A stretch of DNA of 64,000 nucleotides, taken from assembly GCA_015057035.1 (NCBI GenBank), contig SVFC01000001.1, forward strand, positions 124,001-188,000, read 5' to 3'. The stretch's first letter is position 1, and each line of letters opens with the position of its first letter. The position numbers and the translations under genes were made by a program. Positions 1-64,000 of the stretch are shown here, piece by piece. The notes beneath the pieces were generated by a model. It did no database searches, was not told where the DNA came from, and worked only from the letters and a program-made list of their open reading frames with translations. This DNA comes from Lachnospiraceae bacterium (lineage in GTDB: Bacteria > Bacillota > Clostridia > Lachnospirales > Lachnospiraceae).

Positions 1-237
1 TTGATGTGGATTTCTACAACGGGATTTTTTGATATTTTTGGTTTTGCTTTTAAAAAAGCTGCCAGAGTATTCATTCCTAATTTTATGGTGGATGAGGAAA
101 TGAATTTCCTGGAATACAAAATGGGAAAAGAAGAGAAAAGAAAAGGCTTTTCTCAGTATTCGTCCTTAATTATTGGCGCAATCTTTTTAGTTGTCAGTAT
201 TGTTCTGACGGCAGTATGGTATATGATAGCTGAATAA
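1..237 (+). CDS. Membrane protein, C-terminal part (5' end outside window)
   Basis: The reading frame is open from the first base to a TAA at 235-237, so this is probably the 3' end of a longer gene, although TTG or ATG near base 1 could in principle start a 78-residue protein. The visible part has a charged stretch rich in Lys and Glu at about residues 38-49, then one clear membrane-spanning segment at about residues 55-76. No family is recognised. A terminator follows directly, so it ends its transcription unit. Confidence 0.5.
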   Translation: MMWISTTGFFDIFGFAFKKAARVFIPNFMVDEEMNFLEYKMGKEEKRKGFSQYSSLIIGAIFLVVSIVLTAVWYMIAE

Positions 238-245
238 GAAATTAT

Positions 246-278
246 AAAACGACTCAGGTTTGTCTTGAGTCGTTTTTG
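246..278 (+). terminator. Rho-independent terminator
   Basis: AAAACGACTCA (247-256 region) pairs with TGAGTCGTTTT (266-276) across a 9-nt loop, and a T-run follows. It closes the first gene. Confidence 0.85.
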
Positions 279-352
279 ATTGCGCAAAATCTAATTCTAT
301 GGTATTCTATACTAAGAGTTTATAAAAATTTTATAATTAAATGAGGACAAAT

Positions 353-1624
353 ATGCGCGGAGATAAGATTACCAAGAAAACCAAAGACGCAGTAAAGCGT
401 TTTGATTTTGCAAAGAAACCACATACACCTGGATTTTTATATCCGGTGGCAAGAGACCTTGTGTGTAAGACCTTGTTAAATGGACGTGGTTATTCTCTGA
501 AGAAAACCAATATGGAAGGCTTAGATGAACCATATCTTATGTTGGTTACACATTCTTCTACAGTCGACCTTATGTTGATGATGGTATGTACAGAGCCTTA
601 CAGAGTAAACAACGTTATGACATTAGAAGGCTTTAATACATATACAGAACCATTAATGCGTCATTTGGGAGTATTAGGCACTCGTAAATTCGTTAGTGAT
701 TTACATCTCATCAAGAACATTAAGTACTGTATCGAAAAATTGAAGAATCCATTTGTGCTTTTTCCAGAAGCGAGATATTCTCTGGATGGATGTACATCCT
801 ATATGCCTGAATCCACTGGAAAATTAATCCGTATGCTTCGTGTGCCAGTAGTAGTTCTGAAGATTCATGGTAATTTTATTACCTATCCACAGTGGAATCG
901 TATTGAGAAGAACACCTATGTAGAAGCAGAAATGGTACAAATTATTACCAAGGAAGAATCTAAGAAACTGTCTGTAGAAGAAATCAATGGTCGTATTGCA
1001 GAACATTTCGAATATGATGATTTCAAATGGCAGTTAGAGAATAAGATTAAGATAGATCATCCGGAACGAGCAAAAGGTTTGCATTGCCTGTTATATAAAT
1101 GTCCAGCTTGTGGCACAGAACATGAGACAGATTCTGCAGGAATCAAGCTTTGGTGCCGTCATTGTGGCAAGGAATGGGAGATGACCGAGTATGGTCAGAT
1201 GCAGGCGGTAGAAGGTGAGACAGAATTTAGCCATATTCCAGATTGGTCAAACTGGGAAAGAGAATGCGTTCGTAAAGAGATTGAAGACGGAACATATTAC
1301 TTCGAAGATGAGATTCGTTTAGAGACACTTCCAGGATGGACTAAGTTTTATCAGCAGGGAACTGGTAAGTTGATTCAGACACCAACAGAAACTCGTATTG
1401 AGTGTACTTACCATGGAGAACCATATACGCTGGTTCGTAGTGCAATGCATATGGAAAGTGTTCATATCGAATATGACTACCTTGGACGTGGTGACTGTGT
1501 GGACATTTCTATTCCAGATGAAAGCTTTTGGTGTTACCTTCTTAATAAGAGAGATGCCCTTACCAAGATATCCTTTGCAACAGAAGAAATGCATAAATTA
1601 GCAGTAGAAAAGAGTGGAAGTTAA
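353..1624 (+). CDS. PlsC-like lysophospholipid acyltransferase with C-terminal zinc ribbon
   Basis: The protein has 423 residues from ATG 353. That start is preferred over ATG 341 because GAGGA at 343-347 lies 5 nt before it. The HX4D acyltransferase motif is HSSTVD (H67, D72), followed by an FPEARYS block near residue 137 that matches the FPEGTRS-type glycerol-3-phosphate binding block. The family moves acyl groups onto lysophosphatidate or related glycerolipids at the membrane face. Unusually, residues 250-271 hold a CPAC...CRHC zinc ribbon and about 150 further residues follow, so it is much longer than a plain PlsC of about 240 residues. No signal peptide or clear membrane segment is visible. 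The substrate is uncertain. It is monocistronic between two terminators. Confidence 0.75.
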   Translation: MRGDKITKKTKDAVKRFDFAKKPHTPGFLYPVARDLVCKTLLNGRGYSLKKTNMEGLDEPYLMLVTHSSTVDLMLMMVCTEPYRVNNVMTLEGFNTYTEPLMRHLGVLGTRKFVSDLHLIKNIKYCIEKLKNPFVLFPEARYSLDGCTSYMPESTGKLIRMLRVPVVVLKIHGNFITYPQWNRIEKNTYVEAEMVQIITKEESKKLSVEEINGRIAEHFEYDDFKWQLENKIKIDHPERAKGLHCLLYKCPACGTEHETDSAGIKLWCRHCGKEWEMTEYGQMQAVEGETEFSHIPDWSNWERECVRKEIEDGTYYFEDEIRLETLPGWTKFYQQGTGKLIQTPTETRIECTYHGEPYTLVRSAMHMESVHIEYDYLGRGDCVDISIPDESFWCYLLNKRDALTKISFATEEMHKLAVEKSGS

Positions 1625-1649
1625 ACCTAGGTTTAACTTCTATTTTTTC
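1617..1649 (+). terminator. Terminator overlapping the acyltransferase stop codon
   Basis: A perfect inverted repeat of GAAGTTAAACC (1617-1627) and GGTTTAACTTC (1630-1640) is followed by a T-rich run. The 5' arm includes the stop codon of the upstream gene. Confidence 0.75.
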
Positions 1650-1709
1650 TATTTACTTCTATGGAAAATGTGGTAAAATAGTTATGATATTACACGTTGG
1701 AGGATGAGT

Positions 1710-2711
1710 ATGGCTACAAATGACGCAGATTTGCTGAATCAGCAGCGCCAGAGACGAAAACGAGTAAATCGAATTAAGAATGGGATTGTTTGGACGATTG
1801 CTATGTGGATGCTTTTTTCACTATTAGCAATTATTATTTTGTCAGTACAGGTTTTTCAGTTGAACGATCGACTTGGAAAACTGGAAACAGGCGGGGTAGT
1901 AGCAGGTCCGAATTCTTCTGAAACAGAGACCAATGGTAAAGGAAATGAATCGGAAGAGGATTCTGGTCTTCCTTCAGAAAGCGAAACTGGTTCAGAGAAT
2001 AATACAGAGGAGGATAGATTTGCCAATATTATTACAGGAATTGACACCCCTGAGAATATGGCAGCGGAGGGAGATGCACATTATGTGTATTTAACCTTTA
2101 ACAGTGTGCCGGGCGACAATACAGAAGATATTCTGGATATTCTGGCTCAGTACCAAGTGAAAGCGACCTTCTTTGTGGTAGGTTCTGAAGATGACGGTGA
2201 CAATGCAATCTATCAGAGAATTGTGAATGAGGGACATACGATTGGTATGCATTCTTATTCCAACCAGTACAGTTTGATTTATTCGTCAACAGATGCATTT
2301 AAACAGGATTATATCAAGATATCAGATTTCTTATATGAACTGACAGGAATGCGCAGTAAGTTTTATCGTTTCCTAGGTGGAAGTGGTAATCAGATTAGTA
2401 ATGTGAATATGGCAGAGTTTGCCGATATTTTAAATCAGGAACAGATTACTTATTTTGATTGGAATGTTTCTGCAGGAGATACAACCAGCAGTTATACTAA
2501 GGAAGATATCCTGAAGAATGTATTGGAAGGTGTTTCCAAATACAAAACATCAGTTGTGTTATTACACGACGGAGATAATAAGTCAACAACGGTAGAGGCA
2601 CTTGGGACTTTGATTGAACAGTTAAAGCAACAGGGAGCGCAGATTTTACCGATTGATGAAAATACAAATGTAATTCAGTACATCCATGCAGATAGTATTG
2701 GAACAGAATAA
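1710..2711 (+). CDS. Membrane-anchored NodB-like protein, probable inactive polysaccharide deacetylase
   Basis: The protein has 333 residues from ATG 1710. GGAGG at 1699-1703 abuts the alternative ATG 1704 but sits 6 nt from 1710. A membrane anchor spans about residues 27-48, then comes an acidic Ser/Glu/Asn-rich linker (about 60-105) and a NodB-like domain (about 120-310). The fold is supported by KATFFVVG, GHTIGMHSYS, YRFLGG, FDWN and VVLLHDG. Motif 1, normally TFDDGP, reads TFNSVPG (from residue 129), and motif 2, normally H-S/T-x-x-H, has Asn185 in place of the second His. Two metal ligands and the catalytic Asp therefore appear lost, so carbohydrate binding or scaffolding is more likely than deacetylation. 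It is 13 bp upstream of the bactofilin, so they are probably cotranscribed. Confidence 0.75.
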   Translation: MATNDADLLNQQRQRRKRVNRIKNGIVWTIAMWMLFSLLAIIILSVQVFQLNDRLGKLETGGVVAGPNSSETETNGKGNESEEDSGLPSESETGSENNTEEDRFANIITGIDTPENMAAEGDAHYVYLTFNSVPGDNTEDILDILAQYQVKATFFVVGSEDDGDNAIYQRIVNEGHTIGMHSYSNQYSLIYSSTDAFKQDYIKISDFLYELTGMRSKFYRFLGGSGNQISNVNMAEFADILNQEQITYFDWNVSAGDTTSSYTKEDILKNVLEGVSKYKTSVVLLHDGDNKSTTVEALGTLIEQLKQQGAQILPIDENTNVIQYIHADSIGTE

Positions 2712-2724
2712 ACGGAGGATTAAC

Positions 2725-3495
2725 ATGGGACTTTTTAAAGATTTTAAAGAAGATTGGTCACAGGCAATTAATGAACTTGTACCAGGTGGCGAGGCTGCAA
2801 ACGACGACAACCTTGAAGTAGATACTTTAGGAGAAAATGTTGACGTTCAGTCAGAACTTTCTAAATTAGACGGTTTGTTAGAACAGGTGAAGGAAATTCC
2901 TGTAGCAGAACCTGCTGATAAGAAAGACAAGAAGAATGCAAAAGAAACAAAAGTTGAAAAGAAAGAAGAAGCACCAGTTGTTGAAGCAACAAGTGCACCA
3001 GTAGAGGAGAAAGTTATGGATACAACAGTTAGAGAAGAACGTCCAGTAGTTTTAGATGAAACATCAGTTATCACAGCAAGCACAACATTAACAGGTAACC
3101 TTGCATCAGCAGGTTCTTTTGATATTCAGGGAACTGTAAATGGTAACGTAACATGTAACGGTAAATTAGTTGTTACAGGTACAATTAACGGAAATAGCAC
3201 AGCAAGTGAATTTTTCGCTGACGTTGCTAAGGTTGAAGGTGAAGTTGTAAGTACAGGCACAGTTAAGATTGGTGCTGGTTCAGTTATTATTGGTAATATT
3301 TCCGCTACATCAGCAGTTATCGCTGGCGCAGTTAAGGGTGATATTGATGTTCAGGGACCTGTTGTTGTTGACACATCAGCAGTTATCATGGGTAACATCA
3401 AATCTCGTTCAGTACAGATTAACAATGGTGCTATCATTGAAGGTTTCTGTTCACAGTGCTATGCTGAAATTGATGTTCAGGGATTATTTGGCTAA
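2725..3495 (+). CDS. Bactofilin (polymer-forming cytoskeletal protein)
   Basis: The protein has 256 residues from ATG 2725, chosen because GGAGG lies at 2714-2718; an in-frame ATG at 2686 lies inside the previous gene. The N-terminal about 110 residues are charged and low in complexity (Lys, Glu, Ala, Val). From about residue 112 the protein repeats short Gly/Val/Ile segments such as GTVNGNVTCNGKLVVTGTINGN, the right-handed beta-helix pattern of bactofilins. Bactofilins self-assemble without nucleotide into filaments that organise envelope enzymes. The NodB-like neighbour upstream suggests an envelope role; pyrH lies 32 bp downstream. Confidence 0.85.
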   Translation: MGLFKDFKEDWSQAINELVPGGEAANDDNLEVDTLGENVDVQSELSKLDGLLEQVKEIPVAEPADKKDKKNAKETKVEKKEEAPVVEATSAPVEEKVMDTTVREERPVVLDETSVITASTTLTGNLASAGSFDIQGTVNGNVTCNGKLVVTGTINGNSTASEFFADVAKVEGEVVSTGTVKIGAGSVIIGNISATSAVIAGAVKGDIDVQGPVVVDTSAVIMGNIKSRSVQINNGAIIEGFCSQCYAEIDVQGLFG

Positions 3496-3527
3496 TATAG
3501 AAAATTGGATAAGAGAGGTAAATGCTT

Positions 3528-4223
3528 ATGAAACGTGTGTTGTTAAAACTCAGTGGTGAAGCTTTAGCAGGAGACAAGCATCAGGGCTTTGATGAACCAA
3601 CTGTTACAGTGGTTGCAAAGCAGGTAAAGAAATTGGTGGATAGTGGCGTTGAAGTCGGAATTGTTATCGGTGGTGGTAACTTCTGGCGTGGTCGTTCCAG
3701 TGAAACCATTGACAGAACCAAAGCAGACCAGATTGGTATGCTTGCTACTGTTATGAATTGTATTTACGTATCTGAAATCTTCCGTTCCGTAGGCATGAAA
3801 ACAGCAGTTATGACACCATTTGAATGTGGTTCTATGACAAAACTGTTTTCAAAAGACCGTGCAAATAAATATTTTGAACATGGAATGGTATGTTTCTTTG
3901 CTGGTGGCACAGGACATCCATACTTCTCAACAGATACAGCAACTGTTCTACGTGCAATTGAGATTGAAGCAGATGTGATTCTTCTGGCTAAGGCAATCGA
4001 TGGCGTATATGACAGCGATCCTAAGACCAATCCAAATGCTAAGAGATACGATGAAGTATCTATTCAGGAAGTACTTGATAAAAAACTTGCCGTAGTAGAT
4101 TTAACAGCAACTATTATGTGCATGGAAAATAAAATGCCAATGTATGTATTCGGATTAAATGAAGAAGACAGCATTGTAAAAGCAATGAGTGGAGAATTTA
4201 ACGGAACTAAGGTTACCGTATAA
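3528..4223 (+). CDS. pyrH: UMP kinase
   Basis: It phosphorylates UMP to UDP in pyrimidine nucleotide synthesis and is usually hexameric and controlled by GTP and UTP. The 231-residue protein has the amino-acid-kinase fold: KLSGEAL at the N terminus, the GGGNFWRG glycine-rich loop, and GGTGHPYFSTDTA in the nucleotide-binding part. ATG 3528 is preferred to ATG 3522 because the GAGAGG site at 3513-3518 is too close to the latter and the family typically begins MKRVLLKLSG. It is followed by frr 15 bp later, the conserved bacterial order. Confidence 0.96.
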   Translation: MKRVLLKLSGEALAGDKHQGFDEPTVTVVAKQVKKLVDSGVEVGIVIGGGNFWRGRSSETIDRTKADQIGMLATVMNCIYVSEIFRSVGMKTAVMTPFECGSMTKLFSKDRANKYFEHGMVCFFAGGTGHPYFSTDTATVLRAIEIEADVILLAKAIDGVYDSDPKTNPNAKRYDEVSIQEVLDKKLAVVDLTATIMCMENKMPMYVFGLNEEDSIVKAMSGEFNGTKVTV

Positions 4224-4238
4224 TCAGGAGGGAAAACT

Positions 4239-4793
4239 ATGGATGCAAGATTAGTATCTTATGAAGAGAAAATGACAAAAACAATGCATAACCTGGAAGA
4301 AGAATTCGGTGGAATTCGTGCAGGACGTGCAAACCCTCACGTATTAGACAAATTACGTGTGGACTATTACGGTACACCATCACCAATTCAGAGTGTGGCT
4401 AACGTTAGTGTTCCAGAACCAAGAATGATTCAGATTCAGCCTTGGGAAGCATCACTTGTTAAGGCAATTGAAAAAGCAATCCTTACATCTGACCTTGGCA
4501 TTAACCCAACAAACGATGGTAAAGTAATTCGTCTTATTTTTCCAGAATTAACAGAAGAAAGACGTAAAGAATTAGCAAAAGACGTTAAGAAGCATGGCGA
4601 AGATGCAAAAGTTGCGATTCGTAACATCAGACGTGATGCCATTGATCATATTAAGAAAATGGGCAAAGCAGATGGTATTTCAGAAGATGAAATCAAGGGC
4701 TTAGAAGACGATATGCAGAAATTAACAGACAAGTTTGTTGCGGATGTTGATAAAGCTGTTGATGTAAAAACAAAAGAAATTCTTACTGTATAG
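4239..4793 (+). CDS. frr: Ribosome recycling factor
   Basis: It splits post-termination ribosomes together with EF-G. At 184 residues it is the normal family length. The signature GGIRAGRANPHVLD (from about residue 24) and the conserved ERRKELAKDVKKHGEDAKVAIRN-type helix are present. GGAGG at 4227-4231 supports ATG 4239. A strong terminator follows, separating it from uppS, although this gene pair is often cotranscribed in Firmicutes. Confidence 0.97.
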   Translation: MDARLVSYEEKMTKTMHNLEEEFGGIRAGRANPHVLDKLRVDYYGTPSPIQSVANVSVPEPRMIQIQPWEASLVKAIEKAILTSDLGINPTNDGKVIRLIFPELTEERRKELAKDVKKHGEDAKVAIRNIRRDAIDHIKKMGKADGISEDEIKGLEDDMQKLTDKFVADVDKAVDVKTKEILTV

Positions 4794-4798
4794 CAATG

Positions 4799-4826
4799 GA
4801 GGGGTTGTTCCGACAACCCCTTTTTC
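4799..4826 (+). terminator. Terminator after frr
   Basis: GGGGTTGT (4801-4808) pairs with ACAACCCC (4813-4820), followed by TTTTT. Confidence 0.9.
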
Positions 4827-4869
4827 TGCATATTTTGACTTGGATTTATTAGGTTGAGGTGAATAATAG

Positions 4870-5580
4870 ATGATGAAGATACCTGAACATGTGGCAATCA
4901 TATTGGATGGCAATGGAAGATGGGCAAAAAGCAAAGGGCTTCCACGTAATGCGGGACATACTGCGGGAGCAAAGAATGTGGAAACAGTATGCCAGGCGGC
5001 AGATGAACTGGGAATAAAATATTTGACACTGTATGCTTTTTCTACTGAAAACTGGAATCGTCCAGATGCAGAAGTAGAAGCACTTATGAATCTCTTGGAG
5101 AGTTATCTGAAGAATTGTATTAAGACTGCGTCTAAAAATAATATGCGAGTACGTGTCATTGGTGAGATTGGCCGTTTGTCTGAGAAATTCCAGAACAGAA
5201 TCAAAGAGTTGGAAGAGGCGTCTAGCGTAAATACGGGACTTAATCTTACAATTGCAATCAATTACGGTAGTCGAGACGAAATGATTCGTGCCATGAAGAA
5301 TATGATGCAGGATGAAAAGGATGGAAAACTATCCATCGAAGATGTAACTGCAGAGCTTTTTTCGGGTTATTTGGATACAAAAGATCTTCCAGATCCAGAC
5401 CTTTTGATTCGTACCAGCGGAGAACAACGTCTGTCCAATTATCTGTTATGGCAGCTTGCTTATAGTGAATTTTACTTTACGGATGTTGCTTGGCCTGACT
5501 TCCATAAGAAAGAATTGGAACAGGCAGTAGAAGCATATAATAAACGTGACCGAAGATTTGGCGGCCTGAAGGAGGAATAA
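4870..5580 (+). CDS. uppS: Isoprenyl transferase (undecaprenyl diphosphate synthase)
   Basis: It condenses isopentenyl diphosphate onto farnesyl diphosphate to make the C55 carrier used for peptidoglycan and teichoic acid synthesis. The 236-residue cis-prenyltransferase shows HVAIILDGNGRWAK with the catalytic Asp, RNAGHTAGAKN, and the C-terminal DLLIRTSGEQRLSNYLLWQ and SEFYFTDVAWPDF motifs. ATG 4870 or 4873 may serve; GAGGTG at 4856-4861 fits 4870 better. It is followed one base later by cdsA. Confidence 0.96.
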   Translation: MMKIPEHVAIILDGNGRWAKSKGLPRNAGHTAGAKNVETVCQAADELGIKYLTLYAFSTENWNRPDAEVEALMNLLESYLKNCIKTASKNNMRVRVIGEIGRLSEKFQNRIKELEEASSVNTGLNLTIAINYGSRDEMIRAMKNMMQDEKDGKLSIEDVTAELFSGYLDTKDLPDPDLLIRTSGEQRLSNYLLWQLAYSEFYFTDVAWPDFHKKELEQAVEAYNKRDRRFGGLKEE

Positions 5581-5581
5581 A

Positions 5582-6391
5582 ATGTTTGTACCTCGTTTGT
5601 TAAGTGGAATCGTTATGGTGATTCTGGCGATTGTGTTAATCATATGTGGTGGAAACGTGTTATTGTTTTCGACACTTTTCATTTCTTTAATTGGAATGTT
5701 CGAACTATATCGTGTGCTTCAGATTGAGAAAACACCTCTTGCAATCTGTTCCTATTTGATTACGGCATTATTTTATTGTAATTTGGGATTCGGATGGATT
5801 GCAGACCCATTCCTGTTGATTATGGGGCTTTTGATTTTACTTATGTTTGTATATGTTTTAGCGTATCCAAAATATGAAGCAAAACATATTATGGCAGCAT
5901 TTTTCGGAATGTTTTATGTGGGTGTGATGCTGTCTTATGTATATCAGATTCGCACCCTGGAGAATGGTTTATATCTGGCATTCTTGATTTTCATTTGTTC
6001 CTGGGGGTGTGACACTTGTGCATATTGTGTAGGTATGTTAATTGGAAAACACAAGATGTCTCCAATTCTTAGTCCTAAGAAATCTGTAGAAGGTGCTGTA
6101 GGTGGAGTTCTTGGAACAGCACTTCTTACAGTAATCTATTGCCTGATTTTCGGAGGGCAGATGGAAATGGATTTGAATGGTATTATTATTCTGACAGTAA
6201 TTGCTGCTGTGGCAGGATTAATTTCAATGGTAGGAGACCTATGTGCTTCCGCAATTAAGCGTAATTATGATATCAAGGATTATGGAAAATTGATTCCTGG
6301 GCATGGCGGTATCATGGACAGATTTGACAGTATGATGATTACGGCGCCTATCATATACTATCTTGCTATACTTTTTATGCAGGTACAGTAA
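5582..6391 (+). CDS. cdsA: Phosphatidate cytidylyltransferase
   Basis: It makes CDP-diacylglycerol from phosphatidate and CTP, the precursor of all bacterial phospholipids. The 269-residue protein is almost entirely hydrophobic, with seven or eight predicted membrane segments, and ends with the family signature GDLCASAIKRNYDIKDYG...PGHGGIMDRFDS. GGAGG overlaps the end of uppS. It sits between uppS and dxr, the usual order. Confidence 0.95.
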   Translation: MFVPRLLSGIVMVILAIVLIICGGNVLLFSTLFISLIGMFELYRVLQIEKTPLAICSYLITALFYCNLGFGWIADPFLLIMGLLILLMFVYVLAYPKYEAKHIMAAFFGMFYVGVMLSYVYQIRTLENGLYLAFLIFICSWGCDTCAYCVGMLIGKHKMSPILSPKKSVEGAVGGVLGTALLTVIYCLIFGGQMEMDLNGIIILTVIAAVAGLISMVGDLCASAIKRNYDIKDYGKLIPGHGGIMDRFDSMMITAPIIYYLAILFMQVQ

Positions 6392-6419
6392 CGGGGATGC
6401 GCAATTTAAGGAGGTATAT

Positions 6420-7562
6420 ATGAAGAAAATCGCAGTTTTAGGTTCGACAGGTTCTATTGGAACACAGACACTAGATGTGGCAAGAGAACAGGGAGACCTT
6501 GAAATCGTTGCGTTATCCTGTGGTGGTAATATTCGTCTGATGGAAGAACAGATGCGTGAGTTTCGTCCAAAACTGGTAAGTGTTTGGGATGAGGCAGACG
6601 CAAAGGCACTTCGTGAAAACACCAAGGATTTAAATATCAAAATTATGGCTGGAATGGAGGGTCTCTTAGAGGTGGCTACAATTCCAGAGGCAGAGATTCT
6701 TGTAACAGCAATTGTAGGTATGCTTGGTATTCGACCAACCATCGCAGCAATTGAAGCAGGAAAAAATATAGCTTTAGCAAATAAAGAAACTCTTGTGACA
6801 GCCGGTCATATTATTATGCCACTGGCACGTAAACATAATGTGGCAATTTTGCCAGTGGACAGTGAACATAGTGCAATTTTCCAGTCTTTAAACGGAGAAA
6901 AAGGGAACCATATCAGTAAGATTCTTCTTACAGCTTCTGGTGGACCATTCCGTGGCAAAAAGCGTGAAGAATTGCTTAACATTCAGGTGGAAGATGCTTT
7001 GAAACATCCAAACTGGGCTATGGGAAGAAAAATCACCATTGATTCTTCTACATTGGTAAACAAGGGCTTGGAAGTAATGGAAGCGAAGTGGCTTTTTGAT
7101 GTGGATTTAGATCGTATTCAGGTTGTGGTACATCCACAGAGTGTGATTCATTCAGCAGTGGAGTTTGATGATGGAGCAGTGATTGCACAGCTAGGAACTC
7201 CAGATATGAGACTTCCAATCCAGTATGCGTTGTATTATCCAGAAAGAAGACCACTGTCTGGAAAACGTCTGGATTTATTCTCTCTGGCAAGTTTGACCTT
7301 TGAGGAACCAGATACAGAGACTTTCAAAGGATTAAAATTGGCATATGAAGCCATGACTCGTGGTGGTAATATACCGGTTGCATATAATGCGGCAAATGAG
7401 AAAGCAGTTAGTCTGTTCTTGAACCGTCAGATTCGATATCTTGAGATTACAGATATTATTGAGGAAACAATGAAACAGACTGGATTTATTGAAAATCCAA
7501 CATTAGAACAGATTTTAGAAACAGAACAGGAAGCTTATGAATTCATAAGTAGTAGGTGGTAA
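6420..7562 (+). CDS. dxr: 1-deoxy-D-xylulose-5-phosphate reductoisomerase
   Basis: It catalyses the first committed step of the MEP isoprenoid pathway, NADPH-dependent conversion of DXP to MEP. The 380-residue protein starts at ATG 6420 behind AAGGAGG (6408-6414); an in-frame ATG at 6363 overlaps cdsA and is not used. GSTGSIGTQTL binds NADPH, VDSEHSAIFQ carries the metal and substrate residues, and ASGGPFRG and the NKGLEVMEA block are present. The MEP genes ispG (8912) and ispH (52466) are also in the window. Confidence 0.96.
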   Translation: MKKIAVLGSTGSIGTQTLDVAREQGDLEIVALSCGGNIRLMEEQMREFRPKLVSVWDEADAKALRENTKDLNIKIMAGMEGLLEVATIPEAEILVTAIVGMLGIRPTIAAIEAGKNIALANKETLVTAGHIIMPLARKHNVAILPVDSEHSAIFQSLNGEKGNHISKILLTASGGPFRGKKREELLNIQVEDALKHPNWAMGRKITIDSSTLVNKGLEVMEAKWLFDVDLDRIQVVVHPQSVIHSAVEFDDGAVIAQLGTPDMRLPIQYALYYPERRPLSGKRLDLFSLASLTFEEPDTETFKGLKLAYEAMTRGGNIPVAYNAANEKAVSLFLNRQIRYLEITDIIEETMKQTGFIENPTLEQILETEQEAYEFISSRW

Positions 7563-7563
7563 T

Positions 7564-8880
7564 TTGAATATAGTAATTGCAATTTTAGTTTTTAGTTTAC
7601 TTATATTGTTCCATGAACTTGGACATTTTTCTTTAGCAAAATTCAATGGGATTCGTGTCAATGAATTTTCTCTTGGCCTTGGACCAACAATTTTTGGTTT
7701 TACAAAAGGAGAGACCAAATATTCTTTGAAACTTCTTCCATTTGGTGGCGCATGTATGATGGAAGGTGAAGATGAGGACTCTGATGACGACCGTGCTTTT
7801 AATAAAAAGGGCGTGTGGGCGAGAATCAGCGTTGTAGCTGCGGGACCTATCTTTAACTTTATTATGGCTGTTGTTTTTTCCATTGTAGTAATTTCTGCAA
7901 TTGGTATTGACCGTCCGGAAATCTATCAGGTTACAGACAATTCTCCAGCATCACATGCGGGGTTATTGCCGGGAGATATGCTTACGCAGTTCGATGGTAA
8001 AAATATACATTTTGGCCGTGAGATGTTTCTGATAGAGACATTATCTCCAATTTCTTCGGAAGAGGCCATTACGATTAAGTATATGAGAGAGGGCAAAGAG
8101 TATACAACAACTCTTACCCCTGTAAAGAAAGAGCAGTATCTGGTTGGATTTACTTATACCAGTACGGGAGAGGCTGCTGTAATCCAAGGAATAGTAGAAG
8201 GTGGAGCATTATCTCAGACAGAAGCGCTTGCTGGAGATGTTATTGTTGCTATCAATGGTACTGCAATTGACACTGCAGATTCTTTGGAAAAATACTTTAG
8301 CGATCATCCTACGACATCAAATCCAATTACACTGACTTTAAGTCGTGTGACAGGAGACAAGACGGAGCAGTTTGATGTAACAGTAACCCCACAGTATGCG
8401 GGCATTTATTACGATACGGGATTTGTTTATAACAAATACAATATTAGAGAGAAAACAAATTTCCTTGAAACTATTTATTTTAGTTTCTGTGAACTTGGTT
8501 ATTATGTAGATACTACATTCCAGAGTCTTAAAATGCTCCTGACAGGTGGAGCATCTGTGAATGATTTAAGTGGTCCAGTTGGAATTGTTCAGAATATGGG
8601 AGAATCTTTTGAAGAGGCAGAAGAAGAAGGTGGATTCCTGATTGGCATACTTACAATTATGAATTGGGCAATTATGTTGTCTGCAAACCTTGGTGTAATG
8701 AACCTCCTTCCTATTCCTGCTCTGGATGGTGGAAGATTAGTATTCCTTATCATTGAGGCAATTCGTGGAAAAGCAATGGATCCAAACAAAGAAGGTATGG
8801 TTCACATGATTGGTATCATTTTATTATTCCTTCTTATGTTCTTTGTAATGTTTAACGATATTCGTAAGTTGTTTATTTAG
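7564..8880 (+). CDS. rseP: RseP-type site-2 zinc metalloprotease
   Basis: It cleaves membrane-embedded substrates such as anti-sigma factors or signal peptide remnants. The 438-residue protein begins at TTG 7564, with a GGTGG-like site just upstream and only 1 bp after dxr. Zinc-binding HELGH is at residues 17-21 and the LDG motif at 387-389. Two PDZ-like domains lie between them, at about residues 118-200 and 205-285, as in E. coli RseP; many Firmicutes members carry only one. Terminal membrane segments are obvious. Confidence 0.93.
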   Translation: MNIVIAILVFSLLILFHELGHFSLAKFNGIRVNEFSLGLGPTIFGFTKGETKYSLKLLPFGGACMMEGEDEDSDDDRAFNKKGVWARISVVAAGPIFNFIMAVVFSIVVISAIGIDRPEIYQVTDNSPASHAGLLPGDMLTQFDGKNIHFGREMFLIETLSPISSEEAITIKYMREGKEYTTTLTPVKKEQYLVGFTYTSTGEAAVIQGIVEGGALSQTEALAGDVIVAINGTAIDTADSLEKYFSDHPTTSNPITLTLSRVTGDKTEQFDVTVTPQYAGIYYDTGFVYNKYNIREKTNFLETIYFSFCELGYYVDTTFQSLKMLLTGGASVNDLSGPVGIVQNMGESFEEAEEEGGFLIGILTIMNWAIMLSANLGVMNLLPIPALDGGRLVFLIIEAIRGKAMDPNKEGMVHMIGIILLFLLMFFVMFNDIRKLFI

Positions 8881-8911
8881 TGGCGCAAGCCTATACTTTG
8901 GGAGGTGCAAA

Positions 8912-9967
8912 ATGGATAAGAGATTAACTAAGGAAGTTCGCATTGGAAATCGTGTCATCGGTGGAGGAAATCCAATTCTGATTCAGTCCATGACCAACAC
9001 GAAAACAGAGGATGTAGCAGCAACAGTGGCTCAGATTCAGAAATTGACTAAGGCAGGCTGTGATATTATCCGCTGTGCAGTTCCTACTATGGAAGCGGCA
9101 AAGGCTTTGGCTGAGATCAAAAAGCAGATTGAGATTCCATTGGTTGCAGATATTCATTTTGATTATAAATTAGCTATCGCAGCTATGGAAAATGGTGCGG
9201 ACAAAATCCGTATTAACCCAGGAAATATTGGAAGTGAAGATCGTGTAAAAGCCGTTGTAGATGTGGCAAAAGAACGTAATATTCCAATTCGTGTTGGCGT
9301 AAATAGTGGTTCTTTGGAGAAACATCTGGTGGAAAAATACCATGGCGTTACAGCATATGGTATTGTGGAAAGTGCTTTGGATAAAGTAAAAATCATTGAA
9401 GATATGGGATATGACAACCTGGTTGTAAGTATTAAATCTTCTGATGTTTTAATGTGTGTAAAAACCCACGAATTGATTTCTACACAGACCAACCATCCAC
9501 TTCATGTAGGTATTACAGAAGCAGGTACGATTATTAGTGGTAATATTAAGTCTTCCATTGGACTTGGCTTAATCTTAAGTCAGGGAATTGGTGATACCAT
9601 TCGTGTATCCTTAACAGGAGATCCAGTAGAAGAAATTAAATCAGCAAAACTGATTTTAAGAACCTTGGGACTTCGTCAGGGTGGTATTGAAGTTGTTTCC
9701 TGTCCAACCTGTGGCAGAACCCAGATCGATTTGATTGGACTTGCAAATCAGGTGGAAACCATGGTAGCAGAATATCCACTGGATATTAAAGTTGCTGTTA
9801 TGGGATGCGTGGTAAATGGCCCAGGAGAAGCCAAAGAAGCAGACCTTGGTGTTGCTGGTGGTATCGGCGAAGGTCTTATTATTAAAAAGGGTGAAGTGTA
9901 TAAGAAAGTTCCAGAAGCAGAGCTTTTGGATGCCTTAAGATACGAACTGGAAAATTGGAGTAAGTAA
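8912..9967 (+). CDS. ispG: 4-hydroxy-3-methylbut-2-enyl diphosphate synthase
   Basis: It is the penultimate MEP pathway enzyme, a 4Fe-4S protein that reduces MEcPP to HMBPP. The 351-residue length fits the short bacterial form. The N-terminal TIM barrel includes IQSMTNTKTEDV and RINPGNIG; the C-terminal iron-sulfur part has SCPTCGRT and MGCVVNGPGEA. TGGGAGG at about 8899-8905 supports ATG 8912. The stop codon touches the polC start, suggesting translational coupling. Confidence 0.96.
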   Translation: MDKRLTKEVRIGNRVIGGGNPILIQSMTNTKTEDVAATVAQIQKLTKAGCDIIRCAVPTMEAAKALAEIKKQIEIPLVADIHFDYKLAIAAMENGADKIRINPGNIGSEDRVKAVVDVAKERNIPIRVGVNSGSLEKHLVEKYHGVTAYGIVESALDKVKIIEDMGYDNLVVSIKSSDVLMCVKTHELISTQTNHPLHVGITEAGTIISGNIKSSIGLGLILSQGIGDTIRVSLTGDPVEEIKSAKLILRTLGLRQGGIEVVSCPTCGRTQIDLIGLANQVETMVAEYPLDIKVAVMGCVVNGPGEAKEADLGVAGGIGEGLIIKKGEVYKKVPEAELLDALRYELENWSK

Positions 9968-12900
9968 ATGTCAAAGACATTCCTAGAAGTATTTCCTACC
10001 TTAAAGGTAGAGCCAGGCTTAAAAAGCCTTCTTGAAAAAGCAGAAGTAACAAAAGTAAGTGCGAATCATGACAGAAGTCATGTTCGCATTTATTTGCATG
10101 CAGAAAGACTGATAGATAAGAATAAAATCTGGTATTTGGAAAGAATCATCAAGGACCAGTTGTTTGAAGGTAAGGATATTACTGTAAAAATTATAGAAAA
10201 GTACAGTTTATCAGAACAGTATAATGCTCAGGCGCTTTTTCAGGTATATAAAGACAGCATTTTAGAAGAGTTAAGTGAATACAGCGTATTAGAAGCCAAT
10301 CTGTTGCGTACAGCTAGTATGGAATTTGATGGGCCTCGCCTAACCTTAACCATGGATAACACCATTATTGCCCAAACCAAAGGCAATGAGATTGTGGAGT
10401 TTTTGGAAAAGGTGGTATGTGAGCGCTGCGGTTTAGATCTGATTATTAAAGTAGAGTATCGTGAACCAAAGGAAAGCAAATACCGTAAGAATTCGGAAGA
10501 ACAAATTCGTCAGGAAGTGCGAGCAATTGTGTCACGTACCAGTATTGGTAAAGGGGCAGAGGAAGAGCCACAGGAAGATGGCCTACTTATTGCGGACAAG
10601 AAGACTGCCAAGACTTCTGGTGAGACCGCCAAGGAGGGGACAGTTGCGCCATCGCAAGCACAACCTAAAACCGCATCATCTGGAGATTCCTTTAAGGCCA
10701 AGAATAACGGATTTGAGAAAAAAGGTGAATTTCGCAAGAAATACGAACCTGGTAGCAAGAAATCCGATAACCCAGACGTGCTATATGGCCGTGATTTTGA
10801 GGACGAGCCATTAGATATCGAAAAGATAGACGCTCCAATTGGAGAGGTTACCCTTCGTGGTAAGGTTGTTTCTTTGGAAACCCGTGAGATTCGAAATGAG
10901 AAGACCATTGTTATTTTTTCTATGACGGATTTTACAGATACGATTGTTTTAAAACTATTTGCTAAGAATGAAGATGTTCCAGAACTGGAAAAAAATATCG
11001 GTCCTGGCGCATTTATCAAGGTAAAAGGAATTGCCATCATTGATAAATATGATAATGAACTTACCATTGGTTCGATTGTTGGCATCAAGAAGATTCCAGA
11101 TTTTACTACTACACGAATGGACGTTAGTCCGGAAAAACGAGTAGAGCTTCATTGCCATACCAAGATGAGTGATATGGATGGTGTTTCGGATGTTAAGGAT
11201 ATCATTAAGCGTGCCAAGAAATGGGGTCATAAAGCCATTGCCATTACAGATCACGGTGATGTACAGGCTTTCCCAGATGCAAACCATGCGGTAAGCGGAC
11301 CGGATGATATCAAGATTATCTATGGTGTGGAAGCCTATATTGTAGATGACTTAAAAGGAATTGTTACAGACTCCCGTGGACAGTCTCTAGATGATTCTTA
11401 TGTAGTATTTGATATTGAAACCACAGGCTTTAGTCCTGCGGTAAATAAGATTATTGAGATTGGAGCAGTAAAAGTGGAAGGCGGAAAAATCGTAGACCGT
11501 TTTTCTACTTTTGTAAACCCACAGGTTCCAATTCCATTCCGAATTGAGGAATTAACCCATATCAGTGATGACATGGTGGTGGATGCTCCAACCATTGATG
11601 TGGTATTACCACAGTTCTTAGACTTCTGCGAAGGATGCATTATGGTAGCTCACAATGCAGAATTTGATATGAGTTTTATCAAGAAAAATGCCTTGGATTT
11701 AGGAAAAGAGTTTGCGCCAACTGTGATTGATACCGTGGCTATGGCTCGCTTCCTGTTACCAACATTAAATCGTTTTAAATTGGATACCGTAGCAAAGGCA
11801 GTAGGTGTAGCTTTAAATAACCACCATCGTGCTGTGGATGATGCTGCTTGTACTGCAGAAATCTTTGTGAAGTTTATTCCAATGTTAAAAGAGCGTGGCA
11901 TTGTGGATTTGAATCAGGTCAATGAAGTAGGTACATCTTCTGTAGATAATATTATGAAGATGCCAACTTATCATGCCATTATTTTGGCAACCTGTGACCA
12001 GGGAAGAACGAACCTGTACAACTTGGTTTCTCTTTCCCATGTTACATATTTCCACAGAAGACCTCGTATTCCAAAATCAGAGTTTCTCAAATATCGTGAT
12101 GGACTTCTTCTTGGGTCTGCCTGTGAAGCAGGAGAACTGTATCGTGCCATTTTAAATGGACGACCAGAAGAGGAAATTGCGAGAATTGTGGATTTTTATG
12201 ATTATCTAGAGATTCAGCCTTTGGGGAATAATGCATTTATGCTTCGTGATGAAGATTCTCCTGTGGAAACAGAAGAAGATATTATGGAGATTAACCGCAA
12301 GATTGTGAAACTGGGAGAAGACTTTAACAAGCTGGTTGTTGCCACCTGTGACGTACATTTCCTAGACCCAGAGGATGAAGTCTACCGTCGTATTATTATG
12401 GCGGGAAAGGGATTTGATGACGCAGACCAGCAGGCGCCATTGTATCTTCGTACCACAGAAGAAATGTTAGCAGAGTTTGCGTATCTGGGCAGCGCAAAAG
12501 CAGAAGAGGTGGTTATTACCAACACCAATAAGATTGCGGATATGTGTGAGCGAATTAGCCCCGTACGTCCAGACAAATGCGCTCCAGTTATTGAGAACTC
12601 CGATCAGATGCTTCGTGACATTTGTTATAACAAAGCATACAAAATGTACGGTAATCCACTTCCAAAAATTGTAGAAGCCCGTTTGGAAAGAGAGCTTAAC
12701 TCTATTATTTCCAACGGATATGCCGTAATGTATATCATCGCGCAGAAACTGGTGTGGAAATCCAATGAAGATGGATATCTGGTAGGTTCTCGAGGTTCCG
12801 TAGGTAGTTCCTTTGTAGCGACTATGGCGGGTATTACAGAGGTAAATCCACTTCAGGCCCATTATCTTTGCGAAGAATGTAAGTATGTGGATTTTGATTC

Positions 12901-14491
12901 GGATGTGGTAAAATCCTACGCGGGACGATGTGGCTGTGATATGCCTGATGCTATTTGTCCTAATTGTGGTAAGCCTTTGAAAAAAGAAGGCTTTGATATT
13001 CCGTTTGAAACATTCCTTGGATTTAAGGGAGATAAAGAACCGGATATCGACTTAAACTTCTCTAATGAATATCAGAGTAAAGCGCATAAATATACGGAAG
13101 TTATTTTTGGTGAAGGACAAACCTTCAAGGCAGGAACCGTAGGAACTCTGGCGGATAAGACTGCTTATGGTTATGTAAAAAAATATTATGAGGAACGTGG
13201 CGTCCAGAAACGTCGTTGTGAAATAGAACGTTTGTCGGTAGGGTGTACCGGAATTCATCGTACTACAGGACAGCATCCAGGTGGTATTATCGTTTTACCA
13301 ATGGGAGAAAATATCAATACCTTTACGCCAATTCAGCGTCCAGCAAACGATATGTCGGTGGATATTATCACAACCCATTTTGATTACCATTCTATCGACC
13401 ATAACCTGTTGAAATTGGATATTTTAGGTCACGTTGACCCTACTATGATTCGAATGCTTCAGGATTTAACGGGATTAGACCCAACCACCATTCCATTGGA
13501 TGATAAAGCGGTTATGTCCCTCTTTGAAAGCACCAAGGCTTTGGGAATCGCCCCTGAGGACATTGGAGGAACAAAACTTGGGGCATTGGGTATTCCAGAG
13601 TTTGGTACAGACTTCGCCATTGGCCTAGTAGAAGAAGCAAAACCAACCCAGTTTATTGATTTGGTTAATATTGCAGGACTTTCCCATGGTACTGACGTAT
13701 GGTTAGGGAATGCCCAGAAATTGATTCAGGAAGGAACAGCGACCATTTCCACCTGTATCTGTACTCGAGACGATATTATGACCTATCTTATTAATAAAGG
13801 ACTGGAAGCGGATACAGCATTTAAGATTATGGAAGCTGTACGAAAAGGCGTTGTTGCAAAAGGCAAATGTGATAAATGGCCAGAGTGGAAACAGGATATG
13901 TTAGATCACGGTGTTCCAGAGTGGTATATCTGGTCCTGCGAACTCATTAAGTATATGTTCCCGAAGGCCCATGCAGCGGCTTACGTTATGATGGGCTGGC
14001 GTATTGCATATTGTAAGGTGTTTTACCCTTTGGCATATTACGCATCATATTTCTCTGTTCGAGCTACAGGTTTTAGTTATGAAATTATGTGCCTTGGCAA
14101 GGAGAGATTGGAACGTCATTTAAAATATCTTAGAGATAATAAAGATACCATTTCTAATAAGGATCAGGATGTGCTTCGAGATGGAAGAATTGTACAGGAA
14201 ATGTACGCCAGAGGATTTGAATTTTTACCTTTGGATATCTATCGTGCGGAACCGCATCGTTTCCAGATTATTGATGGAAAACTGATGCCATCCCTAAATT
14301 CCATTGAAGGCTTAGGAGATAACGCTGCCATTGCAATTGCAGAAGCAGCAAAAGACGGTAAGTTCTTATCCAAGGATGATTTCCGTGAACGTACCAAGGT
14401 ATCTAAGACAGTAATTGAATTAATGAGTGATTTGGGATTGTTTGGCGATTTGCCAGATTCCAATCAGTTAAGTCTGTTTGACTTCACATAA
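9968..14491 (+). CDS. polC: DNA polymerase III alpha subunit, PolC type
   Basis: It is the main replicative polymerase of low-GC Gram-positives, with built-in proofreading. The 1507 residues contain an N-terminal domain, a Lys/Glu/Ser-rich linker (about 190-270), an OB fold (about 285-375), and a PHP domain beginning VELHCHTKMSDMDG at about 391. That domain is interrupted by a DEDDh exonuclease starting VVFDIETTG at about 479. The palm follows, with catalytic aspartates in EPDIDLNF at about 1026. A Cys-rich insertion (CEEC...CGC...CPNC) fits the zinc site known in this family. It ends the uppS-polC gene run. Confidence 0.97.
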   Translation: MSKTFLEVFPTLKVEPGLKSLLEKAEVTKVSANHDRSHVRIYLHAERLIDKNKIWYLERIIKDQLFEGKDITVKIIEKYSLSEQYNAQALFQVYKDSILEELSEYSVLEANLLRTASMEFDGPRLTLTMDNTIIAQTKGNEIVEFLEKVVCERCGLDLIIKVEYREPKESKYRKNSEEQIRQEVRAIVSRTSIGKGAEEEPQEDGLLIADKKTAKTSGETAKEGTVAPSQAQPKTASSGDSFKAKNNGFEKKGEFRKKYEPGSKKSDNPDVLYGRDFEDEPLDIEKIDAPIGEVTLRGKVVSLETREIRNEKTIVIFSMTDFTDTIVLKLFAKNEDVPELEKNIGPGAFIKVKGIAIIDKYDNELTIGSIVGIKKIPDFTTTRMDVSPEKRVELHCHTKMSDMDGVSDVKDIIKRAKKWGHKAIAITDHGDVQAFPDANHAVSGPDDIKIIYGVEAYIVDDLKGIVTDSRGQSLDDSYVVFDIETTGFSPAVNKIIEIGAVKVEGGKIVDRFSTFVNPQVPIPFRIEELTHISDDMVVDAPTIDVVLPQFLDFCEGCIMVAHNAEFDMSFIKKNALDLGKEFAPTVIDTVAMARFLLPTLNRFKLDTVAKAVGVALNNHHRAVDDAACTAEIFVKFIPMLKERGIVDLNQVNEVGTSSVDNIMKMPTYHAIILATCDQGRTNLYNLVSLSHVTYFHRRPRIPKSEFLKYRDGLLLGSACEAGELYRAILNGRPEEEIARIVDFYDYLEIQPLGNNAFMLRDEDSPVETEEDIMEINRKIVKLGEDFNKLVVATCDVHFLDPEDEVYRRIIMAGKGFDDADQQAPLYLRTTEEMLAEFAYLGSAKAEEVVITNTNKIADMCERISPVRPDKCAPVIENSDQMLRDICYNKAYKMYGNPLPKIVEARLERELNSIISNGYAVMYIIAQKLVWKSNEDGYLVGSRGSVGSSFVATMAGITEVNPLQAHYLCEECKYVDFDSDVVKSYAGRCGCDMPDAICPNCGKPLKKEGFDIPFETFLGFKGDKEPDIDLNFSNEYQSKAHKYTEVIFGEGQTFKAGTVGTLADKTAYGYVKKYYEERGVQKRRCEIERLSVGCTGIHRTTGQHPGGIIVLPMGENINTFTPIQRPANDMSVDIITTHFDYHSIDHNLLKLDILGHVDPTMIRMLQDLTGLDPTTIPLDDKAVMSLFESTKALGIAPEDIGGTKLGALGIPEFGTDFAIGLVEEAKPTQFIDLVNIAGLSHGTDVWLGNAQKLIQEGTATISTCICTRDDIMTYLINKGLEADTAFKIMEAVRKGVVAKGKCDKWPEWKQDMLDHGVPEWYIWSCELIKYMFPKAHAAAYVMMGWRIAYCKVFYPLAYYASYFSVRATGFSYEIMCLGKERLERHLKYLRDNKDTISNKDQDVLRDGRIVQEMYARGFEFLPLDIYRAEPHRFQIIDGKLMPSLNSIEGLGDNAAIAIAEAAKDGKFLSKDDFRERTKVSKTVIELMSDLGLFGDLPDSNQLSLFDFT

Positions 14492-14496
14492 AATCT

Positions 14497-14564
14497 CTGG
14501 GCTGTAGGAGGTATGTGTAACTTAGTCACAGTTATACATACCTCCTATAGCCCAGTAATTTTTT
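14497..14564 (+). terminator. Terminator with 25-bp stem, polC / convergent gene
   Basis: The 25-nt arms at 14497-14521 and 14531-14555 pair throughout, with two G-T wobbles and a 9-nt loop, followed by six T at 14559-14564. Only 17 bp separate it from the end of the convergent minus-strand gene, so it may insulate both directions, although the T-run is better on the plus strand. Confidence 0.9.
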
Positions 14565-14581
14565 ACAAATGTCCAATATGA

Positions 14582-15295
14582 TTATGGTTCAGTGTCAACT
14601 TCTGCGAGAGGAGCGTCATTATTTGAATTAGAATAATACTCTTTAGAAGTTAGAAGTTGTATCGTGTTAGCATCTAATTTTCGATAATATAAAGTAATCA
14701 CATTAGGTCTGCATGTTTTATAACCTACATAATTTTCATTTGTGTTAAATGGAATAATTTTAATACAAAGTTTCCCCTTTTCCTTGATAAAGATTTCATT
14801 AGGGATTGTGAAATCTTCATGGTGGTTGTATGTAATTCCAGAGTACTCCATTTTATGCCAATACTTACCGCCGAATACTTCTTCGGATGTTGCGTCTTTC
14901 ATAAAAATATGATTTTCAATGTTTTTATAATCATCAAAAAGCATTGAACTAAAAATGCTTTCTTCGTATTCTTCTGCACATACATAGATGCCGAAGAGTA
15001 GTCTGGTATCACTTTCGTGGTGGTAGAGCCCTTCTGGATTAGAATAGTCATACGGATATACACCATAATGTAGTTCCACTACAACATCGTCAATTGAGAA
15101 AGTGTCTTCCGATGACCTTATTCCAAGCATAGTCGAGTTTGGAGTTAGCGTGTAGGAAAAATTTCCAGCTTCGTATCCTTGTACAAATCTAGGAAGACCA
15201 ACAAATTTTATTAGCAAAATACCGAAAAATATAATTGGAATTAATAATAGTATTATGAAAAAAACAACTGCACCAACAATGAGTTTCTTTTTCAT
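14582..15295 (-). CDS. Membrane-anchored or exported protein of unknown function
   Basis: The 237-residue protein starts with a Lys-rich end and a long hydrophobic stretch (about residues 4-31) that could be an uncleaved anchor or signal peptide. The remaining about 200 residues are polar, rich in Tyr, Glu and Asn, and look extracytoplasmic. GGAGG lies just ahead of the ATG. It follows the DUF5050-like gene by 10 bp on the same strand, so they probably form an operon. I do not recognise the family. Confidence 0.75.
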   Translation of the reverse strand: MKKKLIVGAVVFFIILLLIPIIFFGILLIKFVGLPRFVQGYEAGNFSYTLTPNSTMLGIRSSEDTFSIDDVVVELHYGVYPYDYSNPEGLYHHESDTRLLFGIYVCAEEYEESIFSSMLFDDYKNIENHIFMKDATSEEVFGGKYWHKMEYSGITYNHHEDFTIPNEIFIKEKGKLCIKIIPFNTNENYVGYKTCRPNVITLYYRKLDANTIQLLTSKEYYSNSNNDAPLAEVDTEP

Positions 15296-15305
15296 ATATC
15301 CTCCT

Positions 15306-16325
15306 CTATTTTAAAACGTCAGGGGTAAATGCCATTACGTTGTCAGGCATAGATTTCATAATGTAGTAGGTATCACCAGTATAGTAATCGGTGAAGAATA
15401 CCAACTGTTCAGTTACATGAATCTCTTTGAAAGTACCTTTCTTAATCATCATGTATCCAGTACCATCATTCTTAATCATACAGATGCCAGAGTTTTCTCC
15501 GTCGTATTTCTGGTAGAAGATGTAATCACCATATACATTGTAGGAGTCAATCTGGTCTTCAGTGACCACAGATGTTTCGCCAAAACTTGTATTGGTATGT
15601 ACCAGCGCAGTGTTCTGGTTACCGTCAATAAAGTAGATGTTCGTTCCGTTTTCATCTACAGTAGGTTTATAGCAGTTGCCTTCGTAAATAACAAAAGCAG
15701 CATCGTTAGTTGTATCGAAACGGTAAATAGAACCAGAATCCTTATCTCCACTATAGTAGAAATATTGTCCTTCGGTACAGCAGGTCAGGATTGCTTCTTT
15801 GCGAACCTGTTGTCTGTCGGTGCCATCAATCTTAACCTTGTATAGGGTCGAAGCATCTTCGGTATCATAGTGTAGATAATAGATGTAATTACCAACTAAT
15901 GTTGCATAGTTGCAAGGATCGGTGTCTAAGATTTTGACATCGCCACCATTTCGAGGCATTCTGCATAATGCATTGCGGAAGAATGAAAAGAATTCAAAGT
16001 CTAAGCTCTGGCTAACATTATTGCGGACATAATATACATAGTTGTCGTCAGCATTGATGTAGTTTGCTACATCATTACTTAATTTTTTGAGATTCTGACC
16101 ATTGCTATCCATGGAATATAAGCGATTACCGTCCTTTGGATTGGCAAAAAAGATAGTTCCGTTATGTTCACAGAACATGCCACCACTGTAAAGATTGCCG
16201 GCAGTATTGCCATTGACATATCCTTCGTTGTATATAGTTTTTTCCTTCATCAAAAATGAAATTGCAACTGCGATAACTATTAGAACACATATCACAAGTA
16301 TAGGTTTTAAATATTTCGTCTTCAT
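15306..16325 (-). CDS. Anchored beta-propeller-like protein (DUF5050-like)
   Basis: The protein has 339 residues from ATG 16325, which has AGGAGGG 6 nt upstream; the longer frame to 16391 starts inside the promoter. Residues about 7-26 form a signal anchor. The rest consists of repeated short blocks such as RLYSMDSNGQNLKKLS, TLYKVKIDGTDRQQV and NIYFIDGN, alternating with YVYYVRN or FYYSGD strands. This is the pattern of DUF5050 and TolB-like propellers displayed outside the membrane. Such proteins are probable ligand-binding or sensing modules, but the ligand is unknown. It is first gene of a two-gene minus-strand operon. Confidence 0.8.
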   Translation of the reverse strand: MKTKYLKPILVICVLIVIAVAISFLMKEKTIYNEGYVNGNTAGNLYSGGMFCEHNGTIFFANPKDGNRLYSMDSNGQNLKKLSNDVANYINADDNYVYYVRNNVSQSLDFEFFSFFRNALCRMPRNGGDVKILDTDPCNYATLVGNYIYYLHYDTEDASTLYKVKIDGTDRQQVRKEAILTCCTEGQYFYYSGDKDSGSIYRFDTTNDAAFVIYEGNCYKPTVDENGTNIYFIDGNQNTALVHTNTSFGETSVVTEDQIDSYNVYGDYIFYQKYDGENSGICMIKNDGTGYMMIKKGTFKEIHVTEQLVFFTDYYTGDTYYIMKSMPDNVMAFTPDVLK

Positions 16326-16344
16326 ATGTATCCCTCCTATGTAA

Positions 16345-16373
16345 ATTATACTAGGAAATGAAATATCTTTCAA
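16345..16373 (-). promoter_or_regulatory. Promoter for the minus-strand pair
   Basis: Read on the minus strand, TTGAAA (16373-16368) and TATAAT (16350-16345) are separated by 17 nt, upstream of ATG 16325. Confidence 0.75.
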
Positions 16374-16380
16374 GGTTTGC

Positions 16381-16409
16381 TTGCCTTTCAATTCACTTTG
16401 TACTATTAT
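16381..16409 (+). promoter_or_regulatory. Promoter for pheA
   Basis: TTGCCT (16381-16386) and TATTAT (16404-16409) are 17 nt apart. Its -35 lies only 7 bp from the -35 of the divergent promoter. Confidence 0.55.
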
Positions 16410-16440
16410 TTTTTTATTGGAAAAATGAAAGGTGAATCAT

Positions 16441-17571
16441 ATGGAAGATTTATTGAAGTTAAGAGATGAAATTGATAAAATTGACACTCAGCTGGTAAGC
16501 CTTTATGAAGAACGCATGAAAATTGCAGAAGGCGTAGCTCGATATAAAATTGCTACAGGGAAAAAGGTCTTAGACAGAGAAAGAGAACTGAGTAAATTAG
16601 AGAATCTTTCTGCCAAGGCAACTTCAGAGTTCACCAAAGTGGGCATTTCGGAATTGTTTGAACACATTATGGCGGTAAGCCGTAAGAGACAATATCAGTT
16701 ACTGAATGAGAGCGGGGTTGTTGAAAATCCTTCCTTTGAAGTGGTGGAAGATTTTATTACACCAAAGGCAAAGATTGTATTCCAGGGAGTGGAAGGAGCA
16801 TATAGTCAGCAGGCGATGATGCAATACTTTGGCTCTGAATGTGATAGCTTTCATGTAGAGACCTGGAAGGATGCCATGGAAGCCATTAAGAATGGAGAAG
16901 CCGACTTTGCAGTGCTTCCAATTGAGAATTCTTCAGCGGGAATTGTTTCTGAGAATTATGATTTGCTTGTGGAATATGATAATTATATTGTGGGAGAACA
17001 GATTATACAGATTCAGCATGCATTGATGGGGTTGCCAGAGGCTACTCTTAGTGATGTGACAAGCGTGTATTCTCATCCTCAGGCACTAATGCAGTGTGGA
17101 GATTATCTCTATTCACACAGTGAATGGGATAAGATTAGTATGAAGAATACTGCTGTGGCAGCGAAGAAGATTAAGGAAGATGGAGATAAGAGCCAGGCTG
17201 CCATTGCAAGTCAGTTGACAGCTCAGATTTATGGGCTTAAAATATTAGACGCAAACATTTCCAACTCAGAGAATAATGCCACCAGATTTATTATTGTAAC
17301 CAATAAGAAGATTTGTAGCAGCAAAGCGACACGAATCAGCATTTGTTTTGAAACTACACATCAGAGTGGTTCCTTATATCATATGTTGTCACATTTTATT
17401 TACAACAACATCAATATGACCAATATCCAGTCTCGTCCAATTAAGGATAAGACATGGGAGTATCGATTCTTTGTCGATATTGAAGGAACATTACAGGATA
17501 CAGCTGTGATAAATGCTTTAACTGGAATTGAAGCAGAAGCGGTGTCTATGAAAATTCTTGGAACTTATTAA
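16441..17571 (+). CDS. pheA: Bifunctional chorismate mutase / prephenate dehydratase
   Basis: It converts chorismate to prephenate and then phenylpyruvate for phenylalanine synthesis. The 376 residues hold an AroQ-type chorismate mutase (about 1-85, starting MEDLLKLRDEIDKIDTQL), a prephenate dehydratase domain starting IVFQGVEGAYSQQA at about 109 with PIENSSAGIV, and a C-terminal ACT domain (about 297-370) for feedback by phenylalanine. ATG 16441 has GAAAGG 6-12 nt upstream; GTG 16432 is the less likely start. No T-box leader is visible in the short 5' region. Confidence 0.95.
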   Translation: MEDLLKLRDEIDKIDTQLVSLYEERMKIAEGVARYKIATGKKVLDRERELSKLENLSAKATSEFTKVGISELFEHIMAVSRKRQYQLLNESGVVENPSFEVVEDFITPKAKIVFQGVEGAYSQQAMMQYFGSECDSFHVETWKDAMEAIKNGEADFAVLPIENSSAGIVSENYDLLVEYDNYIVGEQIIQIQHALMGLPEATLSDVTSVYSHPQALMQCGDYLYSHSEWDKISMKNTAVAAKKIKEDGDKSQAAIASQLTAQIYGLKILDANISNSENNATRFIIVTNKKICSSKATRISICFETTHQSGSLYHMLSHFIYNNINMTNIQSRPIKDKTWEYRFFVDIEGTLQDTAVINALTGIEAEAVSMKILGTY

Positions 17572-17589
17572 AAAATATTTTAAAAACAG

Positions 17590-17618
17590 TTGACATTCCA
17601 AGGTTTCCGTGCTATTTT
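17590..17618 (+). promoter_or_regulatory. Promoter of infC operon
   Basis: TTGACA (17590-17595) and TATTTT (17613-17618) are 17 nt apart, upstream of the structured leader. Confidence 0.7.
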
Positions 17619-17624
17619 ATATGA

Positions 17625-17753
17625 GTTGATAACAAACAAGTAGAGTATCCACTCTCACCTAAGCGCAATTGGGCGACTTAGAGTTCATATTTCCAACATG
17701 TATTTTTTATGTTAGAGATTTTTAGTGGATAGTCTGCCTATCCACTATTTTTT
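17625..17753 (+). promoter_or_regulatory. L20-type leader with attenuator, infC-rpmI-rplT
   Basis: A terminator hairpin is formed by AGTGGATA (17724-17731) and TATCCACT (17739-17746) with a T-run at 17748-17753, just before the infC ribosome site. A second copy of TATCCACT lies at 17646-17653 and can pair with 17724-17731 instead, giving a mutually exclusive antiterminator. A CTAAG...CTTAG stem at about 17659-17680 lies between. This architecture matches the known Firmicutes leader in which L20 binds and terminates its own operon; the exact family match is inferred. Confidence 0.8.
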
Positions 17754-17769
17754 ATGGAGGTACAAAGCC

Positions 17770-18279
17770 ATTAGCAGCGAATTACAGATTAATGAACAAA
17801 TCAGAGACAAAGAGATTCGTCTGATCGGAGCTGACGGAGAACAGTTAGGTATCGTTTCTGCAAAGGAAGCACAGAAGCTTGCTGAAGAAGCGGGACTTGA
17901 TCTTGTGAAGATTGCTCCAACTGCGAAGCCACCAGTATGTAAGATTATTGACTACGGTAAATATCGTTACGAACAGGCTCGTAAAGAAAAAGAAGCTAAG
18001 AAGAAACAGAAAACTGTGGAACTTAAGGAAATTCGTTTGTCTCCAAATATTGAAGCTAACGATTTGAACACCAAAATTAATGCTGCAAAGAAATTCATTG
18101 CAAAAGGGGACAAGGTAAAGGTTACACTTCGTTTCCGTGGTCGTGAAATGGCGCATATGAACCAGAGCAAATACATCTTGGATGATTTTGCTGAGGCACT
18201 TGCGGATGTGGCAGTAGTGGAAAAAGCACCTAAGGTAGAAGGTAGAAGTATCGGAATGGTGCTGGCAGAAAAAAGATAA
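17770..18279 (+). CDS. infC: Translation initiation factor IF-3, AUU start
   Basis: It controls start-codon fidelity and 30S subunit availability. The family-matching sequence begins near INEQIRDKEIRLIGADG. The only in-frame ATG or GTG upstream is GTG 17725, which sits inside the terminator stem and cannot be the normal start. ATT at 17770 is in frame, 9 nt after GGAGG (17756-17760), giving 169 residues. An AUU start is the known autoregulatory start of infC in other bacteria, because IF-3 rejects it. The N domain, lysine-rich linker (about residues 75-90) and C domain with KVTLRFRGREMAH are all present. Confidence 0.92.
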   Translation: MSSELQINEQIRDKEIRLIGADGEQLGIVSAKEAQKLAEEAGLDLVKIAPTAKPPVCKIIDYGKYRYEQARKEKEAKKKQKTVELKEIRLSPNIEANDLNTKINAAKKFIAKGDKVKVTLRFRGREMAHMNQSKYILDDFAEALADVAVVEKAPKVEGRSIGMVLAEKR

Positions 18280-18300
18280 TACATTAAGGAGGATTTTAAC

Positions 18301-18498
18301 ATGCCAAAAATCAAAACAAGCAGAGCAGCTGCAAAACGTTTCAAAGTAACAGGAACAGGAAAATTAAAAAGAAATAAAGCTTACAAGAGACATATCTTAA
18401 CAAAGAAGACAACAAAGACTAAGAGAAATCTTAGAAAAGCAGCAATTGTTGATTCAACAAATGTTAAGACAATGAAGAAGATTTTACCATACATGTAA
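18301..18498 (+). CDS. rpmI: 50S ribosomal protein L35
   Basis: The 65-residue, strongly basic protein begins [18 protein letters not shown], the L35 signature. AAGGAGG at 18286-18292 precedes the ATG. It lies between infC and rplT, the conserved operon order, with gaps of 21 and 23 bp. Confidence 0.97.
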
Positions 18499-18521
18499 GA
18501 TTGAAGTAGGAGGAAAATAAC

Positions 18522-18878
18522 ATGGCAAGAATTAAAGGCGGCTTAAACGCTAGAAAGAAACACAATAGAGTATTAAAATTAGCTAAAGGCTACAGAGGCG
18601 CTCGTTCTAAACAGTACAGAGTAGCAAAACAGTCAGTTATGAGAGCTCTTACAAGTTCTTACGCTGGACGTAAAGAAAGAAAGAGACAGTTCCGTCAGTT
18701 ATGGATCGCTCGTATCAACGCTGCAGCTAGATTAAACGGACTTTCATACAGCCAGTTCATGCACGGCCTTAAATTAGCAGAAGTTGATTTAAACCGTAAA
18801 GTATTAGCTGATATGGCAGTTACAGATGCAGCTGGTTTCGCTTCTTTAGTAGAAGTAGCAAAAAGCAAATTAAACTAA
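18522..18878 (+). CDS. rplT: 50S ribosomal protein L20
   Basis: The 118-residue basic protein has [21 protein letters not shown]-type sequence and [11 protein letters not shown], both diagnostic of L20. L20 is needed early in 50S assembly and in Firmicutes represses its own operon through the leader, which fits the attenuator at 17625-17753. It is the last gene before a terminator. Confidence 0.97.
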
Positions 18879-18885
18879 TTTTTGG

Positions 18886-18915
18886 GGACTATCCTTAAAA
18901 GGATAGTCCTTTTTT
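18886..18915 (+). terminator. Terminator after rplT
   Basis: GGACTATCC (18886-18894) pairs with GGATAGTCC (18901-18909), followed by six T. Confidence 0.92.
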
Positions 18916-18931
18916 AGTGCATTTTTGACAA

Positions 18932-18960
18932 TTGACGAATATACGGAAAGTTGCTATCAT
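18932..18960 (+). promoter_or_regulatory. Promoter of the galactanase gene
   Basis: TTGACG (18932-18937) and TATCAT (18955-18960) are 17 nt apart, 46 bp before the start codon. A second TTGACA lies 7 bp upstream without a matching -10. Confidence 0.65.
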
Positions 18961-19005
18961 ATAAATACGGTGAGCAACCGATTGCGCAAATTGGAGGAAA
19001 AGGTA

Positions 19006-20976
19006 ATGAAAAAAATTAAGACATTGTGTGTAATAGCTGCGTTAGCTATTGGCCTCATGACAGGGATAACAGGATGCGATAATCCTTCGCCGGTTAAGGT
19101 AGAGCCAATCCCATCAGATTCTCTGTATGTAGAGAAGGTAGAGAATATGCCTAAGGATTTTATTCTTGGAATGGATGCTTCGCAAGTGCTTTCATTGGAG
19201 GAATCTGGTGTTAAATATTATGATTATGATGGTAACGAAGCAGATGTTTTTGAAACACTTGCTAAGAGCGGTATCAATTATATTCGTGTTAGAGTATGGG
19301 TTGATCCATATGACGCTGACGGAAATGGATATGGTGGCGGTAACTGTGATATTAACACAGCTATTGCGATTGGTGAGCGTGCAACAAAATATGGCATGAA
19401 GTTGTTGGTTAATTTCCATTATTCTGACTTTTGGGCAGATCCTGCTAAACAGATGGTTCCAAAGGCATGGGCAGGTATGGATATTGATACAAAAGCCAAT
19501 GCGGTATATGAATATACTCTTGACTGTTTGAATAAATTGAAAAAAGCAAAAGTTGACGTCGGAATGGTGCAGGTAGGTAATGAAACCAATGGCGCGATTT
19601 GTGGTGAAAAGATTTGGATGAATATATACAAGATTATGGCAGCTGGTTCAAAAGCTACTAGAGAAGTTTTCCCAGATGCATTGGTTGCTGTTCATTTTGC
19701 TAATCCAGAAAAGGTTACAAATTATGCAGACTACGCAAAGAAATTGAATTACTATAATCTTGATTATGATGTATTTGCATCTTCATATTATCCATATTGG
19801 CATGGCACACTTGATAACCTGACCACTGTATTAAATAATGTGGCAGATACATATGGAAAGAAGGTTATGGTTGCTGAAACATCTTATGCCTATACTACAG
19901 AAGATACCGACTTTAGTGGTAACACAATCTCTGGCGGTGGCGGAATTGTTGCAGATTATCCTATGACAATTCAGGGTCAGGCAAATCATATTCGTAACGT
20001 TGTTGATACTATGGTAAATGACGTGCATAATGGTATTGGTGTATTCTATTGGGAAGGAACCTGGATTTCGGTAGGTACAAATTCTTGGGAAGAGAATTCT
20101 GTGTTATGGGAAAAATATGGTTCTGGATGGGCTTCATCTTATGCTGCAGAGTATGATCCTGATGATGCTGGAAAATACTATGGTGGTTGTGCTTGTGATA
20201 ACCAGGCATTGTTTGATGCACAGGGGAAACCACTTGAATCATTAAAGGTATTTAGTTTGCTTGGCACAGGTAATAAAGTTGAAGTGAAAGCAGATGCTAT
20301 TGAGGCCGTGAACGTACAGTTTGACTTGAATGGTACAATTGTTCTTCCAGATAAAGTAAATGCTGTTATGTCGGATAACTCTAAACAGGAAGTTGCTGTT
20401 ACATGGAAAGATGTTGATTACGATAAAATGTACAATGGTGGTGTTGCAAAATATGATATCATCGGTGAAGCTGGTGGCATGGAAGCACATTGCTATGTTT
20501 CTATGATTGAATTTAACTTCTTGAAAGATTATAGTTTTGAAGAAGAAAGTGATGCATGGGTAGTAAAAGCTGCTGGAGTTATGGATGAACTTATGGTAGA
20601 AGATAAAGCAACTGACTCTTTGACTGGTACCAAGCATTATCACTTCTGGAGTGCGAATTCCAATACAGTAAACTTTGACTTAGAGCAGGAGGTAAAAGAT
20701 CTTCCAGCTGGAACATATAAGTATTCAATTGCTATTATGGGTGGCGATTGTGGAGAAACCAATATCTATGCTTATGTTAAAGTAAATGGTGAAATTGTTG
20801 CGAAAGATTCTTTAGGAATCAATGGATACAACAATTGGGAATCAAGTTTAATTGAAAATATCGTTTACAACGGAACAGATACAATAGTAGTAGGTATTCA
20901 TGTGGAATGTAGTGGCGAAGGCGCTGGTGCATGGGGTAAAATTGATGATGCTTTACTTAATTCTGTTGCAGAATAG
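19006..20976 (+). CDS. Lipoprotein GH53 arabinogalactan endo-beta-1,4-galactanase
   Basis: It cuts the beta-1,4-galactan of pectin side chains at the cell surface. The 656-residue protein starts at ATG 19006 behind GGAGG (18993-18997); an in-frame start at 18925 lies in the promoter. The lipobox GITGC puts the lipidated cysteine at residue 24. The GH53 barrel (about 50-425) has FILGMDASQV, GNETNG with the acid/base Glu193 and MVAETSY with the nucleophile Glu291. A bacterial Ig-like segment follows (about 432-500), then a C-terminal beta-sandwich (about 505-655) resembling a carbohydrate-binding module, possibly CBM61. It is monocistronic; no transporter or beta-galactosidase is adjacent. Confidence 0.9.
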   Translation: MKKIKTLCVIAALAIGLMTGITGCDNPSPVKVEPIPSDSLYVEKVENMPKDFILGMDASQVLSLEESGVKYYDYDGNEADVFETLAKSGINYIRVRVWVDPYDADGNGYGGGNCDINTAIAIGERATKYGMKLLVNFHYSDFWADPAKQMVPKAWAGMDIDTKANAVYEYTLDCLNKLKKAKVDVGMVQVGNETNGAICGEKIWMNIYKIMAAGSKATREVFPDALVAVHFANPEKVTNYADYAKKLNYYNLDYDVFASSYYPYWHGTLDNLTTVLNNVADTYGKKVMVAETSYAYTTEDTDFSGNTISGGGGIVADYPMTIQGQANHIRNVVDTMVNDVHNGIGVFYWEGTWISVGTNSWEENSVLWEKYGSGWASSYAAEYDPDDAGKYYGGCACDNQALFDAQGKPLESLKVFSLLGTGNKVEVKADAIEAVNVQFDLNGTIVLPDKVNAVMSDNSKQEVAVTWKDVDYDKMYNGGVAKYDIIGEAGGMEAHCYVSMIEFNFLKDYSFEEESDAWVVKAAGVMDELMVEDKATDSLTGTKHYHFWSANSNTVNFDLEQEVKDLPAGTYKYSIAIMGGDCGETNIYAYVKVNGEIVAKDSLGINGYNNWESSLIENIVYNGTDTIVVGIHVECSGEGAGAWGKIDDALLNSVAE

Positions 20977-20994
20977 TATGCTATATACTATAAA

Positions 20995-21073
20995 GCAGTC
21001 CTCTTAACGTTAAGAGGGCTGCTCAGACTTTGTCTATAGTCTGAGAGTCACCCAATTGGGTGACTCTTTTTTT
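20995..21073 (+). terminator. Tandem hairpins ending in a terminator
   Basis: Three stems occur in a row: GCAGTCCTCTTAA/TTAAGAGGGCTGC (20995-21022), CTCAGACT/AGTCTGAG (21022-21045), and GAGTCACCCAA/TTGGGTGACTC (21045-21066) followed by seven T. The last is the terminator proper; the first two may protect the galactanase mRNA 3' end. Confidence 0.85.
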
Positions 21074-21106
21074 GTTTCTACAGGCCTTTTTAAAAAATGC
21101 GTTTAC

Positions 21107-21128
21107 TGTCTTGTCAGGTGTAAAGACA
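21107..21128 (+). promoter_or_regulatory. Candidate NiaR operator over the nad promoter
   Basis: TGTCTTGTCA (21107-21116), a GG spacer and TGTAAAGACA (21119-21128) form an inverted repeat matching at 8 of 10 positions per half-site. It covers the -35 box of the nadABC promoter. A NiaR-type regulator is the last gene of the same cluster, so autoregulated niacin-responsive repression is the natural reading; this is inference. Confidence 0.7.
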
Positions 21129-21139
21129 TTTGATATACT
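21111..21139 (+). promoter_or_regulatory. Promoter of nadABC-niaR
   Basis: TTGTCA (21111-21116) and TATACT (21134-21139) are 17 nt apart; the -35 lies inside the palindrome at 21107-21128. Confidence 0.75.
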
Positions 21140-21203
21140 ACAAGGGCACCCTAGACTTGCGGGGATGCAATGATGCTATGATATTGACAGGAGGGAAAAT
21201 CAA

Positions 21204-22109
21204 TTGTCAATCAAAGATAAAATTTTAGAATTGAAGAAAGAAAAAAACGCTGTGATTCTTGCGCACTACTATGTGGCAGACGAGGTTCAGGAAATTGCAG
21301 ATTACATAGGAGATTCTTTTTATCTTAGCAAGAAAGCAAAAGAATTGGAAGAACAGATTATCGTGTACTGTGGTGTTTCCTTTATGGGAGAAAGCGCAAA
21401 GATTTTAAATCCTGATAAGCTGGTACTGATGCCAGATATGTCAGCAGATTGTGCTATGGCACATATGGTGGATTTAGAGAATATCAAGAAGATTCGAGAA
21501 GAATACGACGATGTGGCAGTGGTTTGCTATATCAATTCCACAGCAGAGATTAAGACCTACGCCGATGTATGTGTGACTTCTGCCAATGCAGTGAAGATTG
21601 TACGTAATCTTCCAAACAAGAATGTGTATTTTATTCCAGATGGGAACCTTGGCCGTTATGTTGCTGAACAGGTGCCAGAGAAAAATGTAATCTTAAATTC
21701 AGGCTATTGTCCAATTCATCACGCTATTACGGCGGAAGAAGTGGAACAGGCAAAGGCGAAGCATCCAAACGCACAGTTTGTGGTGCACCCAGAATGTGTC
21801 AAAGATCTTCTTGATATGGCAGATTATATTGGAAGTACTTCGGGAATTATCGACTATGTTGCTAAGAGTGACTGTAAGGAATATATCATCGGAACGGAAG
21901 AAGGCGTTTTGTATGAACTTAAGAAGCAGAACCCAGACAAACAGTTCTATATGATTAACAACAATCAGATTTGCCACGATATGAAGTACATAACATTGGA
22001 AAAAATATATAAGGTTTTGTTGGAAGAAACCAATCAGTTGGAGGTAGATGCCAAACTTCGCGAGGCGGCGCTTAAGCCACTGGATAGAATGTTAGAACTG
22101 GCAAAATAG
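21204..22109 (+). CDS. nadA: Quinolinate synthase
   Basis: It condenses iminoaspartate with dihydroxyacetone phosphate to quinolinate in de novo NAD synthesis, using a 4Fe-4S cluster. The 301-residue protein begins at TTG 21204 with AGGAGGG at 21189-21195. Likely cluster ligands are Cys83 (ADCAMAH), Cys169 (SGYCPIHH) and Cys257 (QICHDM), matching the three-cysteine pattern of the short NadA form. It starts the nadA-nadB-nadC-niaR run, with nadB 1 bp downstream. Confidence 0.95.
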   Translation: MSIKDKILELKKEKNAVILAHYYVADEVQEIADYIGDSFYLSKKAKELEEQIIVYCGVSFMGESAKILNPDKLVLMPDMSADCAMAHMVDLENIKKIREEYDDVAVVCYINSTAEIKTYADVCVTSANAVKIVRNLPNKNVYFIPDGNLGRYVAEQVPEKNVILNSGYCPIHHAITAEEVEQAKAKHPNAQFVVHPECVKDLLDMADYIGSTSGIIDYVAKSDCKEYIIGTEEGVLYELKKQNPDKQFYMINNNQICHDMKYITLEKIYKVLLEETNQLEVDAKLREAALKPLDRMLELAK

Positions 22110-22110
22110 A

Positions 22111-23457
22111 ATGGTTATGAAAACAGATATTTTAATTGTCGGGAGCGGTTGCGCTGGTTTGTACTGTGCATTGCAGTTGCCGAAGGAGAAACAAATTATA
22201 ATTATTACTAAAGCAGATTTGGAAAGTAGTGATTCCTATCTGGCGCAAGGCGGTATGTGTGTCCAGAGAGATGAGGCGGATTTTGAAAGCTTTATGGAGG
22301 ATACCTTAAAGGCTGGTCATTATGAGAATGACAGAACTTCCGTAGAGCTGATGATTCGTTCTTCCAGAGATGTGCTGGAAGATCTTTTGTCCTATGATGT
22401 GGATTTTCAAAAGGATGCAAATGGAGAACTTCTTTTTACAAGAGAAGGAGCACATTCTAATAAGCGTATTCTTTTCCACGCAGATATTACTGGAAAGGAG
22501 ATTACGAGAAAACTTTTAGCGGCAGTACAGAAGTTGCCAAATGTGACTATTTATGAGCATACGGCGATGATTGATTTGCTGGTCAAAGAGAATTGTTGTT
22601 ACGGAGCAGTGGTGAAATGTTCTGATGGAGTGGATGTAATTACTGCCGACACTACAATTCTTGCCACAGGTGGAATAGGAGGACTGTATGAGCATTCTAC
22701 CAACTTTAGGCACTTAACAGGAGATGCGCTGGCGCTGGCGATTAAGCATGGAATTGAACTAAAAGACATCGATTACATACAGATTCATCCAACGACCTTC
22801 TATACAAAAGATAAGTCACAAAGAAGCTTCTTAATTTCTGAGTCGGTTCGTGGCGAAGGGGCAAAACTCCGTGATAAGAATGGTGAACGTTTTGTAAATG
22901 AACTTCTTCCAAGAGATTTGCTGACAAAAGCAATTTTGGAACAGATGGAAAAAGACGGAACAGAACATGTCTGGGAGGACTTAAGAGATATTCCAGAGGA
23001 AGAGTTAACCAGTCATTTTCCTAATATTGTGAAGCATTGTATGGAACATGGCTATGATGTTCGAAAAGAATGTATTCCTGTAGTTCCAGCCCAGCATTAT
23101 TTTATGGGAGGTATTAAGGTAAATGATGTAAGCAAAACATCCATGGATAGTCTGTATGCCATTGGAGAGACTGCTTGCAACGGTGTGCATGGGAAAAATC
23201 GTTTGGCTAGTAACTCGTTGCTAGAGAGTCTGGTGTTTGCCAAGAGAGCAGCGCGTGATGTTGCTCAAGCATATGAAAAACGAAAAAATGTGCTAGATGT
23301 AGAAACTATGTGTATGGAGAGAGGGCATATGGATTCTTACTGGCAGGTTTTTTTACAGGACAATATTGAGCGCTATCAGGACGAAGAAAAACTTGAGGCG
23401 GAATATAAAGAATTGGTTTTAACAGAAATTAAGAAAGCAAAAGAAAAGAGGATATAA
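22111..23457 (+). CDS. nadB: L-aspartate oxidase
   Basis: It oxidises L-aspartate to iminoaspartate for NadA; in anaerobes fumarate is the likely electron acceptor. The N-terminal FAD-binding GSGCAGLYCAL follows a short strand, and GGIGGLYEHSTN, PTTFY, SVRGEGAKL and the YFMGGIKV block belong to the fumarate reductase/aspartate oxidase family. The start may be ATG 22111 or ATG 22117; neither has a strong ribosome site, so coupling to nadA is likely. At 448 residues it is shorter than the about 540-residue E. coli enzyme, lacking much of the C-terminal helical domain. Confidence 0.94.
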   Translation: MVMKTDILIVGSGCAGLYCALQLPKEKQIIIITKADLESSDSYLAQGGMCVQRDEADFESFMEDTLKAGHYENDRTSVELMIRSSRDVLEDLLSYDVDFQKDANGELLFTREGAHSNKRILFHADITGKEITRKLLAAVQKLPNVTIYEHTAMIDLLVKENCCYGAVVKCSDGVDVITADTTILATGGIGGLYEHSTNFRHLTGDALALAIKHGIELKDIDYIQIHPTTFYTKDKSQRSFLISESVRGEGAKLRDKNGERFVNELLPRDLLTKAILEQMEKDGTEHVWEDLRDIPEEELTSHFPNIVKHCMEHGYDVRKECIPVVPAQHYFMGGIKVNDVSKTSMDSLYAIGETACNGVHGKNRLASNSLLESLVFAKRAARDVAQAYEKRKNVLDVETMCMERGHMDSYWQVFLQDNIERYQDEEKLEAEYKELVLTEIKKAKEKRI

Positions 23458-23459
23458 AT

Positions 23460-24323
23460 ATGTTATTTGATGAAATTACTTTAAAATTAAATGTTGACCC
23501 ATTAATTAAATCTGCAATCCGTGAGGATATCACCAGTGAAGATGTATCTGCTAACAGTGTTATGCCGGTATCAAAGCAGGGCGAAGTTGATCTGATTTGT
23601 AAGCAGGACGGTGTTATTTGTGGTCTTCCAATTTTTGAACGTGTTTTTAAAATTATGGACGATACAACAGAAGTGGAATTTTACGTAAAAGATGGTGATG
23701 AAGTAACAAAGGGGCAGTTAATGGCAAAGGTGCGTGGTGATATTCGAGTGCTTCTTGGTGGAGAAAGAACTGCGCTTAACTATTTGCAGAGAATGAGCGG
23801 TATTGCAACGTATACCCGTACAGTTGCGAATATGCTTGTTGGAACCAAAACAAGATTATTAGATACAAGAAAGACTTCGCCAAACAATCGTATCTTTGAA
23901 AAATACGCAGTAAAAGTTGGTGGCGGCAATAACCATAGATACAATCTTTCCGATGGTGTTTTATTAAAAGATAACCACATTGGTGCTGCAGGAAGTGTAA
24001 AGCATGCCATTGAAATGGCAAAGGAATACGCTCCATTCGTTCGTAAGATCGAAGTAGAAGTGGAAACTCTGGAAATGGTAAAAGAAGCTGCAGATGCAGG
24101 GGCTGATATCATTATGTTAGATAATATGACTCATGAACAGATGGAAGAAGCTATCCGCATTATTGATGGAAGAGCAGAAATCGAAGTATCTGGTAACGTA
24201 ACTAAGGAAAATATTCAGAAACTGACAGACTTAGGCGTTGACTGTATCTCTAGTGGTGCTTTAACTCACTCAGCACCAATCATGGATATTTCTTTGAAGA
24301 ATCTTCATGCAATTGAAGCGTAA
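23460..24323 (+). CDS. nadC: Nicotinate-nucleotide pyrophosphorylase (carboxylating)
   Basis: It converts quinolinate and PRPP to nicotinate mononucleotide. The 287-residue protein has the family blocks ERTALNYLQRMSGIAT, LDTRKTSPNNR, KDNHI, EVEVETLEM and DIIMLDNM. It is separated by 2 bp from nadB and its stop lies 22 bp before the niaR start, so all four genes are one unit. Confidence 0.96.
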   Translation: MLFDEITLKLNVDPLIKSAIREDITSEDVSANSVMPVSKQGEVDLICKQDGVICGLPIFERVFKIMDDTTEVEFYVKDGDEVTKGQLMAKVRGDIRVLLGGERTALNYLQRMSGIATYTRTVANMLVGTKTRLLDTRKTSPNNRIFEKYAVKVGGGNNHRYNLSDGVLLKDNHIGAAGSVKHAIEMAKEYAPFVRKIEVEVETLEMVKEAADAGADIIMLDNMTHEQMEEAIRIIDGRAEIEVSGNVTKENIQKLTDLGVDCISSGALTHSAPIMDISLKNLHAIEA

Positions 24324-24345
24324 ACTATGTAATCAGGGGGAATTT

Positions 24346-24894
24346 ATGAGTGGAGAGCAGCGCAGAGAGCAAATTATAGAAATAATTAAAAATAGTGCCA
24401 GTCCCGTATCAGGAACAGCATTAGCAAAAATGGTCAATGTGAGTCGTCAAGTGGTGGTACAAGATGTTGCCCTGATTCGCGCAAATGGTGTAGATGTTAT
24501 TTCCACAAACCGTGGATATGTTATCGGCGATAGTGGAAAGGTAAGTCGTGTGTTTAAGGTGATTCACACAGAAGAGCAGGTAGAAGAAGAATTAAATCTC
24601 TTTGTGGATTTTGGCGGCATTGTAAAAGATGTATTTGTGTATCACAAGGTTTACAATGTGTTAAAAGCGGATATGAATTTAAAATCCCGCGCAGACGTAC
24701 GAAAATACCTTGCAGAACTTGCATCTGGAAAATCTACGCTTCTTATGAATGTTACTTCGGGCTATCATTATCATACCATTTTGGCAGATGACGAGGAGAC
24801 TCTTGATATTATTCAGGAGGAATTGTGGGCTAAGGGATTCCTGGCTAAGTTGCAGGAATATGAGCCTGTGGAATTTGGGAAAAAGACAGAATAG
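24346..24894 (+). CDS. niaR: NiaR-type transcription repressor (HTH plus 3H domain)
   Basis: NiaR regulators repress NAD synthesis or niacin uptake genes when niacin is available. The 182-residue protein starts at ATG 24346, 6 nt after CAGGGGG; the frame from 24307 overlaps nadC. Residues about 5-60 form an HTH_11 domain (SGTALAKMVNVSRQVVVQDV). The 3H domain follows, with His in KVIHTEE, VYHKVY and YHYHTIL as probable metal ligands. Its place at the end of nadABC and the palindrome over their promoter support autoregulation. Confidence 0.92.
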   Translation: MSGEQRREQIIEIIKNSASPVSGTALAKMVNVSRQVVVQDVALIRANGVDVISTNRGYVIGDSGKVSRVFKVIHTEEQVEEELNLFVDFGGIVKDVFVYHKVYNVLKADMNLKSRADVRKYLAELASGKSTLLMNVTSGYHYHTILADDEETLDIIQEELWAKGFLAKLQEYEPVEFGKKTE

Positions 24895-24903
24895 TGATGA
24901 TTA

Positions 24904-24937
24904 ATGCAGATAACTTTTTAGGTTATCTGCATTTCTT
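24904..24937. terminator. Bidirectional terminator, niaR / araC-family gene
   Basis: ATGCAGATAAC (24904-24914) pairs with GTTATCTGCAT (24922-24932), with T-rich or A-rich flanks on both sides. It overlaps the 3' end of the convergent regulator gene. Confidence 0.75.
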
Positions 24938-25756
24938 TGCGTTTCGATATTCTTTTGGAGACATTCCTTTTTCCTTATGAAATGCCTTAGAAAAGTACAA
25001 ACTATTGTCGAAGCCGATAGAGTTGGCAATGGCAGTAATTGACAAATCAGAACGTTCCAGCAAGATACAGGATTGCTTAATACGAAAATCCGTCAGGTAT
25101 TCTTTCGGAGAGATACCTAGCACAGTCTGAAAAGAACGGAATAGATGACTACGGCTTAGTCCTACATATGAGGCAATGTCTTCTACGGTAATTGGGTAGG
25201 AATAATTTGCTGTTATGTATTCAATGCCTTTTTGCACATAACTTTGAGCGGTATTTGTGTCTGTGGTTTTTTGCGCATTATGCATCAGAATCGCAAGAGT
25301 GGTATAAAGACGACCTGTCATTTCCACAGCGTGCTCAAATTCGTTTCCACGTGCATCGTAAATTTTGAGTATCTGATTTCGCAAAGCGTTACCATCTGGA
25401 GTGTTTTCTATGACGGGAGATGTTTTGGTGAAATCCGTTGCCTGCAGGATACTTGCTGCGTCGCTGCCTGTAAATCCTACCCAGGCATATTCCCAAGGAT
25501 TGTGTTCGTCAGCATAATAAGAGACTTCAGTGTTTGGATATACCAGGAAACAATCTCCTGCGTTTAAATGAAATTTATATCCATTTACCTGATAATATCC
25601 TTCGCCAGAGATAATGTAGTGAATGAGATAGTGGTCACGAATACCAGGCCCCCATTGATAGAGAGGATCGCATTTTTGGAAACCTACGTTATAAACGGAG
25701 AGGGAAACTAATTCTTTTTCAGATACGATATAGGAATTTTTGTAATTGTTAAGCAT
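24923..25756 (-). CDS. AraC-family transcriptional regulator with cupin-type sensor domain
   Basis: The 277-residue protein has an N-terminal AraC-binding beta-barrel (about 20-150), with IISGEGYYQVNG and GDCFLVYPN typical of sugar-responsive members. A C-terminal double helix-turn-helix (about 180-275) includes ITVEDIASYVGLSRSHLFRSF and GFDNSLYFSKAFHKEKGMSPKEYR. Such proteins usually activate carbohydrate genes. It is divergent from galE, with a palindrome between them, so control of galE or itself is possible but unproven. The effector is not identifiable from sequence. Confidence 0.9.
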   Translation of the reverse strand: MLNNYKNSYIVSEKELVSLSVYNVGFQKCDPLYQWGPGIRDHYLIHYIISGEGYYQVNGYKFHLNAGDCFLVYPNTEVSYYADEHNPWEYAWVGFTGSDAASILQATDFTKTSPVIENTPDGNALRNQILKIYDARGNEFEHAVEMTGRLYTTLAILMHNAQKTTDTNTAQSYVQKGIEYITANYSYPITVEDIASYVGLSRSHLFRSFQTVLGISPKEYLTDFRIKQSCILLERSDLSITAIANSIGFDNSLYFSKAFHKEKGMSPKEYRNAKKCR

Positions 25757-25813
25757 ATGTGTCTCCTAATATTTGGAATCTGTAAAACTATAAATTGGTA
25801 ATACTTATTTTTA

Positions 25814-25841
25814 ATTATATCTATTTTGTGTGCTTGTGCAA
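25814..25841 (-). promoter_or_regulatory. Promoter of the araC-family gene
   Basis: On the minus strand, TTGCAC (25841-25836) and TATAAT (25819-25814) are separated by 16 nt, about 58 bp upstream of the start codon. Confidence 0.6.
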
Positions 25842-25845
25842 CATT

Positions 25846-25862
25846 TTTACATATATTGTAAA
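25846..25862. promoter_or_regulatory. Palindrome between araC-family gene and galE
   Basis: TTTACA-TATAT-TGTAAA is a perfect inverted repeat of 6-nt arms. It lies 5 bp beyond the -35 of the regulator promoter and about 32 bp upstream of the proposed galE -10. It is a candidate operator. Confidence 0.45.
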
Positions 25863-25890
25863 CATTTTTGGCTATACATTTCACGATGTT

Positions 25891-25899
25891 TGCGATAAT
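25891..25899 (+). promoter_or_regulatory. Possible extended -10 of galE
   Basis: TGCGATAAT matches an extended -10 (TG-N-GATAAT) but has no good -35 at the right distance, as expected for an activator-dependent promoter. Confidence 0.35.
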
Positions 25900-25943
25900 A
25901 TTAATTCAACAAAACGTCACAGACGATATAAAGGAGAACGAAT

Positions 25944-26960
25944 ATGGCTATTTTAGTTACAGGTGGAGCTGGTTACATTGGAAGTCATACCTGCGTAGAG
26001 TTGTTGAACGCTGGATATGAAGTGGTTGTGTTAGACAACTTAAGCAATTCTTCAGAAAAATCTTTGGATAGAGTAAAAGAATTAACTGGTAAAACAGTAA
26101 AGTTCTATAAAGGCGATATTTTAGATAGAGAAATCTTAAACGAGATTTTTGTAAATGAAAAAATCGAAAGCTGCATTCATTTCGCAGGATTAAAAGCAGT
26201 AGGTGAGTCTGTGGCAAAACCTTGGGAATACTACCAGAACAACATTGCTGGAACTTTAGTGCTTGTAGATGTAATGAGACAGCATAATTGTAAAAACATT
26301 ATTTTCTCATCTTCAGCAACGGTTTATGGGGACCCAGCACAGATTCCAATTACAGAAGAATGTCCAAAGGGACAGTGTACCAACCCATATGGCTGGACAA
26401 AGTCAATGTTAGAACAGATTCTGATGGATATTCAGAAGGCAGATTCAGAATGGAATGTAATTCTTCTTCGTTACTTTAACCCAATTGGTGCTCATAAGAG
26501 CGGCATTATGGGAGAAAATCCTAACGGTGTTCCAAATAACCTGATGCCTTATGTAACTCAGGTGGCAGTTGGCAAGTTAAAAGAACTTGGTGTGTTTGGC
26601 GATGATTATGCTACACCAGATGGAACTGGTATCCGTGACTACATCCACGTAGTGGACCTTGCAATTGGTCATGTTAAGGCTGTTCAGAAGGTAGAAGAAA
26701 ATCCTGGACTGAAAGTTTATAACCTTGGTACAGGACATGGCTATAGTGTAATGGATATCATCAAGAACTTTGAAGCCGCAAATGATATCAAGATTCCATA
26801 TGTAGTAAAAGACAGAAGACCAGGAGATATCGCAATTTGTTATTGTGATCCTCACAAAGCAAAAGAAGAACTGGGCTGGGAAGCACAGTATGGCATTCGT
26901 GAGATGTGCGAAGATGCCTGGAGATGGCAGAAGAATAACCCTAATGGGTACGAAGAATAA
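25944..26960 (+). CDS. galE: UDP-glucose 4-epimerase
   Basis: It interconverts UDP-galactose and UDP-glucose with bound NAD. The 338-residue short-chain dehydrogenase-type protein opens with the Rossmann motif [10 protein letters not shown], has the catalytic pair in SSSATVYG and [10 protein letters not shown] (YxxxK), and RYFNPIGAH and [10 protein letters not shown] further on, all GalE hallmarks. AAAGGAG precedes ATG. It is monocistronic. The galactanase at 19006 would release galactose oligomers, so a shared galactose use is plausible but they are not linked in an operon. Confidence 0.96.
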
Positions 26961-26967
26961 CTCCAGA

Positions 26968-27027
26968 ACAACCCCAAGATTAACCTCGACGCGTTGCTTA
27001 ACCTCGGTTAATTCTTGGGGTTGTTTT
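26968..27027 (+). terminator. Long terminator after galE
   Basis: An 18-nt arm ACAACCCCAAGATTAACC (26968-26985) pairs with 27006-27024 with a single bulged base, followed by a short T-run. Confidence 0.8.
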
Positions 27028-27056
27028 GTATTCTTCGGAAGTTTTTTGAAAAATAC

Positions 27057-27085
27057 TTGCATTTCTTTTTTAAACGTGGTATATT
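27057..27085 (+). promoter_or_regulatory. Promoter of tRNA-Glu
   Basis: TTGCAT (27057-27062) and extended -10 TGGTATATT with TATATT at 27080-27085 are 17 nt apart, 10 bp before the tRNA. Confidence 0.75.
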
Positions 27086-27095
27086 ACTCAAGCAT

Positions 27096-27167
27096 GGTTC
27101 GTTGGTCAAGCGGTTAAGACGTCGCCCTCTCACGGCGAAAACACGGGTTCGAGTCCCGTACGAACTG
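27096..27167 (+). tRNA. tRNA-Glu (anticodon CTC)
   Basis: A full cloverleaf can be drawn: acceptor GGTTCGT (27096-27102) with ACGAACT (27160-27166) including a G-T closing pair, D stem GTC/GAC, anticodon stem TCGCC/GGCGA with loop CTCTCAC giving anticodon CTC (27129-27131), T stem ACGGG/CCCGT with loop TTCGAGT, and discriminator G at 27167. CCA is not encoded. CTC reads the GAG glutamate codon. Confidence 0.96.
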
Positions 27168-27170
27168 CTA

Positions 27171-27199
27171 AAAACTACTTCATTTGAAGTAGTTTTTTT
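27171..27199 (+). terminator. Terminator after tRNA-Glu
   Basis: AAAACTACTTC and GAAGTAGTTTT pair across an ATTT loop, followed by a seven-T run. Confidence 0.9.
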
Positions 27200-27224
27200 G
27201 TGCCTTATTAAATGAAGAAAAAAC

Positions 27225-27253
27225 TTGCATTTAATAAGAAGAAGTGCTATTAT
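27225..27253 (+). promoter_or_regulatory. Promoter of rimP-nusA-infB operon
   Basis: TTGCAT (27225-27230) and extended -10 TGCTATTAT with TATTAT at 27248-27253 are 17 nt apart. Confidence 0.6.
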
Positions 27254-27278
27254 AATTAGGACGATATAAGATGACTAG

Positions 27279-27308
27279 ATTGAGAGAGGGCGAAAGTCCT
27301 CTCTCAAT
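27279..27308 (+). promoter_or_regulatory. GNRA-capped hairpin in the rimP 5' UTR
   Basis: ATTGAGAGAGG (27279-27289) pairs with CCTCTCTCAAT (27298-27308). The stem is extended by G-T and C-G pairs and capped by GAAA. No T-run follows, so it is not a terminator; it may stabilise the mRNA or bind a regulator. Confidence 0.55.
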
Positions 27309-27351
27309 TCACGTTTAAAACACAAAAACAAGAAAGAGAGGTGTGTATTCA

Positions 27352-27816
27352 TTGTCAAAAGCAAGTGATTACGAAGCAAAGACAGAAAGCCTAATCGTTC
27401 CAATTCTAGAGCGAATGAATTTTGAGCTGGTAGATGTGGAATATGTTAAGGAAGGCAGTATCTATTATCTTCGTGCTTACATCGACAAAGAAGGCGGCAT
27501 TACCGTCAATGACTGCGAAGCAGTTGCGAGAGAGATGAATGTTTTATTAGATGAAAAGGACTTCATTCCAGATTCCTACACATTCGAGGTGAGTTCTCCA
27601 GGTTTGGGACGCCCACTGAAGAAGGAAAAGGACTATGTTCGCAATATGGGCAAGGAAGTAGAGATTCGCACCTATCGTGCAATTAATAGAAATAAGGAAT
27701 TTTATGGTTTGCTTACTGCATACGATAAAGACAGCGTAACCATTGATTCCGACGGCGAAGAACTTAAGTTTGAAAGAGCTGACATCGCATTAATCCGACA
27801 GGCAGTTCATTTCTAA
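27352..27816 (+). CDS. rimP: Ribosome maturation factor RimP
   Basis: It assists 30S subunit assembly. The 154-residue protein begins at TTG 27352, 8 nt after GAGAGGTG; GTG 27343 overlaps that ribosome site and is less likely. The N-terminal domain has LVDVEYVKEG and INVNDCEAV-like sequence, and the central SPGLGRPLKKEKDY is the family signature. It opens the classic rimP-nusA-ylxR-ylxQ-infB-rbfA cluster. Confidence 0.95.
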   Translation: MSKASDYEAKTESLIVPILERMNFELVDVEYVKEGSIYYLRAYIDKEGGITVNDCEAVAREMNVLLDEKDFIPDSYTFEVSSPGLGRPLKKEKDYVRNMGKEVEIRTYRAINRNKEFYGLLTAYDKDSVTIDSDGEELKFERADIALIRQAVHF

Positions 27817-27877
27817 ACTATATATTTTACAAGGAACATTTTAGCGTAGGATAACAAATATAGGAGGATAAAACAAA

Positions 27878-29017
27878 ATGAATAATGAGTTATTACAGGC
27901 GTTAAATATATTAGAACAGGAGAAAAACATCAGCAAAGAAACATTGCTGGAAGCAATTGAGAATTCTCTTATTACAGCATGCAAAAACCACTTCGGTAAA
28001 TCAGACAACGTAAAGGTTGTAATCGATCCAGAAACATGTGCATTCCGTTGCTATCAGGAAAAGACAGTTGTGGAAGAAGTAACTGACCTCGTGGAAGAAA
28101 TCTCTCTTGTAAATGCACAGATGATTGACCCTAAATACGAATTAGGCGATGTAGTACAGATCGAAGTAAAATCTAAAGAATTTGGACGTATTGCAACACA
28201 GAATGCAAAGAACGTGATTTTACAGAAAATCCGTGAAGAAGAAAGAAAAGTAATCTACGATGAATATAACAGCAAAGAAAAAGACGTTGTAACAGGTGTT
28301 GTTCAGCGTTATGTTGGCAAAAATGTAAGTATCAACCTTGGCAAAGCAGATGCACTTCTTACAGAAAGCGAACAGATTAAGGGTGAAACCTTTATGCCAA
28401 CAGAACGTATCAAAGTATACATTCTCGAAGTTAAGGCGACATCAAAGGGACCAAAGATTCTTGTTTCAAGAACACACCCAGAACTTGTTAAGAGATTATT
28501 TGAATCAGAAGTTACAGAAGTAAAAGACGGTATCGTAGAAATCAAATCTATTTCCCGTGAAGCAGGAAGCAGAACTAAGATTGCAGTATGGTCTAATGAC
28601 CCAGACGTAGATCCAGTAGGTGCTTGTGTAGGTATGAACGGTGCTCGTGTTAACGCAATCGTTAATGAACTTCGTGGAGAAAAGATTGACATTGTAACTT
28701 GGGATGAAAACCCAGCGATTTTAATTCAGAACGCTTTGAGCCCAGCAAAAGTTATTTCTGTTATTGCAGATGGCGATGAAAAAACAGCGAAAGTTGTAGT
28801 TCCAGACTACCAGTTATCTCTTGCTATTGGTAAAGAAGGACAGAACGCTCGTCTTGCAGCACGTTTAACAGGATTTAAGATTGACATCAAGAGCGAAACT
28901 CAGGCTCGTGAAGCAGGCGATTTCTTAGATTATGAAAACGACTACTTAGACGAAGAGTACTACGACGATGAAGAATATTATGAAGATGGATATGTAGAGG
29001 AAGGTTACGAAGAATAA
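27878..29017 (+). CDS. nusA: Transcription termination/antitermination protein NusA
   Basis: It binds RNA polymerase and nascent RNA to modulate pausing and termination. The 379 residues comprise an N-terminal polymerase-binding domain (about 1-125), an S1 domain (about 133-200) and tandem KH domains (about 205-345) with [21 protein letters not shown] and [17 protein letters not shown]. The C-terminal tail is highly acidic (Asp, Glu, Tyr), replacing the repeat domains of E. coli NusA. It overlaps the next gene by 1 bp. Confidence 0.97.
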
Positions 29018-29289
29018 TGGTGACAAAAAAGATTCCAATGCGCCAGTGCGTTGGTTGTGCAGAAATGAAATCGAAAAAAGAATTGCTTCGTGTGATTAGG
29101 ACTCCAGAAGATGAAATCATTCTGGATGCTACCGGACGTAAAAACGGACGTGGAGCTTATATTTGTGCGAGCATGGAATGTTTAAAAGCTGCACAGATGC
29201 GTAAAGGCTTGGAACGTTCCTTGAAAGTTGCAATTCCAGCAGAAGTTTATGAATCTTTAGAACAGGAGATGAGTAAAATTGCGAAATAG
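29017..29289 (+). CDS. rnpM: YlxR/RnpM-family RNA-binding protein
   Basis: The 90-residue basic protein carries the YlxR signature PMRQCVGCAEMKSKKEL...RVIR and GRGAYIC. RnpM in Firmicutes has been described as an RNase P modulator with nucleic-acid-binding surface. ATG 29017 overlaps the nusA stop; GTG 29020 is an alternative start. It sits between nusA and ylxQ as usual. Confidence 0.92.
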   Translation: MVTKKIPMRQCVGCAEMKSKKELLRVIRTPEDEIILDATGRKNGRGAYICASMECLKAAQMRKGLERSLKVAIPAEVYESLEQEMSKIAK

Positions 29290-29593
29290 AGTATTTCAAA
29301 TGTTAGGCATTGCAGCAAAATCCGGAAATGTAGTAAGTGGTGAATTTTCTACAGAAAAGGCAATTAAGTCGGGGCGTGCATTTCTGGTAATTGTTTCTGA
29401 AGAAGCATCAGAAAACACTAGCAAGATGTTTGCCAATATGACAGAGTTCTACGAAGTTCCAATGTATGTGTTTGGAACCAAAGAAGAGCTTGGAAGATGC
29501 ATCGGCAAAGAATTTCGAGCATCCTTAGCAATCATTGATGAAAACCTGGCCAATGCCGTAGAAGCCAAACTTAAATTATGTAAAACTGAATAA
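29279..29593 (+). CDS. YlxQ, L7Ae-like RNA-binding ribosomal protein
   Basis: The 104-residue protein starts at TTG 29279, overlapping the end of rnpM by 11 bp, with AGGAG at 29264-29268. The L7Ae/L30e fold is supported by [24 protein letters not shown] and the C-terminal [16 protein letters not shown]. Family members bind kink-turn RNA; the exact role of YlxQ is not settled. Confidence 0.9.
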
Positions 29594-29607
29594 CGGAGGT
29601 AACGAAT

Positions 29608-32556
29608 ATGGCAAAAATGAAAGTCCATGAACTCGCAAAAGAGTTAGAAATAGAATCAAAAGTAATCGTAGAGTTCTTAAAAGGAACAGAATACGAAGTG
29701 AAAGCAGCCCAGAGTAGCGTAGAAGATGCTGCTCAGGATAAAGTGCGCGCAAAATTCGGCAAGAAGGCTGCGCCAGCTCCTAAAGCGGAAGCTCCAGTGA
29801 AGGAAACCACGCCAGCTCCTAAAGCAGAAACTCCAGTAAAGGAAGCTGCGCCAGTTGCTAAGCCAGTTGCAAAACCAGCGGAAGCCTCAGCAACAGCAGA
29901 AGGTGAAAAAGAACGTCCTAAGAAAAAATCAAGCATTACTGCTGTCTTTAATGCACAGTATAGCAAACAGCAGAGACGTCCAAATCCAAATGGCCCAAGA
30001 CGTGAAGGTGGTCATGGACCACAGGGCGGACCAAACCGTGAAGGCGTTCGTCCAGCACAGGGCGGACAGGGACGTCCAAATCCAAACGGACCAAGACGCG
30101 AAGGTGTACAGCAAGCTCCAAAGCAGGAAGCACATACAATCATTCGTCCACGTCCAGTGGGAGAACGCGCAATGCGTCCAATTAGTGAAAGAACACCATC
30201 AGCAACAGCTGATCTAGTGATGACAAGTGCGCCTAAGGCTGCTCCAGAAGAAACTGTAAAACCACAGGTAGAACAGCGTCCAGAACGTAACGAACGTCCA
30301 GAAAGAACAGAACGTCCTGTAAGAGCAGAACGCCCAGAGAGAACAGAACGTCCTGAGCGTGGTGAGCGTCCACAGCGTCCAGAACGTGGTGAACGTCCAC
30401 AGGGTGAAAGAGGCGATCGTCCACAGCGTCCACAGGGAGATAAGAATACCTTCCGTGTAGATAATCGTCAGGGACGTCCAGACAAGGGATTTGACAAAGG
30501 CGACAAATTCGATAAGGGCGATAGAAACGGCTTCCGTGGAAATGATAGAAACGATAGAAATGGTGGAAAAGGCCGTTTTGATCGTGAGATGGATAAATTC
30601 AATAAAGATGCTGCTCCAGCAGAAGAGATGCGTGGCAAAGAAAGTCGTGAACGTGGTAAAGATGACCGCCGTAGCAACAGACATACAGACCACGACAAAC
30701 TTGGTAGCAAACGTCAGGAGAATTTCGTTAACTTAGAAAAGAACGGTGGCAAGAAGAGACCACAACAGCCACAGCAGAAACCTAAGGAAGATCCAAACGA
30801 AATTAAGACAATTACACTTCCTGAAAAGATTACAATCAAAGATTTGGCTGACAGAATGAAAGTACAGCCTTCTGTAATTATTAAGAATCTTTTTATGAAG
30901 GGAACTATGGTTACAGTAAACCACGAAGTTGATTTTGATACAGCATCAGAAATCGCATTAGAGTTCAACTTCATCTGTGAAGAAGAAGAAAAGATTGACG
31001 TAATTGCAGAACTCTTAAAAGAGGAAGAAGAAAATGAAGCAGATATGGTTGCTCGTCCTCCAGTTGTCTGTGTAATGGGTCACGTTGACCATGGTAAAAC
31101 TTCTCTTCTTGATGCAATCCGTTCAACAAAGGTAACGGCAAGAGAAGCAGGTGGTATTACACAGCACATCGGTGCATCTGTAGTATCAATCAATGGACAG
31201 AATATTACTTTCCTTGATACACCTGGTCATGAAGCGTTTACTGCTATGCGTATGCGTGGTGCTAAATCAACAGATATTGCAATCCTTGTTGTAGCAGCAG
31301 ACGATGGTGTAATGCCTCAGACAGTAGAAGCAATCAATCATGCAAAAGCTGCTGGCGTAGAAATTATCGTTGCAATCAACAAGATTGATAAACCAACTGC
31401 AAATATTGAGCGCGTAAAACAGGAACTTACCGAGCATCAGTTGATTGCAGAAGACTGGGGTGGAAGCACAATTTTCTGTCCTGTTTCAGCAAAGACAGGT
31501 GAAGGTATTGACAACCTTCTGGAAATGGTTCTTTTAACAGCAGAAGTGCTTGAGTTAAAAGCAAATCCAAAACGTCAGGCTCGTGGTCTTGTTATCGAAG
31601 CACAGTTGGATAAGGGACGTGGTGCTGTAGCAACCGTACTTGTACAGAAGGGTACACTCCGCGTAGGTGATCCAGTTGCTTGTGGTAGCAGTTATGGTAA
31701 AGTTCGTGCCATGATTGATGACAATGGACGCAGAGTAAAAGAAGCAGGTCCTTCTACACCTGTAGAAATTTTAGGTCTTAACAGTGTTCCAACCGCTGGC
31801 GAAACATTTGTTAATACCAACTCAGAAAAAGAAGCAAAAGAATTTGCTGAAACATACATTGCAGAAGAAAAGAACAGACTTCTTGAAGAAACGAAGGCTA
31901 GAATGTCTCTGGATGATTTATTCTCACAGATTCAGTCAGGCAATATGAAAGAATTGAACCTCATCGTTAAAGCTGACGTTCAGGGTTCTGTAGAAGCAGT
32001 AAAACAGAGTTTAATGAAACTTTCTAATGAAGAAGTTATGATTAAGGTAATTCACGGTGGCGTAGGCGCTGTTAATGAATCCGACATTACTCTTGCTATG
32101 GCGTCAAATGCAATTATCATCGGCTTCAATACTCGTGTTGAGCCAATGGCTAAGACCACTGCAGACAGAGAACATGTAGACGTAAGACTGTACAAAGTTA
32201 TCTACCAGGCAATCGAAGACGTGGAAGCAGCTATGAAGGGTATGCTGGATCCAATCTTTGAAGAAAAGATTCTTGGACACGCAGAAATCCGCCAGATATT
32301 CAAGGCTTCCGGAGTTGGTAACATCGCTGGTTCTTATGTCCTTGACGGTACAATGGAAAGAGGATGTAAGGTTCGTATCAGCCGTGAAGGCGAGCAGATC
32401 TTTGAAGGTGATCTGGCATCACTTAAGAGATTCAAGGATGATGTTAAGGAAGTTAGAACAGGATATGAATGTGGTCTTGTATTTGATGGCTTTAACGACC
32501 TTCAGGAGTTCGATATTGTAGAAGCTTACAAGATGGTAGAGGTTCCAAGAAAATAG
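29608..32556 (+). CDS. infB: Translation initiation factor IF-2
   Basis: It is the GTPase that brings fMet-tRNA to the 30S subunit. At 982 residues it has a long N-terminal extension: an IF2_N module (about 1-50), Ala/Pro/Lys-rich sequence, an Arg/Pro/Glu repeat zone (about 221-271, units like [10 protein letters not shown]), and an Asp/Lys/Arg/Gly-rich zone to about 390. A second IF2_N module (about 405-455) precedes the G domain with GHVDHGKTS at 491, [12 protein letters not shown] and NKID. Domains II, III and IV follow. The extension is compositionally biased and probably disordered. GGAGG at 29594-29598 supports the start. Confidence 0.97.
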
Positions 32557-32584
32557 TTATTATGCATGCAAAGAAAGGCATAAA

Positions 32585-32950
32585 ATGAGAAAAAATAGTA
32601 TTAAAAACATTCGTGTAAACGAAGAAGTAATGAGAGAACTCTCTAATATTATTCGTGGAGAAATCAAAGACCCACGTATTAACCCAATGACAAGTGTTGT
32701 TGCGGTAGAAGTTGCTCCAGACTTAAAAACAGCAAAAGCATATATCAGTGTCCTTGGCGATGAAAAATCCCAGAAGGACACCATTGCGGGCTTACGTAGT
32801 GCAGAAGGCTTTATCCGTGTGAAACTGGCAAAGTCTATTAATCTGCGTAATACACCACAGATTACTTTTGTGTTGGATCAGTCCATTGAATATGGAATCG
32901 CTATGTCAAAGAAAATTGACGAAGTGACAAAAAAGGAAGATGTTGAATAG
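32585..32950 (+). CDS. rbfA: Ribosome-binding factor A
   Basis: It is a 30S maturation and cold-response factor. The 121-residue KH-like protein has RVNEEVMRELSNIIRGEIKDPRI and the conserved VAPDLKTAKAYISVLGD block. It lies between infB and truB. In many relatives a DHH-family nrnA gene stands between rbfA and truB; here only 2 bp separate the two. Confidence 0.96.
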   Translation: MRKNSIKNIRVNEEVMRELSNIIRGEIKDPRINPMTSVVAVEVAPDLKTAKAYISVLGDEKSQKDTIAGLRSAEGFIRVKLAKSINLRNTPQITFVLDQSIEYGIAMSKKIDEVTKKEDVE

Positions 32951-32952
32951 AT

Positions 32953-33855
32953 ATGATTAATGGAATCGTAAATGTCTACAAAGAAAAAGGATTTACCTCC
33001 TTTGATGTTGTGGCAAAGATGCGAGGCATCTTTCATCAAAAAAAGATAGGACATACAGGCACGCTCGACCCGGATGCGGAGGGCGTGTTGCCTGTTTGTT
33101 TGGGAAAAGCCACTAAAGTATGTGATTTGTTAACAGACAAGGACAAAGAATACAAAGCGGTACTCCTGCTTGGTCAGGAAACAGATACCCAGGACATTTC
33201 GGGTGAGGTTTTAAATCGAGCAGAGGTAACTGTATCAGAAGAAGAGGTGCGAGAGATGATAAATTCTTTTGTTGGCTCTTATGACCAGATTCCGCCAATG
33301 TATTCTGCTCTCAAAGTGAATGGTCAGAAACTTTGTGACCTTGCCAGACAGGGAGTGACAGTGGAACGCAAGGCCCGCCCAGTCACCATTCATAGCATTG
33401 AGATTACGCGTATAGCACTCCCGGAAGTGGAGATGATAGTTTCTTGCTCCAAAGGAACCTATATTCGTACTTTGTGTGATGACATTGGGAAAAAACTGGG
33501 CTGTTACGGCTGTATGAAATCTCTTCTTCGTACCAAGGTGGATAAGTTCCTTTTGGAAAATACTTATACATTAGCAGAACTTCAGAAACTGGCAGAAACT
33601 CCTCAGGAAGAATGGACTTTCCTGGAAGCAGTTGATAGTGTGTTTGAAAAATATACTTTTGTAGAAACAAAGCCGGAAGCAATAAAAATGGTTGTAAATG
33701 GCAATCGTATTCCAGGTTCTATGCTTAAGGATTTTTCCAATGATAAAAAACAGGAATATGTTCGATTATATGACAATGACAGGAAATTTATTGGTATTTA
33801 TACTTATATAGAAGATACAGAAGAGTATAAGCCAGTAAAGTTATTTATGGATTAA
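32953..33855 (+). CDS. truB: tRNA pseudouridine(55) synthase
   Basis: It forms pseudouridine 55 in the T loop of tRNAs. The 300-residue protein has KKIGHTGTLDPDAEGVLPVCLG with the catalytic Asp39, YKAVLLLG, and the CSKGTYIRTLCDDIG block, all typical of TruB. A C-terminal PUA-like region is suggested from about residue 240. Start ATG 32953 is 2 bp after rbfA and its stop is 1 bp before ribF, indicating tight coupling. Confidence 0.96.
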   Translation: MINGIVNVYKEKGFTSFDVVAKMRGIFHQKKIGHTGTLDPDAEGVLPVCLGKATKVCDLLTDKDKEYKAVLLLGQETDTQDISGEVLNRAEVTVSEEEVREMINSFVGSYDQIPPMYSALKVNGQKLCDLARQGVTVERKARPVTIHSIEITRIALPEVEMIVSCSKGTYIRTLCDDIGKKLGCYGCMKSLLRTKVDKFLLENTYTLAELQKLAETPQEEWTFLEAVDSVFEKYTFVETKPEAIKMVVNGNRIPGSMLKDFSNDKKQEYVRLYDNDRKFIGIYTYIEDTEEYKPVKLFMD

Positions 33856-33856
33856 T

Positions 33857-34795
33857 ATGAAATATATAAAAAACACTTTAAATTTTCAGGTTCAGGAACC
33901 AACCGTAGTTACCTTAGGAAAATTTGATGGGTTACATAGAGGGCACGATAAATTGATGCATGCGCTTTTGCAATATAAAGAGGCTCATCAGGTGGCTTCT
34001 GTGGCATTTACCTTTGATATTCCTCCTCGTAACAAAGTGGATGATGTTGCATCCAAGGTCCTGACAACAAATGAAGAAAAAGAATATATTTTTGGCACAT
34101 CTGGAATTGATTATCTGATTGAATGTCCCTTTACCACGGAAGTGATGTGTATGGAACCTAAGGATTTTATTGCCTGGATTTCCAAGTCGCTTTGTATGAA
34201 GTGTGTAGTGGTTGGAGATGATTTTCATTTTGGTCACAACAGAGCAGGAGATTATCGTACTTTGATGGAATACGAAAAGGAGTACGGATATAAAACGATT
34301 GTTGTAGAAAAAATGAAAGACAACAACAGAGATATCAGTAGTACCTATGTAAGAGAGGAAATTGCGGCTGGCAATTTGAGAAAAGCAAATGAACTCTTGG
34401 GCTATCATTACTTTATTAAAAGTGATGTGGTGCATGGAAAAAAATTAGGAAGAACGATTGGTGTTCCTACTATTAATATGGTGTTGCCAGAAAATAAATT
34501 GTTGCCACCAAATGGGGTGTACGTTACAGAAGTAAACGTAGATGGAATGTCATACGTTGGTGTAACAAATGTGGGCTGTAAACCAACTGTATCAGATTCC
34601 AATATGATAGGCGTGGAAACTTATATCTTGGATTTTGAAAAAATGGTTTATGGAGATAGCATTGTGGTTTCCTTTGTGGAGTTCATTCGACCAGAAAGAA
34701 AATTTTCCTCAGTGGAGGAATTAAAGAATCAGCTTCAGAAAGATATATCTGATGCGAAAAGATTTTACGCAACTTATTACAAAAATATTACATAA
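33857..34795 (+). CDS. ribF: Bifunctional riboflavin kinase / FAD synthetase
   Basis: It makes FMN from riboflavin and then FAD. The 312-residue protein has the N-terminal nucleotidyltransferase domain with VTLGKFDGLHRGHDKL and FHFGHNRAGD, ISSTYVREEIAAGN, and the C-terminal kinase domain from about residue 185 (HGKKLGRTIGVPTIN, NGVYVTEV). It ends the nusA-infB gene run; its 3' end overlaps the promoter region of the next gene. Confidence 0.96.
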   Translation: MKYIKNTLNFQVQEPTVVTLGKFDGLHRGHDKLMHALLQYKEAHQVASVAFTFDIPPRNKVDDVASKVLTTNEEKEYIFGTSGIDYLIECPFTTEVMCMEPKDFIAWISKSLCMKCVVVGDDFHFGHNRAGDYRTLMEYEKEYGYKTIVVEKMKDNNRDISSTYVREEIAAGNLRKANELLGYHYFIKSDVVHGKKLGRTIGVPTINMVLPENKLLPPNGVYVTEVNVDGMSYVGVTNVGCKPTVSDSNMIGVETYILDFEKMVYGDSIVVSFVEFIRPERKFSSVEELKNQLQKDISDAKRFYATYYKNIT

Positions 34796-34800
34796 TTGTG

Positions 34801-34829
34801 TTGACAGTGTAACAAATTATTGGTATACT
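34801..34829 (+). promoter_or_regulatory. Promoter of the NlpC/P60 gene
   Basis: TTGACA (34801-34806) and extended -10 TGGTATACT with TATACT at 34824-34829 are 17 nt apart, 5 bp after the ribF stop. This is one of the strongest consensus promoters in the window. Confidence 0.85.
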
Positions 34830-34865
34830 CATAAAGGTGCATTGTGCACAGTTATGGAGGATTAT

Positions 34866-36056
34866 ATGAAATTTACTAATATAAACAAAGAAATTATTGC
34901 AGGTGTTTCTGCAGCTTTGGCAGCTTGTTTATTAATAACAAGTATTCCATTTGAGTTTACAGGTTCACTTGCGGAAGATACAGAAATATCTAACATCCAG
35001 TCGTCGGCAGGTGCGAATTCATCTATGAACAATTCAGATGATTCATTATCTGCGGGGGCAAATGGTGCGTTGGGTGGAACGGTTGGAATTGTTGGTAGTG
35101 GAGACAATACGGTTGGACAGCCATCTGATGGTACTGAAAATGAAGAAGATACAGAAACTGGAGCTGAAGGCGCAGATACTCCTGATGAGCCAGTAGTAGA
35201 ATATGAAACATTTGGTTATACAAATCTTGGTTTGGCAAGTGTTGAAGGCAATTTAAATGTGCGCAAGAAAGCTAGCACAAGTGGTTCTGTAGTTGGCAAA
35301 CTTACCAATTATGATGCATGTGAAATCTTAGGCGAAGAAAACGGCTGGTACAAGATTAAATCTGGTAAAGTCGAAGGTTATGTCAGTGCGGAATATATTA
35401 TTACAGGTGAAGAAGCGTTAAAGATTGCTCAGACAGAAGCTAGATATGTGGCAACTGTAACTACAGCATCTTTAAGAGTACGTCAGAAACCAACCACAGA
35501 TGCGAAGAAGTTAGATAGTGTTGCAAAAGGTGAAGAACTTACCGTAGTTGCAATTTTAGATGGCTGGGTTCAGGTTGAGGTTGATGGCTACAAAGAAGCT
35601 TATGTTTCTGCAGACTATGTAAAAGTTGAAAAGAAGTTAAAAACTGGTAGCACCATGGACGAACTGAAATATGGCGATGAAATATCTCAGGTTCGTATTG
35701 ATCTTGTTAATTTTGCATTAAAATATGTTGGTGGAAAATACGTTTGGGGTGGCACAAAACTTGGAAAAGGTGTTGACTGTTCCGGTTTTACACAGCAGGT
35801 ATACAAGAAATTTGGAATCTCAATTCCACGTACTTCTTATACACAGCCAAATGGTAAAGGAGCAAAGAAGATTAAGTCGTCTCAGGCTAAGCCAGGTGAT
35901 TTGTTCTTCTACGGAGATAGCGATGGAATCAATCACGTAGCAATTTACATTGGCAATGGTAAGATTGTTCATGCCGCAAACAAGAAAGACGGTATTAAGA
36001 TTTCCAACGCTTTCTATAGAAAACCTAAGTGTGTAGTGTCATATTTTAATGATTAA
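34866..36056 (+). CDS. Secreted SH3 / NlpC-P60 peptidoglycan hydrolase
   Basis: NlpC/P60 enzymes cut peptide bonds in peptidoglycan stems. The protein has 396 residues from ATG 34866, behind GGAGG at 34856-34860; the frame from 34752 runs back into ribF. A signal peptide (about 1-38) is followed by an acidic Ser/Gly/Glu-rich linker (about 40-115), two bacterial SH3 domains (about 120-185 and 197-260) and the NlpC/P60 domain (about 275-396). The catalytic Cys lies in KGVDCSGFTQQVYKKF and the His in GINHVAIYIGNG. It has its own promoter between ribF and rpsO. Confidence 0.93.
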   Translation: MKFTNINKEIIAGVSAALAACLLITSIPFEFTGSLAEDTEISNIQSSAGANSSMNNSDDSLSAGANGALGGTVGIVGSGDNTVGQPSDGTENEEDTETGAEGADTPDEPVVEYETFGYTNLGLASVEGNLNVRKKASTSGSVVGKLTNYDACEILGEENGWYKIKSGKVEGYVSAEYIITGEEALKIAQTEARYVATVTTASLRVRQKPTTDAKKLDSVAKGEELTVVAILDGWVQVEVDGYKEAYVSADYVKVEKKLKTGSTMDELKYGDEISQVRIDLVNFALKYVGGKYVWGGTKLGKGVDCSGFTQQVYKKFGISIPRTSYTQPNGKGAKKIKSSQAKPGDLFFYGDSDGINHVAIYIGNGKIVHAANKKDGIKISNAFYRKPKCVVSYFND

Positions 36057-36074
36057 TTTTTAAGAAAAAGGGTA

Positions 36075-36103
36075 TTTACAACGTAAAAGTTGTATGATAT
36101 AGT
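36075..36103 (+). promoter_or_regulatory. Promoter of rpsO
   Basis: TTTACA (36075-36080) and TATAGT (36098-36103) are 17 nt apart. Confidence 0.65.
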
Positions 36104-36109
36104 ACTAAA

Positions 36110-36200
36110 GTATGGTTTAGCCCATGCTCGGTGGACGGACACTCCGACCTCTGCTGAGTATCCATAAGTTAGAAGGGCGATTATTATATAATAAGGAGGA
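36110..36200 (+). promoter_or_regulatory. Structured rpsO leader (possible S15 autoregulatory RNA)
   Basis: Between promoter and ribosome site lies GC-richer sequence able to fold: CGGA/TCCG, GT/AC and CTC/GAG nest around 36127-36161. In several phyla S15 represses its own mRNA through a leader. That this is such a leader is inferred from position and folding only. Confidence 0.4.
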
Positions 36201-36207
36201 TCATAAC

Positions 36208-36474
36208 ATGATCGCAAAAGAAAAGAAACAGGCTATTATCGCTGAATACGGCAGAACAGCAAATGACACTGGTTCACCAGAAGTACAGATTGCTATTCTT
36301 TCAGCAAGAATCTCTGAATTAACAGAGCACTTAAAAGAAAATCCAAAGGATCATCACTCAAGAAGAGGTATGTTAAAGATGATCGGTCAGAGAAAAGGAT
36401 TACTTTCTTACTTAAAAGAATTAGATATCGAAAGATATCGTTCATTAATCGAACGTTTAGGATTAAGAAAATAA
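36208..36474 (+). CDS. rpsO: 30S ribosomal protein S15
   Basis: The 88-residue protein is the normal S15 length and carries the signature [21 protein letters not shown] plus [18 protein letters not shown] 36208 has AAGGAGG at 36193-36199; the frame from 36124 extends into the leader and is not used. It is followed by a terminator and then pnp, the conserved rpsO-pnp arrangement. Confidence 0.97.
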
Positions 36475-36487
36475 TTACACAAATAGA

Positions 36488-36515
36488 GGGCGGAGTATTT
36501 ATTCCGCCCTTTTTT
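36488..36515 (+). terminator. Terminator between rpsO and pnp
   Basis: GGGCGGA (36488-36494) pairs with TCCGCCC (36503-36509), followed by six T. Confidence 0.9.
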
Positions 36516-36537
36516 GTAAGTTTAAAATGTGAACAAG

Positions 36538-36612
36538 GCAGAAGAGAATACCGAGACCACTGAAGATGGTATGGATTTCCATAGTATGTTCAGTAGTTTC
36601 GGACACTTCTGC
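36538..36612 (+). promoter_or_regulatory. Long imperfect hairpin in the pnp leader
   Basis: GCAGAAG (36538-36544) and CTTCTGC (36606-36612) form the base; CCGAGACCACTGAA pairs with TTCAGTAGTTTCGG higher up, and GTATGG with CCATAG near the tip. No T-run follows. In E. coli an RNase III-cut leader stem mediates PNPase autoregulation; a similar role here is inference. Confidence 0.55.
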
Positions 36613-36666
36613 TAAATATAAAGCGGGGAACCCGTAAGTAGAAGACATAATTAAAGGAGAAAAAAT

Positions 36667-38763
36667 ATGTACAAGAGCTATTCATTAGAACTTGCAGGCA
36701 GAACTCTTACAGTAGATATCGGAAGAGTTTGTGCACAGGCAAATGGCGCTGCTATCTTAAGATACGGCGAAACAACAGTATTATCTACAGCAACAGCTGC
36801 AGACAAGCCACGTGATGGCGTAGATTTCTTCCCACTCAGCGTAGAGTATGAAGAAAAAATGTATTCCGTAGGAAAAATCCCAGGTGGATTTAACAAACGT
36901 GAAGGAAAAGCATCTGAAAATGCAATCCTTACTTCACGTGTAATTGACCGTCCAATGAGACCATTATTCCCAAAGGACTACCGTAACGATGTTACACTTA
37001 ACAATATGGTTATGTCAGTAGACCCAGAATGCCGTCCAGAATTAGTTGCTATGATTGGTGCAGCATTAGTTACTTCTATTTCAGACATTCCATTTGACGG
37101 TCCATGTGCAACAACACAGATGGGTATGGTAGATGGACAGTTTATTCTTAACCCATCTCAGAAAGATTGGGACAATGGAGACTTACAGTTAACTGTTGCT
37201 TCTACAGCAGAGAAAGTAATCATGATTGAAGCTGGTGCTAACGAAATTCCAGAAGACGTTATGATTGACGCTATCTACAAATGTCATGAAGTAAACCAGA
37301 CAATTATCGCTTTCATCAACCAGATTTGCACTGAAGTTGGTAAAGCAAAACACGAATATGCAAGCTGTGCAATTCCAGAAGAATTATTTGCAGCAATCAA
37401 AGAAATCGTTCCTCCAGTTGAAATGGAAGAAGCTGTTTTCACAGATGAAAAGCAGAAACGTGAAGAGAATATCAAGAACATTACAGCAAGATTAGAAGAA
37501 GCATTCGCAGAAAACGAAGAATGGCTTGCAATCTTAGGTGAAGCAATTTACCAGTATGAGAAGAAGACTGTACGTAAGATGATCTTAAAAGACCACAAAC
37601 GTCCAGATGGTCGTGCAATTGACCAGATTCGTCACCTCGCTTCAGAAGTAGACTTAATTCCAAGAGTTCATGGTTCAGCTATGTTTACTCGTGGACAGAC
37701 ACAGATTTGCGACGTTGTAACACTTGCTCCATTATCAGAAGTTCAGAAAATCGATGGATTAGATGATAATGTTATAACTAAGAGATATATGCATCACTAC
37801 AATTTCCCAGCATACTCTGTTGGTGAAACAAAAGTATCTCGTGGACCAGGACGTCGTGAAATCGGACATGGAGCACTTGCTGAAAAAGCATTAGTAGCAG
37901 TTCTTCCTTCAGAAGAAGAATTTCCATATGCAATTCGTGCCGTATCTGAAACATTTGAATCAAACGGTTCAACATCAATGGCATCTACATGTGCATCTTG
38001 TATGGCACTTATGGCTGCTGGTGTTCCAATCAAAGCTATGGTTGCTGGTATCTCATGTGGTCTTGTAACAGGCGATACAGATGATGATTATATCGTACTT
38101 ACAGATATCCAGGGACTTGAAGACTTCTTCGGAGATATGGACTTCAAGGTAACAGGTACTCATAAGGGTATCACAGCAATTCAGATGGATATTAAGATTC
38201 ACGGTTTAACTCGTCCAATCGTAGAGGAAGCTATCGCTAGAACACGTGAAGCAAGACTTTACATCATGGATGAAGTAATGAGCAAAGCAATCGCTGAACC
38301 ACGTAAGGAAGTAAGCGAATGGGCTCCAAAGATTGAACAGATCGTTATTGATCCAGCTAAGATTGGTGATGTTGTTGGTCAGAAGGGTAAGACAATTAAC
38401 GAAATCATCGCTCGTACAGGCGTAAAGATTGATATTACAGATGATGGTGCAGTATCTGTATGTGGTACAGATAAGAGCATGATTGCAAAAGCAATTGAAA
38501 TGATTCGCACAATCACAACAGAATTCGAAGAAGGACAGATTTTCAGTGGTGTTGTAACAAGCATCAAAGAATTCGGTGCATTCGTAGAATTTGCTCCAGG
38601 AAAAGAAGGAATGGTACACATTTCTAAGATTGCTAAGGAAAGAATCAATCATGTAGAAGACGTTCTTACACTTGGTGACAAAGTAAAATGTATCTGCCTT
38701 GGAAAAGACAAGATGGGAAGAATCAGCTTCTCAATCAAAGACGTTCCAGCAGACGCAGAATAA
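36667..38763 (+). CDS. pnp: Polyribonucleotide nucleotidyltransferase (PNPase)
   Basis: It is a phosphorolytic 3'-5' exoribonuclease of RNA turnover. The 698 residues contain two RNase PH domains (about 1-230 and 305-545, including RPDGR and the GRREIGHGALAEKAL block), a KH domain (about 555-612, IGDVVGQKGKTINEI) and an S1 domain (about 622-692, FSGVVTSIKEFGAFVEF). AAAGGAG precedes ATG. The terminator and folded leader upstream suggest its own expression control apart from rpsO. Confidence 0.97.
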   Translation: MYKSYSLELAGRTLTVDIGRVCAQANGAAILRYGETTVLSTATAADKPRDGVDFFPLSVEYEEKMYSVGKIPGGFNKREGKASENAILTSRVIDRPMRPLFPKDYRNDVTLNNMVMSVDPECRPELVAMIGAALVTSISDIPFDGPCATTQMGMVDGQFILNPSQKDWDNGDLQLTVASTAEKVIMIEAGANEIPEDVMIDAIYKCHEVNQTIIAFINQICTEVGKAKHEYASCAIPEELFAAIKEIVPPVEMEEAVFTDEKQKREENIKNITARLEEAFAENEEWLAILGEAIYQYEKKTVRKMILKDHKRPDGRAIDQIRHLASEVDLIPRVHGSAMFTRGQTQICDVVTLAPLSEVQKIDGLDDNVITKRYMHHYNFPAYSVGETKVSRGPGRREIGHGALAEKALVAVLPSEEEFPYAIRAVSETFESNGSTSMASTCASCMALMAAGVPIKAMVAGISCGLVTGDTDDDYIVLTDIQGLEDFFGDMDFKVTGTHKGITAIQMDIKIHGLTRPIVEEAIARTREARLYIMDEVMSKAIAEPRKEVSEWAPKIEQIVIDPAKIGDVVGQKGKTINEIIARTGVKIDITDDGAVSVCGTDKSMIAKAIEMIRTITTEFEEGQIFSGVVTSIKEFGAFVEFAPGKEGMVHISKIAKERINHVEDVLTLGDKVKCICLGKDKMGRISFSIKDVPADAE

Positions 38764-38776
38764 TGATTTGTAACAA

Positions 38777-38807
38777 AGAGACTACACGCACAGTGTGGTC
38801 TCTTTTT
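38777..38807 (+). terminator. Terminator after pnp
   Basis: AGAGACTACAC pairs with GTGTGGTCTCT (one G-T), followed by TTTTT. Confidence 0.85.
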
Positions 38808-38845
38808 GAATACCTTAAAGTAAGAACTGCAAAGAAGAAGTTATT

Positions 38846-39715
38846 ATGGAAAAGGTGAAAAAAATTGTGAATGCCTTTCGGGTCTATAAAAATGGCTATT
38901 CGGGGAAAAATATAAGGATTGCTTTGTTAGATACAGGAGTGGTATTGCATAGAGAATTAGAGAATCGAATTGTATATTTTAAGGATTATGTAAATAATAG
39001 AAACAGTATCTATGATGATAATGGTCATGGAACACATATTGCAGGTATTTTATGTGGTAAACAGTGCGGAATGGCGCCACAGGCGGAACTTCTTGTTTTT
39101 AAGATTTTGGATCAAAATGGCAATGGAAGAACAAGCGATGCATTGAAAGCTTTGAGTTGGATTCTAGAACATCATAGAGAGTATGATATTCGCGTTTTGA
39201 ATTTTTCTATGGGCTATGTTCCAAATGCAAATGCATCTCTTCAACAACAGCTTATGGATATTTTAGATAAACTATGGGATGAAGGCGTGATTGTGGTAAC
39301 AGCAGCGGGGAATAATGGTCCAAAAGAAAATACCATTACCGTTCCAGGGATTTCTAGAAAAGTGATTACCGTAGGAGTGTTTGAGGAATTGGAGGATTTT
39401 AAAAGCGATTTTAGAAAATACGGTGGACAGGGCCCAACAGCCTGTTGTATTGTGAAACCGGAAATCCTTGCACCTGGAACGGATATTTTAAGCCTCTCAA
39501 ACGAGTTGCATCGCTATACGAGAAAAAGTGGTACGTCTATGGCGACCCCAGTGGTTAGTGGAGCTTTGGCGTTGGCGGTGGAAAAGAGGCGAAACCTTCA
39601 GCCAGTAGAAATTAAACTACTCTTGTATGATACGGTAAAAAGATGTTATGAAATTGATAAAAAAAGTCATGCGTGGGGAGTTCTAGATGTTGATAATCTT
39701 ATGAAAATGCTATAA
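38846..39715 (+). CDS. S8 subtilisin-like serine protease without signal peptide
   Basis: The 289-residue protein has the full subtilase triad: Asp29 in IALLDTGV, His61 in NGHGTHIAG and Ser231 in SGTSMATPVVSGA, with the oxyanion Asn near 156 in TAAGNNGP. It begins directly with a charged 20-residue lead and has no signal peptide or propeptide of normal size, resembling intracellular subtilisins. The upstream ribosome site is weak (AAGAAG). It is 24 bp upstream of the cardiolipin synthase, so cotranscription is possible. The target is unknown. Confidence 0.92.
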   Translation: MEKVKKIVNAFRVYKNGYSGKNIRIALLDTGVVLHRELENRIVYFKDYVNNRNSIYDDNGHGTHIAGILCGKQCGMAPQAELLVFKILDQNGNGRTSDALKALSWILEHHREYDIRVLNFSMGYVPNANASLQQQLMDILDKLWDEGVIVVTAAGNNGPKENTITVPGISRKVITVGVFEELEDFKSDFRKYGGQGPTACCIVKPEILAPGTDILSLSNELHRYTRKSGTSMATPVVSGALALAVEKRRNLQPVEIKLLLYDTVKRCYEIDKKSHAWGVLDVDNLMKML

Positions 39716-39739
39716 AATGTAACTTGGAGGCACTATAAG

Positions 39740-41281
39740 ATGAAGAAGTTATTAAAGAGATTATCAAGTAGATTATTTATAACAGCGATTATTATATTGC
39801 TACAATTTGCATGGATTGCTTATACGCTTTATGAAGCGTCGGAAGTCAATCCTTTCTTTGCGTTAGGTATTCGTATAGTGTCTGTTATTTTTGCATTATA
39901 TGTGGTGTACAAACACATTAAAACTTCCAATAAATTGTCTTGGGTATTCCTAATCTTATTTGTTCCAATCATCGGTGTGCCATGTTATTTCCTGTTTGGT
40001 CGCTCTGAGATGACGAAGAGATTCCGTGAGCGCATGAATAGTCTGGAAGAGTTAATCGCGCCATTGCGTATCCGTCAGGAATTAGTAGAAGACCATTTAA
40101 AAGTAATCGGTGGTATGGCGTCTAAGCAGTCTGCTTATATTCAAAATGTAGGGAATTATCCAGTATATATGGAAAAGGATTCCAAGTACTATAAATCAGG
40201 TGAAGCAGCTTTTCCGGATATGCTTGAAGATTTAAAAAATGCAAAGAAATTTATTTTTGTTGAGTTTTTTATTATGGAACCAGGCAAAATGTTTGATTCT
40301 ATAGTAGATATATTAGAAGAGAAAGCAAAAGAAGGCGTACAAGTGCGTCTTATTTATGATGATATGGGATGTGTAGACAAATTGCCTCCGCATTATTATC
40401 GTGTTTTGCAGAAAAAGGGCATTCACTGCGCTTGTTTTAATCCATTCCGTCCATTTTTATCCATTGTAATGAACAATCGTGACCATCGCAAGATTCTGGT
40501 GATTGATGGAGAGATTGCTTATACTGGTGGAATCAATCTTGCGGATGAATATATTAATGAGATTGCACGTTTTGGCTATTGGAAGGATGCTGCGCTTCGT
40601 ATTACTGGGGATTGTGTATGGAACTTTACTTCTATGTTTCTAGAAATGTGGAGTTATATTACCAAGGGAACAGAAGATTATAATAAGTTTAAAGTAGTTT
40701 CCAATGATAATGCGGCTTTGATTTCCAATGGAAAAGGGTTCGTTCAGCCATTTGGTGACAGTCCTTTGGATAAAAAATGTATTGGAGAGGCTGTATATCT
40801 TAATTTAATTAATAATGCCAGAAAATATGTGTATATTTTTACTCCATATTTGATTATTGGTGAAGAATTAGCTACGGCGCTTACCAATGCAGCACAGAGT
40901 GGAGTAGACGTGCGAATTGTGACTCCGGAGATTCCAGACAAGAAGATGGTTTTCCTTGTTACCCAGGCGAACTATGAGAATCTGATTCGTGGTGGAGTTA
41001 GAATCTATCAGTATACACCAGGATTTATTCATTCTAAGTGTTTTGTTGTGGACGATGAATTTGCTTCTGTTGGTACGATTAATTTGGATTTTAGAAGCTT
41101 GTATTTGCATTTTGAGTGTGGTACATGGATGTATAAAACGGAATGTATCTCTCAAGTAAAAGAAGATGCTTTGGAGACTTTTGAAGTCAGTCGAGAGATT
41201 TCTTTGGAACAGTGTGAGAACACCAACATCGTTTTCCAGCTGGTGCTTAGTGTGTTACGTCTTTTTGCGCCATTATTATAA
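39740..41281 (+). CDS. cls: Cardiolipin synthase
   Basis: It joins two phosphatidylglycerols into cardiolipin at the membrane. The 513-residue protein has two N-terminal membrane segments (about 10-30 and 36-80), a phospholipase D nuclease region and two HKD motifs: HRKILVIDGEIAYTGGINLAD (about 250-275) and HSKCFVVDDEFASVGTINLD (about 432-455). GGAGG lies at 39726-39730. CdsA at 5582 supplies upstream precursors. Confidence 0.93.
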   Translation: MKKLLKRLSSRLFITAIIILLQFAWIAYTLYEASEVNPFFALGIRIVSVIFALYVVYKHIKTSNKLSWVFLILFVPIIGVPCYFLFGRSEMTKRFRERMNSLEELIAPLRIRQELVEDHLKVIGGMASKQSAYIQNVGNYPVYMEKDSKYYKSGEAAFPDMLEDLKNAKKFIFVEFFIMEPGKMFDSIVDILEEKAKEGVQVRLIYDDMGCVDKLPPHYYRVLQKKGIHCACFNPFRPFLSIVMNNRDHRKILVIDGEIAYTGGINLADEYINEIARFGYWKDAALRITGDCVWNFTSMFLEMWSYITKGTEDYNKFKVVSNDNAALISNGKGFVQPFGDSPLDKKCIGEAVYLNLINNARKYVYIFTPYLIIGEELATALTNAAQSGVDVRIVTPEIPDKKMVFLVTQANYENLIRGGVRIYQYTPGFIHSKCFVVDDEFASVGTINLDFRSLYLHFECGTWMYKTECISQVKEDALETFEVSREISLEQCENTNIVFQLVLSVLRLFAPLL

Positions 41282-41302
41282 GAAAACTTGGAAAGACTAG
41301 GC

Positions 41303-41331
41303 TTGAAATTTTTGCTTTGGCAAGGTATACT
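41303..41331 (+). promoter_or_regulatory. Promoter of scpA-scpB
   Basis: TTGAAA (41303-41308) and TATACT (41326-41331) are 17 nt apart, 36 bp before scpA. Confidence 0.75.
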
Positions 41332-41366
41332 ATCCTAGCGACTAAATTGAGTTTAAGGATTATAAC

Positions 41367-42116
41367 ATGGAAATGAACGTAAAATTACAGGTTTTTGAAG
41401 GACCATTGGATTTGCTCCTTCACCTGTTAGATAAGAATAAAGTTAATATTTATGATATTCCAATTGTGGAAATTACCAATCAGTATATGGAATATATTGC
41501 AGAGATGAAACGTCAGGATTTAAATATCCTTAGTGAATTTCTTGTTATGGCTGCAACTCTTATTGATATTAAGTCAAGAATGCTTCTTCCAGCAACGAAT
41601 GAAGAAGATGAAGAGGAAGAGGACCCAAGAAATGAATTGGTTCAGCAGTTATTAGAGTACAAGATGTACAAGTGTATGGCGTATGAACTCAAGGACCTTC
41701 AGATGGATGCAGCTCGTGTAATGTACAAGGAACCAACAATTCCAGATGAAGTGTTGGCATATGAAGAACCAATCAATATGGAAGAACTGATTTCAGATGT
41801 AACTCTGGCAAAATTGAACGAGATTTTCAAGAGTATCATGAAGAAGCAGGTGGATAGAATTGACCCTGTTCGTTCAAAGTTTGGTAAGATTCAAAAAGAA
41901 GAGGTTTCTCTGGAAGAGAAAATGGAATATCTGGAAAACTACGCTATGCAGAATAAGCATTTCAGTTTCCGCAACTTGTTGGAATCTCAGTGCAGCAAGG
42001 TGGAGATTATCGTAACGTTCCTGGCGATTTTGGAATTGATGAAAATGGGTAAGATTTTCATATCTCAGGAAAATTTATTTGATGACATCAAGATTGAATC
42101 CAAGATATTGGCGTAA
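41367..42116 (+). CDS. scpA: Segregation and condensation protein A
   Basis: It is the kleisin subunit of the SMC-ScpAB complex that compacts and segregates chromosomes. The 249-residue protein begins with the typical VFEGPLDLLLHLLDKNKVNIYDIPI and ISQYM-like block, has an acidic middle (EEDEEEEDP, about 75-90) and a C-terminal winged helix for SMC binding. An in-frame second ATG occurs at codon 3. scpB starts 27 bp later. Confidence 0.95.
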   Translation: MEMNVKLQVFEGPLDLLLHLLDKNKVNIYDIPIVEITNQYMEYIAEMKRQDLNILSEFLVMAATLIDIKSRMLLPATNEEDEEEEDPRNELVQQLLEYKMYKCMAYELKDLQMDAARVMYKEPTIPDEVLAYEEPINMEELISDVTLAKLNEIFKSIMKKQVDRIDPVRSKFGKIQKEEVSLEEKMEYLENYAMQNKHFSFRNLLESQCSKVEIIVTFLAILELMKMGKIFISQENLFDDIKIESKILA

Positions 42117-42143
42117 GATTTGGAAAAGAGGTTAAAGAATTAA

Positions 42144-42710
42144 ATGGAGAATAATTATCGTGCAATTATTGAAGCAATACTTTTTACTATGGGTGAATCC
42201 GTAGAACTTAGTAAGATTGCAGAAGTAATTGAATTAGATAAAAAAGAAACAAAAGCAATCATTGAAGAAATGATGGAAGAATGGAATTCGTCCGATAGAG
42301 GTGTGTCTATTATTGAGTTAGACGGTGCTTATCAGATGTGTACCAAAACAGAGATGTACGAATATCTCATTAAGATTGCAAAACAGCCGAAACACCGTGT
42401 TTTGACAGATGTTTTATTAGAAACCTTATCAATTATTGCATACAAGCAGCCTGTCACAAAGGCAGAGATTGAGAAGATTCGTGGAGTATCCTGCGATCAT
42501 GCGGTAAGCAAACTGGTAGAATATAATCTTGTTGGGGAACTTGGAAGATTAGATGCACCAGGTCGTCCATTGTTGTTTGGAACTACAGAGGAGTTTTTGA
42601 GAAGTTTTGGAGTGAACTCCATCGACAATCTTCCAGTATTAAACCCTGTACAGTTAGAAGAGTTTAAACAGGAAGCAGAGGCAGAAATGAACGTTGCCCT
42701 AGATATTTAA
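42144..42710 (+). CDS. scpB: Segregation and condensation protein B
   Basis: It is the dimeric winged-helix partner of ScpA. The 188-residue protein has the family opening IEAILFTMGESVELSKIAEV, the central TDVLLETLSIIAYKQPVTKAEIEKIRGV block and GRPLLFGTTEEFLRSFG near residue 145. It is coupled with scpA and is followed 54 bp later by a carboxypeptidase, the gene order also seen in Bacillus-like genomes. Confidence 0.95.
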   Translation: MENNYRAIIEAILFTMGESVELSKIAEVIELDKKETKAIIEEMMEEWNSSDRGVSIIELDGAYQMCTKTEMYEYLIKIAKQPKHRVLTDVLLETLSIIAYKQPVTKAEIEKIRGVSCDHAVSKLVEYNLVGELGRLDAPGRPLLFGTTEEFLRSFGVNSIDNLPVLNPVQLEEFKQEAEAEMNVALDI

Positions 42711-42764
42711 GATATAAGACAAACTTAGTAATCATATATATTTCATTGAAAGGATGGAATATAT

Positions 42765-43952
42765 ATGATTATTTTTTTGTGTAAAAAAAGATACGTGCTG
42801 CTTGTTTTAAGTTTCGTGTTACTCATATCAACTTTTGGTAAAGTGGAGATATATGGAGAAGAAAATTTATCCATGTATTCAGGATGTTATGCTTTAACGG
42901 ATGCCAGAACGAATCGCGTCTTGGCGGGGAAAAAAGAAACGACTCCAATGGCTAATGCCAGTACTACTAAAATATTAACTTGTATTATTACATTGGAACA
43001 ATGTAGTTTGGCAGAACAGGTTACAATCTCAAAGAATGCGGTAAACCAGCCTAAAGTGCGTCTTGGCATGAAGGTGGGAGAAGTATATTCCTTGGAAGAA
43101 CTGGTCTATGCTTTGATGTTAGAGTCCTATAATGATTGTGCGGTAGCAATTGCTGAACATGTGGGAGGAAGTGAGGAAGGATTCGCAAAACTTTTAAACG
43201 AAAAGGCTTTACAAATTGGATGTAAAGACACTTATTTTATTACTCCTAATGGGTTGGATGAGGAAGATGAGATTGGATTTCATCATACAACAGCAGAAGA
43301 TTTGTGCAAAATCATGGCATATTGTGTTTGGGAATCCCCACAGAAGGATTTGTTTTTGGAGATTACCCAAACAAGAAGTTACAAGTCATTTGTAAACCGA
43401 AATTCTTTTTTGGATCAAATGGAGGGAGTTGTTTCCGGGAAAACGGGTTATACATCAAAGGCGGGCTATTGTTATGTGGCTGCTTTTGAGAGAGAAGGTG
43501 AGCGGTATTGTATTGCTTTACTTGCATGTGGGTGGCCGAATAATAAAACCTATAAATGGAAGGATGCAAAGGTATTATTGAATCACGGTTTGGAAAATTA
43601 TGATTTGGTGAAAAAGGAAGAAGAGTGGATAAAAGAAAAAATACAAGTTGACGGATATGTAGGAAAAGAAACATTTGCAACAATGAATAGGATTATGGCT
43701 TTGGAGATACAAGGGATAAGTGGTGTGTTAGAGTTCTTAATATCTGAAAATGAGAAATTAGATAAAGAAATTATTGTATATAAAGATGTGAAACTACCAG
43801 TAGAAAAGGGACAAAAACTAGGGGAATGCAATTATTATCTTGATGATGTTTTGTTGGAGAGTGTACCACTTGTTGCACAAGACGGTGCGAGCTTTTGGAC
43901 ACTACCTCAGATTATGAAAATAATCTTTACCGAATTTTTGTCATTTTCTTGA
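42765..43952 (+). CDS. D-alanyl-D-alanine carboxypeptidase
   Basis: It trims the terminal D-Ala from peptidoglycan stem peptides outside the membrane. The 395-residue S11-family protein has a signal peptide (about 1-30) and the three active-site motifs: SxxK as STTK at 66-69, SxN as SYN at 121-123 and KTG at 226-228. A C-terminal beta domain (about 285-370) ends in a hydrophobic stretch that could anchor it. It resembles DacF/DacB. GGATGG upstream gives a weak ribosome site. Confidence 0.92.
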   Translation: MIIFLCKKRYVLLVLSFVLLISTFGKVEIYGEENLSMYSGCYALTDARTNRVLAGKKETTPMANASTTKILTCIITLEQCSLAEQVTISKNAVNQPKVRLGMKVGEVYSLEELVYALMLESYNDCAVAIAEHVGGSEEGFAKLLNEKALQIGCKDTYFITPNGLDEEDEIGFHHTTAEDLCKIMAYCVWESPQKDLFLEITQTRSYKSFVNRNSFLDQMEGVVSGKTGYTSKAGYCYVAAFEREGERYCIALLACGWPNNKTYKWKDAKVLLNHGLENYDLVKKEEEWIKEKIQVDGYVGKETFATMNRIMALEIQGISGVLEFLISENEKLDKEIIVYKDVKLPVEKGQKLGECNYYLDDVLLESVPLVAQDGASFWTLPQIMKIIFTEFLSFS

Positions 43953-43960
43953 CAAACAAG

Positions 43961-43989
43961 TTGAAACGCACTTGTCCTTGTAATATAAT
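43961..43989 (+). promoter_or_regulatory. Promoter of the Na+ decarboxylase operon
   Basis: TTGAAA (43961-43966) and TATAAT (43984-43989) are 17 nt apart, 43 bp before the first gene. Confidence 0.8.
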
Positions 43990-44032
43990 GTATATAGCGA
44001 AATTTTGATTTTTTTAAAATGGAGGTCGTAAA

Positions 44033-45403
44033 ATGAGTACTAACAATCCAAGCTTGGCAATGCAGCGCATTTCCAAGTTAGTAGACGAGAACAGTTTTAT
44101 GGAAATTGGTTCTCTCGTAACAGCTCGCAGCACAGATTTTAATCTTGCTGGTGCAAAGACACCTTCCGATGGTGTTATTACCGGACACGGATTAGTAAAT
44201 GGCAGCCTTGTATTTGTTTACAGCCAGGATGCATCCGTATTGAACGGTACAATTGGAGAAATGCACGCTAAGAAAATTGCCAATATTTATGATATGGCAA
44301 TGAAAATGGGCGCTCCTGTAATCGGACTTATTGACTGCGGTGGAATCCGCCTTCAGGAATCTGTTGACGCCTTAGAAGCGTTTGGACAGATTTATGCAAA
44401 ACAAGTTGAGGCAGTAGGCCTTGTTCCACAGTTTTGCGGAATTTTTGGAAACTGCGGTGGAGGACTCTCAGTAGTTCCTGCTCTTTGCGACTTTGCTTTC
44501 ATTGAGAATAAAGGCAAAATGTTTATCAACTCTCCTGATGCGGTTGCAGGCAACAGAGTTGAGAAATGTGACACTGCTTGTGCAACATTCCAGGCAGAAG
44601 AAAACGGATGCATCGACATGGTAGGAAGTGAAGATGAAATCATTGCAAGTATGCGTGAACTCATTACAATGCTTCCATTAAACTGTGAAAGCGATGTTTA
44701 TACAGACGACTGTGAAGACGATTTGAATCGTGCATGCCAGAACTTAAATGCAGCTGATCCAAGATACACATTATCTGAAATCTCAGACAGCAATGTGTTC
44801 TTTGAAACAAAGGCTGGATATGCTAAGGATATGGTAACAGGATTTATCAAATTAAACGGTATGACAGTTGGTGCTATTGCGAATGCGCCAAAGGAAAATG
44901 GAGAAGTGGTTCTTACAGCAAAAGGCTGTGAAAAGGCTGCAGAATTTGTAAACTTCTGTGATGCTTTCTCTATTCCAGTGCTTACACTTACCAATGTCAA
45001 TGGTTTCTGCAACTGCAAGTGTGCAGAGAAGAAACTTGCTAAGGCGTTGGCTACCTATACATATGCACTTTCAAGTGCAACTTGTCCTAAGGTAAATCTT
45101 ATTACTGGACAGGCTTTCGGTAGTGCTTATGCGATTATGAATTCTAAATCTTTAGGAGCAGACCTGGTATATGCGTGGGCGGATGCTAAGGTCGGAATGA
45201 TGGACTCTTCTATGGCTGCTAAGATTATGTATCCAAATGCAGATGCAGAAGAACTTAAAGCGAAAGCTTCAGAATATGACAACTTACAGTCTAATATTAT
45301 GTCAGCAGCTGCAAGAGGCTATGTAGATTTAGTAATGGATTCCGTTGATACAAGAAAATACTTAGTTGCAGCATTTGAAATGTTATACACAAAATGCGTA
45401 TAA
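44033..45403 (+). CDS. Acyl-CoA carboxyltransferase-type decarboxylase subunit (MmdA-like)
   Basis: This family transfers the carboxyl group between an acyl-CoA and carrier-bound biotin. The 456-residue protein has both crotonase-like halves, with PVIGLIDCGGIRLQESVDALEAFGQI and the oxyanion-type GNCGGGLSVVP in the N half, and FCNCKCAEKKLA, GQAFGSAYAIM and DAKVGMMDSSMAAKIM in the C half. It is shorter than the about 510-residue methylmalonyl-CoA decarboxylase alpha. The substrate cannot be fixed from sequence: methylmalonyl-, malonyl- or glutaconyl-CoA are candidates. GGAGG precedes ATG. It begins an operon with gamma, biotin carrier and beta subunits. Confidence 0.85.
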   Translation: MSTNNPSLAMQRISKLVDENSFMEIGSLVTARSTDFNLAGAKTPSDGVITGHGLVNGSLVFVYSQDASVLNGTIGEMHAKKIANIYDMAMKMGAPVIGLIDCGGIRLQESVDALEAFGQIYAKQVEAVGLVPQFCGIFGNCGGGLSVVPALCDFAFIENKGKMFINSPDAVAGNRVEKCDTACATFQAEENGCIDMVGSEDEIIASMRELITMLPLNCESDVYTDDCEDDLNRACQNLNAADPRYTLSEISDSNVFFETKAGYAKDMVTGFIKLNGMTVGAIANAPKENGEVVLTAKGCEKAAEFVNFCDAFSIPVLTLTNVNGFCNCKCAEKKLAKALATYTYALSSATCPKVNLITGQAFGSAYAIMNSKSLGADLVYAWADAKVGMMDSSMAAKIMYPNADAEELKAKASEYDNLQSNIMSAAARGYVDLVMDSVDTRKYLVAAFEMLYTKCV

Positions 45404-45423
45404 GATAGAAAGGTGATGTTTTT

Positions 45424-46170
45424 ATGAAGAAAAAAATAGCTTTATTTTTAAGCGTTCTTTCTGTCGTAATGATGCTTGGAGCTTGTAGTGCTGAGGATCC
45501 AACTAAGGTAGACTATAATGGTGTTACCTATGAGGAACTCAAGAATCAGTCAACCAATTCCGCTGCAATTTTAAAGGATTTTTCAGAAGAAAAAATCGAA
45601 GAACAGATTGCAATTTTGGAAGAACAAGGTGAAGATTCTGCACTGGCACTTGAATTGTGTAAAAAATGGCTTGCAGCTATGGAAGTCAGCGGCAAGTTTG
45701 TAGCGATGGACAAAGATTCATTCGTGATTACAAAATCAGGTAAAACTCTTACAACAGATTTAATGCTTGAGTTTGAGGACAGAGATGTTGTGTTCCAGTT
45801 GGTGTATAACTACCATAATATGGAATTAACAGGTATTACAATTGAACCTGTATATACATTTGGCGAAAAAATGACTAAGGCGGCTCTGAATACAGTCATT
45901 TGTATGAGTATTGTATTCGTAGTTCTTGTCTTTATTTCCTTGCTTATTAGTTGCTTTAAGATTTTCCCTTATTTAGAAGCGAAGAAGAGAGAGAAAGCGC
46001 TTAAAGAATTTGAAGCAAATAAGGTCCCAGAAGTGGCACAACAGGAAGATGTATTTGTTCCACAAGTGGAAGATGATACAGAATTAGTAGCGGTTATTGC
46101 TGCAGCAATCGCAGCATATGAAGGAACTTCTACAAGTGACTTTGTAGTACGTTCTATTAGAAGACGATAA
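45424..46170 (+). CDS. OadG-family sodium pump decarboxylase gamma subunit with lipoprotein N terminus
   Basis: Gamma subunits assemble and stabilise the decarboxylase at the membrane. The 248-residue protein starts with a lipoprotein signal ending LGACS (Cys21). An extracytoplasmic domain (about 22-150) follows, then one membrane segment (about 155-180) and a cytoplasmic tail with DDTELVAVIAAAIAAYEG and the terminal SIRRR characteristic of OadG. Classic OadG is under 100 residues with no lipobox, so this is an extended form. It lies 20 bp after the carboxyltransferase and 17 bp before the biotin carrier. Confidence 0.85.
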   Translation: MKKKIALFLSVLSVVMMLGACSAEDPTKVDYNGVTYEELKNQSTNSAAILKDFSEEKIEEQIAILEEQGEDSALALELCKKWLAAMEVSGKFVAMDKDSFVITKSGKTLTTDLMLEFEDRDVVFQLVYNYHNMELTGITIEPVYTFGEKMTKAALNTVICMSIVFVVLVFISLLISCFKIFPYLEAKKREKALKEFEANKVPEVAQQEDVFVPQVEDDTELVAVIAAAIAAYEGTSTSDFVVRSIRRR

Positions 46171-46187
46171 TCCAGGAGGAAAAATCA

Positions 46188-46556
46188 ATGAAAAATTATA
46201 CAATTACAGTGAATGGAAACGTTTATGATGTTACTGTAGAAGAAAATGGTAGTGTTGCTACTCCAGCTTCTGCACCTAGAAGAGCAGTTACTCCAGCTCC
46301 AGTGGCAGCACCAGCTGCAGCTCCAAAAGCTGCAGGCGCAGGAAGTATTAAGGTAGAAGCAGGTGCTGCAGGTAAAATTTTTAAAGTTGAGAAAAAAGTT
46401 GGTGACAAAGTATCAAAAGGTGACGCTGTACTTATCCTTGAAGCTATGAAGATGGAAATTCCAGTTGTAGCTCCAGCAGATGGAACAGTGGCTAGTATTG
46501 AAGTATCTGTAGGTGATACAGTAGAATCAGGTGCATTACTTGCAACATTAAACTAA
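46188..46556 (+). CDS. Biotin carboxyl carrier protein of the decarboxylase
   Basis: It carries CO2 on biotin from the carboxyltransferase to the beta subunit. The 122-residue protein has a short N-terminal beta segment, an Ala/Pro-rich flexible linker (about 22-50) and a biotinyl domain (about 53-122) with the EAMKMEIP motif; Lys88 is the biotinylation site. AGGAGG supports the start. It serves both carboxyltransferases in the operon, since neither has its own biotin domain. Confidence 0.94.
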   Translation: MKNYTITVNGNVYDVTVEENGSVATPASAPRRAVTPAPVAAPAAAPKAAGAGSIKVEAGAAGKIFKVEKKVGDKVSKGDAVLILEAMKMEIPVVAPADGTVASIEVSVGDTVESGALLATLN

Positions 46557-46577
46557 TCTCCAAGGAGGGAATTTATT

Positions 46578-47729
46578 GTGGATTACATATTTGACACACT
46601 CACAAACCTCCTTCAGCAGACAGCCTTTTTCAATCTAACAGTTGGAAATTACGTAATGATCGTTGTTGCGTGTGTATTCCTTTATCTTGCCATTGCAAAA
46701 GGTTATGAACCATTACTGTTATTACCAATCGCATTTGGGATGTTACTTGTAAATATCTATCCAGATATTATGGCAAGCCCAGAAGAAACAGAAAATGGTG
46801 TTGGTGGTTTGTTACATTATTTTTATTTGATGGATGAATGGTCTATTTTACCATCTCTGATTTTCCTTGGAGTTGGTGCAATGACAGACTTTGGTCCTCT
46901 GATTGCCAATCCAATCAGCTTTTTACTTGGTGCTGCAGCACAGTTTGGTATTTTTGCAGCATACTTCATTGCAATTGCCCTTGGTTTTAATGATAAAGCG
47001 GCAGCTGCAATTTCAATCATTGGTGGTGCGGATGGCCCAACCTCAATTTTCCTTGCGGGTAAATTGGGACAGACTGGTCTTATGGGACCTATCGCTGTAG
47101 CGGCTTATTCCTATATGGCATTAGTTCCAATTATTCAGCCACCATTTATGAAACGTTTGACAACTAAGGAAGAGAGAAAGATTAAGATGGCAAACCTTCG
47201 CCCGGTTAGTCAGTTAGAGAAGATTCTCTTCCCAATTATTGTTACTATCGTTGTATGTACAATTCTTCCTACAACAGCACCACTTGTTGGTATGTTAATG
47301 CTCGGTAATTTATTCCGTGAATCAGGCGTTGTTCGTCAGCTTCAGGAAACAGCATCAAATGCGCTTATGTATATCGTAGTAATCCTTCTTGGAACCTCTG
47401 TAGGTGCTACTACAAGTGCGGAAGCCTTCCTGAACTGGAATACAATTAAGATTGTTGTTTTAGGTCTTGTTGCATTCGTAGTTGGTACTTGTACAGGTGT
47501 ATTGTTCGGTAAATTATTATGTAAGATTACCAAGGGCAAGATTAACCCACTGATTGGTTCAGCAGGTGTATCTGCGGTTCCTATGGCAGCCCGTGTATCT
47601 CAGAAGGTTGGTGCAGAGGAAGATCCAACAAACTTCTTACTTATGCACGCAATGGGTCCAAACGTTGCCGGTGTTATTGGTACAGCCGTAGCTGCAGGAT
47701 GCTTTATGGCGATATTTGGTATCTCGTAA
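46578..47729 (+). CDS. Sodium ion-translocating decarboxylase beta subunit
   Basis: It decarboxylates carboxybiotin and pumps Na+ outward. The 383-residue protein is highly hydrophobic, with about nine or ten membrane segments, and carries the signature [15 protein letters not shown] with the conserved Asp for Na+ (near residue 153). The C-terminal half repeats [23 protein letters not shown]. It begins at GTG 46578, with AGGAGGG upstream. Substrate class (OadB, MmdB or GcdB) is not distinguishable. Confidence 0.94.
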
Positions 47730-47748
47730 CCTGTTTAGCCATACTGGG

Positions 47749-47881
47749 CACGAAATAAAATGGCGAGTGAATTTATTCGCAGAGCAATTTTATTTTGTGA
47801 TCAGAAGAGGCGTTCAGCCTCGAGCGAGATTTGTAGTCGCGTAGCGACGGAGAAGATTGCGAAGCAATCGAAATCGAGCTC
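47749..47881 (+). other. Multi-hairpin element between beta subunit and oadA
   Basis: The 193-bp gap holds three consecutive folded units. (1) 47749-47799: 16-nt arms CACGAAATAAAATGGC and GCAATTTTATTTTGTG with an inner GTGAAT/ATTCGC stem. (2) 47807-47821: GAGGC-GTTCA-GCCTC. (3) 47822-47881: an 11-bp outer stem (47822-47832 with 47871-47881, including tandem G-A mismatches) enclosing hairpins GTCGC-GTA-GCGAC (47836-47848) and GATTGC-GAA-GCAATC (47855-47869), a three-way junction. No T-run follows, so it is not a simple terminator. It could be a cis-regulatory RNA, an RNA-processing site or an interspersed repeat. Confidence 0.65.
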
Positions 47882-47922
47882 ATATGGATAAACAAATTTA
47901 AAAATAATAAGGAGAATTTATC

Positions 47923-49341
47923 ATGTCAGAAGTGATTAAAAAACCTGTTAAAATTACAGAGACAATCTTGCGTGATGCACATCAGTCTTTGATTGCTACA
48001 CGTATGACAACAGAACAGATGCTTCCAATCATTGAGAAAATGGATAAGGTTGGCTATCACGCAGTAGAATGCTGGGGTGGAGCTACATTTGATGCATCAC
48101 TTCGTTTCTTAAAAGAAGATCCATGGGATCGTCTTAGAAAATTAAGAGATGGATTTAAAAATACAAAATTACAGATGTTATTCCGTGGACAGAATATCTT
48201 AGGATATCGTCCATACGCAGATGACGTAGTAGAATATTTCGTACAGAAGTCAATTGCAAACGGTATCGATATTATTCGTATTTTCGACTGCTTAAATGAT
48301 ACACGTAACCTTCAGACAGCAGTTACCGCATGTAACAAAGAAAAAGGTCATGCACAGGTGGCATTATCATACACATTAGGTGATGCATACACATTAGACT
48401 ACTGGATGGAAACAGCGAAAAAAGTAGAAGATATGGGTGCTGACTCTTTATGTATCAAAGATATGGCCGGTCTTTTAGTTCCAGCTAAGGCTACAGAGCT
48501 TGTACAGGCATTAAAGAGTGCAACAAAACTTCCAATTGAACTTCATACACACTACACCTCCGGTGTTGCTTCTATGACTTATTTAAAGGCGGTAGAAGCA
48601 GGTTGTGACATCATCGATACAGCTATGTCTCCATTCGCTCTTGGAACAAGCCAGCCAGCAACAGAAGTTATGGTAGAAGCATTCAAGGGAACAGAATACG
48701 ACACAGGCTTAGATAATACACAGTTGGCAGAAATCGCTGATTACTTCCGTCCAATGAGAGAAGAAGCAATTGCAAGCGGCCTCTTAAATCCAAAGGTACT
48801 TGGTGTAGATATTCAGACCCTTTTATACCAGGTTCCAGGCGGTATGTTATCTAACATGGTATCTCAGCTTAAGGAACAGAATGCAGAAGATAAATACGAA
48901 GAAGTATTAAAAGAAATCCCACGCGTTCGTAAAGACCTTGGTGAGCCACCACTTGTAACACCATCTTCACAGATCGTTGGTACACAGGCTGTATTCAACG
49001 TACTTATGGGAGAACGTTACAAAGTAGCTACAAAAGAAACCAAAGATGTATTACTTGGAAAATATGGTCAGACAGTAAAACCATTCAATCCAGAAGTAGT
49101 AGACAAGGTTCTTGGCGAAGAGAAGAAGAATGCTATTACATGTAGATATGCTGACTTACTTGAACCAGAACTTCACAAGCTAGAAGCAGAAATGGCTCAG
49201 TACAAACAGCAGGACGAAGACGTATTATCATATGCGTTATTCCCACAGGTAGCTATGGATTTCTTCAAATATCGTGAAGCTCAGCAGACAAAAGTAGATG
49301 CAAAAGTTGCAGATACAGAAAACGGAGCATATCCAGTATAA
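47923..49341 (+). CDS. oadA: Oxaloacetate decarboxylase alpha subunit, carboxyltransferase only
   Basis: This TIM-barrel carboxyltransferase takes CO2 from oxaloacetate onto biotin. The 472-residue protein has the family opening ITETILRDAHQSLIATRM, the RGQNILGYRPY block, DSLCIKDMAGLL, LHTHYTSG metal-site histidines and the PYC/OADA conserved domain to about residue 460. It lacks the C-terminal biotin domain of E. coli-type or Klebsiella OadA, so it must use the separate carrier at 46188, like the 5S subunit of transcarboxylase. AAGGAG precedes ATG. It is last in the operon, after the folded spacer. Confidence 0.93.
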   Translation: MSEVIKKPVKITETILRDAHQSLIATRMTTEQMLPIIEKMDKVGYHAVECWGGATFDASLRFLKEDPWDRLRKLRDGFKNTKLQMLFRGQNILGYRPYADDVVEYFVQKSIANGIDIIRIFDCLNDTRNLQTAVTACNKEKGHAQVALSYTLGDAYTLDYWMETAKKVEDMGADSLCIKDMAGLLVPAKATELVQALKSATKLPIELHTHYTSGVASMTYLKAVEAGCDIIDTAMSPFALGTSQPATEVMVEAFKGTEYDTGLDNTQLAEIADYFRPMREEAIASGLLNPKVLGVDIQTLLYQVPGGMLSNMVSQLKEQNAEDKYEEVLKEIPRVRKDLGEPPLVTPSSQIVGTQAVFNVLMGERYKVATKETKDVLLGKYGQTVKPFNPEVVDKVLGEEKKNAITCRYADLLEPELHKLEAEMAQYKQQDEDVLSYALFPQVAMDFFKYREAQQTKVDAKVADTENGAYPV

Positions 49342-49397
49342 TATTTTTCTTCGAAAAAATTTGAAAGAAACAAAAACTACAAATTGTAGTCAAATGG

Positions 49398-49432
49398 GGG
49401 CGTTCCACAAGTGATTGTGGGACGCCTTTTTG
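49398..49432 (+). terminator. Terminator after oadA
   Basis: GGCGTTCCACAA (49399-49410) pairs with TTGTGGGACGCC (49415-49426) with one G-T, followed by TTTTT. Confidence 0.92.
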
Positions 49433-49452
49433 ATTATTCTTGTGCTAAAAAA

Positions 49453-49471
49453 TATGCAAGAAATTATGCAA
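49453..49471. promoter_or_regulatory. Direct repeats upstream of the rpiR-family promoter
   Basis: TATGCAA occurs at 49453-49459 and 49465-49471, spaced 12 bp, 9 bp upstream of the -35 box. It is a possible regulator site. Confidence 0.3.
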
Positions 49472-49479
49472 AAAACTCG

Positions 49480-49507
49480 TTGTAAAAAGCGCAAGAACTG
49501 TTATAAT
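49480..49507 (+). promoter_or_regulatory. Promoter of rpiR-family gene
   Basis: TTGTAA (49480-49485) and TATAAT (49502-49507) are 16 nt apart. Confidence 0.65.
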
Positions 49508-49559
49508 AAAAATTGCTTGAATTTTTTGAGCAATGATGAAGCAGAATGGGGTAAAAGTT

Positions 49560-50477
49560 ATGGCAAATACAAATGATTTGTTAAATCGCATTAATAGTAA
49601 ATACAGTGCTATGAGTAAGGGACAGAAACTTCTTGCAGCATATATCACAGATAATTATGATAAGGCGGTTTTCCTTACGGCAGCAAAAATGGGTGAGACA
49701 GTAGGCGTGAGTGAGTCTACCGTTGTACGTTTTGCTATGAATCTGGGATATAAAGGCTATCCAGAATTCCAGAAAGCCTTAGAAGAATTAGTGCGTAATA
49801 AATTAAACTCTGTACAGCGTATGGAAGTAACCTATGGCAGAATCAGTCAATCCAAGATTTTAGAATCTGTGTTGCAGTCTGATGCAGACAAGCTGAAGAC
49901 AACTTTAGAGAAGATTGACCATAACGCTTTTGAACTTGCTGTAGATACCATTTTAGAGGCTAAGAATATCTATGTGGTAGGTATTCGTAGTTGTGCGCCT
50001 CTTGCAAGTTTTTTGTCATTTTACTTGAATCTCATGTTTGATAATGTGAGACTGCTTCATACCAATAGCTCCAGTGAGATTTTTGAGCAGATGGTACGAA
50101 TCGATGAAAATGATGTAATTATTGGAATTAGTTTTCCTAGATATTCTATGCGTACATTAAAAGCGTTGGAATTTGCCAACAACAGAAATGCCAAGGTTAT
50201 TACAATTACAGACAGCGTTCATTCCCCAATGAATCTCTATTCTTCCTGCAATTTGATTGCGGACAGTGACATGGCATCTATTGTAGATTCCCTTGTGGCG
50301 CCACTTAGTGTAATTAATGCACTGATTGTAGCTCTTTGTATGAAGAAACAGAAGGAAGTGGCTAAGACCCTTACTATGTTAGAAGAAATCTGGGATGAAT
50401 ATCAGGTATATGAAAACGATGAAATTGATTATATTGATGACTCTATCAAGATTCATTATGCAAAACTAGAGGATTAA
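49560..50477 (+). CDS. MurR/RpiR-family transcriptional regulator
   Basis: The protein has 305 residues from ATG 49560, 8 nt after GGGG; ATG 49533 is in frame but has no ribosome site. An N-terminal HTH_6 domain (about 5-80) contains SEQ-like AAKMGETVGVSESTVVRFAMNLGYKGYPEFQ, and a SIS phosphosugar-binding domain (about 120-260) includes NIYVVGIRSCAP and ISFPRYSMRT. Members sense sugar phosphates. It heads a run with the flavoprotein gene 3 bp downstream. Confidence 0.92.
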   Translation: MANTNDLLNRINSKYSAMSKGQKLLAAYITDNYDKAVFLTAAKMGETVGVSESTVVRFAMNLGYKGYPEFQKALEELVRNKLNSVQRMEVTYGRISQSKILESVLQSDADKLKTTLEKIDHNAFELAVDTILEAKNIYVVGIRSCAPLASFLSFYLNLMFDNVRLLHTNSSSEIFEQMVRIDENDVIIGISFPRYSMRTLKALEFANNRNAKVITITDSVHSPMNLYSSCNLIADSDMASIVDSLVAPLSVINALIVALCMKKQKEVAKTLTMLEEIWDEYQVYENDEIDYIDDSIKIHYAKLED

Positions 50478-50480
50478 ACC

Positions 50481-51752
50481 ATGAGCAAAGTTATTGTTAT
50501 TGGCGGTGGTCCTGCTGGTATGTTTGCGGCGTATTTTGCTGCAAAAAAAGGCCATAAGGTCACATTACTAGAACAGAATGAAAAACTCGGCAAAAAACTC
50601 TACATTACGGGGAAAGGGCGCTGCAATATTACCAATGCCAGCGATATGGAAGAACTTTTCAAAAATGTATGCAGTAATCCGAAGTTTTTATATAGTGCAT
50701 TTTATTCTTATACCAATGATCAGGTTGTGGAATTTTTTGAAAGTTTTGGTTTGCAGACGAAGGTAGAACGTGGGAATCGTGTTTTTCCTATGTCGGACCA
50801 TTCTTCAGATGTCATCGCAACTTTGAACAAAGCATTAAAAAGCGTTGGTGTAGAGGTGCGTTTGTACACCAAGGTAAAAGAAATTATTACCAATACGTCT
50901 GCAAACGCAGAGAATGAAGCTGGAGTGGAAAACTACGAACCACAGGTTGCGGGAGTGCTTCTTACAGATGGAACTAAAATCGAAGCTGACGCTGTTATCC
51001 TTGCAACAGGTGGCGTTTCCTATGTGTCTACAGGAGCAACTGGCGATGGATATCGTTTTGCAGAGAAACTAAATCATAGAATTGTGGAGCCAACTCCATC
51101 CTTAGTTCCATTTGAGACAAAGGAATCATGGGTTCCAGAATTACAGGGACTTGCGCTTAAGAATGTTTCTATTAAGATTGTCAATGGCAAAAAGACCTTG
51201 TATGAGGACTTTGGTGAGATGCTGTTTACACATTTTGGCGTCAGCGGACCAATGATTCTTTCTGCAAGTGCAGCCATTAAACCAGAGTACATCAAAGAAC
51301 AGCCAATGTGTTATATTGATTTAAAACCTGCATTGGATGAAGAAACTTTGGATAAGCGTGTGCTTCGTGAATTTGATGATGCTAAAAATAAACAATACAA
51401 GAATTCGATTCAGAAACTTTTGCCAGGGAAGATGGTGCCAGTAATCATAGAATTAAGTGGCATTGATCCTGATAAAAAGGTAAATGAAATCTCAAAAGAA
51501 GAGAGAAAGTGCCTTGTAAATCTTCTAAAAGCCCTACCTATTACAATTACAGGCACAAGAGGATGGAATGAAGCGATTATCACAAGAGGTGGAATCTCTG
51601 TAAAAGATGTAAACCCATCTACAATGGAATCAAAAAAAGTGAAAAAATTATATATTTGTGGCGAAGTGTTAGATTTGGACGCAATGACAGGTGGATTTAA
51701 TCTGCAAATTGCTTGGTCTACAGGATATTTAGCCGGAAATAGTATAGAATAA
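50481..51752 (+). CDS. HI0933/BaiN-like NAD(P)/FAD-dependent oxidoreductase
   Basis: The 423-residue flavoprotein opens with the dinucleotide motif IGGGPAGMFAAYFAAKKGH, then KLYITGKGRCNITNA and ILATGGVSY, and closes with the GEVLDLDAMTGGFNLQIAWSTGYLAG block that defines the HI0933 family. One clostridial member, BaiN, reduces bile-acid intermediates, but most members have no assigned substrate, so bile-acid activity should not be assumed. It is followed 13 bp later by cmk. Confidence 0.9.
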   Translation: MSKVIVIGGGPAGMFAAYFAAKKGHKVTLLEQNEKLGKKLYITGKGRCNITNASDMEELFKNVCSNPKFLYSAFYSYTNDQVVEFFESFGLQTKVERGNRVFPMSDHSSDVIATLNKALKSVGVEVRLYTKVKEIITNTSANAENEAGVENYEPQVAGVLLTDGTKIEADAVILATGGVSYVSTGATGDGYRFAEKLNHRIVEPTPSLVPFETKESWVPELQGLALKNVSIKIVNGKKTLYEDFGEMLFTHFGVSGPMILSASAAIKPEYIKEQPMCYIDLKPALDEETLDKRVLREFDDAKNKQYKNSIQKLLPGKMVPVIIELSGIDPDKKVNEISKEERKCLVNLLKALPITITGTRGWNEAIITRGGISVKDVNPSTMESKKVKKLYICGEVLDLDAMTGGFNLQIAWSTGYLAGNSIE

Positions 51753-51765
51753 GAGAGGATATGTT

Positions 51766-52434
51766 ATGAGTTTTAATATTGCAATTGATGGACCAGCAGG
51801 CGCTGGAAAAAGCACAATCGCAAAACAGTTAGCAAAGGATTTAGGCGTGGTATATGTGGATACAGGAGCTATGTATCGAGCTATGGCGTATTATTTCATT
51901 ACCAATAGTATTGGCGAGAAAGATATTGTGAAAATCATTGATGCCTGCAAACATGTAGATGTAACCATTACTTATGAAAATGGGGTCCAGAATGTATGGT
52001 TAAACGGAGAAAATGTATCCGGCAAGATTCGTACGGAAGAAGTGGGTAATATGGCATCGGCTACTAGTGTATATCCAGTGGTAAGAAATAAATTAGTTGA
52101 ACTTCAGCAGCAACTTGCCAAGACAACTGACGTGATTATGGATGGACGTGATATTGGTACGGTAGTTCTTCCTCATGCAGATGTAAAGATTTATATGACA
52201 GCCAGTTCTGCAATTCGTGCAAAACGTCGTTTCGATGAATTAACAGCAAAGGGAATTGAATGTGATCTTGATGATATCGAAAAAGATATAATTGATAGAG
52301 ACTATCGAGATATGAATCGTGAGACATCACCATTGAAGAAAGCGGATGATGCTGTGGAATTAGATACTTCAAATCTTGATATTGATGGTGTTGTAGATGC
52401 AATTAAAGAAATCGTTGCTAAGGCACAGAGATAG
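51766..52434 (+). CDS. cmk: (d)CMP kinase
   Basis: It phosphorylates CMP and dCMP. The 222-residue protein has the P-loop GPAGAGKST, YVDTGAMYRAMAYY, and the VIMDGRDIGTVVLPHADVKIYMTAS block. AGAGAGG precedes ATG. The cmk-ispH-rpsA order is conserved in Clostridia. Confidence 0.96.
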   Translation: MSFNIAIDGPAGAGKSTIAKQLAKDLGVVYVDTGAMYRAMAYYFITNSIGEKDIVKIIDACKHVDVTITYENGVQNVWLNGENVSGKIRTEEVGNMASATSVYPVVRNKLVELQQQLAKTTDVIMDGRDIGTVVLPHADVKIYMTASSAIRAKRRFDELTAKGIECDLDDIEKDIIDRDYRDMNRETSPLKKADDAVELDTSNLDIDGVVDAIKEIVAKAQR

Positions 52435-52465
52435 ATTAATTTAACTTGTTATTTGGAGGTATTAT

Positions 52466-53320
52466 ATGCAAGTAACATTAGCAAAAAGTGCTGGTTTTTG
52501 CTTTGGAGTAAAACGAGCTGTTAATATGGTATATGAAGAAGTGGATAAAACCAATGAACCAATCTATACCTATGGTCCAATTATTCATAACGATGAAGTG
52601 GTAAAAGACTTTGAAAGCAAGGGAGTTAAGCTTGTTCGCGAATTAAAAGAGCTTGCAGACCTTCCAAAGGGACGAATCATCGTCCGTTCCCATGGAATCA
52701 GTCGTGCAGAGTATGAAGAAATGGAAGGTTATGGGTTTACTGTAGTAGATGCAACCTGTCCATTCGTACGTAAAATTCACCGTTTGGTGGATGAGCATAG
52801 CGCCGCTGGAGAATATGTGGTAATCATTGGAAATCCTAAGCATCCTGAGGTTTGTGGAATCCGTGGATGGGTGAATGGCGAGGGCGTTTCTATCATTGAA
52901 TCAGTAGAAGAAGCAGATGCATTAATTCTTCCAGAAGATAAAAGGACGTGCATTGTTTCCCAAACGACATTTAATTACAATAAATTTCAAGATTTAGTTG
53001 AAATTATCAGTAAAAAAGGTTATGATATAATTGTTTTAAATACTATCTGTAATGCGACTGAAGAACGTCAGACAGAGGCGAGACAGATTGCAAAAGAAGT
53101 TGATGCCATGATTGTTATTGGCGACAAGAACAGTTCCAATACGCAGAAGTTATTTGAGATATGTAATACAGAATGTGAAAATACTTACTACATACAAACG
53201 AGTAGGGATATGGATTATCAGTTACTGAGGTCCATCAATAACGTAGGTATTACCGCAGGGGCTTCAACCCCAAATAATATTATTGAGGAGGTTTCAAAGA
53301 ATGTCAGAAATGAGCTTTGA
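52466..53320 (+). CDS. ispH: 4-hydroxy-3-methylbut-2-enyl diphosphate reductase
   Basis: It makes IPP and DMAPP, the end of the MEP pathway, with an iron-sulfur cluster. The 284-residue protein has the three cluster cysteines Cys12 (AGFCFGVKRA), Cys98 (DATCPFVRK) and Cys195 (NTICNATEERQ), plus SHGISRAEYE and a C-terminal GASTPNNIIEEV. In many Clostridia IspH is fused to S1; here it stops 20 bp inside the rpsA gene in another frame. Confidence 0.96.
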   Translation: MQVTLAKSAGFCFGVKRAVNMVYEEVDKTNEPIYTYGPIIHNDEVVKDFESKGVKLVRELKELADLPKGRIIVRSHGISRAEYEEMEGYGFTVVDATCPFVRKIHRLVDEHSAAGEYVVIIGNPKHPEVCGIRGWVNGEGVSIIESVEEADALILPEDKRTCIVSQTTFNYNKFQDLVEIISKKGYDIIVLNTICNATEERQTEARQIAKEVDAMIVIGDKNSSNTQKLFEICNTECENTYYIQTSRDMDYQLLRSINNVGITAGASTPNNIIEEVSKNVRNEL

Positions 53321-54437
53321 ACAGATGCTTGAAGAATCTTTAAAAACAATAAGAAATGGAGAAGTGGTAGAAGGTACCGTTATTGATGTGAAACCAGATG
53401 AGATCATCCTTAACATTGGATACAAATCTGACGGAATTATCTCACGTAGTGAATATACAAACGAACCTAACGTTGATCTTACTACAGTTGTAAAAGTAGG
53501 CGATACCTTATCTGCTAAGGTCGTTAAGGTTAACGACGGAGAAGGACAGGTTGTTCTTTCTTACAAACGTCTTGCTGCAGAAAAAGGAAGCAAGAGATTA
53601 GAAGAAGCTTTCGAAAACAAAGAAGTATTAACAGCAAAAGTTGCACAGGTATTAGCTGGTGGTGTTTGCGTTGTAGTTGATGAAACAAGAGTATTCATTC
53701 CTGCAAGCCTTATCTCTGATACTTATGAAAAAGACCTTGCTAAATTCAAAGATCAGGAAATTGATTTCGTTATCACAGAATTCGATCCAAAGAAGAGAAG
53801 AATCATTGGTAACAGAAAGACTCTCCTTGTTTCTCAGAAAGAAGAAGCACAGAAGGAATTATTCGGCAAAATCGCTGTTGGCGATGTTGTTGAAGGAACA
53901 GTTAAGAACGTTACAGATTTCGGTGCGTTCATTGATTTAGGTGGCGTTGACGGATTACTCCACATTTCAGAAATGTCATGGGGCAGAGTAGAAAGTCCTA
54001 AGAAAGTATTTACTGTTGGACAGACTGTTAGAGTATATATCAAGAGCATTAGCGAAACAAAGGTTGCTCTTTCTATGAAATTCGATGATGAAAATCCATG
54101 GAAAGATGCTGAAATCAAATATGCAGTTGGTAACGTTGTAACTGGTAAAGTTGCTCGTATGACTGATTTTGGTGCTTTCGTTGAATTAGCTCCTGGTGTT
54201 GATGCGTTATTACATGTATCTCAGATTTCTAAAGATCATGTTGAAAAACCAGCAGACGCCTTAACTGTAGGACAGGAAGTAGAAGCAAAAGTTGTTGACT
54301 TTAACGTAGAAGAAAAGAAAATCAGCTTAAGCATCAAAGCTTTATTTGCTCCTGAAGAACCAGAAGTAAAAGAAGAATCTGATGAAGACGTTGCTGATGT
54401 TAATATCGAAGAAGTAGCTTCTGCAATTGAAGAATAA
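53301..54437 (+). CDS. rpsA: 30S ribosomal protein S1 homologue (four S1 domains)
   Basis: The protein has 378 residues from ATG 53301, with GAGGAGG at 53285-53291 inside ispH; the in-frame ATG at 53283 overlaps the ribosome site. Four S1 RNA-binding domains are visible at about residues 18-86, 103-168, 190-258 and 275-344, the last two with VTDFGAFIDLGGVDGLLH and MTDFGAFVELAPGVDALLH. The tail is acidic. The protein fits the shorter Gram-positive S1, which has four rather than six domains. The 20-bp overlap implies translational coupling with ispH. Confidence 0.95.
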   Translation: MSEMSFEQMLEESLKTIRNGEVVEGTVIDVKPDEIILNIGYKSDGIISRSEYTNEPNVDLTTVVKVGDTLSAKVVKVNDGEGQVVLSYKRLAAEKGSKRLEEAFENKEVLTAKVAQVLAGGVCVVVDETRVFIPASLISDTYEKDLAKFKDQEIDFVITEFDPKKRRIIGNRKTLLVSQKEEAQKELFGKIAVGDVVEGTVKNVTDFGAFIDLGGVDGLLHISEMSWGRVESPKKVFTVGQTVRVYIKSISETKVALSMKFDDENPWKDAEIKYAVGNVVTGKVARMTDFGAFVELAPGVDALLHVSQISKDHVEKPADALTVGQEVEAKVVDFNVEEKKISLSIKALFAPEEPEVKEESDEDVADVNIEEVASAIEE

Positions 54438-54446
54438 AATTTATTA

Positions 54447-54474
54447 GGGGCTGTCTTTAGACAGTCCCTTTTTT
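54447..54474 (+). terminator. Terminator after rpsA
   Basis: GGGGCTGTC and GACAGTCCC pair across TTTA, followed by six T. Confidence 0.9.
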
Positions 54475-54505
54475 CTTAAACACGTAGGAGACTGGGGGAA
54501 TAAAT

Positions 54506-55285
54506 ATGTTAGATAATTACGAGTGGTTTAAGGCGGAGATCCTTAAACTTACTAAGATTGACTTGAACTTTTACAAAGAAAAACAGATGCGCCGTCGTAT
54601 TGATACATTAGTAACCAAAAACGGCGTAAACAGCTATGAAGATTACGTGGCTTTAATCAAGAGAGATAAGGCCTTATTTGAACAGTTTGTAAACTTCCTG
54701 ACCATTAATGTGTCAGAGTTTTATCGTAATCCAGACCAGTGGAAACTGATGGATGAAAATGTTATTCCAAAGATTCTGGCAAACAATAATCGCCAGATTA
54801 AGATTTGGAGTGCTGCCTGCTCCACAGGTGACGAACCATATTCACTGGCTATGGCTTTTTCAAAGCATGTTCCATTATCTAATATCAAGATTCTGGCAAC
54901 AGATATTGATAAACAGGTAATTCAGCATGCACAGGTTGGATTATATAATGCGAAGAGTATTGCAGGTGTTCCTGAAGATATGAAGAAGAAATACTTCACA
55001 CAGGTTGGTGCATCTTATAAGATTGCAGATGAAATCAAGAAGTGTGTAGAATTCAAGGAACATAACCTGTTAAAAGATATATATCCAAAGGATTTTGACC
55101 TTATCCTTTGCCGTAACGTAGTAATCTACTTTACAGATGAGGCAAAAGATATGATTTACGAAAAATTCTATGAATCATTAAAGAAAAAAGGTGTTCTTTT
55201 TATCGGTAGTACAGAACAGATTAGCAACTATAAAGACATCGGATTTGAAAGATTAAGTAGTTTCTATTTCCAGAAACCAGAATAA
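54506..55285 (+). CDS. cheR: CheR-type chemoreceptor glutamate O-methyltransferase
   Basis: It methylates chemoreceptor glutamates using S-adenosylmethionine. The 259-residue protein has an N-terminal helical domain (about 1-80), the SAM site WSAACSTGDEPYSLAMAF (about 100-120), ATDIDKQVI and LILCRNVVIYFT, typical of CheR. AGGAGACTGGGGG lies upstream. No other chemotaxis or flagellar gene is in the window, so it is a detached member of that system or works on another substrate. Confidence 0.93.
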   Translation: MLDNYEWFKAEILKLTKIDLNFYKEKQMRRRIDTLVTKNGVNSYEDYVALIKRDKALFEQFVNFLTINVSEFYRNPDQWKLMDENVIPKILANNNRQIKIWSAACSTGDEPYSLAMAFSKHVPLSNIKILATDIDKQVIQHAQVGLYNAKSIAGVPEDMKKKYFTQVGASYKIADEIKKCVEFKEHNLLKDIYPKDFDLILCRNVVIYFTDEAKDMIYEKFYESLKKKGVLFIGSTEQISNYKDIGFERLSSFYFQKPE

Positions 55286-55292
55286 GATAATG

Positions 55293-55322
55293 AAAAGCCG
55301 AGGTCTTACGACCTCGGCTTTT
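55293..55322. terminator. Bidirectional-looking terminator after cheR
   Basis: AAAAGCCGAGGTC and GACCTCGGCTTTT pair perfectly across TTAC. Confidence 0.92.
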
Positions 55323-55354
55323 GCTCTTTTTTAAGCAAAGAAAAGGGGGAACTT

Positions 55355-58300
55355 ATGAGAAAAGGATTATTAAAAAGAATTTTGGCAGGATTTATGGTAT
55401 TTGCGTTGACATTTATGTCAGTGGATGCCGGATGTATCACTGCTATGGCGGCGGATTTACAGGAAAAGAATGTTGAGAGTGTCGTAGATGCATCAACTAC
55501 ACCAGAAAAAATCCATGGTGCAACAGGATATATTGATATTGGGCATGTTGCTGGACGAGTAGAAATAACAAATAATATTTCGGGCGGAATAGGTTTAAAT
55601 CAGAGTATAGATGTTCCTGAACGATATAATTCTGCAGAATTAGGATACGTTACATCTGTGAAAAATCAGGGCTCTTGGGGGACGTGTTGGGCGTTTGCTG
55701 CTTGTGCTTCAATGGAATCATATGCCTTAAGAAAAGGATATGAGACAGATAAAACAGCGATTGATTTTTCTGAATATGCGATTGCGTATCTTACATATAA
55801 AGATAATATCTTAATAGATCAAACAGGTGACTATACATTTGCAAAAGCAGAAGATATGGCAACGTTATTTGCATCAGGTGGAAATGATGAATATGCATTT
55901 AGGCTTTTAACTCAAGGAATTGGAATATATAATGAAGGCACAGATACTTATTATGCAGATAGTTTGTCTTCTGGAACAATAACGGAATATGTTCCAAAGG
56001 AAGAAAATGTAGATTATGTTCTTACTGGACAGAAATTCATTAATATGGCAGATGCTAATCAGGTTAAAGCAGCAATTATGGAAAATGGTGCGTTAACTAC
56101 CAGCTATTTTTCTGATGATGCGTATACTTCAGATGATGGAATTTATAATTATAACTATGAATATAGCGCTACAAATCATGCAGTTACTTTGGTTGGATGG
56201 GATGACACAATTAGTAAAGATTTGTTTACAATGCCAAATGGTTCCAAACCAAATAATAATGGCGCTTGGCTTGTGAAGAACAGTTGGGGAACTGGTACAA
56301 ATTATGATGGATATATCTGGATTTCTTATGAAGATTTTGGCATAATGTCAAGTGATGCTGTTGTGTATGAAGTCACTCCAAAAGATGAATTAGACAATAT
56401 CTACCAGCATGATGGTGCAACTCCATTTGCTGGATATGGACAAGGATATCTTTTTGCGACAGTATTTGATATTGAGGGAGAAACTGACCAGTTATTAGAA
56501 GCGATTTCATTTGCGCTTTGCTCAACAGATGCTAATTATACAATTTCTGTTTTAAGAACTACAGAAGAGAAGCAATTTTATGATGGCGAATTACTTGCTA
56601 CGCTTACAGGGTCTACTTCTTATGAAGGTTATTATACTGTAAATTTGGATACACCGGTTGAAGTTGCTCCTGGCGATGAGATTACAATCATTATTAGATT
56701 TGATGATACAGAGTTTATTATCATGGGGCTGAACGATTGGTCAATGATGGGTGAGTATGAAGGTGAAACACTGGTTTATTCTTACTCAACGGTATATTCA
56801 TCCAGTCAAGCGGGAGAAAATTATTTTGGATATGGTACTACAGATAATCCATATTTTACAGATATGGTAGGTGATAGTAGCGAGAGATGTCATAATCTTT
56901 GTATAAAAGCATTTACAAGTGATGTGAAAAACGATACGACTAAGGTTCCAGAGAATGTGGATTATAATATAAATGATTACACAGAAGTTGTATTATCATG
57001 GGATGAGATTGACTATGCAACCGGTTACGAAGTATTGTATTGTTTGAGTGCGGATTTAGATAACCCTACAATTGTACAGGTGGATGAGAACTCATTCACG
57101 TTTACAGGTGAATTAGGGAAGAAATATTATTTCAGGGTTAAAGCTATTTATGGAGAAGATAGTTCTGAATATAGCGAGTGGCATTATGCTACGGTTGCAA
57201 TTCCTAATATGCCAGGATTTTCTGTAGATGACAGGTTCTATGGCAAGATGATTCTCAGTTGGACACCGCTTACTGACCTTGCAACTGGATATGAGATTAT
57301 CTATGAGGTAGAAGATTATACCGGTGAAATAGAACCTATTATTATTGATGATGCAAGTGTATCTTCTTATGTATTAGATACAACTGCTTATCCAGAATAC
57401 TCTGCGATAACATTTAAAGTAAAGACAATATATGATGCTTTTAGCACAGAATATCTCACTGTAAATGATGAAGGATATGTTGTGGCCGAAACACTGGTGG
57501 CAGACATAAAATGGTATATTCTTAAGGAAGATACATTCATGAATCTTATGGTTAAGGTTAAAACGGATGCGCAAGAAGAATTGTGGTTTGCTCTTATGGC
57601 ACCGAATGAAACTGGTGATGGTAGTGGAATGTGTCTTGGAGAGAATAATTCTTTGTTATGGGAGACAGGGGTAGAGGTATGGTTTGAACATTTGCCATAT
57701 AACCAAGTTAGCTGGTTGTACGTTCTTGGAGAAGGTGCAATGACAGGATTCCAGGAAACACCATTCCTTGTTGGTGGAGAATTTGTTGCTCCAATTCTTG
57801 AGATTGTCGAAGATGTTAAGTTAGCAGATGGTGTAACAACTACAACGCTCGAAGCAGTAATTACTAATGAGATGCCGAACTTTGATTATCGTTATCAGTG
57901 GTATGTTTCAGATAGTGCAGATGGAGATGCAATTGCAATCGAAGGTGCAACAAATAGTACATATGATGCTACTGTTTCTTCAACAGAAACAAAATATTAT
58001 TATTGTGAAGTAAGTTGTGAGTATGGTACAGTCACAACCTATTCTACCAAGAATGAAACTGGTGGTAGAACTAGTGTGAAAGGATATCTTTCAGATGCAG
58101 TTATTTCAATTACAGATGATATTGAAGATCAGACCTATACGGGACAAGATATTACGCCAGAAATTGTTGTTCAAGCGGACGGAATAGATTTAACCTTAGA
58201 TATAGATTACAATGTAAAATATGTAGATAATCAGGATGTTGGTACAGCAACGATTAAGGTTATTTTTATTGGAGAATATGAAGCGTTTGGTACTAAAGAA

Positions 58301-59275
58301 GTTTATTTTGAAATTGTTCCAATTGAAATTTCTACAGAAGATTTAGAAATAGAGGCTGTGGAAGACATTGTTTATACAGGTGATGAGATTTGGCCAGAAG
58401 TTATAATTCAGTGTGAAAGTTTAGGCCTGACGTCAGAAGATGGTTCTTTATTATACGAAATCGATTTTGCAGAGGGTGTTGACCATACCAATGCAGGAGT
58501 AGTAGAATTTACGGTTATTTTAGTTGGCAATTATACAGGAATAATTACTAGTACTTTTGAAATAAGTAAAAAGTCATCGAATGAATTATCTATAGGTAGT
58601 ATTCAGACCAATATGCCATATACTGGAGAACAAATCATTCCAGCATTTTCAATTTGGCATGAGGATGATTTTAATAAGATTTTGGTAAAAGATGTTGACT
58701 ATGTTGTTAATATAGCGGAAGATTCAGAGTCTGATGGTATCGAGGTGGGTACTGTAACATTGTGTATTTCATTTATTGGCAACTATGAAGGTGATGATAT
58801 CTATAAGGAATTTGAGATTATCCCAGCGAACATTACATCAAAAGATGTGGATATTAATGATGAAACGGGATATATCAGTAAAATAACAGTAGGAACAACG
58901 GTTGGAGCGTTCCTTGAACTTCTTGCTGAAAGCCAGTCGGTAAAAGTGTTTAAAGGTACTGAGGTTGTTGCTAATGATGTATTACTTGGCACCGGTATGA
59001 AGGTTTCTGTTATGAATGGAACGGAAGCAGTAAAAACTTATGTTGTTATTGTTACTGGCGATACCAATGGTGATGGTAAGATTAGTATTACTGACATGAT
59101 CGCAGTGAAGGCACATTTGTTAAAGAAAGAGCTTTTGACCGGTGCAAGTGAAAAAGCCGCAGACGTTGCTGGTTCTACAGATGGTGGAGATGGTAAAGTT
59201 AGTATTACAGACTTTATTAAAGTGAAAGCGCACTTATTGAAAAAAGAAACAGTAGTTGGTGTTGTGGTTAAATAG
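55355..59275 (+). CDS. Secreted papain-like (C1A) cysteine protease with C-terminal dockerin
   Basis: The 1306-residue protein has a signal peptide (about 1-33) and a C1A protease domain (about 85-340). The catalytic residues are Cys111 (QGSWGTCWAF, oxyanion Gln105), His275 (TNHAVTLVGWD) and Asn309 (VKNSWGTG). A beta-rich lectin-like region follows (about 350-535), then FN3-like modules (about 545-710) and further Ig-like parts. Three repeats opening YTG-x-x-I-x-P lie at about 928-992, 1006-1072 and 1088-1158. A type I-like dockerin closes the protein (about 1234-1306), with two GKIS/VSITD-x-I-x-VKAHLLKKE segments. GGGGG precedes ATG. The next gene encodes a cohesin-like anchor, the probable docking partner. 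Confidence 0.9.
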   Translation: MRKGLLKRILAGFMVFALTFMSVDAGCITAMAADLQEKNVESVVDASTTPEKIHGATGYIDIGHVAGRVEITNNISGGIGLNQSIDVPERYNSAELGYVTSVKNQGSWGTCWAFAACASMESYALRKGYETDKTAIDFSEYAIAYLTYKDNILIDQTGDYTFAKAEDMATLFASGGNDEYAFRLLTQGIGIYNEGTDTYYADSLSSGTITEYVPKEENVDYVLTGQKFINMADANQVKAAIMENGALTTSYFSDDAYTSDDGIYNYNYEYSATNHAVTLVGWDDTISKDLFTMPNGSKPNNNGAWLVKNSWGTGTNYDGYIWISYEDFGIMSSDAVVYEVTPKDELDNIYQHDGATPFAGYGQGYLFATVFDIEGETDQLLEAISFALCSTDANYTISVLRTTEEKQFYDGELLATLTGSTSYEGYYTVNLDTPVEVAPGDEITIIIRFDDTEFIIMGLNDWSMMGEYEGETLVYSYSTVYSSSQAGENYFGYGTTDNPYFTDMVGDSSERCHNLCIKAFTSDVKNDTTKVPENVDYNINDYTEVVLSWDEIDYATGYEVLYCLSADLDNPTIVQVDENSFTFTGELGKKYYFRVKAIYGEDSSEYSEWHYATVAIPNMPGFSVDDRFYGKMILSWTPLTDLATGYEIIYEVEDYTGEIEPIIIDDASVSSYVLDTTAYPEYSAITFKVKTIYDAFSTEYLTVNDEGYVVAETLVADIKWYILKEDTFMNLMVKVKTDAQEELWFALMAPNETGDGSGMCLGENNSLLWETGVEVWFEHLPYNQVSWLYVLGEGAMTGFQETPFLVGGEFVAPILEIVEDVKLADGVTTTTLEAVITNEMPNFDYRYQWYVSDSADGDAIAIEGATNSTYDATVSSTETKYYYCEVSCEYGTVTTYSTKNETGGRTSVKGYLSDAVISITDDIEDQTYTGQDITPEIVVQADGIDLTLDIDYNVKYVDNQDVGTATIKVIFIGEYEAFGTKEVYFEIVPIEISTEDLEIEAVEDIVYTGDEIWPEVIIQCESLGLTSEDGSLLYEIDFAEGVDHTNAGVVEFTVILVGNYTGIITSTFEISKKSSNELSIGSIQTNMPYTGEQIIPAFSIWHEDDFNKILVKDVDYVVNIAEDSESDGIEVGTVTLCISFIGNYEGDDIYKEFEIIPANITSKDVDINDETGYISKITVGTTVGAFLELLAESQSVKVFKGTEVVANDVLLGTGMKVSVMNGTEAVKTYVVIVTGDTNGDGKISITDMIAVKAHLLKKELLTGASEKAADVAGSTDGGDGKVSITDFIKVKAHLLKKETVVGVVVK

Positions 59276-59289
59276 AAAGGAAGAATAAA

Positions 59290-60627
59290 ATGAAGAAAAT
59301 ACTAAAATATCTTGTTATGGCATGCTTGAGCATTGTAATGCTCATTGGAATGAGCGATGCTACTTTGGCTGCAAATGCCACACTTACAGCTTCCTCATCT
59401 ACAGTTCGTCCAGGTGATACAATTACATTAAGTTTTAAGGTTCCTCATCAGGGAAGTTATGGTGTAACAGGAACCCTGGAATATGATTCGAGCGTTGTTA
59501 CACTTTCTGGAGAACCAACCATTAATAAAAACCTTACTGGTTGGGCAGCTGAAAGAAATGGAAATGAATTGGTTATTTATGATAACAATTATGCAAATCC
59601 ATTAAAGGGTACAGAAACAGTACTTACATTAAAGTTCAAAGTAAATAGTGGTGCTACAGAAGGATCAAAAATTAATATTTCCATTAAAAATATTGTTTCT
59701 TCGGATGGTAGTGCTGATACAAACATCGGTACGGCTACATATTCCACCACTGTTGCACGTCCACTTTCCACCAACGCAAATCTTGCATCTTTATCAGTTG
59801 CAGGCGTGACACTTAGCCCAGAGTTTAAGCCAGGAACTACTTCATATGATCTTGGCGAAGTAGAATATAGCGTGAAGTCTTTGAGCATTACCTGTGCTAC
59901 AGAAGATAAAAATGCAAAATATACAATCAAAAACAACTCACTTAGCGTTGGTAAGAATACAGTTTCTATTATTGTTACAGCTGAAAATGGAACAAGTAAG
60001 ACGTACAAACTGAATGTAACCAGAAAACAGGATCCAAACTATGTAGCAAGTTCGAACGCAAACCTGAAATCTATGAAGGTGAGCCTTGGCATGCTTTCAC
60101 CACACTTTAGTGCAGATGTAACAGATTATATTGTTTATTTGCCATTTGAATGTGTTGGATCAAGCTTTACAGCCTCTGGAACAGAAGCCGATTCTAAGGC
60201 ACAGGGTGTAGTTGATGGAACCATTGACAAACTGGTAGAAGGCAAGAATCAGACAGTAGTTGTATGTAAAGCAGAAGATGGATCCGAGAAGACATATGCT
60301 ATTACTGTTTATGTAATGCCAAAATATGATGGAACAATTCCTAACATTGGAGGCTCTGGAGAAGTTGTAGATCCAGGAACAAACCCTGGAAATACAGAAG
60401 ACCCTGTTGATCCAAGCGAGTCAGAAGAGCCATCAGATACTTCATCTGAAGAAGAATCAGAAAAACCATCTGAGACACCATCAGAGAAGCCATCAGAAAA
60501 ACCAGGAACACCATCTGTCGACAGTGATACCGATGACAATGGATTATTAACCATCTTTGTTATTATTGTTGTGGTTGTATTAGTTGGTGCATTGATTTAC
60601 GTATTATTCTTTTCTAAGAAAAGATAA
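59290..60627 (+). CDS. Membrane-anchored cohesin-domain protein with cadherin-like repeats
   Basis: The 445-residue protein has a signal peptide (about 1-28) and a cohesin-like beta-sandwich (about 29-155) with STVRPGDTITLSFKVP, GVTGTLEYDSSVVTLSG and ETVLTLKFKV. Two cadherin-like beta-sandwich repeats follow (about 160-250 and 256-346), each opening NANLxSLxV and ending KTYxLNV or KTYAITV. A Pro/Ser/Glu linker (about 355-412) and a C-terminal membrane segment with KKR tail (about 419-445) finish it. No LPXTG sorting motif is present. AAAGGAAG precedes ATG, 14 bp after the dockerin protease, so it is probably the surface receptor for that enzyme. Confidence 0.85.
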   Translation: MKKILKYLVMACLSIVMLIGMSDATLAANATLTASSSTVRPGDTITLSFKVPHQGSYGVTGTLEYDSSVVTLSGEPTINKNLTGWAAERNGNELVIYDNNYANPLKGTETVLTLKFKVNSGATEGSKINISIKNIVSSDGSADTNIGTATYSTTVARPLSTNANLASLSVAGVTLSPEFKPGTTSYDLGEVEYSVKSLSITCATEDKNAKYTIKNNSLSVGKNTVSIIVTAENGTSKTYKLNVTRKQDPNYVASSNANLKSMKVSLGMLSPHFSADVTDYIVYLPFECVGSSFTASGTEADSKAQGVVDGTIDKLVEGKNQTVVVCKAEDGSEKTYAITVYVMPKYDGTIPNIGGSGEVVDPGTNPGNTEDPVDPSESEEPSDTSSEEESEKPSETPSEKPSEKPGTPSVDSDTDDNGLLTIFVIIVVVVLVGALIYVLFFSKKR

Positions 60628-60652
60628 GAGAATTATAAAAAGATAAAAGAGT

Positions 60653-60700
60653 AGGGGTGTTGCAAATACCGAATTTGGTATTTTGCAACACCCCTGTTTT
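60653..60700. terminator. Bidirectional terminator, cohesin gene / yprB-like gene
   Basis: AGGGGTGTTGCAAATACC (60653-60670) pairs with 60677-60695 with one bulged base, followed by TTTT on the plus strand. Confidence 0.88.
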
Positions 60701-60705
60701 GTTTG

Positions 60706-61809
60706 TTATTTTTTATTATTCATAGAAAAGTTAAAAATGTGTTCCACATAACGTTTTAGCATAACGTCAGAAGCGAGAAAATCTTCGGTTAGTTCAAAGT
60801 ATGATACTTTATCTTTGTGTGTTTTAAGGAAGAATGGCTGCATAATAAGGTCCTTCTGAGGAAGGAAAAGGCCTTCTTTACGATTATAACAATTGCAGGC
60901 TTTTGCCTTTTCTCTATATTCCTTATCAACAAAAGTAGCAACGCTTTTATGAATAGCCATATCTTCTTTTGGAAGATAGAAGTAGTCCTTGTAATTCGGG
61001 AAGAAGTGCTTTAACTCTCCCTCGAAAACGCCCACTCTAATTTTTGTCACATCTTTGTTTATTGTATAATAGAATTCATCCTGCTGGAAAGAAACACGTT
61101 TTGGAACAGGGTGGTTGTTTTTTAAAGTGATAATAATTTCTTGTCCTTCTTTTCCTTCAAAAGAGGTATATGGCTCCATAGCCAGATTTTCGAACGTGTA
61201 TGCACCATTTAAAATATGTTGGTAGGTCAGGATTGGAAGCAGGTCTAACATACCAATCACATCTTCGTAGTTGTGGAGGAGAAGAAGTCGTTCAGCGGCA
61301 TTGGAAGGTGATTTAACATAATCCTCGTATACGTTGATTAATTCTCCACCGGAATACTTATCATTTCTATGGATTCCCAGGAAGTTTTCAATGGTTTTCT
61401 GCTTGTAATTTTCCAGTTTTAAAAGGAATTTTATGTTTCCAACTTGTTTAAAAATGTCAATATATGCAAAATCATGGAAGCGTTCTTGGACACCCAGGGA
61501 ATCGCATTTTGCCTTTATAAAAGGAATATCAAAACCAATACCATTAAATGTAATGATTGTTTTAAAACGTGATAACAATTCCATGAATGGAAGTAATATA
61601 TCTTTTTCTTCGAATTTATTTTCTGCAAAGAATTGTTCTACCACAATATTTTGTCCATTACGATACAGACATCCAATCAGGTAAATAGATGAATTGGTAG
61701 GAGAGAAACCAGTGGTTTCAATATCAAAAAAGATGGAGTCCGGGGTGAACATTTCATCGGAAAAATCATTTTGTTTGATATATAATTGCTCGTTTCTGAT
61801 ATTTTTCAT
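60706..61809 (-). CDS. YprB-like ribonuclease H-fold exonuclease
   Basis: The protein has 367 residues from ATG 61809, with AAGGAA 6 nt upstream; GTG 61812 is in frame but too near that site. The N-terminal DEDD-type exonuclease domain (about 25-205) shows SIFFDIETTGFSPTNSSIYLIG, TFNGIGFDIPFI and HNYEDVIGML, matching YprB. The C-terminal about 160 residues have no recognised domain. Unlike PolC or DnaQ exonucleases, it is a free-standing enzyme; nucleic-acid substrate is unknown. It is monocistronic on the minus strand. Confidence 0.85.
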   Translation of the reverse strand: MKNIRNEQLYIKQNDFSDEMFTPDSIFFDIETTGFSPTNSSIYLIGCLYRNGQNIVVEQFFAENKFEEKDILLPFMELLSRFKTIITFNGIGFDIPFIKAKCDSLGVQERFHDFAYIDIFKQVGNIKFLLKLENYKQKTIENFLGIHRNDKYSGGELINVYEDYVKSPSNAAERLLLLHNYEDVIGMLDLLPILTYQHILNGAYTFENLAMEPYTSFEGKEGQEIIITLKNNHPVPKRVSFQQDEFYYTINKDVTKIRVGVFEGELKHFFPNYKDYFYLPKEDMAIHKSVATFVDKEYREKAKACNCYNRKEGLFLPQKDLIMQPFFLKTHKDKVSYFELTEDFLASDVMLKRYVEHIFNFSMNNKK

Positions 61810-61921
61810 CACAATTTCCTTTCTATCAACACTGTTTTACAAAAAATACAAAAATTCTATAAAAATTATAACACAAGTATGAAAAAATGTACAAAAATAG
61901 TGTGCAATCTTTTATATTTAA

Positions 61922-61930
61922 TGGTATAAT
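61922..61930 (+). promoter_or_regulatory. Extended -10 of the rnf operon
   Basis: TGGTATAAT matches an extended -10 with TATAAT at 61925-61930; the best -35 (GTGCAA, 61902-61907) is weak but correctly spaced at 17 nt. Confidence 0.6.
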
Positions 61931-61990
61931 GTTAGCATGCAAATAATGTGTAAGTTTGCGCAAAATTATTTAGGAAAGTGGGGCACGAAA

Positions 61991-63316
61991 ATGGGTCTGA
62001 AAACATTTATCGGTGGTGTTCATCCTTTTGAAGGCAAGGAACTTGCAAAAGATGCGCCAATCAAAGAAATCTTACCCAAAGGTGAACTGGTTTATCCGTT
62101 ATCTCAGCATATCGGTGCACCAGCAACTCCTGTAGTAGCAGTAGGTGATACTGTTCTCAAGGGTCAGAAAATCGCTGAAGCAGGTGGTTTTGTTTCAGCA
62201 CCAATCCATGCATCCGTTTCTGGTACAGTAAAAGCAATTGAACCAAGACGTGTTGCAGTTGGTGACATGGTTAACTCCATTATTATTGAAAATGACGGAC
62301 TTTACAATGAAGTAGCATACGAAGTGGTTGAAGACGTAACTACATTGTCAAAAGAGGTTATTATCAATAAAATTAAAGAGGCTGGTATCGTAGGTATGGG
62401 TGGAGCTGGTTTCCCAACTCACGTTAAATTATCTCCAAAGGAACCAGAAAGAATCGAGTACATTATTGCAAACTGTGCAGAATGTGAACCATATCTTACC
62501 TCTGACTATAGAAGAATGATTGAGAATCCAGAAGAGTTAGTAGCTGGTATGAAAGTGATTCTTCAGTTGTTTGACAATGCAAAGGGTATTTTTGGTATCG
62601 AAAATAATAAACCAGAAGCAATTGCCAAATTACAGGAACTTGTAGCAGACGAACCACGTCTTGAAGTTATTCCGCTTAAGACAAAATATCCACAAGGTGG
62701 AGAACGTCAGTTGATTTTTGCTTGTACAGGAAGAGCAATCAACTCTAAGATGCTTCCAGCAGATGCAGGCTGTATCGTAGACAACGTGGAAACCATTATT
62801 GCAGTACATAACGCTGTAAAACATGGTGTACCTCTTATGAAACGTGTTGCAACAGTTACAGGTGACGCAATTGTTCAGCCATCGAACTTCTTATATAGCA
62901 TGGGTACTTCCTGTGCAGAGTTAATTGAAGCAGCTGGCGGATTTAAGGATGGAGCTGAAAAAATCATTTCTGGTGGTCCTATGATGGGATTTGCTTTATT
63001 TAGCACTGATATTCCAACTACAAAGACAAGCTCATCTATCCTTTGTTTTGCAAAAGACGAAGTATCTAAGTTTGAACCAATTAACTGTATGAACTGTGGA
63101 CGTTGTGTTGACGTTTGTCCAGAGAACTTGATTCCAAGTCGTCTTGCAAAATATGGCGAAAAAGGTCTTATGGAAGAATTTGAAGCTTGGCATGGATTAG
63201 AATGTATTGAATGCGGTAGCTGTTCTTATGTATGTCCATCAAGACGTCACGTTGCTCAGTCAATCAAGACCATGAAGAAACAGGTTTTGGCTGAGAAGAG
63301 AAAACAGAATTCGTAA
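61991..63316 (+). CDS. rnfC: Rnf electron transport complex subunit C
   Basis: Rnf couples ferredoxin oxidation to NAD+ reduction and Na+ or H+ export; RnfC holds NADH-side flavin and iron-sulfur sites. The protein has 441 residues from ATG 61991 (the frame from 61937 lies in the leader). It has the opening GVHPFEGKELAKDAPI, a glycine-rich NADH/FMN site GIVGMGGAGFPTHVKL (about 130) with NCAECEPYLTSDYR, and two 4Fe-4S motifs, CMNCGRCVDVCPE and CIECGSCSYVCPS (about 365-420). rnfD follows 18 bp later. Confidence 0.96.
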   Translation: MGLKTFIGGVHPFEGKELAKDAPIKEILPKGELVYPLSQHIGAPATPVVAVGDTVLKGQKIAEAGGFVSAPIHASVSGTVKAIEPRRVAVGDMVNSIIIENDGLYNEVAYEVVEDVTTLSKEVIINKIKEAGIVGMGGAGFPTHVKLSPKEPERIEYIIANCAECEPYLTSDYRRMIENPEELVAGMKVILQLFDNAKGIFGIENNKPEAIAKLQELVADEPRLEVIPLKTKYPQGGERQLIFACTGRAINSKMLPADAGCIVDNVETIIAVHNAVKHGVPLMKRVATVTGDAIVQPSNFLYSMGTSCAELIEAAGGFKDGAEKIISGGPMMGFALFSTDIPTTKTSSSILCFAKDEVSKFEPINCMNCGRCVDVCPENLIPSRLAKYGEKGLMEEFEAWHGLECIECGSCSYVCPSRRHVAQSIKTMKKQVLAEKRKQNS

Positions 63317-63334
63317 GGAGAGAGGTGGAATATA

Positions 63335-64000
63335 ATGAGTGAATTATTACATGTATCCTCTGCGCCACATGTACGTGCCAAAACTTCTACAAGTAACGTG
63401 ATGTTATGGGTAATCATCGCATTACTTCCAACAACTTGTTTTGGTATCTACAATTTTGGTATTAGAGCATTAATTTTATTAGTAGCTACTGTTTTAAGCT
63501 GCGTGCTTTCGGAAACAGTATTTAACTTAATTTGTAAAAAGAAAAATACAATCGGTGATTTAAGTGCTGTTGTAACAGGTATGATTCTTGCACTTAATAT
63601 GCCAGTTAATCTTCCAATTTGGGAAGCAGTAATCGGTGGTGTGTTTGCAATCATCGTAGTTAAGATGTTATTTGGTGGTTTAGGCCAGAACTTTATGAAC
63701 CCTGCACTTGCAGCAAGATGTTTCCTTCTTATTGCATTTGCAGCTGATATGTCTAACTTTAAGACGACTACAGCTGGATTTGCAGGCAAGATTTATTCTG
63801 GTGCAACACCACTTGCACAGATTCGCGGACAAGGTGGAGTTATTTTCCCATATGAACTTCCAAATAAGTTCTCTACATCAAGTTTTCTTGATGCATTTTT
63901 AGGATTTACTCCAGGTACCATTGGGGAAACATCTGTACTTTGCCTTTTAATTGGTTTAGTAATTCTTGTTGCTGCAAAGGTGATTTCTCTTAGAATCCCT
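63335..64000 (+). CDS. rnfD: Rnf electron transport complex subunit D (3' end outside window)
   Basis: The open frame runs from ATG 63335, behind GGAGAGAGG, to the window edge: 222 residues with no stop, against a full length of about 310-350. It opens SAPHVRAKTSTSNVMLWVIIALLP, typical of RnfD, has at least five membrane segments, and carries SGATPLA, the motif in which the Thr of SGAT covalently binds FMN. The remaining rnfGEAB genes are expected beyond the edge. Confidence 0.93.
   Translation, partial: MSELLHVSSAPHVRAKTSTSNVMLWVIIALLPTTCFGIYNFGIRALILLVATVLSCVLSETVFNLICKKKNTIGDLSAVVTGMILALNMPVNLPIWEAVIGGVFAIIVVKMLFGGLGQNFMNPALAARCFLLIAFAADMSNFKTTTAGFAGKIYSGATPLAQIRGQGGVIFPYELPNKFSTSSFLDAFLGFTPGTIGETSVLCLLIGLVILVAAKVISLRIP

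Follow-up and report, generated by a model that had tools for sequence, protein, structure and literature searches.

A secreted dockerin-bearing cysteine protease and its probable dedicated cohesin receptor at the membrane face of a Lachnospiraceae bacterium

Two adjacent genes in a 64,000-nt stretch of DNA from a Lachnospiraceae gut bacterium (GCA_015057035.1, SVFC01000001.1, positions 124,001-188,000, forward strand; this whole stretch is hereafter the window, and coordinates are positions within it) encode a secreted C1A cysteine protease that ends in a dockerin and a membrane protein that carries one cohesin (Table 1). From sequence comparisons, we judge it probable, with odds of roughly three in four (about 0.77), that the membrane protein is a dedicated receptor holding this one secreted protease at the membrane face. 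An earlier note on this DNA had proposed such a dedicated receptor within a minimal surface-tethered proteolytic complex, and the receptor reading is supported because both the cohesin and the dockerin are significant domain matches, the genome has two dockerins only, linkage of the two genes recurs among relatives, both genes are co-retained in a genome where they have separated (G179), and the partner dockerins share a private motif.

Table 1. Features of the protease-anchor locus, in window coordinates.
Feature	Position	Strand	Basis or remark
Terminator-like hairpin, 13 pairs	55293..55322	+	Between cheR and protease gene; pattern match only
C1A cysteine protease with C-terminal dockerin, 1306 aa, secreted (cargo)	55355..59275	+	
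Peptidase_C1 domain, residues 88-326; C111, H275, N309	55616..56332	+	Pfam
Lectin_like domain PF18560, residues 349-521	56399..56917	+	
fn3-like domain, residues 532-610	56948..57184	+	
Type I dockerin, residues 1235-1295	59057..59239	+	
Cohesin-bearing membrane anchor, 445 aa (receptor)	59290..60627	+	
Cohesin domain, residues 32-154	59383..59751	+	Pfam, PDB profile; fold from model of ortholog L162
Two cadherin-like beta-sandwich domains, about residues 166-345	59785..60324	+	Joined by KQDPNYVA stretch
Hydrophobic membrane-spanning segment near residues 413-435, then short basic tail	60526..60594	+	Hydropathy

Both open reading frames of the earlier note were confirmed at the positions given in Table 1. 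The pair is flanked by cheR on one side and an RNase H-like gene on the other, the same position being occupied in three genomes (G000, G126 and G130). Because the terminator-like hairpin separates cheR from the protease gene, the locus layout suggests a separate transcription unit for protease and anchor; terminator-like sites found by pattern match number five in the window, against a mean of 3.9 in shuffled sequence. The intact Cys/His/Asn triad ascribed to the protease is indeed present and is accompanied by the Gln of the oxyanion hole (Q105), which together make up the residue set of peptidase family C1A; all four residues are kept in six of six dockerin-bearing orthologs, the window protein counted in, and the window protease is predicted to be proteolytically active. 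Its closest solved structure is Cwp84 (PDB 4ci7; phmmer, 1.4e-29, residues 87-452), in an alignment that spans the C1A domain and part of the Lectin_like domain. Signal peptides and transmembrane segments of protease and anchor were called from hydropathy only.

The C-terminal domain of the protease is a type I dockerin with two F-hand calcium motifs and internal symmetry, and the HMM search proposed earlier returned PF00404 at 39.6 bits against a Pfam cut-off of 22.9. Its two recognition helices are near-identical (SITDMIAVKAHLLKK / SITDFIKVKAHLLKK), and its best PDB profile match is 1ohz_B (1.9e-9); in the same solved complexes (4uyp, 5nrk and 5nrm), the dockerin chains match the dockerin profile and the cohesin chains match the cohesin profile. 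A comparison of six orthologous proteases shows conservation to be strongest in the dockerin, with a mean pairwise identity of 75% compared with 54% for the C1A domain, 38% for Lectin_like and 24-39% for the other stretches measured. The second calcium loop of the window dockerin carries a 5-residue insertion that is missing from five of five aligned orthologs and that could impair one binding face.

In the anchor, a cohesin had been expected at residues 29-155, and PF00963 was found within that span (Table 1), with 24.2 bits for the protein alone against a cut-off of 24.1 and 28.2 bits in the genome search; a profile comparison with a PDB cohesin gave 5.8e-6. The beta-sandwich fold of a cohesin was recovered in a model of the ortholog L162, rather than of the window cohesin itself, and 46 of 50 among the fold matches listed for that model are titled as cohesin. 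The remaining four comprise 4fl4 and 3kcp, which are cohesin regions by the naming of the profile search, 2o4e, which we take to be a cohesin-type module, and 9ifr, which is not a cohesin. The KQDPNYVA stretch is invariant in eight of eight aligned anchors. The earlier description of this protein as membrane-anchored without a sorting motif holds: it ends in a hydrophobic segment and basic tail, and a regular expression found no LPxTG-like signal in the window anchor, in contrast to sortase-anchored scaffoldins of the ScaE kind. Across six anchors, the cohesin (58% identity) is not the best-conserved part, the first cadherin-like domain reaching 67%. A co-fold of dockerin and cohesin yielded a pTM of 0.56, with block pLDDT of 43-60 over the dockerin part; the dockerin was poorly modelled and the co-fold offers no usable interface. 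We counted the co-fold without an interface, the insertion in calcium loop 2 and the lesser conservation of the cohesin against a dedicated receptor.

The earlier note had remarked that no cellulase or scaffoldin array lies near the pair. A search for other dockerin proteins brought the total in this 84.7%-complete assembly to two, a C1A protease and a glucosaminidase-like protein, with no plant-cell-wall hydrolase between them; confident cohesin matches likewise number two, on contigs C27 and C5 (the window), each on a single-cohesin protein, with no multi-cohesin scaffoldin among them; a third match has an E value of 0.024. Readings of the system as a cellulosome, amylosome or mucinolysome were rejected, since multi-cohesin scaffoldins and sets of dockerin hydrolases are lacking in this assembly. 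The two dockerins and two confident cohesins are arranged as two adjacent pairs. The window's cell has two complete dockerin-cohesin pairs, because the second dockerin protein (L102, on C27; its pair is hereafter termed canonical) adjoins its own cohesin anchor. The L102 protein combines SH3, cadherin-like and putative SagB-like glucosaminidase domains, the last matching 6fxo, 6fxp and 6u0o in the PDB at 1.5e-12 to 3.7e-12 and NF052642 at 57.3 bits, under the whole-protein cut-off of 425. Its anchor, starting 11 bp downstream, is built as signal peptide, cohesin, cadherin-like domain and transmembrane segment with a long acidic tail, and is followed by clpC (Pfam, on the relative L136) and radA (by reading). 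Pfam alone detects the window cohesin but not the one in the second pair, so cohesins may go unnoticed in such genomes; the canonical cohesin group nevertheless matches solved cohesins at 9.7e-7. An unlinked 400-aa dockerin protein (L221) was considered as a possible "adaptor scaffoldin", but its cohesin similarity reached hhalign probabilities of only 25% and 7%.

With two pairs in one cell, an alternative to a dedicated receptor is a shared pool, in which both dockerins and both cohesins cross-bind and the anchor receives dockerin proteins in general; a role of this sort, the anchoring of isolated dockerin enzymes, is proposed for the single cohesin of R. albus (PMC6118326). Both dockerins do match the type I model and hhalign relates the two cohesin groups (97.7%), but the recognition positions differ, window-type dockerins having IT and KA where three of four same-genome canonical dockerins have NR. 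Moreover, the recognition helix opens with [IV]TD in both repeats of 14 of 14 partner dockerins and of 0 of 45 from other pairs, the motif having been chosen after viewing the sequences and the 14 excluding G184 (an unlinked dockerin without the motif) and G427 (a window-type anchor at a contig edge). These positions match residues important for binding in the C. thermocellum dockerin; the title of 2ccl, one of the fold matches, names an S45A/T46A mutant. G182 and G183 hold 16 and 69 dockerins, of which 10 and 11 loci, respectively, were examined (20 of the 21 yielding a domain); [IV]TD occurs twice in two of 23 examined domains, both of them anchor neighbours and thus alone in their class, and 20 of the 21 remaining domains are of N-K-D type. 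We consider cross-binding unlikely on these grounds.

Distances between the pairs can be read in the same light, with some caution. In four genomes that have both pair types, window-type dockerins lie at a mutual mean distance of 0.21 versus 0.54-0.71 to canonical dockerins of the same genome, and window-type cohesins at 0.36 versus 0.81-0.91; the canonical pairs are themselves diverse (means of 0.51 for dockerins and 0.78 for cohesins), so part of this separation is plain paralogy. Dockerin distances correlate with cohesin distances over 53 pairs (Mantel 0.64, 0/2000), a value that includes shared ancestry. When glucosaminidase distance was removed across 34 canonical pairs, the partial correlation of dockerin with cohesin was a weak 0.18 (55/2000 permutations); for comparison, that with the cadherin-like domain of the anchor, glucosaminidase and cohesin removed, was -0.06 (1393/2000).

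Pairing of this kind recurs well beyond the window. Across 120 Lachnospiraceae genomes, PF00963 matches occur in 45 and PF00404 matches in 43, and 23 of the 94 dockerin matches (22 genomes) lie less than 1 kb upstream of a same-strand cohesin match, two of them within one ORF, where a rough uniform expectation is 0.025. Within the genus (60 genomes), 43 of 75 dockerin matches, spread over 40 genomes, have a membrane-anchored cohesin-type match just downstream; G000, G126 and G130 have two such pairs each, and the window-type pair is sparse (3/60). A glucosaminidase is the dockerin protein in 38 of the 52 pairs of the collected set (the 52- and 53-pair sets omit the duplicate loci L162, identical to L135, and L217, identical to L166), and clpC comes next after the glucosaminidase pair in 15 of 15 cases in the genus and in 5 of 21 elsewhere where there is room to show it; the genus loci read were among the best-scoring rather than a random draw. 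The paired locus of the earlier note is thus real, but it is no lone oddity, given the glucosaminidase pair in the same genome and the recurrence of pairs in the family. In G137 and G157, a glucosaminidase without a dockerin adjoins a cohesin anchor, and no dockerin was found anywhere in G137. These two loci were taken as counter-evidence to a dedicated receptor, as were the sparseness in the genus, the exception in G184, the post hoc choice of motif, the share of paralogy and the weak canonical co-variation.

Conserved synteny in relatives, a check proposed in the earlier note, is seen in the window-type lineage: for 13 of 16 anchors the gene immediately upstream encodes a protein that ends in a dockerin. 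Around the RNase H-like gene, genus loci were read in 30 of the 55 genomes with a match; at 23 of them cheR, the RNase H-like gene and rnfC are adjacent and the pair is absent, three hold the pair, one has cheR on the opposite side and three are unclassed. The 23 empty and three occupied sites imply that protease and anchor genes come and go together. A contig search retrieved seven relatives, five from deer, goat or sheep gut samples according to record titles, and a class-level search (up to four candidates scored per genome) gave a strong match in at least 8 of 391 genomes. Since seven of these eight fall outside the window's family, horizontal spread is likely.

The cargo differs among these anchors. 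It is a C1A protease for five (the window, L134, L135, L164 and L165), a BspA-type LRR protein for two (L166 and L167), a transglutaminase-like plus LRR protein for two (L263 and L265), an uncharacterised 304-aa protein for two (L266 and L267), and a GLUG/Big protein (L264) and a subtilase (L269) for one each; L167 and L267 were classed not by Pfam but by likeness to L166 and L266, which they match in length and dockerin type. Related bacteria keep the same receptor family with other cargoes, so that the anchor looks more like a one-cargo docking port that can be reused than like a cellulosome. The C1A cargo of the proteolytic complex first proposed stands in the window, but this receptor family has several cargoes, of which a protease is only one. 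In G179, the anchor follows a NUDIX-HD gene on one contig and the C1A-dockerin ortholog is retained on another; in G184, a distant window-type anchor has no dockerin neighbour, the only dockerin being unlinked on a lysozyme-like protein.

These data also bear on whether the two domains bind at all. The pair could be an evolutionary leftover, with a cohesin that now acts simply as a beta sandwich of the adhesion type and a dockerin that acts as a calcium-stabilised tail, as the near-cut-off cohesin score, the loop insertion in the window dockerin and the dockerin-less glucosaminidases of G137 and G157 would allow; we regard this as quite improbable in view of the conservation of the dockerin above the rest of the protease, the retention of both genes after separation in G179, and the motif shared by dockerins of unrelated cargoes that adjoin the same anchor family. 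Least credible is that the pair belongs to a cellulosome or amylosome-like system that looks incomplete because its scaffoldin is absent from the assembly: dockerins of the same type are found in cellulosomal proteins and two anchor relatives lie in the dockerin-rich G182 and G183, but the window genome has just its two dockerins and two confident single-cohesin proteins, and G130, at 97% completeness, likewise has just two dockerins, making an array hidden in the missing part unlikely.

Under the dedicated-receptor reading, the protease would be exported from the cell, and its C-terminal dockerin would attach, in a calcium-dependent manner, to the one cohesin, which lies outermost on the neighbour-encoded membrane protein. 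Two cadherin-like domains and a linker rich in Ser, Glu and Pro would form the short stalk on which the anchor holds the protease at the cell surface. The receptor would serve one cargo, its private dockerin class presumably not mixing with the glucosaminidase and transmembrane cohesin of the second pair, and tethering would keep the cysteine protease cell-associated, perhaps for processing of surface proteins or for feeding on nearby peptides. More tentatively, and at slightly less than even odds, we propose that many non-cellulolytic gut Clostridia use cohesin-dockerin pairs as membrane docking ports that are private, take one cargo each and can be swapped. A first receptor lineage, marked by KQDPNYVA and [IV]TD-twice cargo, would trade C1A protease, subtilase, transglutaminase-like, LRR and other proteins; a second would place a SagB-like glucosaminidase on a transmembrane protein that in many cases has a long acidic tail in the cytoplasm and whose gene immediately precedes clpC in the window's genus, as an inside-out handle on wall cutting analogous to SagB-SpdC. 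The pairs of the genus have separable motif classes and their cargoes are proteases and wall hydrolases, making them natural candidates for orthogonal pairs; the directly testable prediction is a cognate-only binding matrix.

Among known systems, Cwp84 of C. difficile (4ci7) resembles the window protease in having a C1A domain followed by a lectin-like region, which aligns in part. Cwp84 associates with the cell wall through other repeats and, to our knowledge, has no dockerin. Work by Peer and colleagues in 2009 reportedly dealt with non-cellulosomal cohesins and is likely key prior work. SagB-SpdC of S. aureus is comparable to the canonical pair only, as a SagB-related glucosaminidase with a dedicated membrane partner (PMC12272431; 6u0o), SpdC being an integral membrane protein of the CAAX protease family, with no cohesin or dockerin named in the available part of that account. 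The mucinolysome of Limousia likewise has dockerin-bearing peptidases outside cellulose degradation but, as described in the accessible text, differs in its multi-cohesin scaffoldins, many dockerin CAZymes and LPxTG anchoring (PMC12997984). In R. flavefaciens, ScaE is also a single-cohesin surface anchor and RflaF_05439 a putative cysteine peptidase with an (X-)dockerin; according to the excerpted source, however, ScaE is sortase-linked and common to ScaB and CttA, RflaF_05439 is of the NlpC/P60 type rather than C1A, and the genome has more than 220 dockerin ORFs (PMC3573020). Single transmembrane cohesins, dockerin peptidases and a single cohesin as general anchor are already known from the sections available of these and related papers (PMC11557425, PMC3573020, PMC12997984, PMC6118326), in which recurrent gene-by-gene pairing, a private motif class and cargo swapping on one receptor lineage were not seen; the open-licence literature, as far as it was accessible, yielded no description of this protease-anchor pair, which is weak evidence of absence. 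Among the closest are the single-cohesin anchors with a C-terminal transmembrane helix of H. luporum, C. cibarium and Lachnoclostridium sp. MSJ-17, which, like the window anchor, are proposed to hold dockerin proteins (PMC11557425). Their partners are called unclear there or could number up to 39 dockerin proteins, whereas the partner of the window anchor is the product of the neighbouring gene, recurrently so, and with a dockerin motif of its own.

The genome from which the window derives (G000) encodes a second dockerin-enzyme and transmembrane-cohesin pair of the canonical type, at locus L102, in which a gene for a SagB-like glucosaminidase is followed by the gene for an anchor whose acidic tail is long, and then by clpC and radA. 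Within the window's genus, clpC follows the glucosaminidase pair in all 15 pairs examined, and outside the genus it does so in 5 of the 21 pairs with room to show it. The acidic tail of glucosaminidase-type anchors often ends in an EFIDL-like motif, for example at L102, L137, L144, L149, and L153; the pattern [FYVI][IL]D[LFMI] occurs in the last 12 residues of 18 of 38 anchors from glucosaminidase pairs vs none of the 14 other anchors, many of which terminate in a short basic tail. The EFIDL-like C-terminal motif is a candidate site that could bind a cytoplasmic partner.

At two loci, L139 (genome G157) and L141 (G137), the glucosaminidase adjoining the cohesin anchor lacks any dockerin; the anchor retains its cohesin. 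A canonical-type anchor in genome G169, at L140, has no dockerin gene alongside; the short ORF that precedes it presumably encodes a protein resembling MinE.

The combination of a C1A protease and a lectin-like region was matched in 57 of the 60 genomes of the window's genus (for example G128:C286 and G129:C6), many of these matches lying in open frames of ~570-630 aa. The dockerin of the window protease carries a five-residue insertion that is absent from all five orthologs in the alignment, and this insertion is either a real variant or an assembly error. Another secreted protein in the window, which we take to resemble a GH53 galactanase, was not among the dockerin matches of the genome-wide dockerin search.

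Coordinates of the features discussed
Feature	Location	Remark
Secreted protein	window 18925-20976	
Five extra residues, calcium loop 2 of window dockerin	window 59168-59182	AGSTD per alignment
Second dockerin-enzyme and TM-cohesin pair, same genome as window	L102:2329-9393 (G000:C27)	
Canonical-type anchor	L140:5576-7498	G169
Four-gene row	L095:3-9999	G102
Dockerin protein, ~400 aa	L221:517-1695	away from any anchor match

Dockerin matches in frames of ~390-470 aa also lie away from anchor matches in seven genomes (G156, G170, G163, G128, G129, G174, and G124), and the N-terminal part of the L221 protein bears a putative likeness to cohesin, as judged by eye. The four consecutive genes at L095 amount to a miniature scaffold chain: the first two products are large proteins with dockerins, the third combines cohesin and dockerin, and the fourth is a cohesin-TM protein.
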